Source of the DNA: Dehalococcoidia bacterium
GTDB taxonomy: Bacteria; Chloroflexota; Dehalococcoidia; SpSt-223
Length of the DNA stretch: 64,000 bases
Direction of reading: 5' to 3'
Assembly: GCA_026003895.1 (NCBI GenBank)
Contig: BPIC01000001.1
Coordinates: 124,001-188,000, forward strand
A program made the position numbers and the translations under genes. Positions 1-64,000 of this stretch are shown here, one piece after another; the first letter of the stretch is position 1, and the number at the start of each line of letters is the position of its first letter. The notes beneath the pieces were generated by a model. It saw only the letters and a program-made list of their open reading frames with translations, ran no database searches and was not told where the DNA came from.

Positions 1-1621
1 GATCGAGGACATGCACCCAGCCATCATCACTCAAGATGACGATCCGATCGTCGAGCACTGCCGGTGAGCCGACGATCGCTGCACCAGCCGAGTAGGTCCA
101 GAGCGTCGCGCCGGTAACGGCGTCGAGCGCGTAGAGCACCTCGTCCGTCGAGGCCTGATAGAGGACGCCGCCGGAGACCGCACCCGAGTAGGAGACCGGA
201 TTGCCGGTCATCAGCTCCCAGCGGATCTCCCCCGTCGCCGCATCGAGGGCAAGCAGCCGCTTGTCACGCAGCCCGACGTAGACAAAATCACCTGCCACGA
301 GCGGCGTGTAGTCGACCGGGCCGGTCGTCGGAAGTTGCCAGCGCAGCCGGCCGGTCTCGGCATCGAGCGCCACGATCCGATTGTCGCCAGTCGCGGCATA
401 GATGGTCGTCCCATCGCTCGCCGGCGCGGCGCGAAACTCGCCTCGCGTGTCGAAGCGCCAGCGCAGCGTTGGGCCGATTGCGCCCGTTGGGACAGGCAGA
501 TAGGCGCGGTTCTGCAGGTCGTAGCGGGACAGCTCCCAACGCCCGGGAACGACGGCCGACGCGAGTGACGTGCTCGGCGGCGGAGGAACGGGCGGCTGCT
601 GAAGGTATTGCCAAATCGCGATCGCCACCCCGACCACCGCCGCGACGATCCCGATGCGCAGCAGCCAACCGCGCCACGTGATCCGCCAGCGCCGGCCGGT
701 AAACCACGTTTCCTTGTTGACGGCGCTGCTCCAGTAGAGGGACCCCGTGTCAACCACCGGCGCGGTGGCCGACGGAATGGCAGCGTCGACGGCCATACCT
801 GGTGCACGCTCGGCCTCATGCAGTGCTGCTGCAAATGCTGCAGGCCGTGGCGGACGCAGGTCGGGAACCGCTTCAAGCGCCCGGCCGATGAGTTGAACGA
901 CCGGGGCCGGCACGCCGAGGGCTGGGTCCGGCTGAAGTCGCGCTCGGCCTGCGAGCACGAGAGCACGGGTCGCGGCCGGCGAGGAAGCGACGAAGGGAGG
1001 CGCGCCGGTGCGCAACCACCACGCGAGGGCGGCGAGACTGAAGGTGTCGGCCTCCGGACTGGCAGGCGCACCGGCGAGACACTCCGGCGCCGTGTAGGCC
1101 GGATGCGGCGTCAACAGCGTGGCGCGCGAGAGCGGATCCGCGCCTTGACCAAGCAGCCCGATCCCAAAGTCGCCGACTTGGACGCGGCCGCGTTCCAAAT
1201 CGAAAAAGACATTCGCCGGCTTCAGGTCGCCGTGCGCGAGCCCAGCGGCGTGGGCATGCTCGAGAGCGGCCGCGACGCCGTCGACGATGGCAAGCGTCTG
1301 CTCAGCAGACAGCGGCAGCGCGAGCCGCTCCAAGCTCGGCCCATCGGCCCGCGGCGCGGCGATCCAGACGCCCGCCGCACTCTCGCCCCAGTCAAGCGGC
1401 GGCAGGATGGTCGGGTGGGGCGGGAGGCCGCGCACCGCGTCCAGCACGCTGAAGAGACGCTGGAGCAGCGCCGTCTCCCGCGCGAAGTAAGCGTGCAACA
1501 GCTTGACGACGACGGAGGCGCCAGTCCTCTCGTCGGTCGCCTCATAGAGCGTGCCGAGGCCGGTGCTAGCGACGCTCCGTCCGAGCCGGTACGGCCCCAG
1601 TGTGATGTCCGAGACTGGCAT
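1..1621 (-). CDS. Ser/Thr protein kinase with C-terminal PQQ-type propeller (partial, 3' end outside window)
   Basis: Membrane receptor-type Hanks kinase. It starts at the ATG at 1621 and is still open at the left edge (about 540 codons visible). Residues 11-40 carry a glycine-rich loop and the VVVK lysine. A catalytic loop HGDLKPAN near residue 128 replaces the usual HRD with HGD, and a DFG follows near residue 150. A hydrophobic segment at about 318-336 should be a single membrane span. After it come repeats typical of PQQ-dependent enzyme propellers (IVALDAETG, LLALDAATG, LYALDAVTG), placed outside the cell by the predicted topology. Kinase plus PQQ propeller resembles AfsK-like sensors. 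Ligand and substrates are unknown. The purine-rich stretch GAGGGCGGGA precedes the ATG. Confidence 0.85.
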   Translation of the reverse strand, partial: MPVSDITLGPYRLGRSVASTGLGTLYEATDERTGASVVVKLLHAYFARETALLQRLFSVLDAVRGLPPHPTILPPLDWGESAAGVWIAAPRADGPSLERLALPLSAEQTLAIVDGVAAALEHAHAAGLAHGDLKPANVFFDLERGRVQVGDFGIGLLGQGADPLSRATLLTPHPAYTAPECLAGAPASPEADTFSLAALAWWLRTGAPPFVASSPAATRALVLAGRARLQPDPALGVPAPVVQLIGRALEAVPDLRPPRPAAFAAALHEAERAPGMAVDAAIPSATAPVVDTGSLYWSSAVNKETWFTGRRWRITWRGWLLRIGIVAAVVGVAIAIWQYLQQPPVPPPPSTSLASAVVPGRWELSRYDLQNRAYLPVPTGAIGPTLRWRFDTRGEFRAAPASDGTTIYAATGDNRIVALDAETGRLRWQLPTTGPVDYTPLVAGDFVYVGLRDKRLLALDAATGEIRWELMTGNPVSYSGAVSGGVLYQASTDEVLYALDAVTGATLWTYSAGAAIVGSPAVLDDRIVILSDDGWVHVLD

Positions 1622-1783
1622 CGTCCCGCCCTCTGCCGAAGACGCCGCTCCCGGGCGTCCCCCGTGGCCTCACGCACAGCGTACCCCGGCAGGTCGCGAA
1701 CGTCCACTCGGCCGGCTCGCTCGCCACACCGCTCCATCGCGTATCATCCCGTCGATAAACGACGTCGATAGAAGGAGTAGCGA

Positions 1784-2497
1784 ATGAGCGAGGATCAGGG
1801 GGTAGTCGTCGTCGCTGGCGCGACGGGGCGAACTGGCGTGCTCTGCGTCGAGAAGCTAGCGGCGGCTGGAACGCCGGTTCGTGCGCTGGTTCGATCGCGG
1901 GAAAAGGCCGCGGGGCTGCCGAAGGGAGTCGAGATCGCGGTCGCCGATACGTCCGACCGGCAGGCGGTCCGCCAAGCGCTGGAAGGCGCGACCGCACTCA
2001 TCATCGCGACAAGCGCTCGTCCGCAGATGAAGGAAGGCGGACGCGGCCCGCTCGACATGTATTACCCGGAGGATGGGACGCCGGAGAAGATCGACTATCA
2101 GGGGCAGGTCAACCTGATCGACGCGGCCAAGGAGGCCGGCGTCAAAAAGGTCGTGCTCATCTCCTCGCTCGGGATCACCAACCCGGACCATATCCTGAAC
2201 AAGATCGGGAACGGCCGTATCCTCGAATGGAAGATGAAGAGCGAGGATCACCTCCGGGCGAGCGGGCTGGACTACACGATCGTCCGCCCTGGCCACCTCG
2301 AAGGGCAAAACCATCCGCCGCGAACGCTGGTTGTTGGGACGGGCGATACCCTGCAGGGCGCGGTGTCGAGGGAGCAAGTGGCCGATGTCTGCATCGCCGC
2401 GCTCCGGTCGCCGGCGGCGCGGAACAAGACGTTCGAGCTCATTTCGGTCGAAGGCCCACCGACAACGGACTACGACGCGCTCTTCGCGCAAGTGTAA
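1784..2497 (+). CDS. NAD(P)-binding SDR family protein (NmrA/SDR_a5-like)
   Basis: Atypical short-chain dehydrogenase/reductase of 237 aa. The N-terminal Rossmann motif reads GATGRTG, and the following strand ends in VRALVRSREKA, a basic patch that favours NADP(H). Residues near 145-165 contain WKMKSEDHLRASGL and the sequence YTIVRPG, typical of the NmrA/HSCARG-like group. That group often lacks the classical YxxxK catalysis and may act as redox sensors or epimerase-like enzymes. The start is well supported by GAAGGAG at 1771-1777, six bases before the ATG. A TATCAT hexamer at 1742-1747 could be its -10. It diverges from the kinase gene. Substrate unknown. Confidence 0.85.
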   Translation: MSEDQGVVVVAGATGRTGVLCVEKLAAAGTPVRALVRSREKAAGLPKGVEIAVADTSDRQAVRQALEGATALIIATSARPQMKEGGRGPLDMYYPEDGTPEKIDYQGQVNLIDAAKEAGVKKVVLISSLGITNPDHILNKIGNGRILEWKMKSEDHLRASGLDYTIVRPGHLEGQNHPPRTLVVGTGDTLQGAVSREQVADVCIAALRSPAARNKTFELISVEGPPTTDYDALFAQV

Positions 2498-2612
2498 CGA
2501 GCTCGCCGCTTAGGGCGCTTCCCTCCCCTTGTAGCGGGCGCAAGATGCGTTCCCCGACCGAAGCGCTGGCCCGGCTCCAGCCACAATCGGGGGTACGCCG
2601 GACAACGCGCAA

Positions 2613-2639
2613 ACGCCCGGACCAGACTGGTCCGGGCGT
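2613..2639. terminator. Hairpin between convergent genes
   Basis: Perfect 11-bp inverted repeat (ACGCCCGGACC with loop AGACT) between the SDR gene and the oppositely oriented secreted protein gene. There is no long T run on either side, so it is a structural terminator candidate that could serve both directions. Confidence 0.6.
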
Positions 2640-2660
2640 CCGTGCTTAGCGCAGCACCAC

Positions 2661-3962
2661 TCAATGGTGGGGAACTGGCGTCCGCGTCGCGGTCGGGTGC
2701 GGCGGCTGGGCAGGCTGCTGTTGCGCCGGCCGCTGCGGCGTCGCCGTCGGGTGCGGCGGCTGCGCAGGCTGCTGTTGCGGCGCAGGCGGCTGCGGCGTCG
2801 CCGTGTTGTGGGGCGGGACGGGGGTCGCCGTGTTGTGAGGCGGGACGGGGGTCGCCGTGTTGTGAGGCGGGACGGGGGTCGCCGTTGCCGGCGGCGTTGT
2901 CCCCTGCGTGCTGAAGCCGCTCGTAACGCAGCCCGAGCCGCTATTGATCGAGAAGGTGTACTGGAACGTCCCGGGACTCGCCGGCGTCACCGACCACGTC
3001 CAGACCCAGTTCAACCCTCCGGGACCTAGCCCCTCGAAGCGAGGATTCCACGGTCCGCTCAGTCCGACATCCTCCCAGCCGTAGGACGAGGTGACGCGGA
3101 TGAGTGTCCGCTGACCGACGGCAGGATGCTGCGGCTCGAAGTAGATCTCGGTGTTATCGCCACTACAGGCCGGCGGACCCGGCACCGGCGTGTTGGTCGC
3201 CGTCGGGGCAGGCGCCGGCGGGTAGGCAGGGCACCCCCACGGATAGAGGACCGGATCGCAATAGGGAACGACTGGCGCGTAGGGGTCGTAATACGGGGTG
3301 CCCCACGGGTAGCCATAGGGATAGCCATACCCATAGGGATCAGCATACGGATAGCCGCCATATGGATAGCCGCCGTACGGCTGCCCGTAATACGGCTGAC
3401 CGTAGGGTTGACCGTACGGTTGTCCGTAGGGTTGACCGTAAGGCTGCCCATAGGGTTGGCTGTAGGGCTGTTGGCCACCAGAGGGCGGTGGACCATAGCC
3501 GGGGCCGAGGTTCGGCGCCTGACCACCGGGCGGTACGCCGGGGCCAGTACCGCGGCCGGTCCACGGCGCAGGAACCAGCGCCTCAGACGGGATGAGATTC
3601 AAGTTCGTCCCAGTCTGCTGGACGACCGCTTGTCCACTTGCCGAATCCCAGATCAGGATGACCCGCTGAAATGCCTGGGCAACCCGTCCATTGGTGAGAA
3701 AGCGCTGGGAGATCGGATACCCCGCAACCGCCGGGCCGCCGAGCTGGCGAAGCGAGGTGTAGAACTGCACACCATCGTCGACGACCGCGAAGCCGTAGCC
3801 CGGCGGGTACGATCCGCGCGTTTGGGTGTAGAAGTGTCCGCCCGGAATCGGAAAATCTTCCGCTTGCTGTTGAGCGTACACCGGGGCGCCGGGGGGACTC
3901 CCGAGCAGGAGTGCGGTCATCGCGACAAGCAGCGTAGCGACCGCTCCAAGACGAAGGAACAT
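2661..3962 (-). CDS. Secreted protein with Tyr/Gly/Pro repeats and Thr/Pro-rich tail
   Basis: Exported protein of 433 aa. I chose the ATG at 3962 because GGGAGG lies six bases upstream and a signal peptide (MFLRLGAVATLLVAMTALLL) follows at once; an in-frame ATG at 3989 would add nine residues. Residues about 35-140 form a compact domain with GGHFYTQTRG, GYPISQRF and AQAFQRVILIW, a pattern I associate with secreted Chloroflexota proteins. Then comes a stretch of QPYG units followed by Tyr/Gly/Pro-rich sequence, a beta-rich Ig-like region (about 270-360) with two cysteines, and a tail of TATPVPPHN and Gln/Pro repeats. It is probably a surface protein with a flexible stalk. Function unknown. Confidence 0.8.
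   Translation of the reverse strand: MFLRLGAVATLLVAMTALLLGSPPGAPVYAQQQAEDFPIPGGHFYTQTRGSYPPGYGFAVVDDGVQFYTSLRQLGGPAVAGYPISQRFLTNGRVAQAFQRVILIWDSASGQAVVQQTGTNLNLIPSEALVPAPWTGRGTGPGVPPGGQAPNLGPGYGPPPSGGQQPYSQPYGQPYGQPYGQPYGQPYGQPYYGQPYGGYPYGGYPYADPYGYGYPYGYPWGTPYYDPYAPVVPYCDPVLYPWGCPAYPPAPAPTATNTPVPGPPACSGDNTEIYFEPQHPAVGQRTLIRVTSSYGWEDVGLSGPWNPRFEGLGPGGLNWVWTWSVTPASPGTFQYTFSINSGSGCVTSGFSTQGTTPPATATPVPPHNTATPVPPHNTATPVPPHNTATPQPPAPQQQPAQPPHPTATPQRPAQQQPAQPPHPTATRTPVPHH
2800..2880. repeat. Three tandem 27-nt repeats in coding sequence
   Basis: Three consecutive near-identical 27-nt units, each encoding a nine-residue Thr/Pro/Val/His-Asn block of the C-terminal tail of the secreted protein. Units two and three are identical and unit one differs by one base, which suggests recent slippage or duplication. 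Confidence 0.9.
3385..3475. repeat. 12-nt repeats encoding QPYG units
   Basis: Degenerate tandem 12-nt units on the minus strand encode about seven Gln-Pro-Tyr-Gly/Ser tetrapeptides. Codon variation between units is frequent, so the repeat is kept at protein level and is older than the 27-nt repeats in the same gene. Confidence 0.8.
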
Positions 3963-4224
3963 GATGGGCCTCCCAATCCGCGGCAACATGGTACCACACC
4001 AGGCAAGTTGACACTAGATCGGCGTTTCCCCTACTTTCGGCACGGGAACATACACTCGATACCCCCCGAATTGAGAGCAGGCGAGTGGCCAGCACACCTG
4101 CTCAGTCGTCTCGGGTTCGGGCGCGACGACGCTGCAGGTTGGAACGAGCGAGCGGCGGTGTGGTTGCGGTATCGGCCAGCCTAGCAAGCGCGCCGCTGCC
4201 TGTCCAGCAGTTGGGTGGGAGACC

Positions 4225-5919
4225 TTAGGGGAAGCGAGGCTGCTCGGGTGGCAACGCGACAGGCAGCCGGCCGACAGCGTTTGGCGGAGTGCGGCCAAAG
4301 ATCCGGTCGGCGAGCCCTTGCAGCTGCGCTGGCGTCGCGCCATAGGTCACGAGATACGCCGGCACATCAGGGAACGAAGCCAGATCGTAGGGATCGCCGG
4401 TGGCGGCAACGATCACCGGAACGCCAGTCGCGCGGAGCGCCTCAATCGTCTCACGCTGCCACGCAGGATCGCTGCCCGGTCCCGACCATGGATCGGCCCA
4501 GTGCGTTGCGACGATGACGGCATCGTAGCGGGGCGCAGCGGCGAGCGCCTCCTCGCGGGCAAGCGCCTTCGACTCCGCGTCACGCAGCGCGACGGTGATC
4601 TCGAGCGCCTCGCCTGCGCCAGCGCGGCGAAGCGCCGCTGCCAATCCGCGTTCCCCGCTGGGCAGCAGTGTTGGTCGGACGACGAGCACCCGGCTTCCTA
4701 GCGCGAGCGGCAACCAGCCGTCGCGATCACGCACCACGGTCACCGCCCGGCGGCCGATTTCATCGGCCACCGCCAGATGGGCAGGCGAGCCGATGACCGA
4801 GAGCGGCGGTGGCGCAGCCCAGCGGTCGCGATAGCGAAGTTTGAGGCGCACCACGCGTCGCGCCGATTCGTCAACGCTCGCGAGGGGCAGCCGCCCGTTG
4901 CGGACAGCAGCCACCAGCGCGGAATGCACTTCCTCGGCGCCATCGACCAAGAGCGCCACATCCGCTCCGGCCTGGAGCGAGCGCACCGCCGCCTCGCCGG
5001 GGCTGTACTCAGCGCTGATCGCCGCCATGCCGAGCGCGTCGGTGAGGATCGGCCCGTTAAAGCCAAGCCGGTCGCGCAAGAGTGTGCGCAGGATAGCCGG
5101 CGAAAGCGTCGCGGGGCGATCGGGGTCGAGCGCCGGATAGATGACATGGGCCGTCATGATCGTTGCGACGTTCGCCGCGATCGCAGCCCGGAACGGCGTG
5201 AGGTCGATCGCCGTCAGCCAGCCGAGCGAGCGATCGATGACCGGCAGTGCCACGTGCGAATCGGTGTCGGCGTGGCCGTGGCCGGGAAAGTGCTTCCCCG
5301 ACGCGAGCACGCCCCCGGCTTGCAACCCTTCGAGATAGGCGACGCCGAAGGCAGCGACCTCTGACGGCCGATCGCCGAAGGAGCGCCGGCCAATCACCGG
5401 GTTGGCCGGGGTATCGTTGACGTCCAGCACCGGCGCCAGATTGAAATTGATCCCCAGCGCCAACAACTCAGCAGCAGCGACAGCGCCTGCCTGGCGGGCG
5501 AGCGCCGGATCACCGGTGGCGCCGATCGCCATCGGGTCCGGGAGTTGAGTGACCGGCTCGCGCAAGCGCATCACCAGCCCGCCCTCGTGGTCGATCGCGA
5601 CAAAGAGCGGCAGCCCGGCTAGTGCGCCGCGCTGCAGCCCCTCGCTCAGCGCCCGCACTTGCGCCGGTGTGTCGACATTGCTCGCGAGGTAGACGACGCC
5701 GCCAAGGTGAAGCCGGCGGACAAGCTCGAGTCCGCCATCCTCGGGCCGCGTGCCGGGGATCCCGGCGATGATGAGCTGGCCGACCTTCTCTTCGAGCGTC
5801 ATCCGCGCGACGACGCGGTGTACCATGAACTCGAAATCGAGCTCGGATGCGGCCACTGGCGTCCAAGCCAGCAGCAGCGCCGCGAGGATCCCGACGACCA
5901 GCGCTGCACGCCCTTGCAT
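4225..5919 (-). CDS. Glycoside hydrolase family 3, beta-N-acetylhexosaminidase-like (NagZ-type)
   Basis: Exported GH3 enzyme of 564 aa, probably cleaving N-acetylglucosamine from cell-wall or other glycans. The ATG at 5919 begins a clear signal sequence (ALVVGILAALLLAW, ending near AASE). The NagZ-type dyad motif KHFPGHGHADTDSH lies at residues 209-222. The nucleophile region ILTDALGMAA places the catalytic Asp at 294. EEKVGQL and AIDHEGG are also typical. The C-terminal half (from about 380) forms the second GH3 domain. No Shine-Dalgarno is seen. A TTGACG/TACCGT promoter ends seven bases before the ATG, so a leaderless mRNA is likely. It could instead act on xylosides or glucosides, but the KHFPGHG motif favours hexosaminidase. 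Confidence 0.88.
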   Translation of the reverse strand: MQGRAALVVGILAALLLAWTPVAASELDFEFMVHRVVARMTLEEKVGQLIIAGIPGTRPEDGGLELVRRLHLGGVVYLASNVDTPAQVRALSEGLQRGALAGLPLFVAIDHEGGLVMRLREPVTQLPDPMAIGATGDPALARQAGAVAAAELLALGINFNLAPVLDVNDTPANPVIGRRSFGDRPSEVAAFGVAYLEGLQAGGVLASGKHFPGHGHADTDSHVALPVIDRSLGWLTAIDLTPFRAAIAANVATIMTAHVIYPALDPDRPATLSPAILRTLLRDRLGFNGPILTDALGMAAISAEYSPGEAAVRSLQAGADVALLVDGAEEVHSALVAAVRNGRLPLASVDESARRVVRLKLRYRDRWAAPPPLSVIGSPAHLAVADEIGRRAVTVVRDRDGWLPLALGSRVLVVRPTLLPSGERGLAAALRRAGAGEALEITVALRDAESKALAREEALAAAPRYDAVIVATHWADPWSGPGSDPAWQRETIEALRATGVPVIVAATGDPYDLASFPDVPAYLVTYGATPAQLQGLADRIFGRTPPNAVGRLPVALPPEQPRFP

Positions 5920-5926
5920 GGGCGGG

Positions 5927-5955
5927 ACGGTAGCCCGCCGGTTTCTGCCCGTCAA
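5927..5955 (-). promoter_or_regulatory. Promoter of the GH3 gene, placed for leaderless transcription
   Basis: On the minus strand TTGACG (5955-5950), a 17-nt spacer and TACCGT (5932-5927) are followed by only seven bases before the ATG at 5919. Transcription would begin at or next to the start codon, which fits the lack of a ribosome binding site. Confidence 0.55.
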
Positions 5956-6023
5956 GTGCCGCCGATTGAGACGGTACAATGCCGTTCGGCCGGTTCACCG
6001 GCCCACAGCGGAACGGAGGAGCC

Positions 6024-6803
6024 ATGAGCGAACTCGTCCTGACGACACGCGAGGGACCTGTCGCGACCGTCACCATCAATCGGCCGCAAGCGCTCAACGC
6101 GCTCAATCAGGGCGTGCTCGAAGGGCTGGCGGCGGCCTTTGCCGATCTCGCCGCCGACGAGAGCTGCCGTGTGATCATCCTTACCGGCGCCGGGGACCGC
6201 GCTTTTATTGCCGGCGCCGACATCGCCGCGATGGCGAAGCTTTCCGCCGAAGAAGCGCGGCACTTCATGGAGCTCGGCCAGTCGGTGTGTAATCGGATCG
6301 AGAGTGCCCCCCAAATTGTCATCGGCGCGATCAATGGCTACGCGCTCGGCGGCGGTTGCGAAGTCGCGCTCGCCTGTGATCTCCGGATCGCTTCCGATCG
6401 CGCCAAGATCGGCCTGCCGGAAGTGACGCTCGGTATCATTCCAGCCTGGGGCGGCACCCAGCGGCTGCCGCGGATCGTCGGGATCGGTCTCGCCAAGCAG
6501 TTGATCTACACCGGCCAACAGATTGACGCTGTTGAGGCGCACCGCATCGGCCTGTTCAATCAGATCGTTCCCGCGGACGAGCTGCTGCCGGCCGTCCGCT
6601 CGCTCGTCGACACGATCCTGCACAATGGCCCGCTCGCCCTTCGCCTTGCCAAAGAAGTCCTCGAAGCGACGAAGGACGCCGACCTCGCCGTCGGGCTGAA
6701 GGCGGAGCTGGAGGCGGAGGTTCGGCTCTTCGACACCGCCGATCGCATCGAAGGGATGACCGCCTTCGTCGAGCGCCGCCGACCGAAGTACCAAGGCAAG
6801 TAG
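6024..6803 (+). CDS. Enoyl-CoA hydratase / crotonase family
   Basis: Hydrates trans-2-enoyl-CoA in fatty-acid oxidation or butyrate-type metabolism. The protein has 259 aa, the usual crotonase length. The oxyanion-hole segments are AGADIAAM (63-70) and GYALGGG (105-111). Both catalytic acids are present and 20 residues apart: Glu113 in GGCEVAL and Glu133 in LPEVTLG, as in active hydratases. GGTQRLPR and a C-terminal FVERRRPKYQGK complete the match. The start is set by GGAGGAG just before the ATG at 6024. A TACAAT hexamer lies at 5975-5980. The gene stands alone, so the chain length of its substrate cannot be told from context. Confidence 0.92.
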   Translation: MSELVLTTREGPVATVTINRPQALNALNQGVLEGLAAAFADLAADESCRVIILTGAGDRAFIAGADIAAMAKLSAEEARHFMELGQSVCNRIESAPQIVIGAINGYALGGGCEVALACDLRIASDRAKIGLPEVTLGIIPAWGGTQRLPRIVGIGLAKQLIYTGQQIDAVEAHRIGLFNQIVPADELLPAVRSLVDTILHNGPLALRLAKEVLEATKDADLAVGLKAELEAEVRLFDTADRIEGMTAFVERRRPKYQGK

Positions 6804-6825
6804 TCGACGAGCGCGGCCGAACGCC

Positions 6826-9078
6826 CTACGGGAGGCGCACCTCGCCGAGCGTTGCCACGTCACCTCCCGTCACGGGGAGCGGCCGTCCTCCGCCAGCTGG
6901 GTAGACCACCACCTGGACGCGGTAGCTGCCGGCCGGAAGGTTCGCCGGCAGTGGCAGGGCAAGCTGTTCCCGCACGGACTCGCCCCCTCGCCAACCGTCG
7001 GTCGGCCGCGCGCCGTCCGTCGGTTCACGGTCGCGCTGGGCGCGAGTCTCACTATCCGTTAGTCGGACCGACACGACAAACCGTGCGCTCGGTGGCCGTT
7101 GGGCGAGCCATTGCAGGTCGACGAGCAGCGAGTCGTCGACGACGCGCGCCGCCCAGCCGGTTAGCCGGATCCGGTCGCCAAAATCAATCGACACTGGGGT
7201 AAGTTCCGGCGGGGGGGCAACGTGGTAGCGCGTCAGTTCGACCTCGCCGGCCGTCTGGGTGTCGCGCTTGTAGGCAAGCGTGTCGAGCCGCGCTTCAACG
7301 CCGTTGTCTTCACCGGGGGGGTGGGGCGACCGTTGCAGCAGCCAGAGGCGATCACCTTGTGTGGCGCCCCGAAGCCGCGCCTCGGCAAGGGGGGTCAGCG
7401 GCTCAGCCTCGGGAAGGATTTGTATGGCCGGTAGCCAGAGCGGTAACCGGTTCAGTAGCGCTTCTGCTTCACCGACCCCGACGACGACCAGCCGATCGCC
7501 GGGGCGCGCGACGAGGCGCAACCGCTCCACCGCCGCCGCTACATCGCGCCCTGCCGGCGACAAGTGGCCGACGGCGTATGTCGCGTGGGTTCCCGCGAGC
7601 GCCACAGCCGCCGTTGCGATCGCCGAAAACAGGGCGAGCGCCGGCCAGCCCGCAGCACCGTTCCACCCGGCCGCGAGCGACCGAAGCGCGGTGATCACCG
7701 TCAGCGCACCAACGACGGCCAGCGGCCAGGCAAGGCCGCCCGACATCCAGACGAGATCGACCGGCCCGGCGGAGAGCAACGCGATGTGCGCGGGGATCGG
7801 CGAGAGGCTCCAGTCGTTGAGAGTCAGGAAGAGGACGCCGGCACCCATCTCCGGATGAGCGGCGAGCAGCGCCAGCAGCGGCCGGTTGAAATCGACCAGC
7901 ACGCCGAGGGCGGAAACGGCGACGCCGCCGAAGAAGAGAGCGCCAACCGCCAACCGCGCCCCCCAGCCGAGCGCGCCGCCCGCGACGGCCCGGCCGAAGA
8001 CCGGCAGGGCAAGGACGAGAATCACGGGAACGATCGGCAACAGCAGCCGCGGCCCCCAGCCCCAGCCGCCATGCCAAGCGTGCCACTTTGCATAAAGCAG
8101 AATGTTCGCCAGCACGAGAAGGAGCGCGGTCGCACCCGCCGCTGGCCGCCGGCGCAGCAGAATGGGAGCGCCAGCGAGCGCAAGCAGCACAGGCGGCGCG
8201 TACCAGACGATCCCCCGTCCGGGCGAAAGCAGCAGGCCCCACAACCCTTCGCCGAGCGGCGCGGTGAAGCTCTCGATTGGGTTGTAACCCGAGTCGAGCG
8301 GATTGCCGAAGCGCGCCGCGTTGTAGAGACCTACCGCGACGAGCGCGAGCGCGTTCGGCAGCGCGAACCCAACGATAGACACGATGCGCCGTCGGCCGGC
8401 GAAGATGAGCGGCAGGAAGAACGGCGCACCAACAGCACCGGCGGTGCGGACGAGGATCGCTGCGCCGGCCGCCAGCCCTGCGCCGAGCGCACTCGTGGGC
8501 GACCGGCCAAGAAGGAGCCAAAAGGCGAGCATCCAGAGGAACGCGACGATCGGCTCGCCGAACAGGTAGCGGGCATACACCCACGCGAAGGTCGCCAGCC
8601 CAAAGCTGAGCGCCGCGAGGGCGCAGGCTGCCGGCGCCGTGCCGAGCCGGCGCCCAACGAGATACAGCAGCGCCGCGGTCGCTGCCGTCAACGGCGCGTT
8701 GAGCACCGTCGCCATCCCGACCGCGCCCGCCCACGGGACAAGCTGACTGACGGCGAGAAGCGGCGCCAGCGCTAGGGCCCCGCCGATGCCGTACTTCGAG
8801 TAGACGCGACCGTCCTCGAGTGCGCGCCCGACCCCGCCGCCGAGATCTTGGTTCCAAGCGATCTGATCGATGGTCACGTCGCCGCGGCCGACGAGGCTGG
8901 CAGCAAGCGCGAAGACGCTCATCTCATCGTCGGAGTGAAAGCGGGCGCTCGCCGTGAAGACGTAGATCGCCCAGAGCAGCAGGAACAAGACGAGGGCGCG
9001 CCGGCCATCCCCGTCGGGCGCCGGCGCGGTCGGCGACGAGTCCTGACGCGAAGCGGCAGCGGGATCGCCCTCGGCCAT
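6826..9078 (-). CDS. GT-C type membrane glycosyltransferase-like protein
   Basis: Polytopic protein of 750 aa with about ten to twelve predicted spans followed by a soluble C-terminal region (from about residue 500). The first external loop after span one has SDDEMSVFALAASLV, the acidic-pair arrangement of PMT/ArnT-like lipid-linked sugar transferases (GT39/GT83). Start: the ATG at 9078 overlaps the TGA of the upstream gene by one base, so the two are translationally coupled; longer in-frame extensions upstream are shadow sequence. The C-terminal domain is beta-rich and may bind substrate or carbohydrate. Donor and acceptor are unknown, and a purely structural role cannot be excluded. Confidence 0.72.
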   Translation of the reverse strand: MAEGDPAAASRQDSSPTAPAPDGDGRRALVLFLLLWAIYVFTASARFHSDDEMSVFALAASLVGRGDVTIDQIAWNQDLGGGVGRALEDGRVYSKYGIGGALALAPLLAVSQLVPWAGAVGMATVLNAPLTAATAALLYLVGRRLGTAPAACALAALSFGLATFAWVYARYLFGEPIVAFLWMLAFWLLLGRSPTSALGAGLAAGAAILVRTAGAVGAPFFLPLIFAGRRRIVSIVGFALPNALALVAVGLYNAARFGNPLDSGYNPIESFTAPLGEGLWGLLLSPGRGIVWYAPPVLLALAGAPILLRRRPAAGATALLLVLANILLYAKWHAWHGGWGWGPRLLLPIVPVILVLALPVFGRAVAGGALGWGARLAVGALFFGGVAVSALGVLVDFNRPLLALLAAHPEMGAGVLFLTLNDWSLSPIPAHIALLSAGPVDLVWMSGGLAWPLAVVGALTVITALRSLAAGWNGAAGWPALALFSAIATAAVALAGTHATYAVGHLSPAGRDVAAAVERLRLVARPGDRLVVVGVGEAEALLNRLPLWLPAIQILPEAEPLTPLAEARLRGATQGDRLWLLQRSPHPPGEDNGVEARLDTLAYKRDTQTAGEVELTRYHVAPPPELTPVSIDFGDRIRLTGWAARVVDDSLLVDLQWLAQRPPSARFVVSVRLTDSETRAQRDREPTDGARPTDGWRGGESVREQLALPLPANLPAGSYRVQVVVYPAGGGRPLPVTGGDVATLGEVRLP

Positions 9079-11270
9079 CACCGTGGCACGATCTCCAACC
9101 AGTCGACCGCAGCGGCGAGCGAGCGCCGGTCGGGGGAACCAAGCACGCGCGATGGCGATTCCGTCGACGCAAATTCGAGCGTGAGCCGGTTCGCGCCCGA
9201 TCGCCAAATATCCGCCGACGCGTCGAAGGCGACTTCGTCCCAGCCGGCGGCGAGGGGATGCTCCCCGAGGTCGCGGCCGTTCAGCCAAAGGCGGAGCCGC
9301 TGCCCGGGCATTCCTTCGTAGACGAAGGGAGTGAGCCGGATCCGGATTGTCGCCGCCCCGGGTGCTCGCGGTACCCAGAGGTCGGCACGGCGTGCCGTCG
9401 CCCAGACGAGGTCGACGTCGCCCGCACCACGCTCGTCCTCGCCCCAGCCGTCGCCGATCGCCCCAGCGCTCGCTGGTGCGCCAAGCTCGATCCGGCGCGG
9501 CGGTGTGGCGGGCGGGACGCGGTAGAGCGCGAGCTCGCCATCGTGAATGAGGTCGGCAGCGAGCGCCTCACGGACGTACTCTTCCACGCCGGGCGGCGTG
9601 AGCGGCCGGTACACGGCGAGATAGCGCAGGTCGTAGAGCGCCGTGAGGTAGGCGGCGCCGGCGCGATCGCGCCCGGCGGCGTCGGGAGCGAGCGGCTTCC
9701 CTTCCTCGAGCCGGATGATCGAATCAAAGAGCGGCACGCGCCGGAAATAGGCGAAGGTGCTCTCCGGATTGCGCGAGGTGTTGCCACCGAACAGCCGCTT
9801 CTGGTGCACCCACTGGTAGGACTGGACGATCGTCCGCTCGAGCCCTTGGGTGCCGTAGCTGTTTCGCCAGCCGAGCGGCAATTGCAGGAGAGCGAAGTCA
9901 CCCGGCTCGTCACGGATGTGCTCGTAACCGGGGGGCGGAACGGCGGCGCGCAGCGGCAACGGCACGGAAAGATGCTCAAGGAAAACCAGCGCCGCTGCGA
10001 CGCCAGCGAGCGCCGCGAACGCGGCCGGGGGAAGGCGACGTGCCAGCCAGCGCAGCGCGAAGCCAAGCAGCACGGCCAGCGCCAGCATCACGATAATGCT
10101 GAAGCGGTTTGGCACTCGGTTCGCCCCGACCAACGGGACATAATGCAGTGCAATAAAGGGGAGCGGCACGCTAACGATGAGCCCGTCGAGGTCGAAGCGG
10201 TTCTGACCGTTGATCGTCAGCAGCGGGCCAAGGGCGAGCAGTGCGAAGAGCAGTGCTGTCGCGGCCCACACGCGCGCGTGCCTCCAGCTCGCGACCGCCC
10301 CGACGACGCTCAGTAGGAGCGTCGCCCAGCCGAGGTAGACAATCGGCAGGTCGCGGAAGTCTGCCGACCACTCACGGGCAAGCCCGCCTAGCCACGGGTG
10401 CAGCCGCGTCGGCACGACGAATGAGAGCAAGTCCGCCGAAAAGCGGTCCGCCTCACCCCAGCCCGCTTGGGCGAGGGCGCTGTCCGCAAGATAGCGCGGG
10501 ACCACGACGAGCAGCGGGAGCGCCGCCACCGTCGTCAGGATCAGCAAGCCACCAGCGAGTCCAAACGGGAGGGCTCGCTTCTGCCACCACCATCGCGCCT
10601 CTCCGATGAGAAACGGGAGGGTAGCGAGCGCGAGGAAGACCGCGTACGTCAGCTCGGTGAGCGCTGCGGCCGCGAAGCACAGCCCGGCGAGCGCGGCATC
10701 GAGCAGGGGCACGTGTCCTTGGCGCGCCCGCCGCAGCATCCGCACCAAGCAGAGCAAGAAAAAGGGCAGCGGTGCCGTGCTGGCGAAGTTCATCTGGCCG
10801 AGCGAGGCGTAGACAAAGCGCGACGCGGGAAACGCGAAAACGATCCCCCCAGCAAAGCTTGCCAGCTCGACAGGAAGCGACGATCGGCCGCCGCCGGTCA
10901 GCACGTCGCGGACGAGCACATACGCGCCGAACCCCGAGAGGGTGAGCGAAAGAAGAAAGAGGAGATTGCCGGCGACGATCGGACCGGCGAGCCGCTCGAT
11001 TGGGATGGCAAGGAGGCCATTTAAGAAGGTGAGGGTATAGGTTGCGAGGTTCACGCCGACGGGATAGAAGATGTAATCGGTCCAGAAGGGCGACTGCCGG
11101 AGATCGAGAAGGGCGAAGCGTACCCACCAGAGATTCCAGAGAAACGCGCCCTCGTCGACGTTGCTTCCGGGAATGTGGCTCGTGAGGCGGGCGGCGAGCG
11201 GCCAGGTGGCGATGAGGGCGAGCACAAGGTAAAGACCAGCGGCGACGAGGGGCGCGAAGCGAACGGTCAC
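9078..11270 (-). CDS. Large polytopic membrane protein, GT-C-like with C-terminal beta domain
   Basis: Protein of 730 aa beginning with GTG at 11270. After the first span comes a luminal loop with GSNVDEGAFLWNLWWVRFAL, then a run of hydrophobic segments to about residue 450. The C-terminal third is soluble and beta-rich (VPRAPGAATIRIRLTPFVYEG and later). The layout resembles the YfhO/GT-C membrane proteins common in Chloroflexota. It is coupled by a one-base overlap to the downstream GT-C gene, so both probably work in one glycan or glycolipid assembly step. No catalytic residue can be assigned with certainty. No gene occupies the 299 bases before the M23 gene. Confidence 0.65.
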   Translation of the reverse strand: MTVRFAPLVAAGLYLVLALIATWPLAARLTSHIPGSNVDEGAFLWNLWWVRFALLDLRQSPFWTDYIFYPVGVNLATYTLTFLNGLLAIPIERLAGPIVAGNLLFLLSLTLSGFGAYVLVRDVLTGGGRSSLPVELASFAGGIVFAFPASRFVYASLGQMNFASTAPLPFFLLCLVRMLRRARQGHVPLLDAALAGLCFAAAALTELTYAVFLALATLPFLIGEARWWWQKRALPFGLAGGLLILTTVAALPLLVVVPRYLADSALAQAGWGEADRFSADLLSFVVPTRLHPWLGGLAREWSADFRDLPIVYLGWATLLLSVVGAVASWRHARVWAATALLFALLALGPLLTINGQNRFDLDGLIVSVPLPFIALHYVPLVGANRVPNRFSIIVMLALAVLLGFALRWLARRLPPAAFAALAGVAAALVFLEHLSVPLPLRAAVPPPGYEHIRDEPGDFALLQLPLGWRNSYGTQGLERTIVQSYQWVHQKRLFGGNTSRNPESTFAYFRRVPLFDSIIRLEEGKPLAPDAAGRDRAGAAYLTALYDLRYLAVYRPLTPPGVEEYVREALAADLIHDGELALYRVPPATPPRRIELGAPASAGAIGDGWGEDERGAGDVDLVWATARRADLWVPRAPGAATIRIRLTPFVYEGMPGQRLRLWLNGRDLGEHPLAAGWDEVAFDASADIWRSGANRLTLEFASTESPSRVLGSPDRRSLAAAVDWLEIVPR

Positions 11271-11569
11271 AGCGGAATGCTAGCGGGCCGACCCATCTCT
11301 CTTCCGGCGGCGGCCATCACCAATTTCGAATCGCACGGCCATCTGCGCGCTCGCGAGTCGCGCGGCATTGATGCGGCGACGCCAGCGCATCCCAGCCGGC
11401 TCACGACCAACGAGACCGGCACAATCGCGACTTCCCGGGGGCAAGGGCTTCTCGCTCCGGCTGACGTCGTGCAGCCGGCGGCCACTGAACCGCCGGATTT
11501 CCCGGCCAAGCAGGTCCGCCGACCGTCCCGAACGTTGAGCTCGCCGGCGGTGTTCGACCCGACCGATCG

Positions 11570-12853
11570 TCAGGGGAGGTATTGGAGCGGGTTCAGCCGC
11601 CGATCGTCCTTGTGCAGCTCGAAGTGGAGGTGGGGGCCAGTGGAGCGACCGGTCATTCCGACTTCGCCGATCGTTTGGCCCTTTTTGACGACAGCGCCCA
11701 CCTCGACATTCAGCTTGCCGAGGTGTTGATATTGCGTCACCCAGCCGTTGCCATGGGCGATCTCGATATACCAGCCACGCGCGTCGGTCCCCTTCACGGC
11801 GGTGATCACCGTGCCATCGAACGCCGCGCGGACGGGTGATCCGACCGGGCGCTCGATGTCGATGCCGCCGTGGCCAGCTTCGCCGAAGTATTGCGAGATC
11901 GGCCCTTGGGCCGGCCAGTCGAAGGCCGGCGCGTTCGGAATCTTCTGGCCGCTTGGGGCGGGGGTGCTCGTCGGTGTGCCGGTGCGGTTCGCGGTCGGCG
12001 ACGCCGGCGCGGCCGTGCGCGTCGGCGTGGCACTGTCACGAGGCCGGCTGGTCGGCGTGGCGGTGATGTTTGCGCTCAGTGTTTCGGCGGCGGCGGCCGG
12101 GACGCGAATGATCTGACCCGCAGTAAGCCGGTTGGGGTCGTCGAGTTTATTGAGGTCGACGAGCTTCTCGACCGGCACGTTCAGTTTGCGCGAGATTGCC
12201 AGCATCGTCTCGCCTGGCTGGACAACATAGGTTGTCGTGGGTTCCGTGGGCGGGATGGAGGTCGCCGTCGCCGTCCGGGGAACGGCGGTAAACGTTGGCG
12301 GCACCGGCGTCGCGGTAGGAGGAACGGGGGTGCTCGTCGGTGGCGCGGGCGTTGCCGTGGGCGGCGCGGGCGTCGCCGTAGGCGGGACAGGCGTCGCCGT
12401 AGGAGGGACCGGCGTGTTCGTCGGCACGGGCGTCGTGGTCGACACCGGGGTCGCCGTCGGCAGCGCCGCGGTCGGGCTAGGAGGAAGCGGCGTCGCCGAG
12501 GGGACAGCCGTTGGCGGCTGGCTGTCGGTCAATGGAGCAGCCGGCTCACTCAGCGGTTCGACGACGAGCTCCTGACCAATCCGGATAAAGGAGGGATCGT
12601 CCAGCCCATTCAGCTCGACAAGCCGGGCGACCGGAACACCGAGTTTGCCGGCAATGCTGTAGACGGTGTCGTCACGCTGGACAACGTAGCGGGTGGAGCT
12701 TGCTGCAGCAACTGGCGGCCGCGGCGCGGCGACGGGCAACAGAAGCGCCGCTGCCAGGACCAGCCCGACCGGCAGGATGAGTTTCGAACGCTTCAGGACG
12801 CGCTCCTGACACGCGGGGCGGCGCACTCCGGGGAGGGAGGCCGAACCCGGCAA
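11570..12853 (-). CDS. Secreted LysM + M23 (LytM) peptidoglycan endopeptidase
   Basis: Cell-wall hydrolase of 427 aa. A signal anchor (LILPVGLVLAAALLLPVA) is followed by LysM 1 (about 54-98), a Thr/Pro linker, LysM 2 (208-252), a second linker, and an M23 domain (about 318-420). The zinc ligands are present: His328 and Asp332 in HGGIDIE, and His408/His410 in HLHFEL. It should therefore be catalytically active, unlike EnvC/NlpD-type activators. The start is uncertain. TTG at 12853 lies about 12 nt below an extended -10. GTG at 12826 would shorten the basic N-terminus by nine residues. The two LysM domains probably tether it to glycan strands. Confidence 0.9.
   Translation of the reverse strand: MPGSASLPGVRRPACQERVLKRSKLILPVGLVLAAALLLPVAAPRPPVAAASSTRYVVQRDDTVYSIAGKLGVPVARLVELNGLDDPSFIRIGQELVVEPLSEPAAPLTDSQPPTAVPSATPLPPSPTAALPTATPVSTTTPVPTNTPVPPTATPVPPTATPAPPTATPAPPTSTPVPPTATPVPPTFTAVPRTATATSIPPTEPTTTYVVQPGETMLAISRKLNVPVEKLVDLNKLDDPNRLTAGQIIRVPAAAAETLSANITATPTSRPRDSATPTRTAAPASPTANRTGTPTSTPAPSGQKIPNAPAFDWPAQGPISQYFGEAGHGGIDIERPVGSPVRAAFDGTVITAVKGTDARGWYIEIAHGNGWVTQYQHLGKLNVEVGAVVKKGQTIGEVGMTGRSTGPHLHFELHKDDRRLNPLQYLP
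12250..12530. repeat. Degenerate repeats encoding a Thr/Pro/Val linker
   Basis: Tandem degenerate 18-nt units encode PPTATPV/PPTATPA hexapeptides between the two LysM domains. This is a low-complexity extended linker spacing the peptidoglycan-binding modules. Confidence 0.8.
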
Positions 12854-12864
12854 CTTGCTTGCTT

Positions 12865-12873
12865 GTTATAGCA
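12865..12873 (-). promoter_or_regulatory. Extended -10 element of the M23 gene
   Basis: The minus strand reads TGC TATAAC, an extended -10. Its predicted start point lies a few bases upstream of the TTG at 12853. No good -35 is visible 17 nt upstream. Confidence 0.5.
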
Positions 12874-12906
12874 CGCCGGCGTGTCGAGGTCTAGGGGTTG
12901 CTTGGC

Positions 12907-12930
12907 GCGCGAGGATACCAGACCTCGCGC
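12907..12930. terminator. Secondary hairpin between sigma factor and M23 genes
   Basis: Perfect 8-bp stem GCGCGAGG/CCTCGCGC with loop ATACCAGA. It may back up the stronger hairpin at 12961-12986. Confidence 0.4.
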
Positions 12931-12960
12931 TCGGCCGGTAGCACTTGGGCTTAAATGGAC

Positions 12961-12986
12961 GAACGCGGGCCAATTGGCCCGCGTTC
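12961..12986 (-). terminator. Terminator of the sigma factor gene
   Basis: Perfect 11-bp stem GAACGCGGGCC/GGCCCGCGTTC with an AATT loop, 18 bases past the stop codon of the sigma gene. On the minus strand it is followed by GTCCATTTAAG, a short T-containing tail. Confidence 0.75.
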
Positions 12987-13004
12987 GCCGCCCTGCAAAG
13001 GAGG

Positions 13005-14126
13005 TTAGTTGCCGCGCAGCCGGGCAGTTGCCTGCAACTGGCGGAGCTTTTCGATCGCCTTCGCCTCGATTTGACGAACGCGCTCACGGCTGAGGCCAAG
13101 CTCTTCCGAGAGGGCGAGAAGCGTCTTCGCCTTCTGTCCGGCGAGGCCGAAGCGGCCAGCGAGCACCCGCTGTTCGCGGATATCGAGATGGGCAAGCAAT
13201 TGGGCGACGTCGTCGCGGACGCTGCTGCGCACCGCTTCGTCGGCCGGCGCGACAGCGATCCGATCTTCAACGAGATCGGCGAGAGCGGCATCGCCGTCCT
13301 CGAAGACTGGCTTGTCGAGCGACATCGTCCGCCGGCTGGCAGCGAGCAGATCGCGCACTTGGCTCGAGGCGACACCGATCTCTTCGGCGACTTCTTCGCT
13401 GCTCGGCTCGCGGCCGAGTTCGTGGACGAGCCGGTTCTTGGCCCGGTTGATGATGCGCAAGGCCTCGTAGACGTGCACCGGCAGGCGAATGGTGCGCGAT
13501 TGATCGGCGATCGCCCGGACGATCGACTGGCGGATCCACCACGTCGCGTAGGTGGAGAACTTGTAGCCGAGGGTGTAGTCGAACTTTTCGACCGCCCGCA
13601 GCAAGCCCAAGTTCCCCTCTTGGATCAAATCTTCGAAGGCAACGCCACGATCGCGGTGGCGCTTTGCCTCACTGACGACCAGCCGCAGATTGGCGGTGGT
13701 CAGGGCCTCGCGAGCGCGCTCGCCTTCTTCGACAGCACGCTGCAAGGCCGGGATTTCCTCTGGCGATACGTCGTTGGAAGCCAACTTAGCTCGGGCTTCC
13801 ATGCCCAAGCGAATGAGCCGGCCGTAATGCCATTCCTGCTCGCGGTTCAGCAGATCGATGGGCCGGACGTCGTTCAGATACGCTTCAATGACATCGACTG
13901 CGCCGCCGAGCTCTTCGTACTCCTCAACGTGGGTCTCCGTTGCGGCGCGTCGCTCGATCTCGGCGACCGCCCAATGGACGAGCTCTTCCTCCTCGCTTTC
14001 GGTCGGAGCGCCGCTCGCCACCGTGCGTGCAGCCCACTCCACGAGTTCGATAGCCTGCTCATCCCGCTCCGGTGCGGCGGCGGCCGTCGATGATTCGTGC
14101 GTGTCTTGGTACGTGCTCTCCAACAT
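13005..14126 (-). CDS. RNA polymerase sigma-70 family factor, RpoD/SigA-like
   Basis: Primary or primary-like sigma factor of 373 aa. An acidic N-terminal tail (1-70) precedes region 1.2 (about 75-108). Region 2 (140-210) has the core-binding and melting signature DLIQEGNLGLLRAVEKFD and YATWWIRQSI. Region 3 lies at about 215-290 and region 4 at 303-368 (LSRERVRQIEAKAIEKLR). All DNA-contacting regions are intact, so it should recognise TTGACA/TATAAT-type promoters like those seen in this window. It lacks the long region 1.1 and non-conserved insert of proteobacterial RpoD. Whether it is the housekeeping factor or a group 2 paralogue cannot be settled here. GGGGGG directly precedes the ATG. Confidence 0.9.
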   Translation of the reverse strand: MLESTYQDTHESSTAAAAPERDEQAIELVEWAARTVASGAPTESEEEELVHWAVAEIERRAATETHVEEYEELGGAVDVIEAYLNDVRPIDLLNREQEWHYGRLIRLGMEARAKLASNDVSPEEIPALQRAVEEGERAREALTTANLRLVVSEAKRHRDRGVAFEDLIQEGNLGLLRAVEKFDYTLGYKFSTYATWWIRQSIVRAIADQSRTIRLPVHVYEALRIINRAKNRLVHELGREPSSEEVAEEIGVASSQVRDLLAASRRTMSLDKPVFEDGDAALADLVEDRIAVAPADEAVRSSVRDDVAQLLAHLDIREQRVLAGRFGLAGQKAKTLLALSEELGLSRERVRQIEAKAIEKLRQLQATARLRGN

Positions 14127-14720
14127 CCCCCCAACTGTGCAACGTGGCGCCTTCGCGCGAGGTTTCGGCGCGGTTTTCCGCAGCCGTTGATCAGTCTAGC
14201 CCGGGACCCCCCCGCTCGCTATGAACCAAAAGTCCTAGGGCTACTAGGAAAGATTTCCTATATCTGCCGGGAACCTCCTCGCTTGACCGGTCAAACGACT
14301 GCATTACACCCCGTTTTGGTCCACCGTTCAAGCAGTTATCGTCAAGCACCTCGGCATTTTCCGCCAGCCGCGCTGTCAATGGAACGAGTAACGGGCCAAA
14401 CGGTCGCGCTGGCGGGCTTCTCTGACCCGGTGCTTGCGAATAGTGGCAGCGCTCTCGGCAGGCTTCGCTGAATTCGGGAGTTGTCCCCGCATCGATCGAG
14501 CACACTCGCGAACCCTTGGCGCTGGTGAGGCGCCGCCGGGCAACGCGGAGCGCCCGGCAAACGTGCAGCAGATCCGCCGGCACGGCCGGTTGTCGGGTGT
14601 GAAGCCTGTCAACACGGCTCCCGACTCGGGCAGGCTGACCGGAAGGCGATCCGCGCTGTGCTGGGGGGCCGAGCCGCGTGGCATCGGATTGCAGGAGGGA
14701 CCCGCCCGGGCAGCCAGAGC
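14127..14720. other. Gene-free stretch upstream of the sigma gene
   Basis: Almost 600 bases without a convincing gene. Reading frames across it are short, lack ribosome sites and show no family signature. It holds one 7-bp stem (GCCGGGC/GCCCGGC, near 14535-14565). I looked for RNase P, tmRNA and SRP RNA hallmarks and saw none. It should contain the sigma factor promoter. Confidence 0.5.
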
Positions 14721-15464
14721 TTAGGAGACGAGCTGCCCGACGCTGTTCAGGTGGAGCGGGTCGACGACCGTGCCGTGCTGGGGATGAAGGGTGACAAGGA
14801 GCGCCGCACCGATCCCAGCGCCGGTATAGGGCGCACCGGAATAGCGGGCGACCACGCGCCCATGCGAGACATCGACCATGCGGTCCCAGTGCCCGAGCGC
14901 GAGGTAATCGCAGTCGGTCGCCGCGATCTCATCCGGCCAGATGGGTGACGAGCGGAACGGCTCGGCGTTCGGCTGCTCGTAGTGGCCGTGGGCGAGCACG
15001 ATTCGCCAACGTGCCCGAGCGCGGGGCGGCGCAGCGCGGAGGGGCCGAAAGCCGGGGTGATGATCGACGACGGGCCGGCCCCACAGCTCGATATCCAGGT
15101 CCTCGAAGTGAAGGGCCGGGTTCTCCTCGCTGGTGATGAGATGGACGTTCGGTGGCCGGGCGCGAAAGTGCGGCCGGTGGTAGACCGACCGCTCGTCATA
15201 ACAATCGTGGTTGCCGGGCAAGATGACCGCTGGCCCGGCAAATCGCGCCAGTTCGTCGAGCGCGAACTGGACCGTCGCGTCGCTCACCCGGTTGTGGTCA
15301 AAGACATCGCCGACAAGCAGCAGCACATCGACACGGATGCTCCGGGCGGCTTCGACGACGGCGCGGAGCGCCTGTTTCGCCAACTCCGGGGAATAGTCGC
15401 TTCCGAGATGGATGTCGGACGTGTGTAGGACGCGCACGGGCCGCGCGCCGTTGCTCGAGGTCAT
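14721..15464 (-). CDS. Calcineurin-like metallophosphoesterase (SbcD/Mre11-like)
   Basis: Binuclear-metal phosphoesterase of 247 aa. All family motifs appear in order: HTSDIHLG, VGDVFDHN, LPGNHDCYD, LAHGHYEQ and ALGHWDR. The spacing is that of SbcD/Mre11-type DNA exonuclease catalytic domains, but the C-terminal capping region is short and no SbcC-like ATPase gene is adjacent. A nuclease or a small-molecule phosphodiesterase are both possible. The ATG at 15464 has no Shine-Dalgarno and lies seven bases after an extended -10, pointing to a leaderless mRNA. Confidence 0.85.
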   Translation of the reverse strand: MTSSNGARPVRVLHTSDIHLGSDYSPELAKQALRAVVEAARSIRVDVLLLVGDVFDHNRVSDATVQFALDELARFAGPAVILPGNHDCYDERSVYHRPHFRARPPNVHLITSEENPALHFEDLDIELWGRPVVDHHPGFRPLRAAPPRARARWRIVLAHGHYEQPNAEPFRSSPIWPDEIAATDCDYLALGHWDRMVDVSHGRVVARYSGAPYTGAGIGAALLVTLHPQHGTVVDPLHLNSVGQLVS

Positions 15465-15471
15465 TGGCGGA

Positions 15472-15480
15472 AGTGTAGCA
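15472..15480 (-). promoter_or_regulatory. Extended -10 of the metallophosphoesterase gene
   Basis: The minus strand reads TGC TACACT, followed by seven bases and then the ATG at 15464. The predicted +1 is the start codon itself. Confidence 0.5.
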
Positions 15481-15611
15481 GATCGAGCGCAGAAGTGAAG
15501 ACTGTATCCCGAACGGTGACGTCACCACGCTGGAGGGTCGCAGGTATCATACTGCGTGCGATATACTTTCTCGGTAGCGCTGCCGGCTGGCAGGGGAACG
15601 AAGGAGGTTGG

Positions 15612-15797
15612 ATGGATCTCCACCTCGAGGCGGGTGAGCGGGACCTCCTTGTCGAGGTCTTGACTCGGTTCCTTGGCGATCTTCGACTCGAGATCGGGAA
15701 CACCGACGATTACGAGCTGCGCCAAGAACTGAAGGAGAACGAGGCGACGATCCGCCGGCTGCTGGAGCGGCTGGCCACTCCCGAGCCGGTCGCCTAG
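15612..15797 (+). CDS. Small conserved-looking protein of unknown function (61 aa)
   Basis: Short acidic, helical protein (MDLHLEAGERDLL at the start, NEATIRRLLERLA near the end). AAGGAGG at 15601-15607 sits four bases before the ATG, which is strong support. The sequence resembles small bacterial proteins of about 60-70 aa with a DLRLEIGNTDDYELRQ-like core whose role is unknown. A TATACT hexamer at 15562-15567 may be its -10. It precedes another small protein gene by 75 bases in the same direction. Confidence 0.7.
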   Translation: MDLHLEAGERDLLVEVLTRFLGDLRLEIGNTDDYELRQELKENEATIRRLLERLATPEPVA

Positions 15798-15872
15798 CTC
15801 GGCCCGGCGCTCGTCGCGACGACGCGCCGCACTCCCGCGGTACGCCGGCCGGTCGCCAACGGAGGTTGCAAG

Positions 15873-16106
15873 ATGTCGGAGCACGAAGAGCCTACCGCCG
15901 AAATCGCCCTCACCTTTGGCGAAATGCTTGCCGCCGTCGGGCTGCTTTTGCTGAGCTTTGGGGGCGGGTTTCTCCTTGCCGTCCTGATGGTCGCTCTCCT
16001 GCCGTTTGCGTTTCTCGGGCTCGCCGTCCAGCAGCTCTGGTCCGCCCTCAGCGCCCGTAAGCGCCACGCTGCCGGCGCGCAGCCGTCTGCTCTCGCAAAC
16101 GCGTAA
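15873..16106 (+). CDS. Small membrane protein (77 aa)
   Basis: Protein of 77 aa with an acidic N-terminus, two adjacent hydrophobic segments (about 17-37 and 38-53) and a basic C-terminal tail rich in Arg/Lys/His. GGAGG lies seven to eight bases before the ATG. Not recognised as a named family. It could form one transcript with the 61-aa protein gene upstream. Probably a membrane hairpin with the tail inside. Confidence 0.6.
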   Translation: MSEHEEPTAEIALTFGEMLAAVGLLLLSFGGGFLLAVLMVALLPFAFLGLAVQQLWSALSARKRHAAGAQPSALANA

Positions 16107-16451
16107 TACGACACCTCTCTCCCGTCAGTGCGCAACGCCGTCGAACGAGCGAACGATCCACCTGTTTTGGGACTGGCAGAATCGCATCCGCTTCTTCGCG
16201 TCGACCGCGCCGGTTGAGCTGGCTGAGCGTCCGTTGAGGTGTGTCGGGCTTCCTCAGAGCGCTCGCCGCCGGTGAATGGTACTTCTTCGCGCCGTCGTGC
16301 CCTCGACAGAGGAATTCTTGGTCGTCCAGCAAACGATAGGCGTTCGAGCAGCCACGGCACCGATTCGGCCACGTTCTTGCGCTGATCCGCGAACCAGCAA
16401 GATTCGATTGGCTGATGGTGATGCAACGCGTCATCCGGCGCTCGGTACGCC
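16107..16451. other. Gene-free stretch
   Basis: About 345 bases with no supported gene, RNA or repeat. Its right end leads into the inverted repeat in front of the Mrr_N-like gene. Confidence 0.5.
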
Positions 16452-16499
16452 GTGTTGTACACTGTCCCCCGAGAGATGCGTCCAGTGGGGACACAACAC
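16452..16499. promoter_or_regulatory. Bulged inverted repeat over the promoter of the winged-helix gene
   Basis: Left arm GTGTTG-TACAC-TGTCCCC (16452-16469) and right arm GGGGACA-CAACAC (16487-16499) are exact complements apart from the five-base TACAC insert. A TACACT -10-like hexamer (16458-16463) lies inside the left arm, and the right arm abuts the ATG at 16500. The arrangement suits an operator, perhaps for autoregulation by the encoded winged-helix protein. Confidence 0.45.
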
Positions 16500-17051
16500 A
16501 TGGATTCGGGAGATGTGAGCGCAGCGTTCGAGCTGTTGCTGACCGAGCTCGAAAAGGCTTTGAACGTCGCAAGAGAGAACGCCGCGCTTGCCTCGCGGTC
16601 AGGCCGGTACAGCGAAGCCAATGCCCATATTGCACGAGCGCAACATATCGAACGGTTGGTCGGAGAGATCAAAGCGAGCTATCGCCAATGGCAGGAGTCG
16701 ACGTCGCGTCCTCGGCTCCCTCGCACGAGGAGACCTTCCCGTTCTCCTCGTGGACGCCGGACTCCTGAAGACGCGTTTCGCTTGCCGATCCTGCGCGCCC
16801 TCGTCGCGCTCGGAGGAAGCGCTCCGCTTCATTCGGTGCTTGCTCGTGTCTTCAAGGAAGTCAGGGGCTCGCTCACCGAAGTCGACTTTGAGACGCTCCC
16901 GTCTGAACCGACGACGCCCCGCTGGCAGAAGACGGCGCAGTGGGCCCGAATGTCGCTGGTGACGGACGGGCTCATGCGCGATGACAGTCCGCGCGGCATC
17001 TGGGCGATCTCCGAGCGCGGGGTTGCCTACCTCGCGGAGCATGGGGGCTAG
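16500..17051 (+). CDS. Protein with C-terminal Mrr_N-like winged helix domain
   Basis: 183 aa. The N-terminal third (1-65) is helical (AFELLLTELEKALNVARENAA) and may be a coiled coil. A basic Arg/Pro linker follows (about 68-92). The C-terminal 90 residues match the Mrr N-terminal winged helix domain: LPILRALVALGGSAPL, then TPRWQKTAQWAR, then DSPRGIWAISERGVAYL. There is no Mrr endonuclease domain, so this is a DNA-binding protein rather than a restriction enzyme. No modification or restriction gene is nearby. The start is uncertain: ATG at 16500 fits the domain limits, and GTG at 16452 is an alternative. Confidence 0.7.
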   Translation: MDSGDVSAAFELLLTELEKALNVARENAALASRSGRYSEANAHIARAQHIERLVGEIKASYRQWQESTSRPRLPRTRRPSRSPRGRRTPEDAFRLPILRALVALGGSAPLHSVLARVFKEVRGSLTEVDFETLPSEPTTPRWQKTAQWARMSLVTDGLMRDDSPRGIWAISERGVAYLAEHGG

Positions 17052-17255
17052 AACCTGCCGCGCAGGGTGATTGCGCTCACGGGCAGGCTACGCATTGCAC
17101 TCCGGGCGGATAACCCCAGAGGGGGGAAGCAACGGCATGGCAGGTCAGAAGGGCCTCCCCCCACGACACCGCGGCCGTGGGTCGACGGCAGCGCTCAGCT
17201 CGGGCGACGAGCGACCGTTCGCCACGGCGCAGCCTACCTAACTGGGGAAAGCGGG

Positions 17256-17338
17256 CAGAGAGGGAGGGATTCGAACCCCCGGACCTTTCGGTCTGCGGTT
17301 TTCAAGACCGCCGCCATCAACCACTCGGCCACCTCTCC
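17256..17338 (-). tRNA. tRNA-Ser (anticodon UGA)
   Basis: Minus-strand cloverleaf. The acceptor stem is GGAGAGG/CCTCTCT with a G-U first pair, then discriminator G at 17256. The anticodon stem-loop GCGGT-CTTGAAA-ACCGC gives anticodon TGA. A long variable arm (GACC GAAA GGTC) marks it as a class II serine tRNA. The T arm is GGGGG-TTCGAAT-CCCTC. CCA is not encoded. Confidence 0.95.
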
Positions 17339-17348
17339 GAACAGCGAG

Positions 17349-17378
17349 ATCGTACCGCGACGCATGACGCCGGAGCAA
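17349..17378 (-). promoter_or_regulatory. Promoter of tRNA-Ser(UGA)
   Basis: TTGCTC (17378-17373), an 18-nt spacer and TACGAT (17354-17349) on the minus strand place the start about four bases upstream of the tRNA 5' end. Confidence 0.45.
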
Positions 17379-17408
17379 CCGCACTGAGCGCGGCGCTTGC
17401 CGCCGTCG

Positions 17409-19067
17409 TCAGCCCAACCTTCCGAACAAGCGCGCCAATTGCGTCGCGCTGAGGTGCATCATCGTCGGGCGGCCGTGCGGACACGTTTTCGGCGCCTCTG
17501 TCTCTTCGAGCTGGCGCAGCAGCGCCCGCATCTCGGCGTCGGAGAGCGCTTGGCCGGCACGAATCGCACTGTGGCAGGCTACCGAGGCAGCAACCCGATC
17601 CCGCCACTCGGCGGGATTGCCAACCAGTGAGTCCAACGCATCGAGCAGGGCGCTGCCCACTTCGCCGGGCGCCAGCGCAGCCGGCGCGGCTCGCACCACC
17701 AGACTGCGCTCGCCAAACACCTCGATGGCGAAGCCAAGCTCAGCCAACCGGTGAGCGTGGCGTTCATAGGCGAGGAACTGCTCGGTAGACAGCTCGAGCG
17801 GCAACGGGTCGAGCAACCCCTGTCGCTCCACCTCGTTGCGATCCCAAGCGGCTACGAGCCGGTCGAACAGAATTCGCTCATGTGCGGCATGCTGGTCAAC
17901 CAAATACACGCCGTCCGGTCCTTCCGCGATCAAATAGGTCAGCCCGACCTGGCCGAGCAGCCGCAGCACCGGTAGCCGCCGCACCGGCGGCGCATCGAAG
18001 GTAAGCTGCTCCGCCGGACCCTCCTCCGGCCAGTCACGCGGCGGCGCCGGCGTGATTGCAGGAACGTGGAGGTCGGCGTCGAGCGCGGCACGAACGGCGC
18101 GCTGGACGATCGCGAACGCCTCGCGGTCAAAGCGCAGCCGCACCTCGGTCTTCGAAGGGTGGACATTGACATCGACACCGCCCGGCGCGACCGCCAGATG
18201 CAGCACCGCCACCGGATGCCGGCCGACCATCAGCCGATGTTGAAAGGCGCTTTCGACCGCTTGGGCGAGCAGCCGGCTTTGGACCCACCGCCCGTTGACG
18301 AAGAAAGAGAGCCCGCCGCGGTTTGCCCGACTGACGGTCGGCCGCCCCACGAGGCCAACGACTTGAACAAGCTGGTCGGACGCGTCGCTGCGCGAATCGA
18401 CCGGCAGCATCGAATCGGCGACCGCACGGCCGAGCGTCGCCAGCACGGCATCCTCGAGTGTCCCGGTGCCGGGAGCGCGCAGCGTCGTCCGTCCATCAAT
18501 CTGGAGCGTGAACCGCACCTCCGGCCGCGCCATCGCATAGTGGGCGACGACCTGAGCGCAGGCAGCAGCCTCGGCGGCGGCGCTCCGCAGATGCTGCCGG
18601 CGCGCCGGGAGGTCGGCGAAGAGATCGCGGACCGTGATTTGCGTCCCGGGCGCACCGGCGCGCCGACCCGTTTCCACCAGCGCTCCGCGCTGCCAGCGGC
18701 GGACGGCAGCATACGGCTGGTCCGCGGGGCGGCTCACCACGCTCACCTCCGCCACCGCACGCACGCTCGGCAGCGCCTCGCCCCGAAAGCCAAGGGTGGC
18801 GATCGTCTCCAGATCGTCGAGGACGGCGAGCTTACTCGTCGCGTGACGCTCGAAGGCCAGTTCGATCTCGGCCTCCGCGATGCCACAGCCATCGTCGGTG
18901 ACGCGGATGAGCTGGACGCCACCGCCCCGGATCTCGACGGCGATTGCCCGGGCGCCGGCATCGAGCGCGTTTTCAACGAGCTCCTTGACCACCGACGCCG
19001 GGCGTTCGATCACCTCGCCAGCGGCAATCCGCGCCGCAAGCGCGGGGTCGAGCACCCGGATTGGCAT
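17409..19067 (-). CDS. mutL: DNA mismatch repair protein MutL
   Basis: Mismatch-repair ATPase/endonuclease of 552 aa. The GHKL ATPase motifs are intact at the N-terminus: ELVENALDAGA, DDGCGI and TLGFRGEAL. The C-terminal dimerisation domain carries the metal-dependent nicking motifs: DQHAAHERILFD (the DQHA-x2-E motif, with Asp where the final Glu is usual), ACHSAIRAG, and CPHGRP near the end. It should therefore nick DNA itself, as in bacteria without MutH. It is shorter than typical MutL because the linker is short. The BI-1 gene upstream stops three bases before its ATG, so the two are co-transcribed. No mutS is in the window. Confidence 0.96.
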   Translation of the reverse strand: MPIRVLDPALAARIAAGEVIERPASVVKELVENALDAGARAIAVEIRGGGVQLIRVTDDGCGIAEAEIELAFERHATSKLAVLDDLETIATLGFRGEALPSVRAVAEVSVVSRPADQPYAAVRRWQRGALVETGRRAGAPGTQITVRDLFADLPARRQHLRSAAAEAAACAQVVAHYAMARPEVRFTLQIDGRTTLRAPGTGTLEDAVLATLGRAVADSMLPVDSRSDASDQLVQVVGLVGRPTVSRANRGGLSFFVNGRWVQSRLLAQAVESAFQHRLMVGRHPVAVLHLAVAPGGVDVNVHPSKTEVRLRFDREAFAIVQRAVRAALDADLHVPAITPAPPRDWPEEGPAEQLTFDAPPVRRLPVLRLLGQVGLTYLIAEGPDGVYLVDQHAAHERILFDRLVAAWDRNEVERQGLLDPLPLELSTEQFLAYERHAHRLAELGFAIEVFGERSLVVRAAPAALAPGEVGSALLDALDSLVGNPAEWRDRVAASVACHSAIRAGQALSDAEMRALLRQLEETEAPKTCPHGRPTMMHLSATQLARLFGRLG

Positions 19068-19070
19068 CGG

Positions 19071-19784
19071 TTAGTCGCGGCTATTGCCGGTCAACGCGCT
19101 CAGCAGACGCAAGAGTGAGAGGAAGAGATTCACGATGTCCAGATAGACCATCGCCGCCATCATCACGGCATTCGCAAAAGTGCCTTCCATCCGCTTGATC
19201 TTCTGGACGTCGTTAATCAGGAAGAGGCTGAACAGGACGGCTCCGCCGCCCCCCAGCAGAATCTCGAGCCAGGTGGCGCGGACGAAGATCGCCAAGATGC
19301 TGCCGCCAATCAGCGCGAGCAGCCCGACAAACAGCCACGTTTGGAATCGCGCCAGCGAGATGTCTGTCGTCCATGCGAAGACCGTCAGCCCGCCCGTGAT
19401 GATCGCCGTCAAGAGAAGGGCTTGGCCGAGGATCGCGGGCGCGGCGACGAGGTAGTAGCCGATCAGCGGCCCGAGCGACATGCCAGAAAGGAACGTAAAT
19501 CCATACAGGAACAGCAGGCCAAGCGGCGCCGAGCAGCGCGCCACGGGCTGCAGCGCGAAGATGAAGCCGATCTGGACGACCGCGAGGACAATGAAGAAGG
19601 GCAGGCCGAAGACACCGGATGCCGCCAAGGACAAGCCGACGACGCCACCGATCGCGCTGAAAACGAACGAGAATGCCAGCAGACCGAAAACGGTGGCGAC
19701 CGCGCTCCGGCCGGCAACCGGCGCGACCGTCTCGCGCCCAATCAGCTCAGGGTGGTCACTGTAGCCGCGATATTCTGGATTCAT
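19071..19784 (-). CDS. Bax inhibitor-1 (BI-1/YccA) family membrane protein
   Basis: Integral membrane protein of 237 aa with seven hydrophobic segments. The N-terminal soluble tail has EYRGYSDHPELIG. The C-terminal motif LINDVQKIKRMEG followed by AAMVYLDIVNLFLSLLRLL is diagnostic of bacterial BI-1 proteins, some of which leak calcium in a pH-dependent way. The ATG at 19784 is preceded by GAAGGAG with good spacing; longer in-frame extensions overlap the divergent helicase gene and are not used. It forms an operon with mutL. Confidence 0.9.
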   Translation of the reverse strand: MNPEYRGYSDHPELIGRETVAPVAGRSAVATVFGLLAFSFVFSAIGGVVGLSLAASGVFGLPFFIVLAVVQIGFIFALQPVARCSAPLGLLFLYGFTFLSGMSLGPLIGYYLVAAPAILGQALLLTAIITGGLTVFAWTTDISLARFQTWLFVGLLALIGGSILAIFVRATWLEILLGGGGAVLFSLFLINDVQKIKRMEGTFANAVMMAAMVYLDIVNLFLSLLRLLSALTGNSRD

Positions 19785-19846
19785 CGCCTCTCCTTCGTTT
19801 CCCCCACCGAAACAATAGCATAGCTGCGGCCAGTCCTTCCTCGCGA

Positions 19847-19852
19847 TAGACT
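19847..19852 (+). promoter_or_regulatory. -10 hexamer of the nuclease-helicase gene
   Basis: TAGACT ends eight bases before the ATG at 19861, and there is no Shine-Dalgarno sequence. This suggests a leaderless transcript and argues against the TTG at 19852, which overlaps the hexamer. Confidence 0.4.
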
Positions 19853-19860
19853 TGGCAGAT

Positions 19861-22800
19861 ATGGAGCCGGGGATCTGGGTAGGCGAGCGCGCCGACGACG
19901 CGCTCCTCACCGCCGCGTGCGGCGTTTGGGACCGGCTGCCGAGCGCTCGGCGGGAGGCGATCCGGATCGCCGTTGGATTTTCGGCGCTTGGGTGGCCGAT
20001 CGACCTTGCCGTCTTCACTCCTTCGTCCCTCGCGGTTGTCCAGCTTGTGCCGGCCCGCGGCCCGGTCATCGCCAACCGCTCCAGCCTTTGGCGGGCCGGA
20101 GAAGGACCGATCCAGCCCGATCAGCCGAATCCGCTGCTGAGCTTGCGGTTCGCCCGCCTCACCCTCCTCGACCGGCTCGCCGAGCGGTCGCCTGCCGTGC
20201 TCGGCCGGGCCGGCGACGCGCTCGTTTGGGACCGCGCCGCCGGCTTCGTTGCCGTCGCGCCGACCCTCCACCCTACGTCGCAGATCGCGCTCGGCGTGAA
20301 GCCGAGCGATTGCCGCGTCATCGGGCTCGACCGGCTCGCCGGCATGATCGAGCGGCTGCCTGCCACCCATGAGCCCATCGACGCCGCCGCCCTCGACCGC
20401 CTGCTCGGCGAGGGGCTCGGTCTCCTCCCGACCGGCACGGCAGGGGAGACGTCCGGTTGCTTCCTTTGCTCCGCCGCCAGCCAACGGTGCAACCTTCACC
20501 GCCTGCGCGGCAGTATCGTTCGCCTGAACCGGACCAAGGGTGTCCGCCTCACCGTGCAGACCGAGGACTACTGGACCGTCGACCTTTATCTGAACCCGCC
20601 GTGGTCAGGGCTCGGCGATGGGGTCTCCCGTCTCCTCGCCAGCGGCGCGAAGCCAACGATCATTGCGCATCACCTTGCCGCCCGCACTTTCGACGGCCGG
20701 GTTGCCTTGGCCGCCGGCGAGGAGAGCCTCGTCGTCATCGCCCCCGAGGTCCTCGTCGACGTCACCGCCGTGGCTGAAATGGCGCAATGTCCGCTCGCCT
20801 ACCTCGTGCATCAGTTCGAGCCGAAGAGCCCGAACGACGCATCGGTGCGCGGCAAAGTCGTCCACGCCGCGCTGCGCCGCGTTGTCCGTGGCGAGCCGCC
20901 GGAGCAGGCCCTCGCCGACGCGGTGCGCGAGTCGAACCGCGATCTCGCCTTTGCGGCCCTCAATTCGGCGAACGTGCTGGACGGCGCCCGCGAGCACGTC
21001 TCCCGGCTCGTGCATTTCGTGGATGGCCGCCCCGGCCAGACGGAGACAGCGGTCAGCAACCCGTTGCTTGGCATCGCCGGCCGCGTCGACGCGATCTGGG
21101 AGCGCGGCGGCAAGGTCGAGCGGGTCCTCGAGCTGAAAACCGGCCGCCCGACACCTTGGCAGAGCCCGCACCCGAACCACCTCGTTCAGGCGCAACTCTA
21201 CGCGGCCAGCCTCTGGCATGCCGGCCGGCTCGAGTTGAGCGACGCCGCCGTCCAGATCGCCTACACCGGCGGCGAGGAGCCGCTCGCGCTCCCCGCTCCC
21301 ACCGATTGGCCCGCAATCCGCCGGGCGCTGTACGTGCGCAACGAGGCCGTCCTCTTCGACCTTACCGGTCAACCGCTCCGTGAGGTCCGGCGCTGCCAGT
21401 CCTGTCCGCCGTACCTACGCAGCGGCTGCCAGTTCTACGCCGACCTGCTCGGCTATACGCCGGTGATGACGACTGACGACGCCGACCGCCAGACCTTTCG
21501 CCGTTGGGTGGCGGCGCTCCGCCGAGAGGCCAGTCTCGAGGCCCGATCGCTGCTCGGCGCATCCCGCCGCTCCGTCACCGCCCGCGTTGAGGACGGGAGC
21601 TGCTTTCGGATCGATAGCATTGCCGACTTGGGCCTCGATGCCGACGGCCGGTGGCGGGCCCGGCTCCTTGGCCGGAATCTGTCGCGCTTCCGCACCGCTG
21701 ACCGAGCACTACTCACCGGCGACGATCCCCTCGGTCCGCGGGTGAGCGCGGAGATCGACCGCGTCGCCGTCGACGGGATCGAGGTCACCGCTGACGCGCC
21801 GGCCCCGTGGGCGACCCGCCTCGAGCCCGCCGGCAGCGGCATGCTGCTGCAGGGGCTGTTTCAGGGCCTCACCGGCTGGCTCCGCTCAGAGGAACGGCTG
21901 CGCCGACTCGTCGCCGGCGACCGCGAGCCCACGTTCCGTCCGCTGCCACCGCCCGACCCTACCCTCGACGAATATCAGCAGCGCGCCGCCGCCCTCGCGC
22001 TCGCCGCCGAGGATTACGCCCTGATTTGGGGACCTCCCGGCGCTGGCAAGACGCGCACCATCGCCCGGATCGTGCGAGCCGCCGAGCGGCGCGTGCTGCT
22101 CGCCGCGCTCACCAACCAAGCCGTCGATAACCTCGCCCTCGCCCTGCTCGCCGACGGCCAAGACCGGCTGCTGATCCTCGGTCGGTCAAATCGCTCGCAC
22201 TCCGTGCTCGACCGCTTCACGCTCGACGCCGTCGGCGACGATCTCGACCAAATCCGCGCGACGCTGGCCGAGATACCGGTCGTCCTCGCGACGGCGCATC
22301 AGGTGGCGAGCGGCCGGTACGACCGGGCGTTCGGCGGCACACCGCCCTTTGAGCTCGTCATTCTCGACGAAGCGACGCAACTGACCGAACCGGCAGCGCT
22401 CGGCGTGTTGCGGCTTGGCCGCGCCTTCGTCCTCGTCGGCGATCACAAGCAACTTGCGCCGATCGTCGCCGACGCGAATTCCGAGCTGGCCCGCTCCCTC
22501 TTCGACCGTCTCTGGGATCATCCGGCGTCTGCTGGGGCACGCGCCCAGCTCTCCCGCCAATATCGGATGCGCGCCGCCATCGCTGCCTTTTCGGCGCGCC
22601 GGTGGTACGAAGGCCGTCTCGAGACCGCGCCAAGCGCGGAGGCACAACCGCCCATTTTCGCACCGGGAAGCCGTTGGCCCGCGCTTTGGGACGAGACGCC
22701 GGCCGTGCTCGCCGCAGTGTCCGCCGACCGGGAAGCGCTGGTCGTCGCCACCCTCGTGCGCGACGCACTGCAGGCCGGCCTCCGCCCCGAACAGATCGGT

Positions 22801-23127
22801 GTGGTCGCCCCCTATCGGCAGCAGGTCGCCGCCATCTGCGCCCTGCTCGCGGACGTGCCCGATCCTCCGCTTGTCGACACTGTCGACCGGTTTCAAGGAT
22901 CAGAGCGTGAGTGCATCATCCTCGCCACCGGCGCCGGTCGTCCCGGCGAGCTGCTTGCCGACGAGCGCCGGCTGAACGTCGCGCTCACCCGTGCCAAGCG
23001 CAAGCTGATTGTCGTCGGCGATCCGCGCCTGTTGCGCCGGCAGCCGGCCACCGCCGCGCTCGTCGACCACTTCGCCTCCGCCAGCGCTCTGATTCCCATC
23101 GAGCCAGCGAGCGCCCCGCTGCGCTGA
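19861..23127 (+). CDS. Dna2-like fusion: Fe-S PD-(D/E)XK nuclease + superfamily 1 helicase
   Basis: Large enzyme of about 1088 aa (positions count from an alternative TTG at 19852, three codons longer). After an N-terminal domain ending in a CFLCSAASQRC cluster comes a Cas4/RecB-type nuclease: Cys313, RGKVVHAAL (333-341), the acidic residue of GRVDAIW (413), LELKTG with Glu427/Lys429, then QAQLYA. Cys515, Cys518 and Cys526 follow, so four cysteines flank the nuclease as in Fe-S Dna2/AddB/Cas4. A linker leads to the SF1B helicase: GPPGAGKT (727), ILDEATQ (839), VGDHKQLAPI, SRQYRM, VDRFQGSE and NVALTRAKRKL. All motifs look intact. It probably processes DNA flaps or ends in replication-coupled repair. 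It diverges from BI-1/mutL. Confidence 0.9.
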   Translation: MEPGIWVGERADDALLTAACGVWDRLPSARREAIRIAVGFSALGWPIDLAVFTPSSLAVVQLVPARGPVIANRSSLWRAGEGPIQPDQPNPLLSLRFARLTLLDRLAERSPAVLGRAGDALVWDRAAGFVAVAPTLHPTSQIALGVKPSDCRVIGLDRLAGMIERLPATHEPIDAAALDRLLGEGLGLLPTGTAGETSGCFLCSAASQRCNLHRLRGSIVRLNRTKGVRLTVQTEDYWTVDLYLNPPWSGLGDGVSRLLASGAKPTIIAHHLAARTFDGRVALAAGEESLVVIAPEVLVDVTAVAEMAQCPLAYLVHQFEPKSPNDASVRGKVVHAALRRVVRGEPPEQALADAVRESNRDLAFAALNSANVLDGAREHVSRLVHFVDGRPGQTETAVSNPLLGIAGRVDAIWERGGKVERVLELKTGRPTPWQSPHPNHLVQAQLYAASLWHAGRLELSDAAVQIAYTGGEEPLALPAPTDWPAIRRALYVRNEAVLFDLTGQPLREVRRCQSCPPYLRSGCQFYADLLGYTPVMTTDDADRQTFRRWVAALRREASLEARSLLGASRRSVTARVEDGSCFRIDSIADLGLDADGRWRARLLGRNLSRFRTADRALLTGDDPLGPRVSAEIDRVAVDGIEVTADAPAPWATRLEPAGSGMLLQGLFQGLTGWLRSEERLRRLVAGDREPTFRPLPPPDPTLDEYQQRAAALALAAEDYALIWGPPGAGKTRTIARIVRAAERRVLLAALTNQAVDNLALALLADGQDRLLILGRSNRSHSVLDRFTLDAVGDDLDQIRATLAEIPVVLATAHQVASGRYDRAFGGTPPFELVILDEATQLTEPAALGVLRLGRAFVLVGDHKQLAPIVADANSELARSLFDRLWDHPASAGARAQLSRQYRMRAAIAAFSARRWYEGRLETAPSAEAQPPIFAPGSRWPALWDETPAVLAAVSADREALVVATLVRDALQAGLRPEQIGVVAPYRQQVAAICALLADVPDPPLVDTVDRFQGSERECIILATGAGRPGELLADERRLNVALTRAKRKLIVVGDPRLLRRQPATAALVDHFASASALIPIEPASAPLR

Positions 23128-23185
23128 ACGCGAGCAAACGGCCAATGTGGGGGCCGGCGTGGCATACTCGGCGGGGGAGGAAGCG

Positions 23186-23539
23186 ATGGAGAGCGAGAGC
23201 GCGACGTTGGAGATCATCGACCGGTTCAACGCGGCGTTCAACCGCCACGACGTCGACGGCGTGATGGCGCTGATGACCGAGGATTGCGTGTTCGAAGGGA
23301 CCGACCCCGCGCCCGATGGCACGCGCTACACCGGCGCGGCGGCCGTGCGCGCCTATTGGGAGCGCTTCTTCGCGAACTCGCCGGTCGCCGTCTTCACGAC
23401 CGAAGACCGGTTCGCGGCCGGTGACCGCTGCGCCGTGTGCTGGCGCTACGATTGGGGCAGCGGGCACGTCCGTGGCGTCGACATCTTCCGGGTCCGTGAC
23501 GGGAAGGTGGCGGAGAAGAAGTCGTACGTGAAGGGCTGA
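23186..23539 (+). CDS. SnoaL-like / NTF2-fold protein
   Basis: Small alpha+beta-cone protein of 117 aa. IIDRFNAAFNRHDVDGVMALMTEDCVF at the start and VDIFRVRDGKVAEKKSY at the end are the standard ends of SnoaL-like domains. Such proteins are polyketide-cyclase-like enzymes, isomerases or ligand binders, and nothing here fixes which. GGGGGAGG at 23173-23180, five bases before the ATG, sets the start. It sits alone between the nuclease-helicase and uvrB. Confidence 0.85.
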   Translation: MESESATLEIIDRFNAAFNRHDVDGVMALMTEDCVFEGTDPAPDGTRYTGAAAVRAYWERFFANSPVAVFTTEDRFAAGDRCAVCWRYDWGSGHVRGVDIFRVRDGKVAEKKSYVKG

Positions 23540-23620
23540 TCGCCGGCGTTCGCCACCGGGGGCAACGACTGGCGGGAGTTCGGCGAGCCTGAACCACGGA
23601 CATCTGTTCGGGTTGGGCCG

Positions 23621-23626
23621 TATACT
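23621..23626 (+). promoter_or_regulatory. -10 hexamer of uvrB
   Basis: TATACT, 35 bases before the uvrB ATG, is a strong -10 match. The -35 region (GGACAT at 23598) is weak. I saw no LexA-type box in the short intergenic region. Confidence 0.45.
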
Positions 23627-23661
23627 AGGAGGGTCCGTCGCCACCGGGTCAGGGGAGCGTC

Positions 23662-25662
23662 ATGCCCGAATTCAAGATCGTCTCCGACTTTCAGCCGACT
23701 GGCGACCAGCCGCAGGCTATCGAGAAGCTGGTCACTGGACTCTCCTTGGGCTACCGGGCCCAGACGCTGCTTGGGGTCACCGGCTCCGGCAAGACCTTCA
23801 CGATGGCGAGCGTGATCGAGCGGGTACAACGGCCGGCGCTCGTGCTGGCGCACAACAAGACCTTGGCGGCCCAGCTCTATAGCGAGTTCAAAGAGTTCTT
23901 CCCGCACAACGCCGTCGAGTACTTTGTCTCGTACTACGACTACTACCAGCCGGAAGCCTACGTTCCTCGCACTGATACCTATATCGAGAAAGATGCCTCG
24001 ATCAACGACGAGATCGACAAGCTGCGCAACGCCGCCACCCGCTCGTTGCTCAGTCGACGCGACGTCATCATCGTCGCATCCGTCTCCTGCATTTACGGTC
24101 TGGGCGCGCCGGAAGAGTATTCGCAGTTTGTGGAGCGGATCGCCGTCGGTGAACGGCGCAAGCGCGACAAGATCCTTCACCGCCTCGTCGACATGCAGTA
24201 TGAGCGCAACGACTACAACTTCGTGCGCGGCAAGTTCCGAGTTCGCGGCGACACCTTGGAGATCTTCCCAGCGTACGACGAGACAGCGTTGCGCGTCGAG
24301 TTTTGGGGAGACGAGGTCGAGCGGATTGTCGAAGTCGACCCGCTGACGGGCGAGATCCTCTCCCAGCGGACGGCGATCGAGATCTTCCCGGCGAAGCACT
24401 TCGTCACCACTGAGGACAGCCTGAAGATCGCGATTGCGTCTATCGAAGAAGAACTCGCGCTCCGCGTCGAAGAACTGGAGCGCGAGGGGAAGGTGCTGGA
24501 AGCCGCGCGCCTGCGTCAGCGGACCAACTATGACCTCGAGATGTTGCGCGAAGCGGGCTACTGTAACGGCATCGAGAACTATTCGCGTCACTTGGCGCGC
24601 CGGCCGCCGGGCAGCACGCCGTCGTGCTTGCTGGACTATTTCCCAGACGACTTCATCATGTTCGTGGACGAGTCGCACATGACGCTCCCGCAGGTGCGCG
24701 GCATGTACCACGGCGACCGTTCACGCAAAGAGGTGCTGGTCGACTACGGGTTTCGGCTTCCCTCTGCGCTCGACAACCGCCCGCTCAACTTCGAGGAGTT
24801 CAACAACCATATCAACCAAGTCATTTACGTCTCAGCGACACCGACAGCCTACGAACTGGACACCAGCGACCAAGTCGTCGAGCAGTTGATCCGGCCGACT
24901 GGACTGCTCGATCCGACGATCGAAGTGAAACCGACGCGCGGTCAGATCGACGACCTCCTCGGCGAGATCCGCGCCCGCGTCCAGCGCAAAGAGCGGGCGC
25001 TGGTCACCACGCTCACCAAGCGGATGGCCGAGGACCTCTCCGACTACCTGCAGGAGATGGGGATCAAGACCCATTACCTTCACTCGGAAGTCGAAACGCT
25101 TGAGCGGGTGGAGATCCTGCGCGACCTGCGCCTCGGTGTCTACGACGTGATCGTGGGAATCAACCTTTTGCGCGAGGGCTTGGACCTGCCGGAGGTGAGC
25201 CTCGTGGCGATCCTCGACGCCGACAAAGAGGGGTATCTTCGCTCCGAGACGGCGCTCATCCAGACGATCGGCCGGGCAGCCCGCCACGTCGATGGCCACG
25301 TCATCATGTATGCCGACACCGTGACCGGTTCGATGCAACGGGCGATCGACGAGACGTATCGGCGCCGGCGCATTCAGCTTGCCTATAACGAGCAGCACGG
25401 CATCACACCGCAGGGCATTCGCAAAGCAATCCGCGACATCACCGATCGTGTCCGGGCGGTCGCCGAGGAGCGCGCCGAGTATGTGACCGCCGGACCTGCT
25501 CAACTGGCGAAGGACGACCTCGCGAAACTGATCCGCGACCTCGAGAAGCAAATGAAGGAGGCCGCCAAGGCGCTCGAGTTCGAGCGGGCGGCGCTCCTGC
25601 GTGATCACATCGCCGAACTCCGCGGGCTGCTGGCGCAAGAGGAGCTCGTGCCGCTGCGGTAA
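23662..25662 (+). CDS. uvrB: Excinuclease ABC subunit B
   Basis: UvrB of nucleotide excision repair, 666 aa, full length. The Walker A reads [10 protein letters not shown]. The beta-hairpin that probes for lesions has [12 protein letters not shown]. Helicase motifs include [35 protein letters not shown] and [11 protein letters not shown]-terminal UVR domain ([19 protein letters not shown]) that binds UvrC is present. The ATG at 23662 follows GGGAGCG. The gene is monocistronic as far as seen, with uvrA and uvrC elsewhere. Confidence 0.98.
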
Positions 25663-25775
25663 GCGACCCGGGCGATGCCCTGCCGGGCGCCCCAACTATG
25701 GTCCTCGATCGTTCGCGCCTGAGAGCGAGCGGACCGGCGCCGGCAGACCGGTCGGCCCGCCCGGATGCCGGCTGG

Positions 25776-28313
25776 CTACCCGCTGACGCCCTGCATCGAG
25801 ATCGGCAGATAGGTTGCCGTGGACGCACCGATCGCGAATGGCGAGAAGGAGGTGGTCCGGCCGCAGACGGCGAGCCCTCCGTCGCTACCGAGACCAGAAG
25901 AGACGTCCGCAGCGGTGATGTCCTCCCAGCCGACGGGGGTGCGATGGTAAAGGCGGACGGATGAGGGGCTCAGCGGGACGGACTGCCCATTAGTGCTGGT
26001 GTTGAGCGACTGAGCCGGATACGGCAGGCAGATCGTGACCGGGCTGGTCGGCTGGCTCGTCACTCCGAGTTGATAATTGAACGGGAGGAACTGGACACCT
26101 ACCGGCGGGTCGGACGGCGTGCTGGCTGTCACGTCGAGGGACAACGTGCCGAGATTGCTTCGGCTGGTCATGGTGACCGCGCCACCCGTGCCAGGCAGCG
26201 GTGTCAGGAAGTAGTAGATGCCCTCCTCCTCCATCAACGGGCTGCGAATGGCGATTGGCTCGCGGGCGAGCACATCGCGATACATCCCAGCGACGAACGC
26301 GCCGCCTAGCGGTCCAACCTGCGACGGATCGAGCTGGAACGCAAATGTCCCGAAGTTGAAGCTGATGGCATTGACGGTCGGGGTGATGCCGGGCCCAGGC
26401 ACCGCGATGATGTCGTCGCGCCCGTCGCCGGTGATGTCGCCCGTGGCGACCCGCATCCCACCCCGGAACGCTGGGTCGGTAACGAGGCGAATCACGCTTT
26501 CACCGCGCGGGCCGAACGGAAATGGCTGGCCCCGGCCATCGAACAACCGCACCGAGCCATCGGCCATCCCAACGACGAGTTCATCGCGGCCATCGCCGTC
26601 GAGGTCGCCCGCCGCGACATACACGACGGTCGGGCTGGTCGGGTCGATGATGGAGAATCCGAGTCGCTCGCGGCCGGTACGCGCGTCGAATATTCGGATA
26701 CTCACCTGACCGCCCACCACCGCCCCGGTGATAATCTCGTCGATTCCCTCGCCATTGAGATCCCCGGCTGCAACGGCGACGCCGCCGGTGAACGACGGTG
26801 CCTCAGCAAGAAAGGAGCGCACCGGGGTCGTGCAGGTGAGGCAGCCGCGCCACCACGCCACCTCCGGCGTTCCGCCCGGACCACGGCTTGCGACGATATC
26901 GCCACGCCCGTCACCGTCGAAGTCGCCAACCCCAACGTGGATTCCGCCCAAGAATCCTTGGTCAAAGGCGAAGAAACTTCCGATCTCCGATCGGGTGCGG
27001 CCATCAAAGACCTTGACGTGGGGGCCGCCGCCGACGCCGGCGCCCGTGACCACGTCTGCGATTCCGTCGCCAGTCACATCGCCGGCCGCAACGCGCACCC
27101 CACCGGTGAAGGACGGTCCATATGGCGTAATCGTCTGGGAGCGCCTGTTGACTTCGAGGACCAACAGCGTTCCCGTTCCTTGTTTGGTCAGGCCCACCAC
27201 GACATCGGCGCGACCATCGCCATTGACATCAGCGACGGCAGGGAAGACGACATCGGTCCAACGGCTCTGGGACGCCATCCGAACCGACCCGTCGGCGAAG
27301 AGGTTGAGCGAGAAGATTTCGATGGGATTGGTGCAGCCCCGGTTGCAGGTATAGCCCAACACCCACGGCGAGCCGCCGACCGAGCCGACGATGATTTCGT
27401 CGCGGCCATCGCCGTCGAGGTCGCCCGCCGCGACCGTTGCGCCGTGAATCGTAATCGTTTCGTTGCTGTCGACGGTGTTCGGCGCCGCGATGAATGAGGT
27501 TACGGGGCGGTCGGGATCGCCATGAAGAAACACCCGGACAAATGGTGCGCCGCTCTCCACGCTCGTGGCAAGGTCGGCCTTCCCATCACCATCGAAATCG
27601 CCAACCGCGACCGAGATCCCGCCGCGATAGGTCGGCCCAAAGGGGAAGAAGCTGCGAACGGGGGCGTTGGTGGTTCCGTCGAAAACCCGGACGGGCAAGG
27701 CAGCCCCCGGCGCCGGCGCTACGATGATGTCGGCGCGGCCGTCGCCGGTGACGTCGCCAGAGGCGACACGCAATCCCTTCACATCTTGGCCCGGGTAGGG
27801 CATGAACGCCCCTTGTTCAATGAAGGGGAGGATGCTCATCACCTTGACCGGTCCTGCCGCTCCTTCGGCGGGGACCGTCACCAGCCGCGTCGTCGGATCG
27901 TTCGGCCCACTCAGCAGCCCAATCAGAACGGCGATGATGCCCGTCGGCGTGTAGGGCGTCAGTGCAGCCAGTTGAGCGCCACTTGCGCCGTCGAACAGCC
28001 GCACTTCCGGCGCGGTCGCGCCCAGCTGCGAGGCAACGATGTCAGCCCGTCCATCGCCGTTGACGTCGCCCGCGGCAACACCGACTCCTCCCCCGAACGT
28101 GGGGCCAAACGGCTGGAGGGTGCGCTTGAGATCGCCAGTCAGCCCAGGGAACTCAATGAATGAGAGTTTTCCGCCAGTGTCTTCCCCGACGACGACTCTG
28201 CCGCCACGCGGCGCTGCAGCGATGGCCGCTCCGCTCGCTGGCTCTTCCGCAGCAACGGGTAGAGCCAGAGCGAGAAGAACCACAAGAAGGGCGCTGATGA
28301 TCTGCGCTTTCAC
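25776..28313 (-). CDS. Secreted FG-GAP/VCBS repeat beta-propeller protein
   Basis: Exported protein of 845 aa. The GTG at 28313 has GGAGG six bases upstream and opens a signal peptide (IISALLVVLLALALPVAA). I count ten repeats of the GD-x-NGDG-x-D type (such as GDVNGDGRADIV, GDFDGDGKADLA, GDLDGDGRDEII), which bind calcium in integrin-like propellers. Ten repeats exceed one seven-bladed propeller, so there may be two. The C-terminal 170 residues are a separate beta-rich domain. Likely a calcium-dependent surface or extracellular adhesion or binding protein. Ligand unknown. It is followed convergently by uvrB with no clear terminator. Confidence 0.88.
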   Translation of the reverse strand: MKAQIISALLVVLLALALPVAAEEPASGAAIAAAPRGGRVVVGEDTGGKLSFIEFPGLTGDLKRTLQPFGPTFGGGVGVAAGDVNGDGRADIVASQLGATAPEVRLFDGASGAQLAALTPYTPTGIIAVLIGLLSGPNDPTTRLVTVPAEGAAGPVKVMSILPFIEQGAFMPYPGQDVKGLRVASGDVTGDGRADIIVAPAPGAALPVRVFDGTTNAPVRSFFPFGPTYRGGISVAVGDFDGDGKADLATSVESGAPFVRVFLHGDPDRPVTSFIAAPNTVDSNETITIHGATVAAGDLDGDGRDEIIVGSVGGSPWVLGYTCNRGCTNPIEIFSLNLFADGSVRMASQSRWTDVVFPAVADVNGDGRADVVVGLTKQGTGTLLVLEVNRRSQTITPYGPSFTGGVRVAAGDVTGDGIADVVTGAGVGGGPHVKVFDGRTRSEIGSFFAFDQGFLGGIHVGVGDFDGDGRGDIVASRGPGGTPEVAWWRGCLTCTTPVRSFLAEAPSFTGGVAVAAGDLNGEGIDEIITGAVVGGQVSIRIFDARTGRERLGFSIIDPTSPTVVYVAAGDLDGDGRDELVVGMADGSVRLFDGRGQPFPFGPRGESVIRLVTDPAFRGGMRVATGDITGDGRDDIIAVPGPGITPTVNAISFNFGTFAFQLDPSQVGPLGGAFVAGMYRDVLAREPIAIRSPLMEEEGIYYFLTPLPGTGGAVTMTSRSNLGTLSLDVTASTPSDPPVGVQFLPFNYQLGVTSQPTSPVTICLPYPAQSLNTSTNGQSVPLSPSSVRLYHRTPVGWEDITAADVSSGLGSDGGLAVCGRTTSFSPFAIGASTATYLPISMQGVSG

Positions 28314-28706
28314 GGTCGGCCTCCACGCACTCCCTTAGCGACGTCTCGGGCAGAGACACGAATTGGCTCAGCGCCCAGTTTCACCGCTGTGATCAAACTC
28401 ACCTAACAAGGCCGCCTCGATGCCCACGCTGCGAGCAGCAACACTCGCTCCATTCGGATGCCGAGGTCGCCCTTCCAACTGCGGATGATAAATCGTGGCG
28501 TTGGGTGAATACGCCGTGGCCGGACCTGCCACCACGTTCCGGGAAGGACGTTGGGACGGTCGCTGGTTGACTCGTGCTCAGCGGAGGGAAGCACGCCCGG
28601 CGCCGTTCGGCTCGAGAGCGGTCCGCGCTCGCGCAAGGTGGTTCGCTGGCAGCGGGCCGGGACGCCTCCGAGGAGGATCAGGCCATCCGACGCTCCATTG
28701 GGGCGT
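28314..28706. other. Gene-free stretch upstream of the FG-GAP gene
   Basis: About 390 bases with no supported gene or RNA. It should hold the FG-GAP promoter, but I could not pick a convincing -35/-10 pair. No inverted repeat longer than 7 bp stood out. Confidence 0.5.
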
Positions 28707-29651
28707 TCAGCGCAGCAGCGGGATAACCTCGTTGCCGAACCGCTCGATACTTTCCAACTGGGCCGTGTGGCTGACGTCCCAAAAGAAGGCGATGAAGGTC
28801 GTCGCCCCGGCTTCGAAGTAGGGACGGATGCGATCGGCGACCTGCTCCGGGCCGCCGAGGTTGGCCCGTTGGAGCAGGCTGCGGGTTTGCGGCCGGCTGG
28901 CGACGATCGCTTGCAGCCGCTGTTCGGCCTTGCCCGGCTCGTCGATGACGATCATCTGGTGGACGGCCCGGCTGATGGTCGCCGGATCCCGCCCAATCTC
29001 TTCACAGTAGCGGTCGAGGAGGGCGCTCTTGCGGACGAACTCCTCGACGCTCGACGAGCTCTCCCAGCCGTCGGCATGGCGGGCAACATTCTTCAGCGCC
29101 AGCTGCTCGCCGCTCGCGCCGACGACGATGGGCGGAGTCGGCTTCTGGACTGGAAACGGCTCGCAGACCGCCTCCTCGATCCGATGATAACGGCCTTCAA
29201 AGCTGGGGGCGGGTTCGGTCCACATCTTGCGGATGATTTGGATGGCCTCGCCGAGAGCGCGGATCCGATCGGCTTGCGGCTCGAGCTCCCAGCCATAGCG
29301 GTTGAATTCCCGTTTCGAGTTCGGTGACCCGGCACCCAGACCGAGGATCAGCCGGCCGTGGCTCATGACGTCGATAGTCGCGGCCATCTTGGCCATGAGG
29401 GCTGGATTGCGCCACGGGGTGCAGACAACGAGCGTGCCAAGCTTGACGCGCTCGGTATCGCGCGCAAGCCCAGCAAGCGTTGTGAACACTTCGAGGCAGT
29501 TTGGATCGCCGGTAGTCTCGGGGATGGCAACATGATCGCGTATCCAAATGGAATCGAAGCCGGCCGCCTCGGCCGCCTTCGCTTGGGCCGCCGCGTCGTC
29601 GTAGCGGGCCAGCCCCGTCTCGACCCGACAGCCGATTGATCGTTCGCCCAC
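28707..29651 (-). CDS. LLM class flavin-dependent (possibly F420-dependent) oxidoreductase
   Basis: Luciferase-like monooxygenase family TIM barrel of 314 aa. Family blocks are AEAAGFDSIWIRDHVAIPE, VKLGTLVVCTPWRNPALMAKMAATID, HGRLILGLGAGSPNSKREFNRYG and the C-terminal GGPEQVADRIRPYFEAGATTFIAFF. The cofactor may be F420 or FMN; F420-type members are abundant in Chloroflexota, but the sequence alone does not decide. GTG at 29651 is chosen because AGGAGG lies just upstream; an in-frame start 11 codons earlier lacks a site. A TTGCTA/TATGCT promoter precedes it. Substrate unknown. Confidence 0.88.
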   Translation of the reverse strand: MGERSIGCRVETGLARYDDAAAQAKAAEAAGFDSIWIRDHVAIPETTGDPNCLEVFTTLAGLARDTERVKLGTLVVCTPWRNPALMAKMAATIDVMSHGRLILGLGAGSPNSKREFNRYGWELEPQADRIRALGEAIQIIRKMWTEPAPSFEGRYHRIEEAVCEPFPVQKPTPPIVVGASGEQLALKNVARHADGWESSSSVEEFVRKSALLDRYCEEIGRDPATISRAVHQMIVIDEPGKAEQRLQAIVASRPQTRSLLQRANLGGPEQVADRIRPYFEAGATTFIAFFWDVSHTAQLESIERFGNEVIPLLR

Positions 29652-29679
29652 GGTTCCTCCTGTCTCGCGTCCGCCGGCC

Positions 29680-29708
29680 AGCATACGAGACCATCATCAC
29701 CTTAGCAA
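29680..29708 (-). promoter_or_regulatory. Promoter of the LLM oxidoreductase gene
   Basis: TTGCTA (29708-29703), a 17-nt spacer and TATGCT (29685-29680) on the minus strand. The predicted leader is about 21 bases and contains the AGGAGG ribosome site. Confidence 0.55.
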
Positions 29709-29766
29709 CGCTTGTCACGCACGAACGACGCACCGTTCATTGTTCGATTCCACGGAAATCTCTATC

Positions 29767-29794
29767 TTGACTTGAACGATATTATTGGTATCAT
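29767..29794 (+). promoter_or_regulatory. Strong consensus-like promoter
   Basis: TTGACT (29767-29772), a 16-nt spacer and TATCAT (29789-29794), each five of six to consensus, lie in an unusually AT-rich stretch. The promoter drives the envelope protein gene starting at about 29832. Confidence 0.7.
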
Positions 29795-29831
29795 CGTTGG
29801 GGTTGGCCGGCGAATGCCGGGGAGCAGGGCC

Positions 29832-30818
29832 ATGCGAGGACCAATCGGCTGCGGCGCCGGGGTGTTGGTTCTCAGCGCGTGTGTTGCGCTATGGCTGGGA
29901 GGGGTGCTGGTCACACACTGGTTCGGCGAGCGCGCGAAGGCCGAGGCAATGGCCCTCCAATTGGAGGGCCAATGTAGCGAGGCAATTCCCCGGTTCGAGC
30001 GGATCGCTCGCCAGTATAGCCATCTCGCGCGGTGGGCCGAAGACCAACTCGTCCTCTGTGAGCATCTGGTGACCGCGGACCAGGCTCGCGATACCGCACG
30101 CTGGACCGATGCCGTTCGCGCCTATCGCCTGACGGCCGACCTTTCGGTTGGGCAGCCGTTCGAGATCGTCCCACTGGGACGCCTAGCCAACCTCCAAGCG
30201 ATCGCCCGTGCCGACGCAACCACGCTCGAAGCGTGCCGAGGCATTGCGATCTTGGATGCGTTCCGGGCGGAGGGGGTGCCGCTCGCGCCGGAAGCCGAAG
30301 AGACGATCCCCACCGCCATCTTCCAGTGCGGGCGAGCGAGTGACAACGCGAACAACTATCGGATGGCGGCGGACATGTACGCCCGGCTGCTCGCGGAGTA
30401 TCCAGGGCATTCATCGGCCGCCGAAGCGCGACGACTTCGGATCGATGCGGAGATCAACGACGCCTTTGGAAAGCCAGCCGGCGAGTTGCCACCGCCTCGA
30501 GCTAGCGGCCCCGGCCGCGCGGGGGTCGTGACCCTCGAGATCGTCAACGATTCTCCGGCGGCCCTTGAACTGTTTTTCAGCGGTCCAACCTCTGACTCGA
30601 TCGTTCTGGATCCCTGCCCTACCTGCCCCCGCTATCCATCCGTTGGTCCACCCTCCTGTCCGAACCGAGGCCCTCGGCAAACGATCACGTTGCCTCCGGG
30701 GACCTACCGTGTCCATGCTCGAAGCCGCTCTCAAACGAGTGTGACTCCATATACCGGCACTTGGAACTTGACAGTCGGCACCCGTTACGCCGAGTGCTAT
30801 TTCATCGTTCAGCGGTAG
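29832..30818 (+). CDS. Membrane-anchored or lipoprotein-like TPR-type protein
   Basis: Protein of 328 aa, not recognised as a named family. The ATG at 29832 follows GGGGAGC; an ATG at 29814 is possible. The N-terminus has CGAGVLVLSAC, compatible with a lipobox, but the hydrophobic run continues past the Cys, so a plain membrane anchor is equally likely. Residues about 50-235 are helical with TPR-like spacing (AIPRFERIARQYSHLARWAEDQL, AADMYARLLAEYPGHSSAAEA). A Pro/Cys-rich segment (DPCPTCPRYPS) and a beta-rich C-terminal domain follow. The external face probably scaffolds protein interactions. The gene has its own strong promoter. Confidence 0.65.
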   Translation: MRGPIGCGAGVLVLSACVALWLGGVLVTHWFGERAKAEAMALQLEGQCSEAIPRFERIARQYSHLARWAEDQLVLCEHLVTADQARDTARWTDAVRAYRLTADLSVGQPFEIVPLGRLANLQAIARADATTLEACRGIAILDAFRAEGVPLAPEAEETIPTAIFQCGRASDNANNYRMAADMYARLLAEYPGHSSAAEARRLRIDAEINDAFGKPAGELPPPRASGPGRAGVVTLEIVNDSPAALELFFSGPTSDSIVLDPCPTCPRYPSVGPPSCPNRGPRQTITLPPGTYRVHARSRSQTSVTPYTGTWNLTVGTRYAECYFIVQR

Positions 30819-30834
30819 CCGGGCCGCGCTCGCC

Positions 30835-30840
30835 TATGAT
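30835..30840 (+). promoter_or_regulatory. -10 hexamer in front of the GT39-like gene
   Basis: TATGAT ends nine bases before the ATG at 30850, and no ribosome binding site lies between them. A possible leaderless start, although the gene could also be co-transcribed from the gene 31 bases upstream. Confidence 0.35.
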
Positions 30841-30849
30841 CCCTCTGGC

Positions 30850-32859
30850 ATGTCAGACGGTCGGGCGACCCGCGAGCCGGGCGAATTCCTTCCTCCTCCG
30901 CCCCCGAAGACCGAGGCGGCCACCCTGCGTGGCTTGACGTGGCTGCGCAGCGGGCACCTGAGCGGATGGAGAGCCAAACTAGACCTGCCAGAGCCTTCCA
31001 CCCTACGCCGGCGGCTGCTCGGTGGCGGGCTGACGCTGGCGGTGTTGGTCGCGCTATGGCCGGTGTTCGTCCGGGCAGGGCGCATCCCCATCCTGCGCGA
31101 CGCCATGATCTGGCTCGCCGGGCTGCTGGCCATCGCGGGCATTCTGGGCGTGGTCGACGTGATCCGTCGCGGCCGCCTCCCGACGGTCCGCGGTCGTCGT
31201 TGGCTGCTGGACGCCGGCCTCGTCCTGATACCGATGACCCTCGCGGCGCTGCTCACCTTCCCCACGCTCGCCGATCCCTACTTTTCGGCGATTGGCGACG
31301 AGTATGCATTCTGGGAGTTCGCCCGCGACCTCGCTCGTGGAACCGCGCACGATCCGTTCACGCAGGCCGGCGTCTATGGCAATCACCCGGTCCTCTCGTC
31401 TTACCTGATGGCGGGGACGATCCGGCTGTTTGGATTCGATCAGGTCGGCTGGCGGGCGGCGTCGGCGCTCTCGCTTGTCGTCGCGGCGGGTGCCCTGACC
31501 GTGCTTGGGCGGCTGGCGCTCAACCGGGCAGCCGGCATTGTCGCTGGCGTTTCTCTGGCCGCAGCGCACCCGCTGCTCGCCTACGCCCACACCGGCTACA
31601 ACAATATTCAGGCCGTTCCGCTCACCATTCTCGCGTTGGTCTTCGGCCTCGCCGGTCGCCGGCTTGGCAGCCTGGCCTTCGCGTTCCTCGGCGGCATCGT
31701 CGCCGGGTTCGGCTGGTACACGTTCTATACCTCGCGCATCGCGATCGCGGCGCTGCTGGCGCTGCTCGTCCTGCAGCCGGGGCGGGGCCGGCGCTGGGTG
31801 GAGATTCTGGCCGCGCTCGCCGGGTTCGTGCTCGCCATTCTTCCGCTGATCGCTGCCAGCCGCGAAGACATCGTGCTCAAGATGCTTGCTGAGAGCGCCG
31901 CCGCGCCCGCCGCCGGCTCGAATGGACTGGACGCCGTCATCGGGCGCGTTCTGGCCATGACGTGGCTCGCGATTCGCGCTCCGTGGGCGGGAGACCGCAC
32001 CAGCCATTACATTTCAGGCCCGCTGCTCGACCCGGTGAGTGGCGCGCTCGCGCTCGGCGGTCTGATCATCGGCGCGGTGCTGGTTTGGCGAGCGCCGTGG
32101 CGCTGGATGTGGGTCTGGTATGGACTGGCACTGCTCGCCGGCGGCGCGACGTCTCAATACGATCAACTGCCGAACTCGCGCTCGTTCTTCTTTCTGCCGC
32201 CGCTGCTGCTGTTCGGCGGGCTAGCAGCGGGCCTCGCGTGGCAGGCTGCCAGCCGGTACCGCTCGGGACCGGCGCTCAGCGCCGTGCTCGGCACCGGGCT
32301 GGGCGCCGCGGTCGTCTTCTTCAACCTCCAGCGACTGCACATCGAGACGCCGGCCAAGCTAGCCCAGACGCCCGAAGCGGTCGCGGCGATGACGAGCGAA
32401 CGAAACCGGTGCCGCGACGCGCTCGCGGGGCCGCTCTTTCTGGCCGACGGACCGGAACCGGTGTTCGAGAAGCTGGTCGCGGCGTCCGGCTGGACGGACC
32501 GCGTGGAGGTGAAGAAGATGCCCTACCGGATCGGTCCGCGCGATTTGGCGCTTGACCGCTGCATCATCGCCTTCGGCGGCACGGCGATCGCCGAACTGCA
32601 ACGGGCGGCAGGCGAGGCCGGCCGCACCGACCGCCTCATTTGGGCGACGGATGGCCCCGGCAACCGCCGAGCGCTGCTGCTGCGCTGGTCAGTGAGCGAC
32701 CCCGGCCGTTCCCCGGCCACGGCGTCGCCGACCGACGCGCTGACGACGGTCACGCCCTCCCCCGCGCCGCCACGACCGGCGCCGACGCGCCCGAGCTACC
32801 CGGTTCCGACCTCCCCCGCACCGCCGCCAGCGAGCTACCCCTCGCCGCCAGCGCGATGA
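30850..32859 (+). CDS. GT39/PMT-like membrane glycosyltransferase
   Basis: Protein of 669 aa with a cytoplasmic N-terminus (about 55 residues, Pro-rich) and about eleven hydrophobic segments. The first large external loop carries AIGDEYAFWEFARDLA, the acidic motif of PMT_2-type lipid-phosphate-sugar transferases. YGNHPVLSSYLMAG and AYAHTGYNNIQAVP follow, which are typical of the group. The C-terminal 150 residues are soluble, ending in a Pro/Ala/Ser-rich tail. It probably transfers a sugar from a polyprenyl carrier to an external acceptor. Acceptor unknown. Third GT-C-like protein in the window, unrelated in position to the pair at 6.8-11.3 kb. Confidence 0.75.
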   Translation: MSDGRATREPGEFLPPPPPKTEAATLRGLTWLRSGHLSGWRAKLDLPEPSTLRRRLLGGGLTLAVLVALWPVFVRAGRIPILRDAMIWLAGLLAIAGILGVVDVIRRGRLPTVRGRRWLLDAGLVLIPMTLAALLTFPTLADPYFSAIGDEYAFWEFARDLARGTAHDPFTQAGVYGNHPVLSSYLMAGTIRLFGFDQVGWRAASALSLVVAAGALTVLGRLALNRAAGIVAGVSLAAAHPLLAYAHTGYNNIQAVPLTILALVFGLAGRRLGSLAFAFLGGIVAGFGWYTFYTSRIAIAALLALLVLQPGRGRRWVEILAALAGFVLAILPLIAASREDIVLKMLAESAAAPAAGSNGLDAVIGRVLAMTWLAIRAPWAGDRTSHYISGPLLDPVSGALALGGLIIGAVLVWRAPWRWMWVWYGLALLAGGATSQYDQLPNSRSFFFLPPLLLFGGLAAGLAWQAASRYRSGPALSAVLGTGLGAAVVFFNLQRLHIETPAKLAQTPEAVAAMTSERNRCRDALAGPLFLADGPEPVFEKLVAASGWTDRVEVKKMPYRIGPRDLALDRCIIAFGGTAIAELQRAAGEAGRTDRLIWATDGPGNRRALLLRWSVSDPGRSPATASPTDALTTVTPSPAPPRPAPTRPSYPVPTSPAPPPASYPSPPAR

Positions 32860-32927
32860 GGGAGAGGTTGTCAGGTTGGTCGCCTGCAGCGATAATTTCG
32901 GCGCGGGCACATCTAGGTACCACGATC

Positions 32928-33311
32928 ATGCGTCGCTTCTCCGTTGTTCTGAGCCTCGCCATCGTCGCGTCACTCCTGCCGGTTGCCTTGCCGGCCGTGG
33001 CGGCGCAGCCTGCGCGGTTCGTCGCCCTCGAGCCAGCGACTGGAACGCTCGACACCACCTTCATCGTGACAGGCACCGGCTTCCTTCCCGGCGAGGCGGC
33101 GATCCATCGGTTCACCGCGCCGGATGGGACAGTCTCTCCCGCTGACCGCGAGCTGCTCGATGTCCATTTCGCGGACGAGCAAGGCGTCTTTCAGTTTCAG
33201 TTCGTCCCGCTGCAGGAATTCGCCACGCCCGTCCCCGGTCCTTGGAAGCTGACGGTCTGCCTCACCGATCGGCGCACCTGCGCCACCCTCGACTTTACGA
33301 TCACCGGCTAA
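32928..33311 (+). CDS. Small secreted Ig-like (IPT/TIG-like) protein
   Basis: Protein of 127 aa with a clear signal peptide (FSVVLSLAIVASLLPVALP, cleavage after AVA). The mature part is a single beta-sandwich-like domain. It begins with the pattern LEPATGTLDTTFIVTGTGFLPGEA, characteristic of IPT/TIG or similar Ig-like folds, and ends with WKLTVCLTDRRTCATLDF. Two cysteines near the end could form a disulphide. The start codon is the ATG at 32928, with only a weak purine stretch upstream. Function unknown. Confidence 0.7.
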   Translation: MRRFSVVLSLAIVASLLPVALPAVAAQPARFVALEPATGTLDTTFIVTGTGFLPGEAAIHRFTAPDGTVSPADRELLDVHFADEQGVFQFQFVPLQEFATPVPGPWKLTVCLTDRRTCATLDFTITG

Positions 33312-33437
33312 GCGAGCCGCTGCCCGCGATCCACCCCCCTCGCCTCGCGATGGGAGGGTCGGCTTCGTCCTCGCAGCGCCTGTCCGTTCCGACTGAGGTA
33401 CGATCACGGCACATCCGAGAAGGAGCGAGACAGCGCA

Positions 33438-34835
33438 ATGGCGAAGACGTATGACGTGATCGTGCTCGGCGCGGGGCCGGGCGGCTATGTCGCGGCGATC
33501 CGTGCCGCTCAGCTTGGCCTCAAGACGGCGATCGTTGAAAAGCAATGGTGGGGCGGCGTGTGCCTCGCGGTCGGGTGTATCCCTTCCAAGGCATTGCTCC
33601 ACAACGCGCACTTGACGCACCTCATGACGCACCGCGCCGCCGAGTTTGGCTTCGCCTTCGACGGATTGACCGCCGATTACGCCGTCGCCTTCAAACGCAG
33701 CCGCGAGGTCGCGGAAGGACGCATGAAAGGCGTCAATTTCCTGATGCGCAAGAACAAGATCGACCAGTACCATGGTTGGGGCACTTTCGACGGTCCGAAA
33801 GCGCTCACCGTTGCGCTGAACGACGGCGGCGAAGAGCGGATCGAGGCGAAGCACGTCATCATCGCCACCGGTGCCGTGGCACGACTGCTCCCCGGCACCA
33901 AGACCGGACCGCGCGTCATCACATACCTCGAGCAAATCCTGAGCGACCGCGTTCCGAAGGACATCATCATCATTGGCGCCGGAGCGATTGGCGTCGAGTT
34001 CGCGTACGTCTTGAACGCGTATGGCACGAAGGTAACGATGGTCGAGTATTTGCCATCGATCGTGCCGCTCGAAGATGAAGAAGTGTCCAAGGAGCTCGAT
34101 CGCCAATATCGCCGGCTCGGCATCCAGGTGATTACGAGCGCACGGGTCGTTTCGGTCGAGGAAACCGAGAACGAGGCCATCGTCGTCTACGAAAAGGATG
34201 GCAAGGAAGAGCGGTTGACGGCCGAATACGCCATGCAGGCGGTCGGCTGGGCGCCCCGGGAGGATACCTACGGCTTGGCGAGCACGGGTGTGGCCTTGAA
34301 CAGCCGTGGCTGGATCGAGGTTGACAGCCGGATGGCAACCAACGTCCCGGGCGTCTACGCCATCGGCGACGCCACCGGCATTGTGCAGCTCGCCCACGTT
34401 GCCAGCGCCCAAGGGATCATCGCGGCCGAGGCGATCGCTGGCCGGCCGACGAAGGCGCTCGACTACATCATGATGCCGCGCTGCACCTATTGCCAGCCGC
34501 AGATCGCCAGCTTTGGCTACACCGAGAAGCAAGCACGCGAGCAAGGATTCGACGTCAAAGTCGCCAAGTTTCCCTGGGTTGCCAACGGCAAGGCGAGCGG
34601 CCTCGGCGAAACCGCCGGTTTCCTCAAGCTCGTCACCGAAGCGAAGTATGGCGAGATCCTCGGCGCCCACCTGATCGGCCCCGAGGTCACCGAGTTGCTA
34701 CCTGAGCTAACGCTTGCCCAGCAGTTCGAGATGACCGCCGCCGAAATCGGCCACAACGTCCACGCCCACCCGACCCTGAGCGAGGCGCTGATGGACCTTG
34801 CCCACGTCGCCGAGGGGATGCCGATCAACTTGTAG
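33438..34835 (+). CDS. lpdA: Dihydrolipoyl dehydrogenase
   Basis: E3 flavoprotein of 465 aa that reoxidises dihydrolipoamide in 2-oxoacid dehydrogenase or glycine cleavage complexes. The FAD site is [12 protein letters not shown]. The redox disulphide is Cys42/Cys47 in [16 protein letters not shown], where GGTCLNVGC is usual. The NAD site is [14 protein letters not shown], and [16 protein letters not shown] follows. The C-terminal base HPTLSEAL (His444/Glu449) is intact. No E1/E2 genes lie alongside, so its partner complex is encoded elsewhere. GAAGGAG lies about 14 bases before the ATG; TACGAT at 33399 may be its -10. Confidence 0.93.
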
Positions 34836-35059
34836 CCGGGAGGCCACTGCGGTGCCGGGCGGTGAAACGGCGCCGATCGCTCGCGCTCCGACAGCGTCGA
34901 GACGCGAGCCGCTGTTGGGGCGTGTGGAGAGCGGCTTTTCAGCTTCCCGGTGCTTCCACCTGACCACGCCAACAGGCCGAACGTAACCTGCAGTAGCCCG
35001 ATCCGCTCGAAACCGGCGTTCGCGCTTCTCAGACGCCGAATCGGCGAGATGATTCCCGG

Positions 35060-36292
35060 TCAGCCGCCACGTGCGCCGGCGGCCGCCGCCTCGATGCGTG
35101 GCGTCCGGTGCAGCGCCCGCCCTAAGGCGAGGCCGGCAACCGACGCCGTTGCGAAGAGCAGCGCAGCGAACGGAAAGAGCAGCCGGAGGTCGTAGGTCGC
35201 GACGGCGGCAGCGAGCACCGGGCCGAGGAACATCCCGGTGTTGCGCGGGAAGGGGGCGAGGCTGATCAGCGCAGCGCGATTGTCGGCGGGCGCATGGATG
35301 GCGAGCGTCGCGTTGAGCGGGCTCATCGTGCTCGAAGCCGGGACGTTCCGAATCAGCAAGAGCGTAATGAGCGCCAGCGGACCGCTGAAGAGAAAGAGCA
35401 AGAGGTGGATGACCATCATCGCGCCCAGCCCGAGCAGTGCAAAGCGATCGTGACCGTGGCGATCGCCGAGAAAGCCGACGAGCGGCGTGACAATCACCGT
35501 CGTGATCCCCGCCGACCCGAGGACAAGGCCGATCATCCGCGCCAGCGTGTCGCCTTCGTAGTATTGGCCGAGGAAGATCGGAATGTAGGGCTGCACCGCC
35601 GACATCCCGATCAGCATGAGAAACATGGTCAAGAAGGTCCAACGCATTGCCGGCAGTCGGACCGCCTGCCGGAAGGTCAGCCGGAGATGGGCAGCCAAGC
35701 TCTCCTCGCGCTTGACCCGCGCCGGGTCACGCAGCCCGACGATCAGCACCGCCGCCGAGATGGTCACCAACACCGCATCGAGCGTGAAAAGCCCGCGCAA
35801 ACCGATGACCGGAATCAGGAAGGAGCCAAAGAGCGGCCCGAGGCTTTGGCCGAGTGGCACTGCTGCTTGGATGATGCTGATCGCGAATCCAACCCGGTGG
35901 CTCGGTGTTACCTGGGCGAGTACCGCCATCAGCACCGCGATATTGCCGTAGGTGAGCCCGAGGAGGAGCGCGGCGACGACGAATTGTGGCAGGGTGGTGG
36001 CGACGACCATGCCGAGGTAGACGATCAGTTCAAAGACCTGCGCACGGACGATGATCACCTTTGGACTGTAGCGCTCGGCCCAGACGCCCCAGAACGGGGC
36101 GAGACAGAGAGCAATCGCCAGCGGCATCCCGGCCACCAGCCCAGTCCAGAGCTTGACCTCCGCCGGAGTCAGTTGAAGCTCCGTCTCGAGATAGAGGGGA
36201 ACGAACGCGCCGACGTGGCTGAAGGTGACCACCTCAAGCAGCAGCGCGACCGTCAGAACGACGAGGACCCGACGCCAATCCTGGGAGGGCAT
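35060..36292 (-). CDS. Major facilitator superfamily transporter
   Basis: Twelve-span MFS protein of 410 aa. The first cytoplasmic loop between spans two and three has AERYSPKVIIVRAQV in place of the usual G-x3-DRxGRR, and the equivalent loop in the second half is GFLGDRHGHDRFALLG. SLGPLFGSFLI is the drug:H+ antiporter-like motif C region. Likely an efflux pump or sugar/drug exporter; substrate unknown. The ATG at 36292 has no Shine-Dalgarno and lies seven bases below an extended -10, so a leaderless mRNA is likely. It faces lpdA convergently across 224 gene-free bases. Confidence 0.85.
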   Translation of the reverse strand: MPSQDWRRVLVVLTVALLLEVVTFSHVGAFVPLYLETELQLTPAEVKLWTGLVAGMPLAIALCLAPFWGVWAERYSPKVIIVRAQVFELIVYLGMVVATTLPQFVVAALLLGLTYGNIAVLMAVLAQVTPSHRVGFAISIIQAAVPLGQSLGPLFGSFLIPVIGLRGLFTLDAVLVTISAAVLIVGLRDPARVKREESLAAHLRLTFRQAVRLPAMRWTFLTMFLMLIGMSAVQPYIPIFLGQYYEGDTLARMIGLVLGSAGITTVIVTPLVGFLGDRHGHDRFALLGLGAMMVIHLLLFLFSGPLALITLLLIRNVPASSTMSPLNATLAIHAPADNRAALISLAPFPRNTGMFLGPVLAAAVATYDLRLLFPFAALLFATASVAGLALGRALHRTPRIEAAAAGARGG

Positions 36293-36792
36293 ACCGGCGA
36301 TTAAACCACGTGGCGCTGCCCGCCGCCGCGACGGTCACGCCCGGTTCTCATGGGAGAGGATCGGCGGGCTGTGCTGTCAATCAGAGCATCACCGGCGTTC
36401 TCCTTGGGCGGTCAGCGCGAGAGCAGGGTCAGGAGTGCGTGCCACTGTGCCGGAAGGTGACGACGAGCAGTCGACGGCTGCACGTCCATCGGCCCAGCGA
36501 TGGTTGCCAACTCGACATGCCGCTTCCTAAACGCTCAGCAAACCAGAAGGGAGAGAAGCGGCGTATTGGCCAGACCGATCTTCTTCGGTCCCGATCAGAC
36601 CGGCGAAGGGAACCGCCGTGCTCGCTTCCGGCAACACGACACGTTTCGAACACGTTTTCCATAGCGTTTATCGAGGACAGCACCGAGCGCCTGCTCGCTG
36701 AACGATCGGTCGTTGGCGGGCATTCCTTGGCGAACGCCCCTCACCAGTTGGTCAAGCGCGCCAACCATGACTCGTTCACCGGCACCATCGGT
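36293..36792. other. Gene-free stretch between rsmE and the MFS gene
   Basis: About 500 bases with no supported gene or RNA. The left edge holds the MFS promoter. The rest shows only short reading frames without ribosome sites. Confidence 0.5.
36300..36308 (-). promoter_or_regulatory. Extended -10 of the MFS gene
   Basis: The minus strand reads TGG TTTAAT, followed by seven bases and the ATG at 36292. No -35 is visible. Confidence 0.5.
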
Positions 36793-37476
36793 TCAGCCGC
36801 CGAGGTCGCCGAGTTCGTAGAGGATGGCGCTCGCTGCCACTACCCCTGCCGTTTCGGCGCGAAGGATGCGGGGGCCAAGCGAGACCGGGATCGCGCCGTG
36901 TTCGATCGCGAGGGCAACTTCGTCTTCGCGGAAGCCGCCCTCGGGGCCGATGAACAGATTGACGGCGAAGACCTTCCGGCCAGCGAGCACCGAGCGGAGG
37001 CCACGGCTCTCCTCGCCCTCCCACGGGAGAAGCGTCAACCCGGCCGCTTGTTTGAGCGCCGTCTTGAAGTCGACGACAGGATGCAGGCGGGGCAGCCGGC
37101 CACGCCGTGCCTGCTCGGCCGCTTCTTGAATGATTCGCGCCCAGCGATCATGGCGATCGGCGACGCTTTCGCCCGGAACGATCGCGCGTGCCGTCACGAC
37201 TGGGACGAAGGCGACTACGCCGACCTCGGTGCACTTTTGGAGGACGTACTCGAACTTGCTCCCCTTCAGCAGCCCCTGAAAGACAACGATCTTGGTGCGC
37301 GGCTCGCCCCCCGCCAGCTTCTTGCTCAGCACCGTGCCGGTGGCGCTGTAGCGGTCGATTCGGTCGAGTTGAACGTGGTACTCCCAGCCCGAATCGTCGA
37401 GGACGATGACGTGATCGCCAGGGCCGAGCCGGAGGACGTCGCGCATTTGGCGCGTTGTGGGGACGTCGAACGTCAC
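36793..37476 (-). CDS. rsmE: 16S rRNA m3U1498 methyltransferase RsmE (start uncertain)
   Basis: SPOUT methyltransferase that methylates U1498 of 16S rRNA. From the GTG at 37476 it has 227 aa. Family motifs are VVFQGLLKGSKFEYVLQKCTEVG, RWARIIQEAAEQARRGRLP, FIGPEGGFREDE and the knot region SLGPRILRAETAGVVA. The typical RsmE N-terminus (IAVHRFFLPASAFG) is encoded just upstream in frame, 37527-37477, but no ATG, GTG or TTG precedes it before an in-frame stop. An ATC at 37527-37525, preceded by TAGGCG, is the best extended start. It is the last gene of the dnaJ-prmA-kinase-like-rsmE operon. Confidence 0.9.
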   Translation of the reverse strand: MTFDVPTTRQMRDVLRLGPGDHVIVLDDSGWEYHVQLDRIDRYSATGTVLSKKLAGGEPRTKIVVFQGLLKGSKFEYVLQKCTEVGVVAFVPVVTARAIVPGESVADRHDRWARIIQEAAEQARRGRLPRLHPVVDFKTALKQAAGLTLLPWEGEESRGLRSVLAGRKVFAVNLFIGPEGGFREDEVALAIEHGAIPVSLGPRILRAETAGVVAASAILYELGDLGG

Positions 37477-37534
37477 TGTTCCAGCCCCAAAGGCGCTCGC
37501 CGGCAGAAAGAAGCGGTGAACGGCGATGGTGCGC

Positions 37535-38176
37535 CTACCGGCAGAGCTGGTCGATCGCCTGCGCTCCGCGGACGATCATGTCGACGGCCGCATCCTGACC
37601 GACCCGGCCGAGATTCAAGATGAGGTCGTAGTGCCGCGTGTCGACCCAGTCGATGCCATATTGCGTCTGGAAGAAGACTCGCCAATCGCGGTCGTGCTGG
37701 AGGACGACTTTTTCCGCCGCCTTGCGATCGAGCCCTTCCTCGAGCATCACCCGTTGGATCCGGTAGGAAAGGGGCGCCACCAAGAAGACGCGGAAGACCC
37801 GCGGATGGTCCTTCAGCACGACCTGTGCGCCATGGCCGAGGATGACGCAGTCGCCGCGTGCCGCCACCTCGCGGATGAATTCGTCGATCAGCTTGCGGTA
37901 CTGTTCGTGCGTTGGGGGCGGAGCGGGAGGCATTCCGGCCATCGACCAAGAGAGCAGGTCGTCCATCGGATAGCGCGCCAACAACTCGGCCATTCGGGTG
38001 AGCAGACTGGGGGTCTTGGTTGCCTCGCGCAGCGTCTCCTCTGAGACGCCGGCTCGCACGGCGACGGTGTTGGTGATCTCGCGATCAAGTAACGGCAGGT
38101 TGAGGCGTTCGGCGACCAGCCGCGCCACTTCGTCGCCGCCGCTGCCATAGCCCCGCTGGACGGTAATGACGGCCAT
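37535..38176 (-). CDS. Cytidylate kinase-like family protein
   Basis: P-loop kinase-like protein of 213 aa (Cytidylate_kin2-type). The N-terminal VITVQRGYGSGGDEVARLVAERLNLP resembles the nucleotide-binding start of cytidylate kinases, with GYGSGG in place of a classical GxxGxGKS loop. DREI follows on the next strand, and FRVFLVAPLSYRIQRVM is the adenine-proximal block. The true substrate is unproven. AGGAGG sits four bases before the ATG. It lies between prmA and rsmE and ends a few bases before the rsmE coding region, so all are translated together. Confidence 0.82.
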   Translation of the reverse strand: MAVITVQRGYGSGGDEVARLVAERLNLPLLDREITNTVAVRAGVSEETLREATKTPSLLTRMAELLARYPMDDLLSWSMAGMPPAPPPTHEQYRKLIDEFIREVAARGDCVILGHGAQVVLKDHPRVFRVFLVAPLSYRIQRVMLEEGLDRKAAEKVVLQHDRDWRVFFQTQYGIDWVDTRHYDLILNLGRVGQDAAVDMIVRGAQAIDQLCR

Positions 38177-38194
38177 ACGACCTCCTGCCCGCGA

Positions 38195-39136
38195 TCACCC
38201 GGTGGATCGCCCCCCCGCGCTTGCGTTGTGCGCGACAGTATCGCGCACGGCGTCAAGGAGCCTCCAGTCATTTTCGCCGCTGCTGCCGGCAAGATGAAAG
38301 CCCGCTGCCGCCAAAGCGAGCGCGACCTCGATCTCGCGATCGTCCAGCAGTCCGCTCGCCAGCAGCCGACCGCCCGGCCGAGTGACTCTCGCCAACTCGG
38401 GCGCGATCGCGATGAGCACCTTAGCACTGATGTTGGCCGCCACCACGTCGAACGCGGCTGGCGCGGCCGCTTCGACCGTCCCTTCGATCACCGTCACGCG
38501 GTCGGCTAGCCCGTTGGCGGCGACGTTGGAGGTCGCGGCATCGACGGCGACTGGGTCGGTGTCGATCGCCAGCACCCTTTCCGCGCCGAGTTTGGCCGCC
38601 GCGATGGCCAAAATGCCCGAACCGGTGCCAAGGTCGAGCACCTCGTCGCCGGGACGGACCACGCGCTCGAGCGCCGCAAGGCACAATCGCGTGGTGGGAT
38701 GCAGGCCAGTGCCGAATGCCATCCCAGGATCAAGATCGATAACGACGTCGTCGGGTGCCGGCGTGTACTCGCGCCACGACGGGCGAATGACAATCCGCTG
38801 GCCGACGCGATGGGCTACGAAGTGCTGTTTCCAGGCTTCCGCCCACTCGTGCTCGTCGACTTCGCGCACTTGGAGCGGTGGCATCGGCCGCAGTTGTGCC
38901 AGATGCCAGAGGGCGCGTTCGATACGCTTCCGCTTGGCGACCACCCCGCGGACGCAGGGGAGATAGGTACGCAGGCGCACCGGTCGGTTGGGGTCCGCCT
39001 CCCAGCCGCCCCAATCGCTGGTCGGGGTGATCGCTTCGTCGAGAATAACGGCGCCGCCGGCTGCGCTGAAGACGGTCGACACCGGCTCAACCGACTCGCG
39101 ATCGACCTCCGCCGTCAGCTCCAGCCAACGCACCAT
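38195..39136 (-). CDS. prmA: Ribosomal protein L11 methyltransferase
   Basis: SAM-dependent enzyme of 313 aa that methylates ribosomal protein L11. The linker-to-catalytic-domain signature DPGMAFGTGLHPTTRLCLAAL is complete. SAM motif I is VLDLGTGSGILAIAAAKLGA, and motif IV is FDVVAANISAKVLIAIAPEL. The N-terminal ferredoxin-like recognition domain (1-110) is present. AAGGGGG precedes the ATG. It is co-transcribed downstream of dnaJ. Confidence 0.95.
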   Translation of the reverse strand: MVRWLELTAEVDRESVEPVSTVFSAAGGAVILDEAITPTSDWGGWEADPNRPVRLRTYLPCVRGVVAKRKRIERALWHLAQLRPMPPLQVREVDEHEWAEAWKQHFVAHRVGQRIVIRPSWREYTPAPDDVVIDLDPGMAFGTGLHPTTRLCLAALERVVRPGDEVLDLGTGSGILAIAAAKLGAERVLAIDTDPVAVDAATSNVAANGLADRVTVIEGTVEAAAPAAFDVVAANISAKVLIAIAPELARVTRPGGRLLASGLLDDREIEVALALAAAGFHLAGSSGENDWRLLDAVRDTVAHNASAGGRSTG

Positions 39137-39201
39137 GGCCCCCTTCGTCCTGCTTCACACAGAACGGTAACGACCGGCGGGCTTCAAGGGCAAGCGACGA
39201 C

Positions 39202-40317
39202 CTAGCCGCCGCTGATGGCGTCCTTCAGCTTGCTGAAAAAGCCGCGCTCTTCTTGGTGATTGTTGCTGCCGTTGCCAAACGACTTGGCGAGCTCGCGAAA
39301 GAGCTCCTTTTGATAGTCGGACAGATTGGTCGGCGTGACGACGCGAATCTTGACGAGCTGATCGCCGCGGCCGCCGCCGCGCAAATAGGGCACGCCCTTC
39401 TCTTTGAGTGTGTAGATCCGGCCGGTCTGAGTGCCGGGGGCAATCTTCAGCTTATACGTCCCATCGACGGTTGGCACGTCGACCTCGTCGCCGAGCGCGG
39501 CTTGGGCGAAGTTGATCGGGAGTTCGAGCAGGATGTCATAGTCGCGCCGCTTGAAGACCTTGTGCTCGCGGACACTAATAACGATGTACAGGTCTCCGCT
39601 CGGGCCGCCGCGCTGGCCTGCTTCGCCCTTCCCCGGCAACCGCAATTCGCGGCCGTCGTCCACGCCCGCCGGAATGTCGACTTCGAGCTTCTCCGTCTTG
39701 CGCTCGCGGCCCGTTCCGCGGCAGACCCGGCACGGCTTGACGATCACCCGCCCTTCGCCATCACAGCGCTGACAGGGCGCGACGTTGACGAAATGGCCGA
39801 AGATGCTCTGCTGGACACGCCGCACCTGGCCGGTGCCGTTGCAGTTCGCGCAACGCTCCGGCGGCGTCTCGGGGTCGGAGCCAGTGCCAGCGCAGCCTTC
39901 GCACGTCTCGGTGCGGACAATCTCGATCACCTTGCGTGCCCCGAAGACCGCTTCTTCGAAGTCGATCGTCAGGTCGTAGCGCAGGTTGGCGCCGCGCCGC
40001 GGCCCGCGCCGTGCCGACTGCTGGGCCCCGCCGAAAAAGGTCTCGAAGATGTCGCCGAAGCCGCCGAACCCGGTGAAGGCATCGAAGCCGTTTGCGCCGT
40101 CGGCAACGCCATACCGGTCGTAGGCGGCGCGCTTCTGACTGTTGCTCAGCACCTCGTAGGCCTCGTTCACTTCTTTGAACTTGGCCTCAGCATCCGGCGC
40201 GCGATTCCGGTCCGGGTGATACTGAAACGCCAGCCGGCGAAACGCCTTTTTGATCTCTTCCTCGGTCGCCTCGCGGCTTACCCCGAGCACTTCGTAATAG
40301 TCGCGCTTGGCGGGCAT
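39202..40317 (-). CDS. dnaJ: Chaperone protein DnaJ
   Basis: Hsp40 co-chaperone of 371 aa. The J domain (1-70) has the HPD tripeptide in [16 protein letters not shown] short G/F region (about 75-115) follows. The zinc domain has four CxxCxGxG-type repeats ([32 protein letters not shown]). The substrate-binding C-terminal domains complete a type I DnaJ. The ATG at 40317 starts the conserved [10 protein letters not shown]; an in-frame start 25 codons earlier only adds unlike sequence. grpE and dnaK are not adjacent. No CIRCE element is seen upstream. Confidence 0.97.
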
Positions 40318-40377
40318 CCGGTGTTCCTCGCCCAATTGGGGACAAAATCGACAAAGGGGACGAAGGCCCCGATTGTG

Positions 40378-40406
40378 AGTGTACGAGAGCACCTCGGCCC
40401 GGGCAA
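40378..40406 (-). promoter_or_regulatory. Promoter of the dnaJ operon
   Basis: TTGCCC (40406-40401), a 17-nt spacer and TACACT (40383-40378) on the minus strand. The predicted leader is about 54 bases. Confidence 0.55.
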
Positions 40407-40506
40407 GAAAGAGTTCTGTTAGAGTTGCATTGGTTCGTCGGTCGAACGGTGCCCGAGATCAGTTGGCGCACGACGCTCCGCGCGAAGGTCATCCGCCAGC
40501 AGGCGC

Positions 40507-40532
40507 TGCGCCGCCTCGCTGGAGGCGGCGCA
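40507..40532. other. Perfect 11-bp hairpin in non-coding DNA
   Basis: TGCGCCGCCTC and GAGGCGGCGCA flank a GCTG loop. There is no T run on either side, and it does not follow a gene end, so it is not an obvious terminator. Role unknown. Confidence 0.5.
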
Positions 40533-40958
40533 TTCGCATCGCACGACGTTGGGGTATTGCTGGCGGTGCCCACGACAGCGCCGTGCTGGCCACACCGACG
40601 CGGCCGTGCGGTGGTCGGAACTGGCTGCTGGCGACTCCGGCGGCACCGGGCACGGCACGCCGGCTCACCGGCTGGTCAACTCGGCTGCCACTCTCGGCGA
40701 TGCTCCACCGGGCAGGGCGGGCGCATCTCGTCGAAGCAGGGTCTCCCTCGCCTGAGTGATCGCCCTGCCCTTCCGCGAAACGGGCGTCGTCGCCGATCCC
40801 GAAGGCGCGAGCCGACTGGGACTGGACGATTCAACCAAGGTGAAGGGACACTTCTGTTGGCCAGCATCGGCGCGGCTGCCAACACTCAGGCGCTGGGCGG
40901 GCCGAACCGACCGGCTACCGCAGCCTCATTCCGATACCTCGCAACAAGGAGCGCCGCG

Positions 40959-41234
40959 ATGGACGTTCGTCACGAGCCCGACCGGAACCGGTTTGTTGTC
41001 CACCTTCCTAGCGGCGATGCGGAGCTGATCTACGCCGACCTCGGCAATGGCGTTCTCGAGTTCCTGACGACCTATACGCCGCCCGCTGAGCGCGGCAAGG
41101 GTGTGGCCGCCCACCTCGTCGCGACGGCGGTGCGGTATGCAAGGGAGCAGGGGCTGCGCATCGTCCCGAGCTGCTGGTACGTCCGCGACTGGTTGGCAGC
41201 GCACCCGGAAGAGCGCGACCTCGTGTCGGCCTAG
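40959..41234 (+). CDS. Small GNAT-like N-acetyltransferase (YjdJ-type)
   Basis: Single-domain protein of 91 aa of the Acetyltransf_CG group. VHLPSGDAELIYADLGNG at the start is followed by the acetyl-CoA signature PAERGKGVAAHLV and the ending CWYVRDWLAAHPE. It is shorter than classical GNATs, as usual for this group. AAGGAG lies a few bases before the ATG. Substrate unknown. Its stop overlaps the end of accD by four bases in convergent orientation. Confidence 0.85.
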   Translation: MDVRHEPDRNRFVVHLPSGDAELIYADLGNGVLEFLTTYTPPAERGKGVAAHLVATAVRYAREQGLRIVPSCWYVRDWLAAHPEERDLVSA

Positions 41235-42067
41235 CGCGCGAAGAGCCCAAGAATTTTGCCGAGCGTCTCCGGCAGGTCTTTCCGCGGCACGACGAGGTCG
41301 AGCATGCCGTGCTCCAAGAGAAATTCGGCGGTCTGAAAGCCCGGCGGCAGCCGCTGGCGCGTCACTTGCTCGATGACACGCGGCCCGGCGAAGCCGATCA
41401 GTGCGCCGGGCTCCGCGATGGTCACGTCGCCGAGGCTGGCGAAGCTCGCCGTCACCCCGCCCGTGGTCGGGTCGGTCAGAATGGCGATGTAGGGGACGCC
41501 CGCGGCACCAAGCCGGTTCAGACTGGCAGCGGTCTTCGCCATCTGCATAAGCGAAAGCGCGCCTTCGTACATCCGAGCGCCGCCGGAGGCGCTCACCACC
41601 ACCAACGGCCAGCGTCGGGCGAGCGCCTCTTCGACTGCCCGCGTCACCTTTTCGCCGACAACCGAGCCCATCGAGCCGCCGAGGAAGCCAAAATCGAGCA
41701 CCGCGAGGACAACCGGATAGCCACGGATCACCCCGCCGCCGGCGATCGCCGCTTCAGTAAGCCCCGTGGCGCGCTGCGTTTCGTCCAGCTTGGCGGGGTA
41801 GGACTGGCTTTCGGTCTTGAAGCCAAGGGGATCGCTCGGCGCGAGCGTGGTGAACCACTCCTCGAAGTGCGCATTGTCGACAAGCTGGGCGATACGCTCG
41901 CGGGCACTCAGCCGGAAGTGGTAGCCGCACTTGACACAGACTTTGAGATTGTCCTCGAGCTCGCGAACGTAGTTCAGCTCGCGGCAGCGCAGGCAGCGCA
42001 CCCAAAGGTTTTCGGACGGCCCGCTGGCGGCGCGGCCGCCGGCGAACGACTTGCGAAGACGGTCCAC
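41231..42067 (-). CDS. accD: Acetyl-CoA carboxylase carboxyltransferase beta subunit
   Basis: Carboxyltransferase subunit of acetyl-CoA carboxylase, 278 aa, first committed step of fatty-acid synthesis. The zinc ribbon is Cys25/Cys28 and Cys44/Cys47. The crotonase-like catalytic region has FGFLGGSMGSVVGEKV, SASGGARMYEGALSLMQMAK and TDPTTGGVTASFASLGD. GTG at 42067 directly follows the stop of the DUF2007 gene, so translation is coupled. accA is not adjacent and must lie elsewhere. Confidence 0.96.
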   Translation of the reverse strand: MDRLRKSFAGGRAASGPSENLWVRCLRCRELNYVRELEDNLKVCVKCGYHFRLSARERIAQLVDNAHFEEWFTTLAPSDPLGFKTESQSYPAKLDETQRATGLTEAAIAGGGVIRGYPVVLAVLDFGFLGGSMGSVVGEKVTRAVEEALARRWPLVVVSASGGARMYEGALSLMQMAKTAASLNRLGAAGVPYIAILTDPTTGGVTASFASLGDVTIAEPGALIGFAGPRVIEQVTRQRLPPGFQTAEFLLEHGMLDLVVPRKDLPETLGKILGLFAR

Positions 42068-42340
42068 CTAGTCCTGGTCACCCGGCTCGTCGCCGGCCGG
42101 CTCGTCGTCTTCTTGCTGCCAATCCGGCTCTGCCGACTCGAACTCGTCGAGAAGCTGCCGCGCCACCACCGCTTGCTCGATCGGCACCAACAACCGAACC
42201 GGGATGGCAGAAACGCCGAGGAAGGACACCGCGTCCTCTGGCTCGAGCATGGCGACAACGCCCTGCTCTTCAAGCATGGCTTTCAGCATTTCGCCGATCG
42301 TTTGGTCGGGGGCGGTTGTCAGGTGCTCCCAGCCTTGCAC
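42068..42340 (-). CDS. DUF2007-like small protein
   Basis: Protein of 90 aa starting with GTG at 42340 after GAGGAGC. The core (APDQTIGEMLKAMLEEQGVVAMLE, then VRLLVPIEQAVVARQLLDEF) resembles DUF2007, small ferredoxin-like proteins suggested to act in signalling. The C-terminal 20 residues are very acidic (DEPAGDEPGDQD). It directly abuts accD, so a link to lipid synthesis control is possible but unproven. Confidence 0.7.
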   Translation of the reverse strand: MQGWEHLTTAPDQTIGEMLKAMLEEQGVVAMLEPEDAVSFLGVSAIPVRLLVPIEQAVVARQLLDEFESAEPDWQQEDDEPAGDEPGDQD

Positions 42341-42369
42341 GGCAGCTCCTCGGCCTGATCGTCACGCCG

Positions 42370-42378
42370 ATTGTAGCA
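42370..42378 (-). promoter_or_regulatory. Extended -10 of the DUF2007-accD operon
   Basis: The minus strand reads TGC TACAAT, about 30 bases before the GTG start at 42340. No -35 match. Confidence 0.55.
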
Positions 42379-42577
42379 GAGGGGGCTTAATTCCCCTTGG
42401 CGATCCACAAGTCGGTGGACAAGAGCAGCAGGGCGCCGCGGAGATCGGATCGGCAGGGGACACGGCGGGTAGGGAGCAATCGAGGTAACTGTCCGGTGCC
42501 TCCTCGGGGATGAGCTGGGCGCACCGCACGCGACCTTGCTTCGGATTCGAGGAGGACGGAGCGCTCAGCAGGCTCGC

Positions 42578-42853
42578 TCAGCCGCCGAGCATCTTGCGAG
42601 CGATGTCCTCGGCCGGCGGATGATACTGCCCAGCCGCGATCTTCGCCTTCAGCTCGGCGACGAGCTCTTCGCGCACGTCCGGCGCGTCTTGCGCGGCTCG
42701 CTGATAGGCACGCAACTCTTGGGCTGCGCCCGAGAGCGCAACGCCATCGGCCGGGGCTGCCGCGGCCTTCATCGGACGAATGACGCTGCCGTCCGTGGCG
42801 TTGGTCACCGGCGAAACCGGCACTCGGTCCGCGCCGTTGAGCTCAATCCGCAT
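42578..42853 (-). CDS. flgM: FlgM-like anti-sigma-28 factor
   Basis: Protein of 91 aa. The C-terminal half has the FlgM signature: VREELVAELKAKIAAGQYHPPAEDIARKMLGG (split here only by me into one helix, a turn and the final helix). The N-terminal 35 residues are disordered-looking, as usual for FlgM, which is unfolded until it binds FliA. GGAGG lies six bases before the ATG at 42853. No other flagellar gene is in the window, so this is an orphan position. It suggests a motile organism, or a FlgM relative reused for another sigma factor. Confidence 0.78.
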   Translation of the reverse strand: MRIELNGADRVPVSPVTNATDGSVIRPMKAAAAPADGVALSGAAQELRAYQRAAQDAPDVREELVAELKAKIAAGQYHPPAEDIARKMLGG

Positions 42854-42908
42854 GATCCGCCTCCGTTTGGGGGAGCCCATTCGTGACCGAGAACCCCACC
42901 TACCTATC

Positions 42909-43778
42909 CTATCGGATCTGGCTAGGATTTTCCGTAGGGTCCGTGGCAATCTTTTTCTCCCTATCGCTCGTCCCGCCATCCCGGGCAAGCATGGCGCGAT
43001 AGACGTCCCGGCGGCGCGCGCCGCTGACGGAAGCGATTTCGGCCGCGAGCCGAGCCGGGGGCGTCCCGGCAGCAAGCCCTGCAGCGATCAACGCATCGAT
43101 CGGCGCCGCTTCCTGCGCTGTCGGCGCGCCGCCGAGCACGAGGACGAATTCCCCGCGTGGCGCGGTGAAATGCGCCAGCGCCCCGACGACGTCACCGCGG
43201 AACACTTCTTCGTGCAGCTTGGTCAGCTCGCGACAGACCGCGATGGCCCGGTTGCCGAGTTCGGCAAGCACGTCGGTTAGGCTCTCGCGCAGCCGATGCG
43301 GCGCTTCGAGCACGACGATCGTGCGCGGTTCGCTCGCCAGCGCCCGCAGTGCTCGCCGGCGCTCGCCCGACTTGCGCGGCAAGAAGCCTTCATAGACGAA
43401 TCTATCGGCGGGAAGTCCCGAGACCGTCAGGGCGGCGAGAGGAGCCGATGGTCCTGGGACCGGCACGACGGCGATACCTTCGGCCGCTGCCGCCACCACC
43501 AGTTCGTAGCCGGGATCGTTGATGCCGGGCGTCCCCGCCTCGCTGATCAGCGCGAGATCTCCCTCTCGCAGCTTGGCGAGCAATGCCGGCAGCTTGCTCC
43601 GCTTGTTGACATCGTGGTAGCTCGTAACGGGCGTGGTGATCCCGTAATGACGCAGCAGAACCCGGGCGCTGCGGGTATCCTCGGCAGCAATAAGCGGGAC
43701 CTCGCGCAACGTGCGCAGCGCCCGCAGCGTGATGTCCTCGAGATTGCCGATCGGCGTTGCGACGAGATAGAGCGCCAT
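42909..43778 (-). CDS. rsmI: 16S rRNA (cytidine1402-2'-O)-methyltransferase
   Basis: SAM-dependent tetrapyrrole-methylase-fold enzyme of 289 aa acting on C1402 of 16S rRNA. LYLVATPIGNLEDITLRAL begins the protein and sets the ATG at 43778. Further blocks are AEDTRSARVLLRHYGI, SYHDVNKRSK, SEAGTPGINDPGYELV, PGPSAPLAALTVSGLP and CRELTKLHEEVFRG. The C-terminal helical domain is present (ARRRDVYRAML). Further upstream in-frame codons are shadow sequence. Confidence 0.95.
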   Translation of the reverse strand: MALYLVATPIGNLEDITLRALRTLREVPLIAAEDTRSARVLLRHYGITTPVTSYHDVNKRSKLPALLAKLREGDLALISEAGTPGINDPGYELVVAAAAEGIAVVPVPGPSAPLAALTVSGLPADRFVYEGFLPRKSGERRRALRALASEPRTIVVLEAPHRLRESLTDVLAELGNRAIAVCRELTKLHEEVFRGDVVGALAHFTAPRGEFVLVLGGAPTAQEAAPIDALIAAGLAAGTPPARLAAEIASVSGARRRDVYRAMLARDGGTSDREKKIATDPTENPSQIR

Positions 43779-44432
43779 GCCTCGAGGGTAGCACGCCGCC
43801 ACGCCAGCCGGCGCGACTCCGTCGCGATCGCCCGTTGCCCTGCCCAAACCGCCGTTCTCGCCGGCAGCGGCCGCGCGGCGAGGCCGCCCTCGGCACGCGG
43901 AACGTCCTTGATGCCGAACCTGTCTCCCCGGGGACACGGCGCATCAGCCATCAGGCGATGGCAAGGGCGCTGCCGCCCCAAAGCACACAGACGACCCTCG
44001 CGGCGGCCAGCTTCTCCGTTCGGCAACGCATGGTCGCCGTTCCGCGCGAGGCAAGCTGCGCCCCGCTCACCTCTGCGCGATCGGTGCGATGCTGCTGAGG
44101 CGCATCGTCTTTTTCGCGGCCGGGTCGACCGTGACTGGTCCTGATGCCCAATGCTGTGCGTCCGGAACGCCGGCCTCGGCCCTCCCCACCGGTTGCCGCA
44201 GATCTCGCCAACCCGACGACCGTTCCGTTGACGGCGTGGCACAGATTGACCGGGCGTGGTCACGCCACGCGGCTGGCATTGGCACGCACCATGGGAGAGG
44301 TGACTGTCGACGGTGGTTTCGATTGCCGGGTTACCGAACGTTCGCGCGGCGGCCCAGCGCGGGGTGACAGCGCCGATCTCCCCAAGCCGGGGCCTACCGC
44401 TCCGCCGAGTGTGGCAAGTAGCATACCGGTCG
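43779..44432. other. Gene-free stretch between rsmI and a membrane protein gene
   Basis: About 650 bases with no supported gene. Reading frames are short and without ribosome sites. GGCGTGG occurs twice, at about 44233 and 44259, the second next to its own inverted copy; too short to call. The right end holds the likely -10 of the following gene. Confidence 0.5.
44419..44424 (+). promoter_or_regulatory. -10-like hexamer of the membrane protein gene
   Basis: TAGCAT ends eight bases before the ATG at 44433, and no ribosome binding site intervenes. Another candidate leaderless start. Confidence 0.35.
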
Positions 44433-45209
44433 ATGCGTTCCTTCAAACTGCTGCTCGACATCATGATGGGCGCGGTCATCCCGATCGTCGTCCTGCAATG
44501 GTTCTCTGGCCCACTCACCGCGCCGGTCGCCTACGTCGTGTCGGCGCTCATCCCAGTCGGCTGGGTGATCGCCGACCTGCTCTTCATCACCAAGCGGTTC
44601 AACTTCATCACCAGCTACACCGGCATCTCGGCGATTGTCCGTGGCGCGCTCGCCTTCTGGTTCGTGGACGGCCTGCTCTTCGCGATCAAGGACACCCTTG
44701 GGATCGTGCTGACGGTGCTGCTGTTCGGTGTCTCAGTAGCGATCGGCAAACCGCTCCTCCAGTACTTCTTGATTCAGGGTCTGAACCCGCCGGGGCGGGG
44801 CGAGGAGCGGGCGCTCCACGAGCTGATTCGGGAGCCGGCCATCCTCCGGCGCTTCATGCTTGGCACTGCCCTGTTCACCGTCGTCAACGTGGCGCTGGCC
44901 GCGCTGAACTTCTGGCTCAATCTGACGATCGTCGTCGATCCGTTCGGCACTGAGACGTTCAATCAGCAGGTTGCCCAAGTGAACGCCATCATGCGCGTTG
45001 TCTCCATCCCCGAGATGGCGCTCCTCGTGGCAGTGTTTGTCTATGCGACGCTCGGTGTGTACCGGGCGTTGCCGGCAGAACCAGGCAAGTCGCCTTGGGA
45101 GAGCGACTTTTGGGAGTTGATGCGGCGGCGCGACGAGGAACGGGATCTGGCCGCGGCGGCCGGGGGGAGCGCTTCACCGGACACCGCCCGCAAGGCGATG
45201 ACAGACTAG
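44433..45209 (+). CDS. VC0807-like integral membrane protein
   Basis: Membrane protein of 258 aa with about six hydrophobic segments (for example MMGAVIPIVVLQWF, VVSALIPVGWVIADLLF, IVLTVLLFGVSVAIG). RRFMLGTALFTVVNVALAALNF and the pattern around QVNAIMRVVSIPEMALL recall the VC0807/YciB-like group of uncharacterised septation-type membrane proteins. The C-terminal tail is charged. The start at 44433 avoids a non-conserved upstream extension. Function unknown. Confidence 0.65.
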   Translation: MRSFKLLLDIMMGAVIPIVVLQWFSGPLTAPVAYVVSALIPVGWVIADLLFITKRFNFITSYTGISAIVRGALAFWFVDGLLFAIKDTLGIVLTVLLFGVSVAIGKPLLQYFLIQGLNPPGRGEERALHELIREPAILRRFMLGTALFTVVNVALAALNFWLNLTIVVDPFGTETFNQQVAQVNAIMRVVSIPEMALLVAVFVYATLGVYRALPAEPGKSPWESDFWELMRRRDEERDLAAAAGGSASPDTARKAMTD

Positions 45210-45249
45210 TCCGGGCTGCGCCACCTGCGGGCATCCGCGCTGTCCGACA

Positions 45250-45268
45250 AACGCGGGCATGCCGCGTT
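45250..45268. terminator. Terminator hairpin, convergent region
   Basis: AACGCGG-GCATG-CCGCGTT, a perfect 7-bp stem. On the minus strand it is followed by TGTC, giving a T-containing tail (GTTTGTC) after sucD. Confidence 0.5.
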
Positions 45269-45296
45269 CCGCGGGCGCCGCAGCCAACATCCTCGT

Positions 45297-45322
45297 GACC
45301 GGGGAACGCGCTACCCCCGGTC
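45297..45322. terminator. Second terminator hairpin, convergent region
   Basis: GACCGGGG and CCCCGGTC form a perfect 8-bp stem around a 10-base loop. It sits 12 bases past the sucD stop and can act in either direction. Confidence 0.5.
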
Positions 45323-45334
45323 GCGAAACGTGGG

Positions 45335-46225
45335 CTAGGCGGAGATTCCGCGCTCGCGCAGCAGGCTCGCCATCGCTTCGCCGAGCTTGACGTGCGTCTC
45401 GACGACGACCGCGCCGGCATCCTCCAGCGCAGCGACCTTGCTCTCGGCGGTGCCAGTGCCGCCGCTGATGATCGCCCCGGCGTGGCCCATGCGGCGACCA
45501 GGCGGTGCGCTTCGGCCGGCGATGAAGGCGACGACGGGCTTGGTGACGTGCGCTTTGATAAACGCCGCGGCATCCTCTTCGGCCGTTCCCCCGATTTCGC
45601 CCACCAGCACGATCGCCTTCGTCTCCGGGTCGGCTTCGAACATCGTCAGGACTTCGATGAAGTTCGTTCCATTGACTGGGTCGCCGCCGATGCCGACCGC
45701 GGTCGACTGGCCCAAGCCATGCTCAGTAAGAAGCGCGACTGCCTCGTAGGTGAGCGTGCCACTGCGCGAGACGACACCCACCCCGCCGGGGCGAAACATA
45801 TAGGTGGGCATGATCCCAACGCGCGCCCGCTCGCCGGGGCTTGTCACGCCCGGACAGTTCGGGCCAATCAGCCGTGCGCCGCGCTTCGCGAGATAGGGTT
45901 TCACCTTCACCATATCGAGCGTCGGTACGCCATCGGCAATGCAGACGATCAGCCGTATGCCGGCATCGGCTGCCTCGAGGATGGCGTCGGCGACCCCGGC
46001 GGCCGGAACAGAGACGAGGCTCGTATTGGCGCCGGTTTCGCGCACGGCCTGCTCGACCGTGTTGAACACCGGCACGCCCTCGACGTCGCTCCCGCCGCGG
46101 CCGGGAGTCACGCCGGCGACGACGTTGGTGCCGAATTCGCGGCTGACACGCGCGTGAAAGCTGCCTTCGCGCCCCGTGATGCCTTGCACGACCAGGCGAC
46201 AGCTGCGGTCAAGCAGGATTGCCAT
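45335..46225 (-). CDS. sucD: Succinyl-CoA synthetase (succinate-CoA ligase) alpha subunit
   Basis: TCA-cycle enzyme subunit of 296 aa. The CoA-binding Rossmann part begins [35 protein letters not shown] and [16 protein letters not shown] are conserved blocks. The phosphohistidine is His248 in [24 protein letters not shown] precedes the ATG. It lies 24 bases downstream of sucC in one operon. Confidence 0.97.
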
Positions 46226-46249
46226 GATCGTCTCCTTCCTTTTCGAGAA

Positions 46250-47407
46250 TCACCGCTGGCCTGCCTCGACCGCTTTGCGGGCACCGTCCAGCAGATCGGT
46301 CGCGACGATGATTGGCAGCCCCGACTCGGCGAGCATTCGCTTCCCCTCCTCGGCGCGGGTGCCATCCAGCCGGACGACGAGCGGCAGGTTCAGCCCCACC
46401 TCGCGCACCGCCTCGATGATGCCGGTCGCAATCGTGTCGCCGCGGGCAATCCCGCCGAAGATGTTCACGAGGATCGACTTGACGTCCGGATCGGAGAGGA
46501 TGACCCGAAAGGCGCTTGCCACCCGTTCGGCACTCGCAGCGCCGACGTCGAGGAAGTTGGCCGGTGCGCCGCCCATCAACTTGATGACATCCATCGTCGC
46601 CATCGCCAACCCGGCGCCGTTGACCATGCAACCGACGAAGCCATCGAGTTTGACATAGGCAACGCCGGTTTCTGACGCCTTCACTTCGAGGGGGTCTTCC
46701 TCGTCGAGGTCGCGCAGGGCACGGATGTCGGGATGGCGGAACAAAGCGTTATCGTCGAAGTTGATCTTGGCGTCGAGAGCGAGGACGCGCCCATCCTGCG
46801 TGACGACGAGAGGGTTGATTTCGGCGAGGGTGCAGTCTTTTTCCTCGAAGAGGCGCACAAGCCGGGCGATCAGGTCGGCGGTCTGCCGCACCTGCTCCCA
46901 CGTCAGGTGCATCGCGAAGCCGAGCTCGCGGCCTTGGAACCCGAGGAAGCCAATCGTCGGGTCGACGTAGGCACGAAGAATTTTCTCGGGCGACGCGGCA
47001 GCGACCTCTTCGATCTCCATGCCGCCGGCCTCACTCGCCATCACGACCACTTGGCCGACTTTGCGGTCGAGCGTGATACCGAGGTACAGCTCGCGCGCTG
47101 GCGTCATGGCCTCTTCGATGAGGACGCGGTGAACGTGCTGGCCTTCCGGTTTCGTCTGCGGCGTTCGCAACTTCATGCCGATAATGGAGCGGGCGGCAGC
47201 CTCGAGCTCGTCGCGGTTGGCGGCTACTTTGATGCCCCCGCCTTTGCCACGCCCGCCGGCGTGGATCTGTGCTTTGACGACCACGGGATAGCCGATCTCG
47301 TCGGCGACTTGGACGGCTTCGCGGACGGTGGCAGCGACCGCGCCCTTTGGCACAGCAACGCCATAGTCGCGCAGCAGCGCTTTGGCCTGAAATTCGTGGA
47401 TCTTCAT
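46250..47407 (-). CDS. sucC: Succinyl-CoA synthetase beta subunit
   Basis: ATP-grasp subunit of 385 aa that binds the nucleotide. [22 protein letters not shown] at the N-terminus fixes the ATG at 47407; the frame stays open far upstream but only through the reverse of the PP2C gene. Conserved blocks are [48 protein letters not shown] and [15 protein letters not shown]. It lies divergent from the phosphatase gene, upstream of sucD. Confidence 0.96.
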
Positions 47408-47517
47408 CGTTTGTATCCCACGGGTTACTCGAAAGCGCGCGGCCTGCCGGGCGGGGAACGGGGAGCGGCGGCGCCCGCCGCGGCAGTGTAGCACAGGCTC
47501 ACGCCCTGGCGGGTGAA

Positions 47518-47526
47518 TGCTACAAT
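47518..47526 (+). promoter_or_regulatory. Extended -10 of the PP2C gene
   Basis: TGC TACAAT, identical to the element in front of the DUF2007-accD operon. It gives a leader of about 80 bases. No -35 match. Confidence 0.55.
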
Positions 47527-47611
47527 TGGCGCAGTCTTGCCCCAACCGAGGCCGCGCTCTGGCGGCGGCGACGACGAGGCGCTCTCGGCCGCGCTCCGGA
47601 GGAGGAGAGGG

Positions 47612-48733
47612 ATGGGCCGTACCCGCGTCCGGGTCGGCGCAGCGACCGATGTCGGTCGCACCCGCAGCCACAACGAAGACAACTACGGCCTCCGGGTACC
47701 GGACGATCTCGAGATCGCCGCTCGCAAGGGGAGCCTGCTGGTCGTTTGCGACGGGATGGGCGGGCACGCGGCGGGTGAAGTCGCGTCCCAGATCGCGGTC
47801 GAAACCATCCTGACCACCTACTACGACGCCGCTAGCGAGGACCCGGCCGACGCGCTTGTCCAAGCGATTCAGCTTGCCAACGCCAAAATTTTCGAGCAGG
47901 CGTCCCAACGGCCCGACCAGCGCGGCATGGGGACCACCTGTGTCGCCGTCGTGATACGCGGCGACGAACTGACCATCGCCCATGCCGGCGATAGTCGGGC
48001 CTATTTGCTCCGCGACGGTGCGCTGACTCGCCTGACACGCGACCATAGCCTCGTCGAGGAATGGGTCGCAAAGGGGATGCTCCCGGCCGACCAAGCCGAT
48101 CAACACCCGATGGCAAATGTCATCACGCGCGCCCTCGGCCACGCGCCCGAGGTCCAAGTCGAGATCCGGCGCGAAGCTGCCCAAGCCGGCGACGTGCTCA
48201 TGCTCTGTTCCGACGGCCTCTCCGGCCGGATCGGCGAAGACGTGATGCGCACTACGCTGCTCGAGCTGGGCAATCCGGACCAGGCCGTGGCCGCCTTGAT
48301 CGCCCTTGCCAACGACTCGGGCGGTCCCGACAACATCAGCGTCATTGTGGCCCAGATTGAAGAGACCGCACCCCTTGCCTCTCCCTCGTCGAACGGCAGC
48401 GAGCCGGAGACCACCCAACCAAACGCCAAGCGCCTCGACCAGACCGAACGCCTCGAGGCAACGCGCCCCGTCAGCAGTACGGCGACGATCCCCACCGTCC
48501 GCATCACGGAAGGAGAGGGCAAAGCATGGGGGCCGGTGCCGACCGCCGAGGAGGCAGGGGCGCGCGGGCCAATGGTGCGCGGCTGCTACATCGCCGCGGC
48601 GACGGTACTGCTGGCGCTGATGGTGCTGGCGCTCGTCATCGCCAGCGCCCTCATGGGCTGGATTCCGGCGCTGCGGCTCGTCGATGTCGCCGCACCGCTC
48701 TGGTCGCTGGTGGCGCTGCGCTCGATCCTTTAG
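47612..48733 (+). CDS. PP2C-type protein phosphatase with C-terminal membrane span
   Basis: Ser/Thr phosphatase (PrpC/Stp type) of 373 aa. The metal-binding motifs are in order: [43 protein letters not shown] and [11 protein letters not shown] Ser/Thr/Pro-rich linker (about 250-305) leads to one hydrophobic span ([20 protein letters not shown]) near the C-terminus, which tethers the catalytic domain at the inner membrane. GGAGGAGGAGAGG precedes the ATG at 47612. A likely counterpart of Hanks kinases such as the one at the left edge, although they are far apart. Confidence 0.92.
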
Positions 48734-49041
48734 CGGAGCTGCGGCGCGGGGACGATCCGCGTATACGGCCTCCCGGTACGCGGGTCTTCTTCGCAATAGA
48801 GCGCGAGATTCTTCTCCTGCAGCTTGCTCAAAAACTGCTCCCAGGTGAGCGGCACAAACCGGGCGAAGGTGTGGCCTGGGAACCAAACGCGAAGGATACC
48901 GACTTCATTGCCGACATAGGTGTTGGCGAGATGGCCGGGCTTGCCGCCATGTGCCTCCACCCACTCGCGGATCACGTCGGGATGAACGAGCACCATGCCG
49001 CTACTACGTTCGTTCGAGCGGCGCCGGCCAGACCAGGGCAT
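48730..49041 (-). CDS. Small protein of unknown function with WxEAHGGKP motif
   Basis: About 103 aa. The part from [23 protein letters not shown] through ILRVWFPGH to [24 protein letters not shown] looks conserved. It resembles small proteins found beside branching enzymes in several phyla, where an R-W-x-E-x-x-GG-x-P start and an F-x-x-K-F-x-E-KNL-A end recur; this is recalled, not searched. The start is unsure: ATG at 49041, or 48996 which would remove 15 basic residues. Its end overlaps the PP2C gene by four bases, convergent. Confidence 0.6.
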
Positions 49042-49162
49042 TGTCCGCAACCCCCGTATCTCCCCGTTTGGCGGCCAAAGGACGCCCGTACGCATCCTTG
49101 GAAACCGGGCGTAGTCTAGCATGAACGTACAATTACTCGTATCAACTTAGCATCGAGCGGCG

Positions 49163-50299
49163 CTACGTTTTGCTCGCCGCGCTCGATCGCGTCAACGACT
49201 GCCGGATCATCAGGAACTCGCTCAGGTTCTCGGCGGTCAGCATCCCGACCAGTCGCTCACCGTCGAAGACGAGGAGGGGCGCCCGGCTGGAACCGAAATG
49301 CTCGAGCGCGATCGTCAGGTCATCGTCGGGGGCAACGCGGACGAAATCCCGCACCATGGCCTCCGACACATAGGTATCGCGCCCATCGCGCGCCAGAGCG
49401 TAGAACAGACGATCGCGCGGCAGTACGCCGAGCACTTGATCGCCGAGCACCACCGGAAAATCTTGTTGGGTACCGGCAATCAAGAGCTCGGCGGCATCAC
49501 CGAGCACCTGCCCGTGGCGCAGCGTGTCAAAGCGCGTGATCATGGCGTCGCGGATACGGGCACCGTTCAAGACGTCCTGCGTCTGAACTATCGCAGCTTC
49601 GCCCGACGCGCCGATGAACAGGAAGAACGCGATCAAGATGAGCAAGAGGTTCAGCGTGAAGAGGCCGATGATGCCGAAGAGCACGGCGAAGCCCTGACCG
49701 ACGGTCGCAGCGATGCGCGTCCCGCGCACAGGTCCAAGCCGCTGCGCCAAGAGGGCACGCAGGATGCGGCCACCGTCCATCGGGAAGGCCGGAAGCAGGT
49801 TGAATGCCGCCAAGAGCACGTTGGCGAGAAAGATGCGTTGCACAAAGTCGTCGGAGAGCAAGGGCCCGACCGTCGGCGGCCGTCCCGTAAGAAGCAGCAT
49901 GCCACCCCAGAGGACGGCTGCGATCGCAACGTTCACCAACGGTCCGGCAAGCGCAATCCAAAATTCCTCGTGCGGCTTGCCCATACTGCTCAGCCGCGCG
50001 ACCCCGCCGATCGGGTAGAGCGTGATGTCGACGGTGCGGATGCCATAAGCACGCGCCGTCAAGGCGTGGCCAAGCTCGTGGAGCAACACACAGGCGAACA
50101 ACGAGACGATGAAGGCGAGCTCGAGAAGCACGTTGCCACGCTGCAACGATTCCAGCCAGCTGAGAAAGCCGAGCAGCAAAAAGAAGGTGAAATGAATCCG
50201 GATCGGAATGCCGAAGACTCGGGCGACCGTGAACGCCCCCGAGGTCGGCGGCGGGTCCGGCCGTTTCGCCGCAGTCGTGTTCGGTACCGTTTGGTTCAT
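49163..50299 (-). CDS. Site-2 protease family metalloprotease with CBS domains
   Basis: Intramembrane zinc protease of 378 aa (SpoIVFB/Rip-like). The zinc site HELGH is at 74-78 within LHELGHALTARAYG, and the third ligand region is NLLPAFPMDGGRILRALL. About six spans come first, then a cytosolic pair of CBS domains (about 250-365, with IRDAMITRFDTL and VLGVLPRDRLFYAL) that probably bind nucleotides and regulate cleavage. GGAGACAGCG precedes the ATG. The substrate is likely an anti-sigma or other membrane protein, unknown here. Confidence 0.92.
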   Translation of the reverse strand: MNQTVPNTTAAKRPDPPPTSGAFTVARVFGIPIRIHFTFFLLLGFLSWLESLQRGNVLLELAFIVSLFACVLLHELGHALTARAYGIRTVDITLYPIGGVARLSSMGKPHEEFWIALAGPLVNVAIAAVLWGGMLLLTGRPPTVGPLLSDDFVQRIFLANVLLAAFNLLPAFPMDGGRILRALLAQRLGPVRGTRIAATVGQGFAVLFGIIGLFTLNLLLILIAFFLFIGASGEAAIVQTQDVLNGARIRDAMITRFDTLRHGQVLGDAAELLIAGTQQDFPVVLGDQVLGVLPRDRLFYALARDGRDTYVSEAMVRDFVRVAPDDDLTIALEHFGSSRAPLLVFDGERLVGMLTAENLSEFLMIRQSLTRSSAASKT

Positions 50300-50460
50300 C
50301 GCTGTCTCCGCATAGAGCGCGAGCGTCTCTCTTCATTCTACGACCAGACAGGGCTCGCAAACGCAACGCAAACACCGCGTCGGGATTGACGGGCGAACCG
50401 GTCGGCCAGGACAATTGAGCCGCACGTCGGTCGCGAGCTTCGTCAGAGGAACGCGGCCAG

Positions 50461-51555
50461 TTGGAGTCTGGATTGCCGATTAGCCCCTGGTTCTACGTCG
50501 TCTTCACGGCCTGCGTCGTCAGCCTCCTGCTCGCGGATTTGCTGCTGTTTCATCGCAAAGCGCATGCGGTCTCTTTGCGCGAGGCTGGGTTGTGGACCGC
50601 GTTTTGGGTCTCACTCGCGATGCTGTTCAACTTCGGGGTCTGGTACATTTTCGGGCTTGATAAGGCGATCGAGTTCCTCACCGGCTACTTGATCGAGGAG
50701 TCGCTCAGCGTCGACAACATGTTTGTCTTTGTGCTGCTCTTTTCGGCATTCGCAGTGCCGAAGGAATATCAGCACCGTGTGTTGTTCATCGGTGTGTTGA
50801 GCGCGCTGATAATGCGCGGCATCATGATCGCGGTCGGCGCCTACCTCGTTTCGCAGTTTCAGTGGGTGCTGCTGCTGTTTGGGCTCTTCCTGATCGTCGC
50901 GGCAATCCGGATGTTCACCTCGAAGGAAGAGGAGAGCATCGAGATCGAGAAGAACCTCGTCGTGCGCGCCGTGCGAAAGATCTTTCCGGTAACGCCGCGC
51001 TACTACGGTCAGTCGTTCTTTGTGAAGTTGGACGGTCGGGTTTTCGCGACTCCGCTGCTGATCGTCGTCGCGGTCGTCGAAGCGACGGATCTCCTGTTCG
51101 CGCTCGATTCGATCCCAGCTATCTTCGCTATTACGACAGACCCGTTTATCGTCTACACCTCGAATGTCTTCGCCATCCTTGGGCTGCGTTCCCTTTATTT
51201 TCTGCTCGCCGGTGTCGTAGACCGCTTCTACCTGCTGCGCTACGGGTTGGCAATCGTCCTCGGCTTCATCGGACTGAAGCTTGTTGGCGCGGTGGTGGGG
51301 CACATCGACGTTGGCGGGCGCGACATCGATCTGCATGTGCCGACGACGATATCGCTCGCGGTTGTCGCAAGTGTGCTGGTCGCGGCGACGGTCGGATCCC
51401 TGCTCTTCCCTCGCCAGCCGGCTGTTCACGCTGAACCGCCGAGCCACCCAAGCGACGAACTGCCGCCGCCCGAGCCTGCCGAGATTCTGCAGCGCGAGAT
51501 GGGGACGCCCCCGGGCGGCGATGCCGTGGGCCGATCGCCGGGGCGATCCGGCTAG
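50461..51555 (+). CDS. TerC family integral membrane protein
   Basis: Polytopic protein of 364 aa with seven to nine spans. Family signatures are EESLSVDNMFVFVLLFSAF and VVEATDLLFALDSIPAIFAIT, which contain the conserved acidic metal-binding residues. Related proteins (Alx, MeeF, TerC) export manganese and help metalate secreted proteins, so this is a probable metal-ion transporter. It uses a TTG start at 50461, ten bases after GAGGAA. The C-terminal tail is Pro/Glu-rich. No yybP-ykoY riboswitch signature is seen upstream. Confidence 0.88.
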   Translation: MESGLPISPWFYVVFTACVVSLLLADLLLFHRKAHAVSLREAGLWTAFWVSLAMLFNFGVWYIFGLDKAIEFLTGYLIEESLSVDNMFVFVLLFSAFAVPKEYQHRVLFIGVLSALIMRGIMIAVGAYLVSQFQWVLLLFGLFLIVAAIRMFTSKEEESIEIEKNLVVRAVRKIFPVTPRYYGQSFFVKLDGRVFATPLLIVVAVVEATDLLFALDSIPAIFAITTDPFIVYTSNVFAILGLRSLYFLLAGVVDRFYLLRYGLAIVLGFIGLKLVGAVVGHIDVGGRDIDLHVPTTISLAVVASVLVAATVGSLLFPRQPAVHAEPPSHPSDELPPPEPAEILQREMGTPPGGDAVGRSPGRSG

Positions 51556-51565
51556 CGCTGGCCTG

Positions 51566-52864
51566 TTAGGCGAGGACGGCGAGGCTGAGCGTCTGCGGGC
51601 CTTGGAGGGACCACGCGCCGCTGCGCTCGATCGTGACGGGGACGATCTGCCCGGTGAGATCGCCTGGCTGGTCCCAAAAGACGAGTTTGTTCGTCCGCGT
51701 CCGTCCGGTCCAGCGGCCGGCCTTCTTTCCTTCTACCAGCACGTCAACCGTTTGCCCGACATAACGAGCGTTGTAGGCCGCGCTGATCTGCTCCTGCAGG
51801 CGCTCGATGGCGTGGAGGCGTGCTTTCTTTTCGCTGGGGGGGACGTCATCCTCCAGCCGTGCGGCAAGCGTTCCGGGCCGGGGCGAATAGGCGGCGACGT
51901 GCACGACGTCGATTGCCAATTCGGCGAGCAAATCGTAGGTATTCTGGAAGGCGCGCTCACTCTCCCCCGGGTAGCCAACGATGATATCGGTCGCCATCGA
52001 AACGCCGGGGATTGCCTCGCGAATGCGACCGACCAGTGCCCGGTACTCATCGGCGGTGTAGCCCCGCCGCATCGAGCGGAGGATCTCGTCATCGCCCGAC
52101 TGCACGGGAAGATTGATGTGCTCACACACCTTGGGCAGTTCGGCGACGGCCTGTATCAGCTTGTCGGTCATGTCGCGTGGGTGAGAGGTGAGAAAGCGGA
52201 TGCGCTCCAGTCCATCGATGGCATTCAGCGCGGTCAGCAGGTCGGCCAAGTCGGGGCGATCGGGCAGGTCGCTCCCGTAGGAATCGACGTTTTGGCCGAG
52301 CAGCGTCACCTCACGTGCGCCACGCTGAACGAGGGCACGGACCTCTTCGACCAGCTCGGGAAGCGGCCGGCTCACCTCGACACCGCGCCGGTAGGGGATC
52401 ACACAGAACGAACAGACCTTGTTGCAGCCGTGGCTGATCGGAACGAACGCCGTTGGTCCCTTGGGCATCGGGACTGGCAGCCGGCCCGGCTCGAGACAGC
52501 CTTCACCGCTGCCCGCCTTCTCGCCAGCAATCGCCAAAAGGGGATCGAACTGTTGCGGCCGGCAGAAGACATCGACGAAGGGGAACTCCTTGGCGAGCGC
52601 TGAAGCGTCCTTCGGCACCATGCAGCCGACGAGTGCGAGCGTCATCTCCGGCCGGCGCTGCTTCAATCCCTTCAAAAGGTGGAGTTGGTTGATCGCTTTG
52701 TCCTCGGCGGCGCGGCGAACGCTGCAGGTGTTCAGCACAACGACGTCCGAGCCGTCGGGACGGTCGGCAGGCTCATAGCCGAGCTGCTCGAGCGCAGCCC
52801 CGAGCCGCTCGGAGTCCGAGACGTTCATCTGACAGCCGACGGTCCAAATGTAGTAGCGGGGCAT
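51566..52864 (-). CDS. miaB: tRNA-2-methylthio-N6-dimethylallyladenosine synthase
   Basis: Radical-SAM methylthiotransferase of 432 aa modifying A37 of tRNAs. The N-terminal cluster ligands are Cys11, Cys47 and Cys81. The radical SAM CxxxCxxC is Cys147/151/154 in HGCNKVCSFCVIPYRRG. LGQNVDSYG and LPVQSGDDEILRSMRRGY are conserved, and a C-terminal TRAM domain follows (about 365-430). The ATG at 52864 has AAGGA upstream. Its own promoter lies at 52893-52922. It ends ten bases from the convergent TerC gene. Confidence 0.95.
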   Translation of the reverse strand: MPRYYIWTVGCQMNVSDSERLGAALEQLGYEPADRPDGSDVVVLNTCSVRRAAEDKAINQLHLLKGLKQRRPEMTLALVGCMVPKDASALAKEFPFVDVFCRPQQFDPLLAIAGEKAGSGEGCLEPGRLPVPMPKGPTAFVPISHGCNKVCSFCVIPYRRGVEVSRPLPELVEEVRALVQRGAREVTLLGQNVDSYGSDLPDRPDLADLLTALNAIDGLERIRFLTSHPRDMTDKLIQAVAELPKVCEHINLPVQSGDDEILRSMRRGYTADEYRALVGRIREAIPGVSMATDIIVGYPGESERAFQNTYDLLAELAIDVVHVAAYSPRPGTLAARLEDDVPPSEKKARLHAIERLQEQISAAYNARYVGQTVDVLVEGKKAGRWTGRTRTNKLVFWDQPGDLTGQIVPVTIERSGAWSLQGPQTLSLAVLA

Positions 52865-53190
52865 CGCCGATCCTTGCCGTGGAGACTGCCCGATTCTATC
52901 CCTGCTCGCTTCGGGGCGGCAATCGGTCGAGAACCTTGGGGTCCGTCCCCGTCACGACGGGATCGCCGCACGACCGGCTGCCTCACGGAGTCGCGTGCCA
53001 CGCCGATGACGGCCCTTCGTGACCGAACCAACCGCCGTCATCACGGCCACCCAACCACTACCCACCAGCCGGTCGAGGCAGGGTGAGAACGGACAACCGT
53101 GCCGCGCGGAATCGGTGGGCAGTTCGCGCGGCAGTGCGAGGCACGCAACCGGCTATACTGGCCGGCCAAAGCCCAGCGCGAGGAGAGGCC
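52865..53190. other. Intergenic region between miaB and the Dabb gene
   Basis: About 325 bases holding the miaB promoter on the left and a TATACT hexamer (53154-53159) for the Dabb protein on the right. Nothing else recognised. Confidence 0.5.
52893..52922 (-). promoter_or_regulatory. Promoter of miaB
   Basis: TTGCCG (52922-52917), an 18-nt spacer and TAGAAT (52898-52893) on the minus strand. Confidence 0.5.
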
Positions 53191-53505
53191 GTGGTCCGAC
53201 ACATCATCTTCTTCAAGTTTAGAGAGGACGCACCGGCGGAGCAGGTGGAGGCAGCCGTCCAGGCGCTCCGGTCGCTCAAACAGGAGGTCCCGCAGATCCG
53301 CGAGTTCACCATCGGCAAGGCGCAAAACAAGGGACCACGCCCACCACGCTACAACTGGGCAATGGTGATGGACTTCGACTCCTTCGAAGACCTCGACGCC
53401 TACAACAAGAGCGCCGCCCACGACCGCGTCGTCCAGGAACATCTCGTGCCGCTCGTCGAGCACATTACCGGCATTGACTACGACCTCGAGCCCTATCGGG
53501 CATAA
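53191..53505 (+). CDS. Dabb (stress-responsive A/B barrel) domain protein
   Basis: Small ferredoxin-like dimeric barrel protein of 104 aa. The start VRHIIFFKFREDAPAEQVEA and the core YNWAMVMDFDSFEDLDAYNKSAAHDRVVQEHL match the Dabb family. GTG at 53191 follows GAGGAGAGG. Family members include stress-induced proteins and some cyclases. The cellular role here is unknown. Confidence 0.88.
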   Translation: MVRHIIFFKFREDAPAEQVEAAVQALRSLKQEVPQIREFTIGKAQNKGPRPPRYNWAMVMDFDSFEDLDAYNKSAAHDRVVQEHLVPLVEHITGIDYDLEPYRA

Positions 53506-53877
53506 CGGCCCGCCAACCGCGCCCCAACCGGTGTTGCACAGAACGGTCGCCCCCCTTTGGCGATTGAGGGACGCTCGCCTTGAGCCGATCGACCTCCAAC
53601 ACGCCACCGAGACGCACGATCATCCGTGATCCCGGCGGCGCGGTTGGCGACCCTCGCGGGGAACGCTCTGCCCCCCTCGTGCTCGGCCAGCGAGGTAGCG
53701 GCGCGATCCATTGGGTCACTCCTGAGGCGCGAGAACGCGGTGTCGGGCAAGGCCAGCTACCTGCGAACGGAAAGTGGGAAAAACCAGCCACGCAGAGCGG
53801 ACCGGGAGCCGAGGGAGGAGTCGGCGCGAACGACGAGAAACGCCGTCAATGAGGCAGGAGCCGCTAAGCAGACGAAG
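53506..53877. other. Gene-free stretch
   Basis: About 370 bases between the Dabb gene and the tRNA-Ser(GCU) terminator, with no supported gene or RNA. Confidence 0.5.
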
Positions 53878-53902
53878 AAACCGGCTCGATTCGAGCCGGT
53901 TT
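53878..53902 (-). terminator. Terminator of tRNA-Ser(GCU)
   Basis: AAACCGGCTCG and CGAGCCGGTTT form a perfect 11-bp stem around a three-base loop, nine bases downstream of the tRNA 3' end. On the minus strand it runs into TTTCTTCGTC. Confidence 0.8.
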
Positions 53903-53911
53903 AAGGCTGGG

Positions 53912-54001
53912 CGGGAGGAGAGGGATTCGAACCCTCGACCCGGTTTTACCCGAGTAACCGCTTAGCAGGCGGCCGCACTAGACCAACTATGCGATCCCCC
54001 C
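53912..54001 (-). tRNA. tRNA-Ser (anticodon GCU)
   Basis: Minus-strand class II cloverleaf of 90 nt. The acceptor stem is GGGGGGA/TCCTCCC with discriminator G. The anticodon loop CTGCTAA gives anticodon GCT. A long variable arm and T arm GAGGG-TTCGAAT-CCCTC follow. CCA is not encoded. It starts 17 bases after the stop of the DUF6282 gene on the same strand and may share its transcript. Confidence 0.95.
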
Positions 54002-54017
54002 AGGTGCGGAAAGTATA

Positions 54018-54962
54018 TCAGCCGCCGGAGGAGGGGGCAATCTCGGGCAATCCGAGGAGCCACGCGGGATGCGCTTCCGTCATCTGGGCAATCTCGGCTT
54101 CCGTGAATCCTTGCCACAGGGCGACCGTCCGCCACATTCGCATCGACTCCGCCGGGTCGCCCATCGTCGGGTGTCCAGCATCGGACGAGAGCACCACCCG
54201 CTCGACCCCGATCGCGCGAATGGCGCGGCCGACATCCGCCGGGTCGATCCCAAACATCGGCGACAGCTCGGCAGCGGTGAAGTTCAGCCACACGCCGTGG
54301 CTCGCAATTCGCACGCAGTCGTCAATGGTGAGTCCCATCACTGGGTTGAGCGGATGGTCAACGAAGGCACGGGCGAGGCCGCGCCGCTCCGCCTCGCGCG
54401 CCAGCGCGAGCAGCTCGTCGCGCGAGAGATGGCCGAAGGAGAGCGCCGCCCCGAATTCGATGGCAGTCTCGATCACCTCGATCGCCTCGGGGATGAGGCT
54501 GCCCCCCTTGAGGACATACTGGCCGCTGCGCCGCGCCGCAGCCCGGCTCAACCCCTGCGCTCGCTCGCGATGGTTGGCGCTCGAGCCGGTGGCAAACCAG
54601 ACAACGCGCGCTCCTTTTGCGAGCCAGCGGCGCGCCACCGCCGCTTGCGGTGGACCGGGCGTCTCCAAGACCACACCGCCGATGCATTCGACCGGTGTCA
54701 TCTCGTCGTTGACGAGCAGACGCAGCGCTGCATTCACCGTGAGCGCGAGATCGAGCGTCGGCGATGGGGTCTTGAAGACGATCGCCCGCATTCCCGCGGC
54801 GGTGGCGCGCAACGCGAGGTCGAGCGGATCGCTCAGCCCCTTGCCAACGTGGACATGGATATCCACCACCCCCGGCAGTTGAAAGCTCGCCGGGTAGTTG
54901 GTCGGCAACTCACGCTCGCGGATCATCGCGTAGGCGCGTTGCATCCGCCGGACGTCATTCAT
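54018..54962 (-). CDS. DUF6282-type amidohydrolase-like protein
   Basis: Metal-dependent-hydrolase-like protein of 314 aa. VVDIHVHVGKGLSD carries the HxH of the amidohydrolase fold. IVFKTPSP, LSFGHLSRDELLALA, FVDHPLNPVMGLTIDD, and SSDAGHPTMGDPAESM (with the terminal Asp) place the remaining ligands. The order fits DUF6282 proteins, whose substrate is unknown. The ATG at 54962 has no Shine-Dalgarno and lies eight bases below a TTGACA/TACGCT promoter, so a leaderless mRNA is likely. Confidence 0.78.
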   Translation of the reverse strand: MNDVRRMQRAYAMIRERELPTNYPASFQLPGVVDIHVHVGKGLSDPLDLALRATAAGMRAIVFKTPSPTLDLALTVNAALRLLVNDEMTPVECIGGVVLETPGPPQAAVARRWLAKGARVVWFATGSSANHRERAQGLSRAAARRSGQYVLKGGSLIPEAIEVIETAIEFGAALSFGHLSRDELLALAREAERRGLARAFVDHPLNPVMGLTIDDCVRIASHGVWLNFTAAELSPMFGIDPADVGRAIRAIGVERVVLSSDAGHPTMGDPAESMRMWRTVALWQGFTEAEIAQMTEAHPAWLLGLPEIAPSSGG

Positions 54963-54970
54963 GGAGGGGC

Positions 54971-55000
54971 AGCGTAGGACGGAGACGACGGCGCTGTCAA
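54971..55000 (-). promoter_or_regulatory. Promoter of the DUF6282 gene, leaderless geometry
   Basis: Perfect TTGACA (55000-54995), an 18-nt spacer and TACGCT (54976-54971), then eight bases to the ATG at 54962. Confidence 0.6.
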
Positions 55001-55040
55001 TTGGGTGCGAGGTGCGGTACAGTGCGCCGGAGAGGAGCGT

Positions 55041-56087
55041 ATGCACGGAGACGGATGGCTCTTTGGCGCTGGCCCACCGGGGCGGTGGGACGACCAAAAG
55101 GTGTCGTGCCCCGTCGTTCTTCGCGAAGGCGGCGGTTTTCGGATGTGGTACTACGGCCACGATCGGACATTTCCCGGCCTCGGCCCGGAAACAACCGGTG
55201 TGCCGATGGGACGCAGCGGCACGGCCATCTCCGCGGATGGGCTCGTCTGGCAGCGGCAGGACGGGCCCGGCGTGCGTGGCGCGGTGCTCGATCCATCGGA
55301 CGATCCCGCGGCCTTTGACGCCTGGCAGGTCGGCATCACCGATGCCCATCGCGTCGGCGACGAGTATTGGATCGGCTACATGGGCGCCCCGCAGAGCTCG
55401 ATCGAGTTGCTGGGGATGGTGCGCAAGGGCTATCCGCTCCGTGCCGGCTTGGCGAAGGGCGACGGACTGCGGCTGACCAAGATCCGTGGCGACGCCGGCG
55501 GCGGCGCGACGCTGGCGAATGGGGCGCCCGGCGCATGGGACGCTTGGTATGTCTCGTGCCCGCGGATGGTTCCCATTGCCGGTGGCTGGCGCCTGTATTA
55601 CCACGGCCGCGGTCCGAGCGTCCACGGCGCAGTCGGTCTCGCCGAGGGGCCGGACGGCATCCATTGGGAGAAGCGGGGTCAGGTCTTCGGGCCGAACCCA
55701 AAGCCGGGGCACTTCGATTCGCTCGGCATCCTCAGTCGCCATGTTGTCCCCGTCGAGGGTGGCTGGGCAATGTTCTACGAAGCGATGTCCGACGCGCCAG
55801 TCGCGCCCTACACCTATTCGCGCATTGGGCTAGCCTTCTCGCCGGATGGGCTGCGCTGGGAACGTCTGCCCGGCCCCGGGGCGGGCGGTTGCATACTGGA
55901 TGTTGGTCCGCCCGGCGCGTGGGACGCCCTCGCCATCGGCACCCCTTGGGCGGTTGATCTGGGGAATGGGCGCTGGCGCTTGTATTACGTCGGCTACGAC
56001 GCGCGAAGCGTTGCTGCGATCGGCGTGGCGGAAGCGGATGGGCGCGACCTCACGCGCTGGACGAAGCTGCCTACCGCGCGAACTTAG
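55041..56087 (+). CDS. GH43-like five-bladed beta-propeller protein
   Basis: Protein of 348 aa, probably a cytoplasmic glycosidase or phosphorylase relative. Blade-like repeats include KVSCPVVLREGGGFRMWYYGH, AWQVGITDAHRVGDEYWIGYMG, WYVSCPRMVPIAGGWRLYYHG, HVVPVEGGWAMFYEAM and GTPWAVDLGNGRWRLYYVG. These are typical of the GH43/GH32/GH130 clan, with an acidic residue near the start (DDQKV) as a possible base. No signal peptide. GGAGAGGAG before the ATG at 55041 sets the start. It diverges from the DUF6282 gene and overlaps the CMD-family gene by four bases at its end. Substrate unknown. Confidence 0.7.
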   Translation: MHGDGWLFGAGPPGRWDDQKVSCPVVLREGGGFRMWYYGHDRTFPGLGPETTGVPMGRSGTAISADGLVWQRQDGPGVRGAVLDPSDDPAAFDAWQVGITDAHRVGDEYWIGYMGAPQSSIELLGMVRKGYPLRAGLAKGDGLRLTKIRGDAGGGATLANGAPGAWDAWYVSCPRMVPIAGGWRLYYHGRGPSVHGAVGLAEGPDGIHWEKRGQVFGPNPKPGHFDSLGILSRHVVPVEGGWAMFYEAMSDAPVAPYTYSRIGLAFSPDGLRWERLPGPGAGGCILDVGPPGAWDALAIGTPWAVDLGNGRWRLYYVGYDARSVAAIGVAEADGRDLTRWTKLPTART

Positions 56088-56665
56088 CCGCCTGCGGCCC
56101 AGCCGCCCGCTTGGCCATGACCAGGGAAGGGGCAATAGTCTTCTCGTTCGCCGAGGTCGAAGGCGAACAACAGCTTTGCCATGCCGGTCAACACCGCGCA
56201 CACCACAGCGATCTCCATGATCTGGCCGTCGGTATATTCGGCTTGCAGCCGCGCCAGCAGGTCGTCGTCCACCGGGCCATCCGGCGTCGCGTTCGACAGC
56301 AACGTCGCCAAGTCGAGCGCCGCTTTCTCGCCCGGGCTAAATGGCCCTCGCTCGTAATTCCAGAGCGCGTCGATCTCCTCGTCGCTAATCCCTGCCCGTC
56401 TCGCCGAGACGGTATTTGAGCGGTTTCAGGAGGCGCAGCCGTGCAGGTTGCTGAGCCGCAGCCGCACCAACTCCTTTACCCGGCGGGGCGCGATGCCGTT
56501 GAAGAACAGCCCACCGTAAAAGTGATCGAAGTAAAACTCGGCGACGTTGGGCGCGTTGGCGACCACTTCGAGGAAGCGCGGCTCATTGCCGTTGGCCCGC
56601 GAGGCGTCCCACATCCGGGCAAGCCGCCCGGACAACTCTTCGCGTGTACGGTGACGAAGCGCCAT
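56084..56665 (-). CDS. AhpD/carboxymuconolactone decarboxylase family protein with in-frame TGA at the CxxC motif (candidate selenoprotein)
   Basis: Reading through one TGA (56428-56426) gives a continuous 193-residue protein. Codons 1-79 start at the ATG at 56665 (AGGAGG site upstream) and end VKELVRLRLSNLHGCAS. Codon 80 is TGA, exactly where AhpD/CMD proteins have the second Cys of CxxC. Codons 81-193 continue in the same frame with family sequence: NRSNTVSARRAGISDEEID, FSPGEKAALDLA, YTDGQIMEIAVVCAVLTGMAK, REDYCPF. A SECIS-like hairpin follows the TGA. The family performs thiol-based peroxide reduction or decarboxylation. It is the last gene of the alaS-ruvX-mltG operon, 16 bases after mltG. 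Alternatives are a Cys-to-stop pseudogene or a sequencing error. Confidence 0.75.
56396..56412 (-). promoter_or_regulatory. Putative bacterial SECIS hairpin
   Basis: On the minus strand CCGTCTC (56412-56406), loop GGC and GAGACGG (56402-56396) form a perfect 7-bp stem. It starts 13 nt after the TGA, so the apical loop lies 21 nt downstream and opens with G. These values fit the known bacterial SECIS rule of a stem-loop with G among the first two loop bases, 16-37 nt after UGA. Confidence 0.6.
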
Positions 56666-56681
56666 CTCTTCCCTCCTGACG

Positions 56682-57761
56682 CTACCGTTGGTAGCGCGCG
56701 ACGTTGGCATTATGCTCAGCGAGCGTTCGGGCGAAGGCGTGCGAGCCATCCGGTCTGGCGACGAAATACAGATAGTCGACGTCGGCCGGCGCGGCGACTG
56801 CGCGGAGCGCACCAAGCCCGGGATTGCAGATTGGACCGGGCGGCAGCCCGGTCACTCGATAGGTGTTGTACGGGGAATCGATGGCGAGATCCTGGACGGT
56901 CAGGTCCTTCTTCCAGTAACCGTCGCGGGCGCGGCGCACCGGGTCCTGTGCAAGGGCAAATTGGACCGTTGGGTCGGCCTGCAGGGGCATGCCGAGCCGC
57001 AGCCGGTTCAAGAAGACGGCCGCGATGATCGGCTGCTCCTCGGGTTTCACCGCCTCGCGCTCGACAATCGAGGCCAGCGTGAGCGCTTGATGCGGCGTCA
57101 GCCCGCGCGCCGCAACCGCCGCCCGCAACTCGGGCGTGAAGGCCACGTCAAGTTGGCGGAGCATCACGTTCAGCGCTTCGGCGGGCGTCACCTCGCGCGA
57201 GACGCGGTAGGTTTCGGGAAAGAGGTAGCCTTCGAGCGACTGACCGGCGGGACGGGCGGCCGCGAGCGATCCAGCGGGCGGAGCGGTGGTCAGCTGCGCG
57301 AGCGCCGCCGCGAGGGCAGCATCGCTGCCGACCCCCTGCTTCTCCAGCGCGACCAACACCTCCGGCACCTGCCACCCCTCTGGGACGGTGAAGGTACGCA
57401 GCCGCACCTCGCCGCGCGCGAATTTTTCGAGAATGGCACGGCTGGTCATGTCGCGGCTGAGCTCGTACTGGCCGCTCTGGATCGCGGTGCCGAGGCCGGA
57501 GGAACTCGCGAGATAGCGAAAGACGCGCTCGTCATTGATCAGCCCCTGTTCCTTCAACCGGCGGGCGATCGTCCCGGCATCATCGCCGGGCTCGACCGTG
57601 AACTCGACTGGCGTCGGGTCGAGGGCGACCGGCCGATCGAGCAGCTCGACAACTCCCCCAAGGCCGGCTTCGGTGGACACCATCGGGACCACCGCGGCGG
57701 TCACACAGGCGCAGAGGGCAAGGACGGCGACCGCGAGGCTGCCAACGAGAATGCGCCCCAT
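56682..57761 (-). CDS. mltG: Endolytic murein transglycosylase MltG
   Basis: Inner-membrane lytic transglycosylase (YceG-like) of 359 aa that ends growing glycan strands. One N-terminal span (ILVGSLAVAVLALCACV) is followed by a LysM-like part with EPGDDAGTIARRLKEQGLI. The catalytic domain has SLEGYLFPETY, LASIVEREA (catalytic Glu near 234-236), MPLQADPTVQFAL and SPYNTYRVTGLPPGPI. The ATG shares one base with the ruvX stop, so they are coupled. Confidence 0.95.
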   Translation of the reverse strand: MGRILVGSLAVAVLALCACVTAAVVPMVSTEAGLGGVVELLDRPVALDPTPVEFTVEPGDDAGTIARRLKEQGLINDERVFRYLASSSGLGTAIQSGQYELSRDMTSRAILEKFARGEVRLRTFTVPEGWQVPEVLVALEKQGVGSDAALAAALAQLTTAPPAGSLAAARPAGQSLEGYLFPETYRVSREVTPAEALNVMLRQLDVAFTPELRAAVAARGLTPHQALTLASIVEREAVKPEEQPIIAAVFLNRLRLGMPLQADPTVQFALAQDPVRRARDGYWKKDLTVQDLAIDSPYNTYRVTGLPPGPICNPGLGALRAVAAPADVDYLYFVARPDGSHAFARTLAEHNANVARYQR

Positions 57762-58192
57762 CAGTCTCCTGCATCACGAAAATGGAGATCAGCAAGGAAG
57801 CTTTCGAGGAGGACGGCCGCCGCCTCGGCATCGTCAGGACCGCCGCGCCGGCGGCCGGCGCGGCGCTGCTGCGCCTCCCAAGTGGTATAGCGCTCATCGT
57901 GCAACCGTACGGGGAGCGACGTCGCCGCCGCCAGTCGGCGGGCGAAGCGCTCGGCCTTGTCGGTCTGCTCGGTGCGCGCCCCGTCGTCACGGATCGGCAG
58001 CCCGACGACGATACCAGCCACGCCCTCGCGCTCGGCGAGCGCGACAATGGCGGGAATATCGACCTTCCGGCCGGCGGCCGGAAGAACGGCAAGCGGCGTG
58101 GCGATGACGCCCAGCTCGTCCGACACCGCCAGTCCGATCCGCCGGTCGCCCACGTCCACCGCCAGCCAGCGTCCGACCCGCTTAGCTCCCAA
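57761..58192 (-). CDS. ruvX: Holliday junction resolvase-like YqgF/RuvX
   Basis: RNase H-fold nuclease of 143 aa, linked to pre-16S rRNA processing and sometimes called a Holliday junction resolvase. Motifs: AVDVGDRRIGLAVSD (first Asp at 13), VVGLPIRDDGARTEQ, HDERYTTWEAQ and DDAEAAAVLLESFL, so the acidic triad is complete. The TTG start at 58192 overlaps the upstream gene by 11 bases and follows GAGG. It sits in the alaS operon, as in many bacteria. Confidence 0.92.
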   Translation of the reverse strand: MGAKRVGRWLAVDVGDRRIGLAVSDELGVIATPLAVLPAAGRKVDIPAIVALAEREGVAGIVVGLPIRDDGARTEQTDKAERFARRLAAATSLPVRLHDERYTTWEAQQRRAGRRRGGPDDAEAAAVLLESFLADLHFRDAGD

Positions 58193-59702
58193 CGATCCTC
58201 AAGTCGAGCCGCTGCGTCAATCGCGGCAGCCAGGGAGAGGCGCTCGGCCAGACCCGAATCTCCGGCGGGCGACGAAGCGGCACGACCGACGCGAGGTAGT
58301 CTTCAGCCTGCCCCACCGACTGGCCAGCGATTGCCGATTTGATCTGATTTTCGTTGATTTGGGGGATCGCCAAATAGGTGACCCCCAAGTTGAAGGTGAC
58401 GGCATCGTCGTCAAAGCCAACAAGCCCGAGAGGAGCGACCGACAAACTGCCGGGGAGCACTTGCTGACCCGCCGGAAGCTGGGCCCGCGCCGTGCGCTGG
58501 CCCAACTCGAGCACGTCGTCCGAGGTAAAGGCAATCGCCGATACCCGCGCTCGCGCCTTGATGGTAACCGTGCTCGCTTCTTCATCAAGCAGTCGGTCGA
58601 AGGTCTCCTCGACGACTGTCACCTGAACGGTCTCGCGGTAGATCGACTCGTTCTGCCGTTTGATGTCAAACAACTGGGCATAGCCAGCGGCGCGCAGCTT
58701 CTCGATGATCGATTGGCGCAGCCGGTTGCGGTCGGCAAGCGTCACGTAGGGCGTGTCGCTCTGTGCGCCACCGGTCGCGGGTTGTTCGTTGACAACGGCC
58801 GCCCGACTGTTCAACGTTCCGTCTGAGAAGGCGGTGATTGTCCGCGCTGCGACGTTGCCGGAGACGCCCGCTTCGACCGCCGTCACACCCACTTGCACCG
58901 AGGAGCTAGAGGCAGGCACCGTCACGGCCTCATCGAGCGCAAACTGAACGTTGCCAAGCGTCCGGACGGTCGCCCCGCGTGGGATGGTGAACTGGCCATT
59001 CTCTTGGGGATTGCGGTTGGTGATTGTGACGCGCGTCTTGGCGCGCTCCGTCGGCGTCGACTTCTTGCCGGTTGCCTCAGTGGTGTCGGTCGCTTCGGCC
59101 TCCGCCGTCACGAGCCGGCCAGCGATCGTCCGCTGCTCGGGATTGACGCCGCGTGCTTGACGAGACGCCTTCACCGTGAGCGCCTCGGTGACTGGGGTGG
59201 CAACGGGCGCAAGCTCGACCGTGGCGCTCGGCACGACCACCGCCGCGACGGCGAGGGTGGCGAGCAGGACAAGCCCGAGTAGCACACCGGCGGCGACCAT
59301 CCCGGCAGTCGAAACCGCCGGTAGCGAGAACGATCGCGAGGGCGATTTGAAGCTCGCCCCTTTGACGGAGCCGGCGACACGGAAGCCTTCGGCCCGGGCG
59401 AGCCGGCGCACTTCGCCGTCTTCGGCAACGATCGCCACTTCGCGCGCCGACTGGCGGGCATAGCGGCGCAGCAATTTCAGCCGCACAGGATTGCGCAGCA
59501 GCTTGGCGCTGCGCGGCACCAACAGCACAACCCGCCGACTCTCGGCTTGGTCCAGCTTCTCGCGGAGCGAGCCGATGTCGTCGTCCGGGTCCATCTGGAT
59601 GACGCTCGGCTCGCTGGAGCTTTGTCCGGTGAGCAGCGGCTCGTCCGGACCGTTGAGATACGGTTGGGTGGAGCCGCGACTGGCGCCGGACCTGGTGGTC
59701 AT
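58182..59702 (-). CDS. Baseplate J/gp47-like membrane protein
   Basis: Protein of 506 aa. The N-terminal 130 residues are cytosolic and contain a Rossmann-like start (IGSLREKLDQAESRRVVLLVP). A single span lies at about 145-170 (GMVAAGVLLGLVLLATLAVAAVV). The external part is beta-rich, with NPQENGQFTIPRGATVRT and VTAVEAGVSGNVAARTITAF, which match the Baseplate_J fold seen in phage tails and in a family of non-phage membrane proteins of Chloroflexota and Gram-positives. No phage genes are near. The ATG overlaps the alaS stop by four bases (ATGA). Function unknown. Confidence 0.75.
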   Translation of the reverse strand: MTTRSGASRGSTQPYLNGPDEPLLTGQSSSEPSVIQMDPDDDIGSLREKLDQAESRRVVLLVPRSAKLLRNPVRLKLLRRYARQSAREVAIVAEDGEVRRLARAEGFRVAGSVKGASFKSPSRSFSLPAVSTAGMVAAGVLLGLVLLATLAVAAVVVPSATVELAPVATPVTEALTVKASRQARGVNPEQRTIAGRLVTAEAEATDTTEATGKKSTPTERAKTRVTITNRNPQENGQFTIPRGATVRTLGNVQFALDEAVTVPASSSSVQVGVTAVEAGVSGNVAARTITAFSDGTLNSRAAVVNEQPATGGAQSDTPYVTLADRNRLRQSIIEKLRAAGYAQLFDIKRQNESIYRETVQVTVVEETFDRLLDEEASTVTIKARARVSAIAFTSDDVLELGQRTARAQLPAGQQVLPGSLSVAPLGLVGFDDDAVTFNLGVTYLAIPQINENQIKSAIAGQSVGQAEDYLASVVPLRRPPEIRVWPSASPWLPRLTQRLDLRIVGS

Positions 59703-62359
59703 CGCGTTTGCACCGCCCGACGCGCCGCCCGGAGCGCCTCGTCGATCTTGCTGGGGTCTTTGCCGCCGGCTTGGGCGAGCTCGGGCCGGCCGCCGCCACC
59801 GCCCCCCGCTATGACGGCCGCCTGGCGGACGATCTCTCCAGCATGATACCCCGCGGCGACCAGATCCGGGGTCACGGCGGCGATGAACTGCGGGCGCTCG
59901 CCGATCTGCGCTCCGAGCACGATCACCGCGCTCTTGAGCCGATCGCGCAGCCAATCGGCCATCTCGCGCAGCGCCTCCGGACGGGACACATTGACGCGCG
60001 ACGCGAGCACGGTGACTCCATTCACTGGCTCGGCGCGCTGGACGAGCGCCTCGATCTCGCGGCGCGCCAACTCACGCTCGAGCTGCTCGATGCGTCGCCG
60101 CTCGGCGTTCAACTCGGCCTGAAGCCCGGAGACGCGCGCCTCGACCTCCAGCGGCGGCGCCTTGAGCAATCGCGCGAGGCTCTCCACGGTGCCGATCCGC
60201 TCCAGAATGACGTCTTCGGCAGCCGGCCCGGTCAGCGCCTCAATCCGCCGGATGCCCGACCCGACGCTTCCCTCTGAGACAATGATGAACGGGCCGATCT
60301 CGCCGGTCCGCTCGCAATGCGTGCCTCCACAAAGCTCGAGGCTGGCGCAAGGCACGCCAACCTCCAACTCTTCCTCGGGAGGCCGCCGGATGCAGACCGT
60401 GCGAACGGTGTCGCCATACTTCTCACCAAACAGCGCCATCGCACCAGCGGCGATCGCCTCGTCGTAGCGGGCGTACGCCGGCGTGACTGGCAGATCCTCG
60501 TAAATCCGGCGCGTCACCAGCCGCTGGATTTCTCGCAGTTCTTCAGTCGAGACCGGCGCAAGGTGGGTGAAGTCGAAGCGCAGCCGGTCCGGCGCGACCA
60601 GCGAGCCGGCTTGGCGGGCGTGCGGACCGAGCACCTCCTGCAGCGCAGCGTGGAGCAGGTGGGTCGCGGTGTGATTTCGCTTGATGTTCGCCCGGCGCGG
60701 ACCATCAACCGCCAGTCGTGCTTCTTGGCCAACCGCAAGGAAGCCGGATTGGACCAGCGCCCGGTGAACGATGATCTCCGGCGCGGGCCGCTGAGTATCG
60801 AGCACCTCGGCGGCACCGGTCTCCGTCCGCACGGTTCCCGTGTCGCCGACTTGGCCGCCACCCTCGGGATAAAAGGGCGTTTCGCGCACCAAGAGTTCGA
60901 TCTCTTGTCCCTCGGCAGCGGCATCGACCGGCTCGCCGGCGAGGAGGATGGCGACGATCGGCGAGGTGTGAACCAGCCGGTCGTAGCCGACGAAGCGGAG
61001 TTCCGGCAGATCGAGGGCGTGGAACCGCTCTCCACCGGCGCCACGAAAGCGGGCGCCCGCCTTCGACTGCTCCCGCTGGCGGGCCAAGGCCGCCTCAAAG
61101 GCGGCGGAGTCGACCGTGAATCCGTGCTCGGCCGCGACCTCCTCCGTGAGCTCGCGCGGGAAGCCGAAGGTGTCATAGAGCCGAAAGGCGTCCTCACCTT
61201 CGATTATGGTGCGGCCTTCGCGGCGGGCGGCGGCCATCAGCGTATCGAGCAGTTGCAGACCGGCGGCAAGCGTCCGGCCAAACCGCTCCTCTTCGAGCTC
61301 GATGACCCGGCGCACAAAATCGCGCCGCTTCCGCAGCTCGGGATACGCCCCGGCCATTCGGTCGACCACGGCGTCGGCGACTTCGGCAAGGAACGGCCCC
61401 TCGAGGCCGAGCTTGCGCCCGAATCGCACTGCCCGCCGCAAGATTCGGCGCAGCACATACCCCCGCCATTCGTTGCTTGGCAAGACGCCGTCGCTAATCA
61501 GGAAGGTGCAAGCGCGGGCATGGTCGGCGATCACGCGGAAAGGAAAGCCTGCCTCGCCGGGGTCGTAGCGCCGGCCGGAGAGCGCCTCGACGCGGCGGAT
61601 GATCGGTTGGAAGAGGTCGGTATCCCAGTTGGTCTCGACGTTCTGGACGATCGAGGCGATGCGTTCGAGCCCCATCCCAGTGTCGATCGATGGCTTCGGC
61701 AACGGCGAGAGCACCCCGGAGGGGTCGCGGTCGTACTGCATGAACACGAGGTTCCAGAACTCGAGCCAGCGGTCGCAATCGCAGCGGCCAATCCCGCAGT
61801 CGGGACCACAGGCTCGCTCCGCCCCGCGGTCGAAGTGAATCTCCGACGAGGGACCTTGCGGCCCGGTGTCGGCCATCGCCCACCAATTGTCCTTCTCGCC
61901 AAGGCGGACGATCCGCTCGGCGGGCAACCCGGCGATCCGTGCCCACAATTCAGCCGCTTCGTCGTCGTCGCGGAAGACCGTTACCCACAGCCGTGTCGGG
62001 TCGAGGCCGAGCTCACTCGTGACAAACTCCCAGGCGAACCGGATGGCGTCCTCTTTAAAGTAATCGCCGAAGGAGAAATTGCCGAGCATCTCGAAGAACG
62101 TGTGGTGGCGAGCGGTGCGGCCAACGTTGTCAAGGTCGTTATGCTTGCCGCCGGCGCGGACACAGCGTTGGACGCTCGTTGCCCGGCGATAGGGTCGCTC
62201 CTCGAGGCCGAGGAAGACGTCTTTGAACTGGACCATGCCGGCGTTGGTGAACAGCAGGGTTGGGTCGTTGCCCGGGACAAGGGAGGAACTCGGGACGCGT
62301 GTATGCCCGTGGCGCTCGAAATAGCGCAAAAACGATTCGCGGATCTCGTCGCTGGTCAC
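59699..62359 (-). CDS. alaS: Alanine-tRNA ligase
   Basis: Class II synthetase of 886 aa. TSDEIRESFLRYFERHGH begins right after a GTG at 62359 preceded by GAGGG; in-frame codons further upstream are not family-like. The catalytic core has HHTFFEMLGNFSFGDYFK and GMGLERIASI. The editing domain has HTATHLLHAAL and CGGTHCERTGEIG, and the C-terminal oligomerisation domain is present. First gene of the operon through the baseplate J-like gene, ruvX, mltG and the AhpD/CMD gene. Confidence 0.97.
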   Translation of the reverse strand: MTSDEIRESFLRYFERHGHTRVPSSSLVPGNDPTLLFTNAGMVQFKDVFLGLEERPYRRATSVQRCVRAGGKHNDLDNVGRTARHHTFFEMLGNFSFGDYFKEDAIRFAWEFVTSELGLDPTRLWVTVFRDDDEAAELWARIAGLPAERIVRLGEKDNWWAMADTGPQGPSSEIHFDRGAERACGPDCGIGRCDCDRWLEFWNLVFMQYDRDPSGVLSPLPKPSIDTGMGLERIASIVQNVETNWDTDLFQPIIRRVEALSGRRYDPGEAGFPFRVIADHARACTFLISDGVLPSNEWRGYVLRRILRRAVRFGRKLGLEGPFLAEVADAVVDRMAGAYPELRKRRDFVRRVIELEEERFGRTLAAGLQLLDTLMAAARREGRTIIEGEDAFRLYDTFGFPRELTEEVAAEHGFTVDSAAFEAALARQREQSKAGARFRGAGGERFHALDLPELRFVGYDRLVHTSPIVAILLAGEPVDAAAEGQEIELLVRETPFYPEGGGQVGDTGTVRTETGAAEVLDTQRPAPEIIVHRALVQSGFLAVGQEARLAVDGPRRANIKRNHTATHLLHAALQEVLGPHARQAGSLVAPDRLRFDFTHLAPVSTEELREIQRLVTRRIYEDLPVTPAYARYDEAIAAGAMALFGEKYGDTVRTVCIRRPPEEELEVGVPCASLELCGGTHCERTGEIGPFIIVSEGSVGSGIRRIEALTGPAAEDVILERIGTVESLARLLKAPPLEVEARVSGLQAELNAERRRIEQLERELARREIEALVQRAEPVNGVTVLASRVNVSRPEALREMADWLRDRLKSAVIVLGAQIGERPQFIAAVTPDLVAAGYHAGEIVRQAAVIAGGGGGGRPELAQAGGKDPSKIDEALRAARRAVQTR

Positions 62360-62480
62360 TTGCACGCACCCTCGCGGTGACTCGCCGAACGCGCCGTGCG
62401 CTGACCGAGCGGCCGGCGCTCGCCGAAGGGCACCGAGGACGACGGCCGGCGATGCCGTGGCCGAGCGGAAAGGGCCGGGG

Positions 62481-62508
62481 TTGACGTCAGGTTGCCTCAT
62501 TCTACAAT
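62481..62508 (+). promoter_or_regulatory. Promoter of the ridA-glmU-like operon
   Basis: TTGACG (62481-62486), a 16-nt spacer and TACAAT (62503-62508), both five of six to consensus. The predicted start is about 30 bases before the ridA GTG. Confidence 0.7.
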
Positions 62509-62546
62509 ACGGCGAGGCGCCCGTTCAAAAACCCGCCGAGGACTGT

Positions 62547-62930
62547 GTGGACCGCCAGATCATCGCCACCGCCGCTGCGCCGGCCGCCATCGGGCCGTAT
62601 TCGCAGGCCGTCGGCTGGGACCGCCTGATCTTTCTTTCCGGCCAGATTCCGCTCGACCCGGCCACCGGACAACTCGTTGACGGCGGCATCGAAGCGCAGA
62701 CGCGCCGGGTGATGGAAAATCTCCGCGCCGTGCTCGCTGCCGCCGGCCTCGAGCTCGCCAATGTCGTCCGAACGACGATCTTCCTCGCCGATCTCGATGA
62801 CTTCGCAGCGGTGAACGCCGTCTACGGGGAGTACTTTCCCAGCGATCCCCCGGCGCGCTCGACGGTCCAGGTCGCTCGACTGCCCCGCGACGCGCGGGTC
62901 GAGATCGACGCGATCGCGGTCCGCCCGTGA
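62547..62930 (+). CDS. ridA: RidA family enamine/imine deaminase
   Basis: Trimeric RidA/YjgF protein of 127 aa that hydrolyses reactive enamine and imine intermediates of amino-acid metabolism. Motifs are AAIGPYSQAVGWDRLIFLSGQIPLDP, GGIEAQTRRVMENLRAVLAAAG and PARSTVQVARLPRDARVEIDAIA, which contains the substrate-carboxylate Arg. GTG at 62547 matches the family N-terminus and follows GAGGA. Its stop overlaps the next start (GTGA), so the genes are coupled. Confidence 0.94.
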   Translation: MDRQIIATAAAPAAIGPYSQAVGWDRLIFLSGQIPLDPATGQLVDGGIEAQTRRVMENLRAVLAAAGLELANVVRTTIFLADLDDFAAVNAVYGEYFPSDPPARSTVQVARLPRDARVEIDAIAVRP

Positions 62931-63946
62931 GCGACGAGCCTCCTTCTCCCTTTGCGGCGGTCGTGTTGGCGGCCGGCCGCGGGACGCGCTTCGGCTCGCC
63001 GCTGCCCAAGGTGCTCCAGCCGCTCGCCGGCCGGCCACTGCTCGGCCACGTCTTGGCGGCGCTCGATGCGGCAGGAGCGGAGCGCACCGTCGTCGTCGTC
63101 GGCTATGGCGCGGACCAAGTGAAGCGCGCCTTTCCGGAACGCGAATTCGCACTCCAAGCCGAGCAGCGCGGCACCGGCCACGCGGTGCTGCAAGCCCGCT
63201 GCGCGTTCCCCGACCCCGTTGATCTTGTCATAACCTATGGGGATGTGCCGCTTATCCCTCCCGAGCTGATCGTCGCGCTCCACCGGGCGAGATGCGCAGC
63301 CGGTGCGGCGATGGCTGTTCTCACCTGTAGCGCCGGCGACCCAACCGGCTTAGGGCGGATCGTCCGCGACCACGAGGGCCGGCCGCTCGCCATTGTCGAA
63401 GAGCGGGTCGCCACTCCGGAGCAGCGCGCCATCCGCGAATGGAACACCGGCCTCACTGCGGTTGCGAGTGCGTGGCTGTGGCCACGCCTCGCGGCGCTCG
63501 AGCCGAGCGCGACCGGCGAGATCTTCCTGACCGACCTCGTCTCGCTTGCCGCCGGCGAAGGCCAGTTGACGACGCTGACAACCGACGATGCGCTCGCCGT
63601 CTCGGGTGTCAACGACCGCTTGGAGCTGGCACGGAGCGAGGCGATCGTCCGCGAGCGCATCCGTCGGCGGCTGCTCGAACGCGGTGTCCTGCTCGTCAGC
63701 CCGGAAACCTCGGTCATCGACGTCGATGTGGAGATCGGCTTCGATAGCGTTGTCCTTCCCGGCTCGATCGTGATGGGCCGCACCCGGATTGGCCGCAATT
63801 GCCGGATCGGGCCGCACGCGATCCTCGAAGACGCCACCATCGGCGATGGATCGACCGTGCGGGCAGCGGAGGTCCGCCGCGTCGCGCTGCCGCCGGGGAG
63901 CATCGTCGACTCGTTCACCCGAATCGACGGTGGAGCGCCGACGTGA
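62927..63946 (+). CDS. GlmU-like nucleotidyltransferase with shortened left-handed beta-helix
   Basis: Protein of 339 aa. The pyrophosphorylase half is complete: VVLAAGRGTRFGSPLPKVLQPLAGRP, AEQRGTGHAVLQA, VITYGDVPLI and REWNTGLTAV, with the UDP-GlcNAc-pyrophosphorylase order of GlmU. Only about four hexapeptide coils follow (VEIGFDSVVLPGSIVMG, RIGRNCRIGPHAIL), against a full acetyltransferase domain in normal GlmU of about 450 aa. It therefore should make UDP-sugars but not acetylate glucosamine-1-phosphate. GTG at 62927 overlaps the ridA stop, and its own stop overlaps the next start by four bases. Confidence 0.88.
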   Translation: MSDEPPSPFAAVVLAAGRGTRFGSPLPKVLQPLAGRPLLGHVLAALDAAGAERTVVVVGYGADQVKRAFPEREFALQAEQRGTGHAVLQARCAFPDPVDLVITYGDVPLIPPELIVALHRARCAAGAAMAVLTCSAGDPTGLGRIVRDHEGRPLAIVEERVATPEQRAIREWNTGLTAVASAWLWPRLAALEPSATGEIFLTDLVSLAAGEGQLTTLTTDDALAVSGVNDRLELARSEAIVRERIRRRLLERGVLLVSPETSVIDVDVEIGFDSVVLPGSIVMGRTRIGRNCRIGPHAILEDATIGDGSTVRAAEVRRVALPPGSIVDSFTRIDGGAPT

Positions 63947-64000
63947 TTCCATCATCGCTTGGTCTGGCGATTGTCGCCGTTGGGATCTTGATCAACGCGT
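63943..64000 (+). CDS. N-terminus of a membrane protein (partial, cut by window end)
   Basis: GTG at 63943 overlaps the TGA of the glmU-like gene (GTGA) and opens a hydrophobic stretch, IPSSLGLAIVAVGILINA, running off the right edge. Only 19 residues are visible. The hydrophobic start would suit a HlyC/CorC-type CBS transporter, but that is a guess. Confidence 0.6.
   Translation, partial: MIPSSLGLAIVAVGILINA

Follow-up and report, generated by a model that had tools for sequence, protein, structure and literature searches.

A CMD-family gene of a Dehalococcoidia bacterium with an in-frame UGA that very probably encodes selenocysteine

We analysed a 64,000-nucleotide stretch of DNA from a Dehalococcoidia bacterium (hereafter the window) and found on its minus strand (56665..56084) a gene for a CMD (AhpD-like) protein whose UGA codon 80 is very probably decoded as selenocysteine (Sec), giving a predicted Cys77-Ala-Ser-Sec80 redox site. 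The Sec reading is supported by a conserved codon, a conserved hairpin, the presence of Sec machinery genes, homologues with Cys and the modelled fold.

Results

A single TGA within a CMD-family frame

The frame contains one TGA in the context H75-G-C77-A-S-TGA, with 79 codons upstream and 113 downstream (Table 1), counts that a preliminary description of this DNA had given correctly without naming a strand. By coincidence, the plus-strand frame across the same stretch also holds one TGA; as the family match lies on the other strand, we left that frame aside. The Pfam CMD domain (PF02627) spans the TGA, covering residues 45–120 with 49.4 bits, where the cut-off is 23, and places the protein in the family. 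Ordinary ORF calling yields two products, one that stops at the TGA and a 75-aa ORF with a TTG start at 56084-56311, a truncation that the preliminary description had foreseen, and the 79-aa protein of the window locus (P0081) is present in the protein database.

Table 1. Positions of the selenoprotein gene, its elements and its upstream neighbours in the window
Feature	Position	Strand
CMD/AhpD-fold gene, very probably a selenoprotein, 193 codons from ATG (56665) read through one TGA to stop TAA (end at 56084)	56084..56665	-
Probable Sec codon 80 (TGA), aligned with the second Cys of CxxC	56426..56428	-
Cys77 codon (TGC), partner of codon 80	56435..56437	-
SECIS-like hairpin, 7-bp stem, GGC loop, 13 nt after TGA	56396..56412	-
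AGGAGGG, ribosome-binding-site-like, before ATG	56671..56677	-
mltG (YceG-like), upstream neighbour	56682..57761	-
ruvX, upstream neighbour	57761..58192	-
Baseplate_J-domain protein, between alaS and ruvX, listed ORF	58182..59954	-
alaS, upstream neighbour	59699..62500	-

A sequencing error, or reassignment of UGA to another amino acid, has next to no chance of accounting for codon 80: we found no point in support of either, the same TGA occurs in independent genomes (see below), and alaS, ruvX and an NTP-transferase gene at 62927 all end in TGA, which is an ordinary stop here, as the preliminary description had held. The window contains 1,407 TGAs on both strands, and 9 of them are followed near the SECIS distance by a perfect stem of at least 7 pairs; among these 9, only the TGA of codon 80 has long open frames on both sides. 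A promoter scan found no promoter-like site adjoining the gene, and in a terminator scan terminator-like sites were no more frequent than in shuffles.

The same TGA in relatives and selection beyond it

A first search of 60 genomes (own genome included, E 1e-3) gave some match in 21, and a search at a threshold of 1e-12 over 294 genomes from the class, ours among them, gave a match in 11, one of which is G139. Both congeners, G002 (81% identity) and G001 (77%), keep the TGA at codon 80. G139 carries two paralogues, 54% and 46% identical over the matched part, and each has TGA at the aligned column. Alignment succeeded for 28 of the 30 loci of the first set and gave ten distinct genes with U at the column, the three congeners included. 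A contig scan yielded one confirmed locus, L057, whose contig JAILZB010000181.1 (Chloroflexi MAG) is identical in sequence to the G001 contig and therefore represents no further species. Searching the database with the 79-aa N-terminal piece retrieved six proteins, our own included, each exactly 79 aa long and ending in HGCAS; the length limits of this search exclude full-length Cys forms, so the result shows a shared end point and not a ratio of Sec to Cys. Since P0085 is identical to the G002 piece and P0086 is near, and not identical to, the G001 piece, only three of the proteins (P0082-P0084) are clearly additional. Two of the six carry a source name, Dehalococcoidia or Chloroflexota.

For the three congener pairs, dN/dS was 0.15, 0.21 and 0.18 before the TGA and 0.10, 0.10 and 0.16 after it; the latter values indicate strong purifying selection, so the second half behaves as a translated protein. 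Decay downstream of the TGA, which the preliminary description had named as evidence against Sec, was looked for in the congeners and not seen. The gene could instead be broken: translation would then truly end at the TGA, and the C-terminal half would be a remnant or an ORF in its own right. We consider this highly improbable: the split annotation of the frame and the lack of selB in the own assembly (80.5% complete) would fit it, but the TGA recurs in three species, in both G139 paralogues and in several database entries, selection is purifying beyond it, and 77 of 78 homologues have Cys at exactly that codon.

The place of the gene after alaS, ruvX and mltG, reported in the preliminary description, extends to a Baseplate-J gene, whose start is probably later than listed because the listed ORF overlaps alaS. 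In G002 all four neighbours are kept in order, and the arrangement is partly visible on the 7.2-kb contig of G001, which retains mltG and ruvX together with the final part of the Baseplate-J gene. The G139 paralogues have, besides themselves, none of the twelve neighbours tested. No hint of a substrate was found in the alaS, Baseplate-J, ruvX and mltG neighbours.

A hairpin after the TGA

A SECIS-like hairpin, which the preliminary description had proposed to search for, is present in the window gene as CCGTCTC-GGC-GAGACGG. Its stem varies to CCGCCTC/GAGGCGG in G001 and to CCGCTTC/GAAGCGG in the second G139 paralogue, and across five genes compensatory changes preserve the hairpin: all 35 of 35 paired cells can pair and two of the seven pairs are changed on both sides; slid versions of the same alignment pair at 40–60%. 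The covariation score of these five genes was reached in 11 of 500 shuffles. Five sequences hold little covariation: 73 of 500 shuffles had at least as many doubly changed pairs, and all 500 had at least as many pair types. Perfect stems of at least 7 pairs appeared in 29 of 5,000 synonymous resamplings of the stretch, and the stem uses an AGA codon, which accounts for 1 of the 154 Arg codons in alaS, mltG and ruvX. The folding energy of the stretch is unremarkable, values as low being found at 38.8% of the 1,407 TGA sites and in 265 of 1,000 resamplings, so that the case for a SECIS element rests on stem length, place, conservation and the contrast between U and C loci described below. By these features of its sequence, the window gene has the predicted SECIS hairpin of a bacterial selenoprotein.

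Cys counterparts and a possible loss of Sec

The TGA falls on the second Cys of the CxxC motif, as the preliminary description had it: in 78 full-length homologues column 80 is Cys in 77 and Arg in one, P0003, the closest database homologue outside the genus. We built a tree of 52 rows, comprising the five Sec genes and 47 of the 78 homologues, with two outgroups; the 31 left out were mostly near-copies. In the tree, P0003 joins the group of the five Sec genes (90/98) and stands beside the congeners (92/78), a placement that is unsure because neither fork reaches the star level of the tool and P0003 has a long branch. Columns 87–90 read Ser-Ala-Arg-Arg in P0003 and in four of the five Sec genes and Ser-Ala-Lys-Arg in the fifth, and column 89 is Leu in most of the Cys rows. 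The Arg-Arg kept in P0003 are the residues that the SECIS stem encodes in the Sec genes, and P0003 may possibly have lost Sec to Arg and kept the stem-encoded residues as a relic.

Genes for Sec incorporation

The preliminary description had tied the Sec reading to selA, selB, selC and selD, and three of the four were found in the own genome: SelA scored 466.9 bits, SelD 402.6 bits and tRNA-Sec (selC) with anticodon TCA 69.9 bits. tRNA-Sec is also present in G001, G002 and G139. For SelB, seven matches to TIGR00475 in the incomplete own assembly were all below the cut-off, and the other five genomes tested, both congeners included, have SelB over it. For the gene adjoining selB in both congeners, the own genome offers no better match than one of 27%, which fits, and does not prove, a selB block that is unassembled there.

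Of the seven TIGR00475 matches below the cut-off (L011-L017), the three that we inspected, L011, L013 and L014, were rejected as SelB, their sequences being what we take to be EF-Tu-like, LepA-like and TypA-like, respectively. The TypA-like frame of L014, at the end of contig C8, has an apparent continuation in another frame, perhaps through an assembly error. At the position usually occupied by Sec or Cys (HGAG-U), the selD of the own genome (L018, C3:276238-277164) itself carries an in-frame TGA, and a strong hairpin follows; judging by this arrangement, its product is likely a selenoprotein as well.

U and C loci across the phylum

At a threshold of 1e-15, 60 of 400 genomes of the phylum matched, with 63 matches including our own. 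We fetched and examined 29 of the 62 others, which are the best matches to the Sec profile and no fair sample. Column 80 was U in 23 of these distant loci and C in 6. A stem of 7 follows the column in 18 of the 23 U loci and in none of the 6 C loci, the stem being under 7 in the remaining 5 U loci. One genus contributes five of the six C loci, and the U loci cluster too, so that the 29 loci are not independent. U in 23 of 29 loci, together with the ten distinct genes of the class set, suggests wide use of CMD-type selenoproteins in Chloroflexota, which is a lead only, given how the loci were chosen.

CMD-family genes with TGA at the same column are found among L024, L025, L026, L031, L036, L042, L044, L052, L054 and L078-L106. 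The motifs around the column-80 TGA in these genes of the class and phylum include CPFU, CHNU, CHYU, CRYU, CVHU and CGYU.

Family placement and active site

The window protein falls just below the cut-off of the AhpD core domain model TIGR00778 (26.2 vs. 27.8 bits) and below those of the peroxidase-related TIGR01926 (26.4 vs. 81.8 bits) and of NF053654, a YciW-related (seleno)protein model that all five Sec genes match and to which the window gene scores 47.2 against 310 bits. With the AhpD and YciW models of NCBIfam below cut-off, the gene belongs to a subfamily that those models leave unnamed. The proton relay of AhpD, as published (PMC3141380), consists of Glu118, Cys130, His132, Cys133 and His137. 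At these positions the window protein keeps Glu65, Cys77 and U80 and has Ser79 and Asn84 at the other two, so that two of the five relay places (Glu, Cys, His/Tyr, Cys, His) differ; column 84 is Asn or Asp in all 78 homologues. The site reads HGCxxUNxxN, and Cys178 is invariant. The preliminary description had thus over-read the identity and function of the protein, since its sequence does not support calling it AhpD proper, and the absence of two of the five relay residues leaves peroxidase action a guess.

In AhpD of Mycobacterium tuberculosis and PA0269 (2o4d, 2ijc) the second Cys stands where the window protein has Sec, and the relay His/Tyr and His stand where it has Ser79 and Asn84. The Bmp8 debrominase (6ohi, 6ohj) shares the fold and the place of the CxxC, whereas it has Cys, not Sec, and 17–19% identity to the window protein, a likeness of fold and weak sequence. 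By analogy with the AhpD-fold Bmp8, which debrominates pyrroles, the protein could be a true selenoprotein with an activity other than that of a peroxidase, such as reduction of an organic substrate by its selenol; we regard this as possible, with the balance tilted somewhat against it.

Discussion

CxxU selenoproteins on the CMD/AhpD fold have been in print since 2005, and the window gene very probably adds a member, one with an unusual active site. The 2005 account of the Sargasso Sea (PMC1088965) describes CxxU selenoproteins of two kinds, AhpD-like (27 sequences) and CMD-domain (4), and two reviews, from 2022 and 2026 (PMC9312934, PMC13188914), list them. As described there, the known AhpD-like (COG2128/YciW, TIGR01926) and CMD-like (PF02627) proteins share with the window protein the CMD/AhpD family, Sec as the second residue of CxxU and a bacterial SECIS-like hairpin. 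The window protein differs in scoring below the TIGR01926 and NF053654 cut-offs, in its HGCxxUNxxN site and in the invariant Cys178, as judged from the published descriptions of the listed proteins. The titles and abstract openings covered by our literature search do not name this subfamily.

In decoding, the hairpin 13 nt past the UGA would recruit SelB with Sec-tRNA-Sec, which SelA and SelD would help to make; without Sec decoding, the UGA would end a 79-aa fragment. In the protein, Sec80 would attack a substrate that is oxidised or electrophilic, for which the fold suggests a peroxide as first guess. The selenium intermediate would be resolved by Cys77 and the Cys-Sec pair reduced by a thiol system of the cell, with the invariant Cys178 a candidate for a further shuttle. 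The Sec form may have the raised reactivity that the preliminary description had proposed.

The features of the site could point further, to a clade of selenoenzymes in Dehalococcoidia-like Chloroflexota that lacks the AhpD histidine relay, uses HGCxxUNxx[ND] and Cys178 as a Cys-Sec-Cys shuttle on a non-peroxide substrate, and includes P0003, where Sec would have been lost to Arg with Ser-Ala-Arg-Arg kept; we put this forward as an unlikely, speculative proposal.

All six N-terminal database entries are cut at the UGA, so that annotation conceals the Sec form of the subfamily. The contrast among the 29 loci provides a natural control within the family, the hairpin going with U and missing with C. 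A selenoenzyme on the AhpD fold without the AhpD histidines would make the role of the relay testable.
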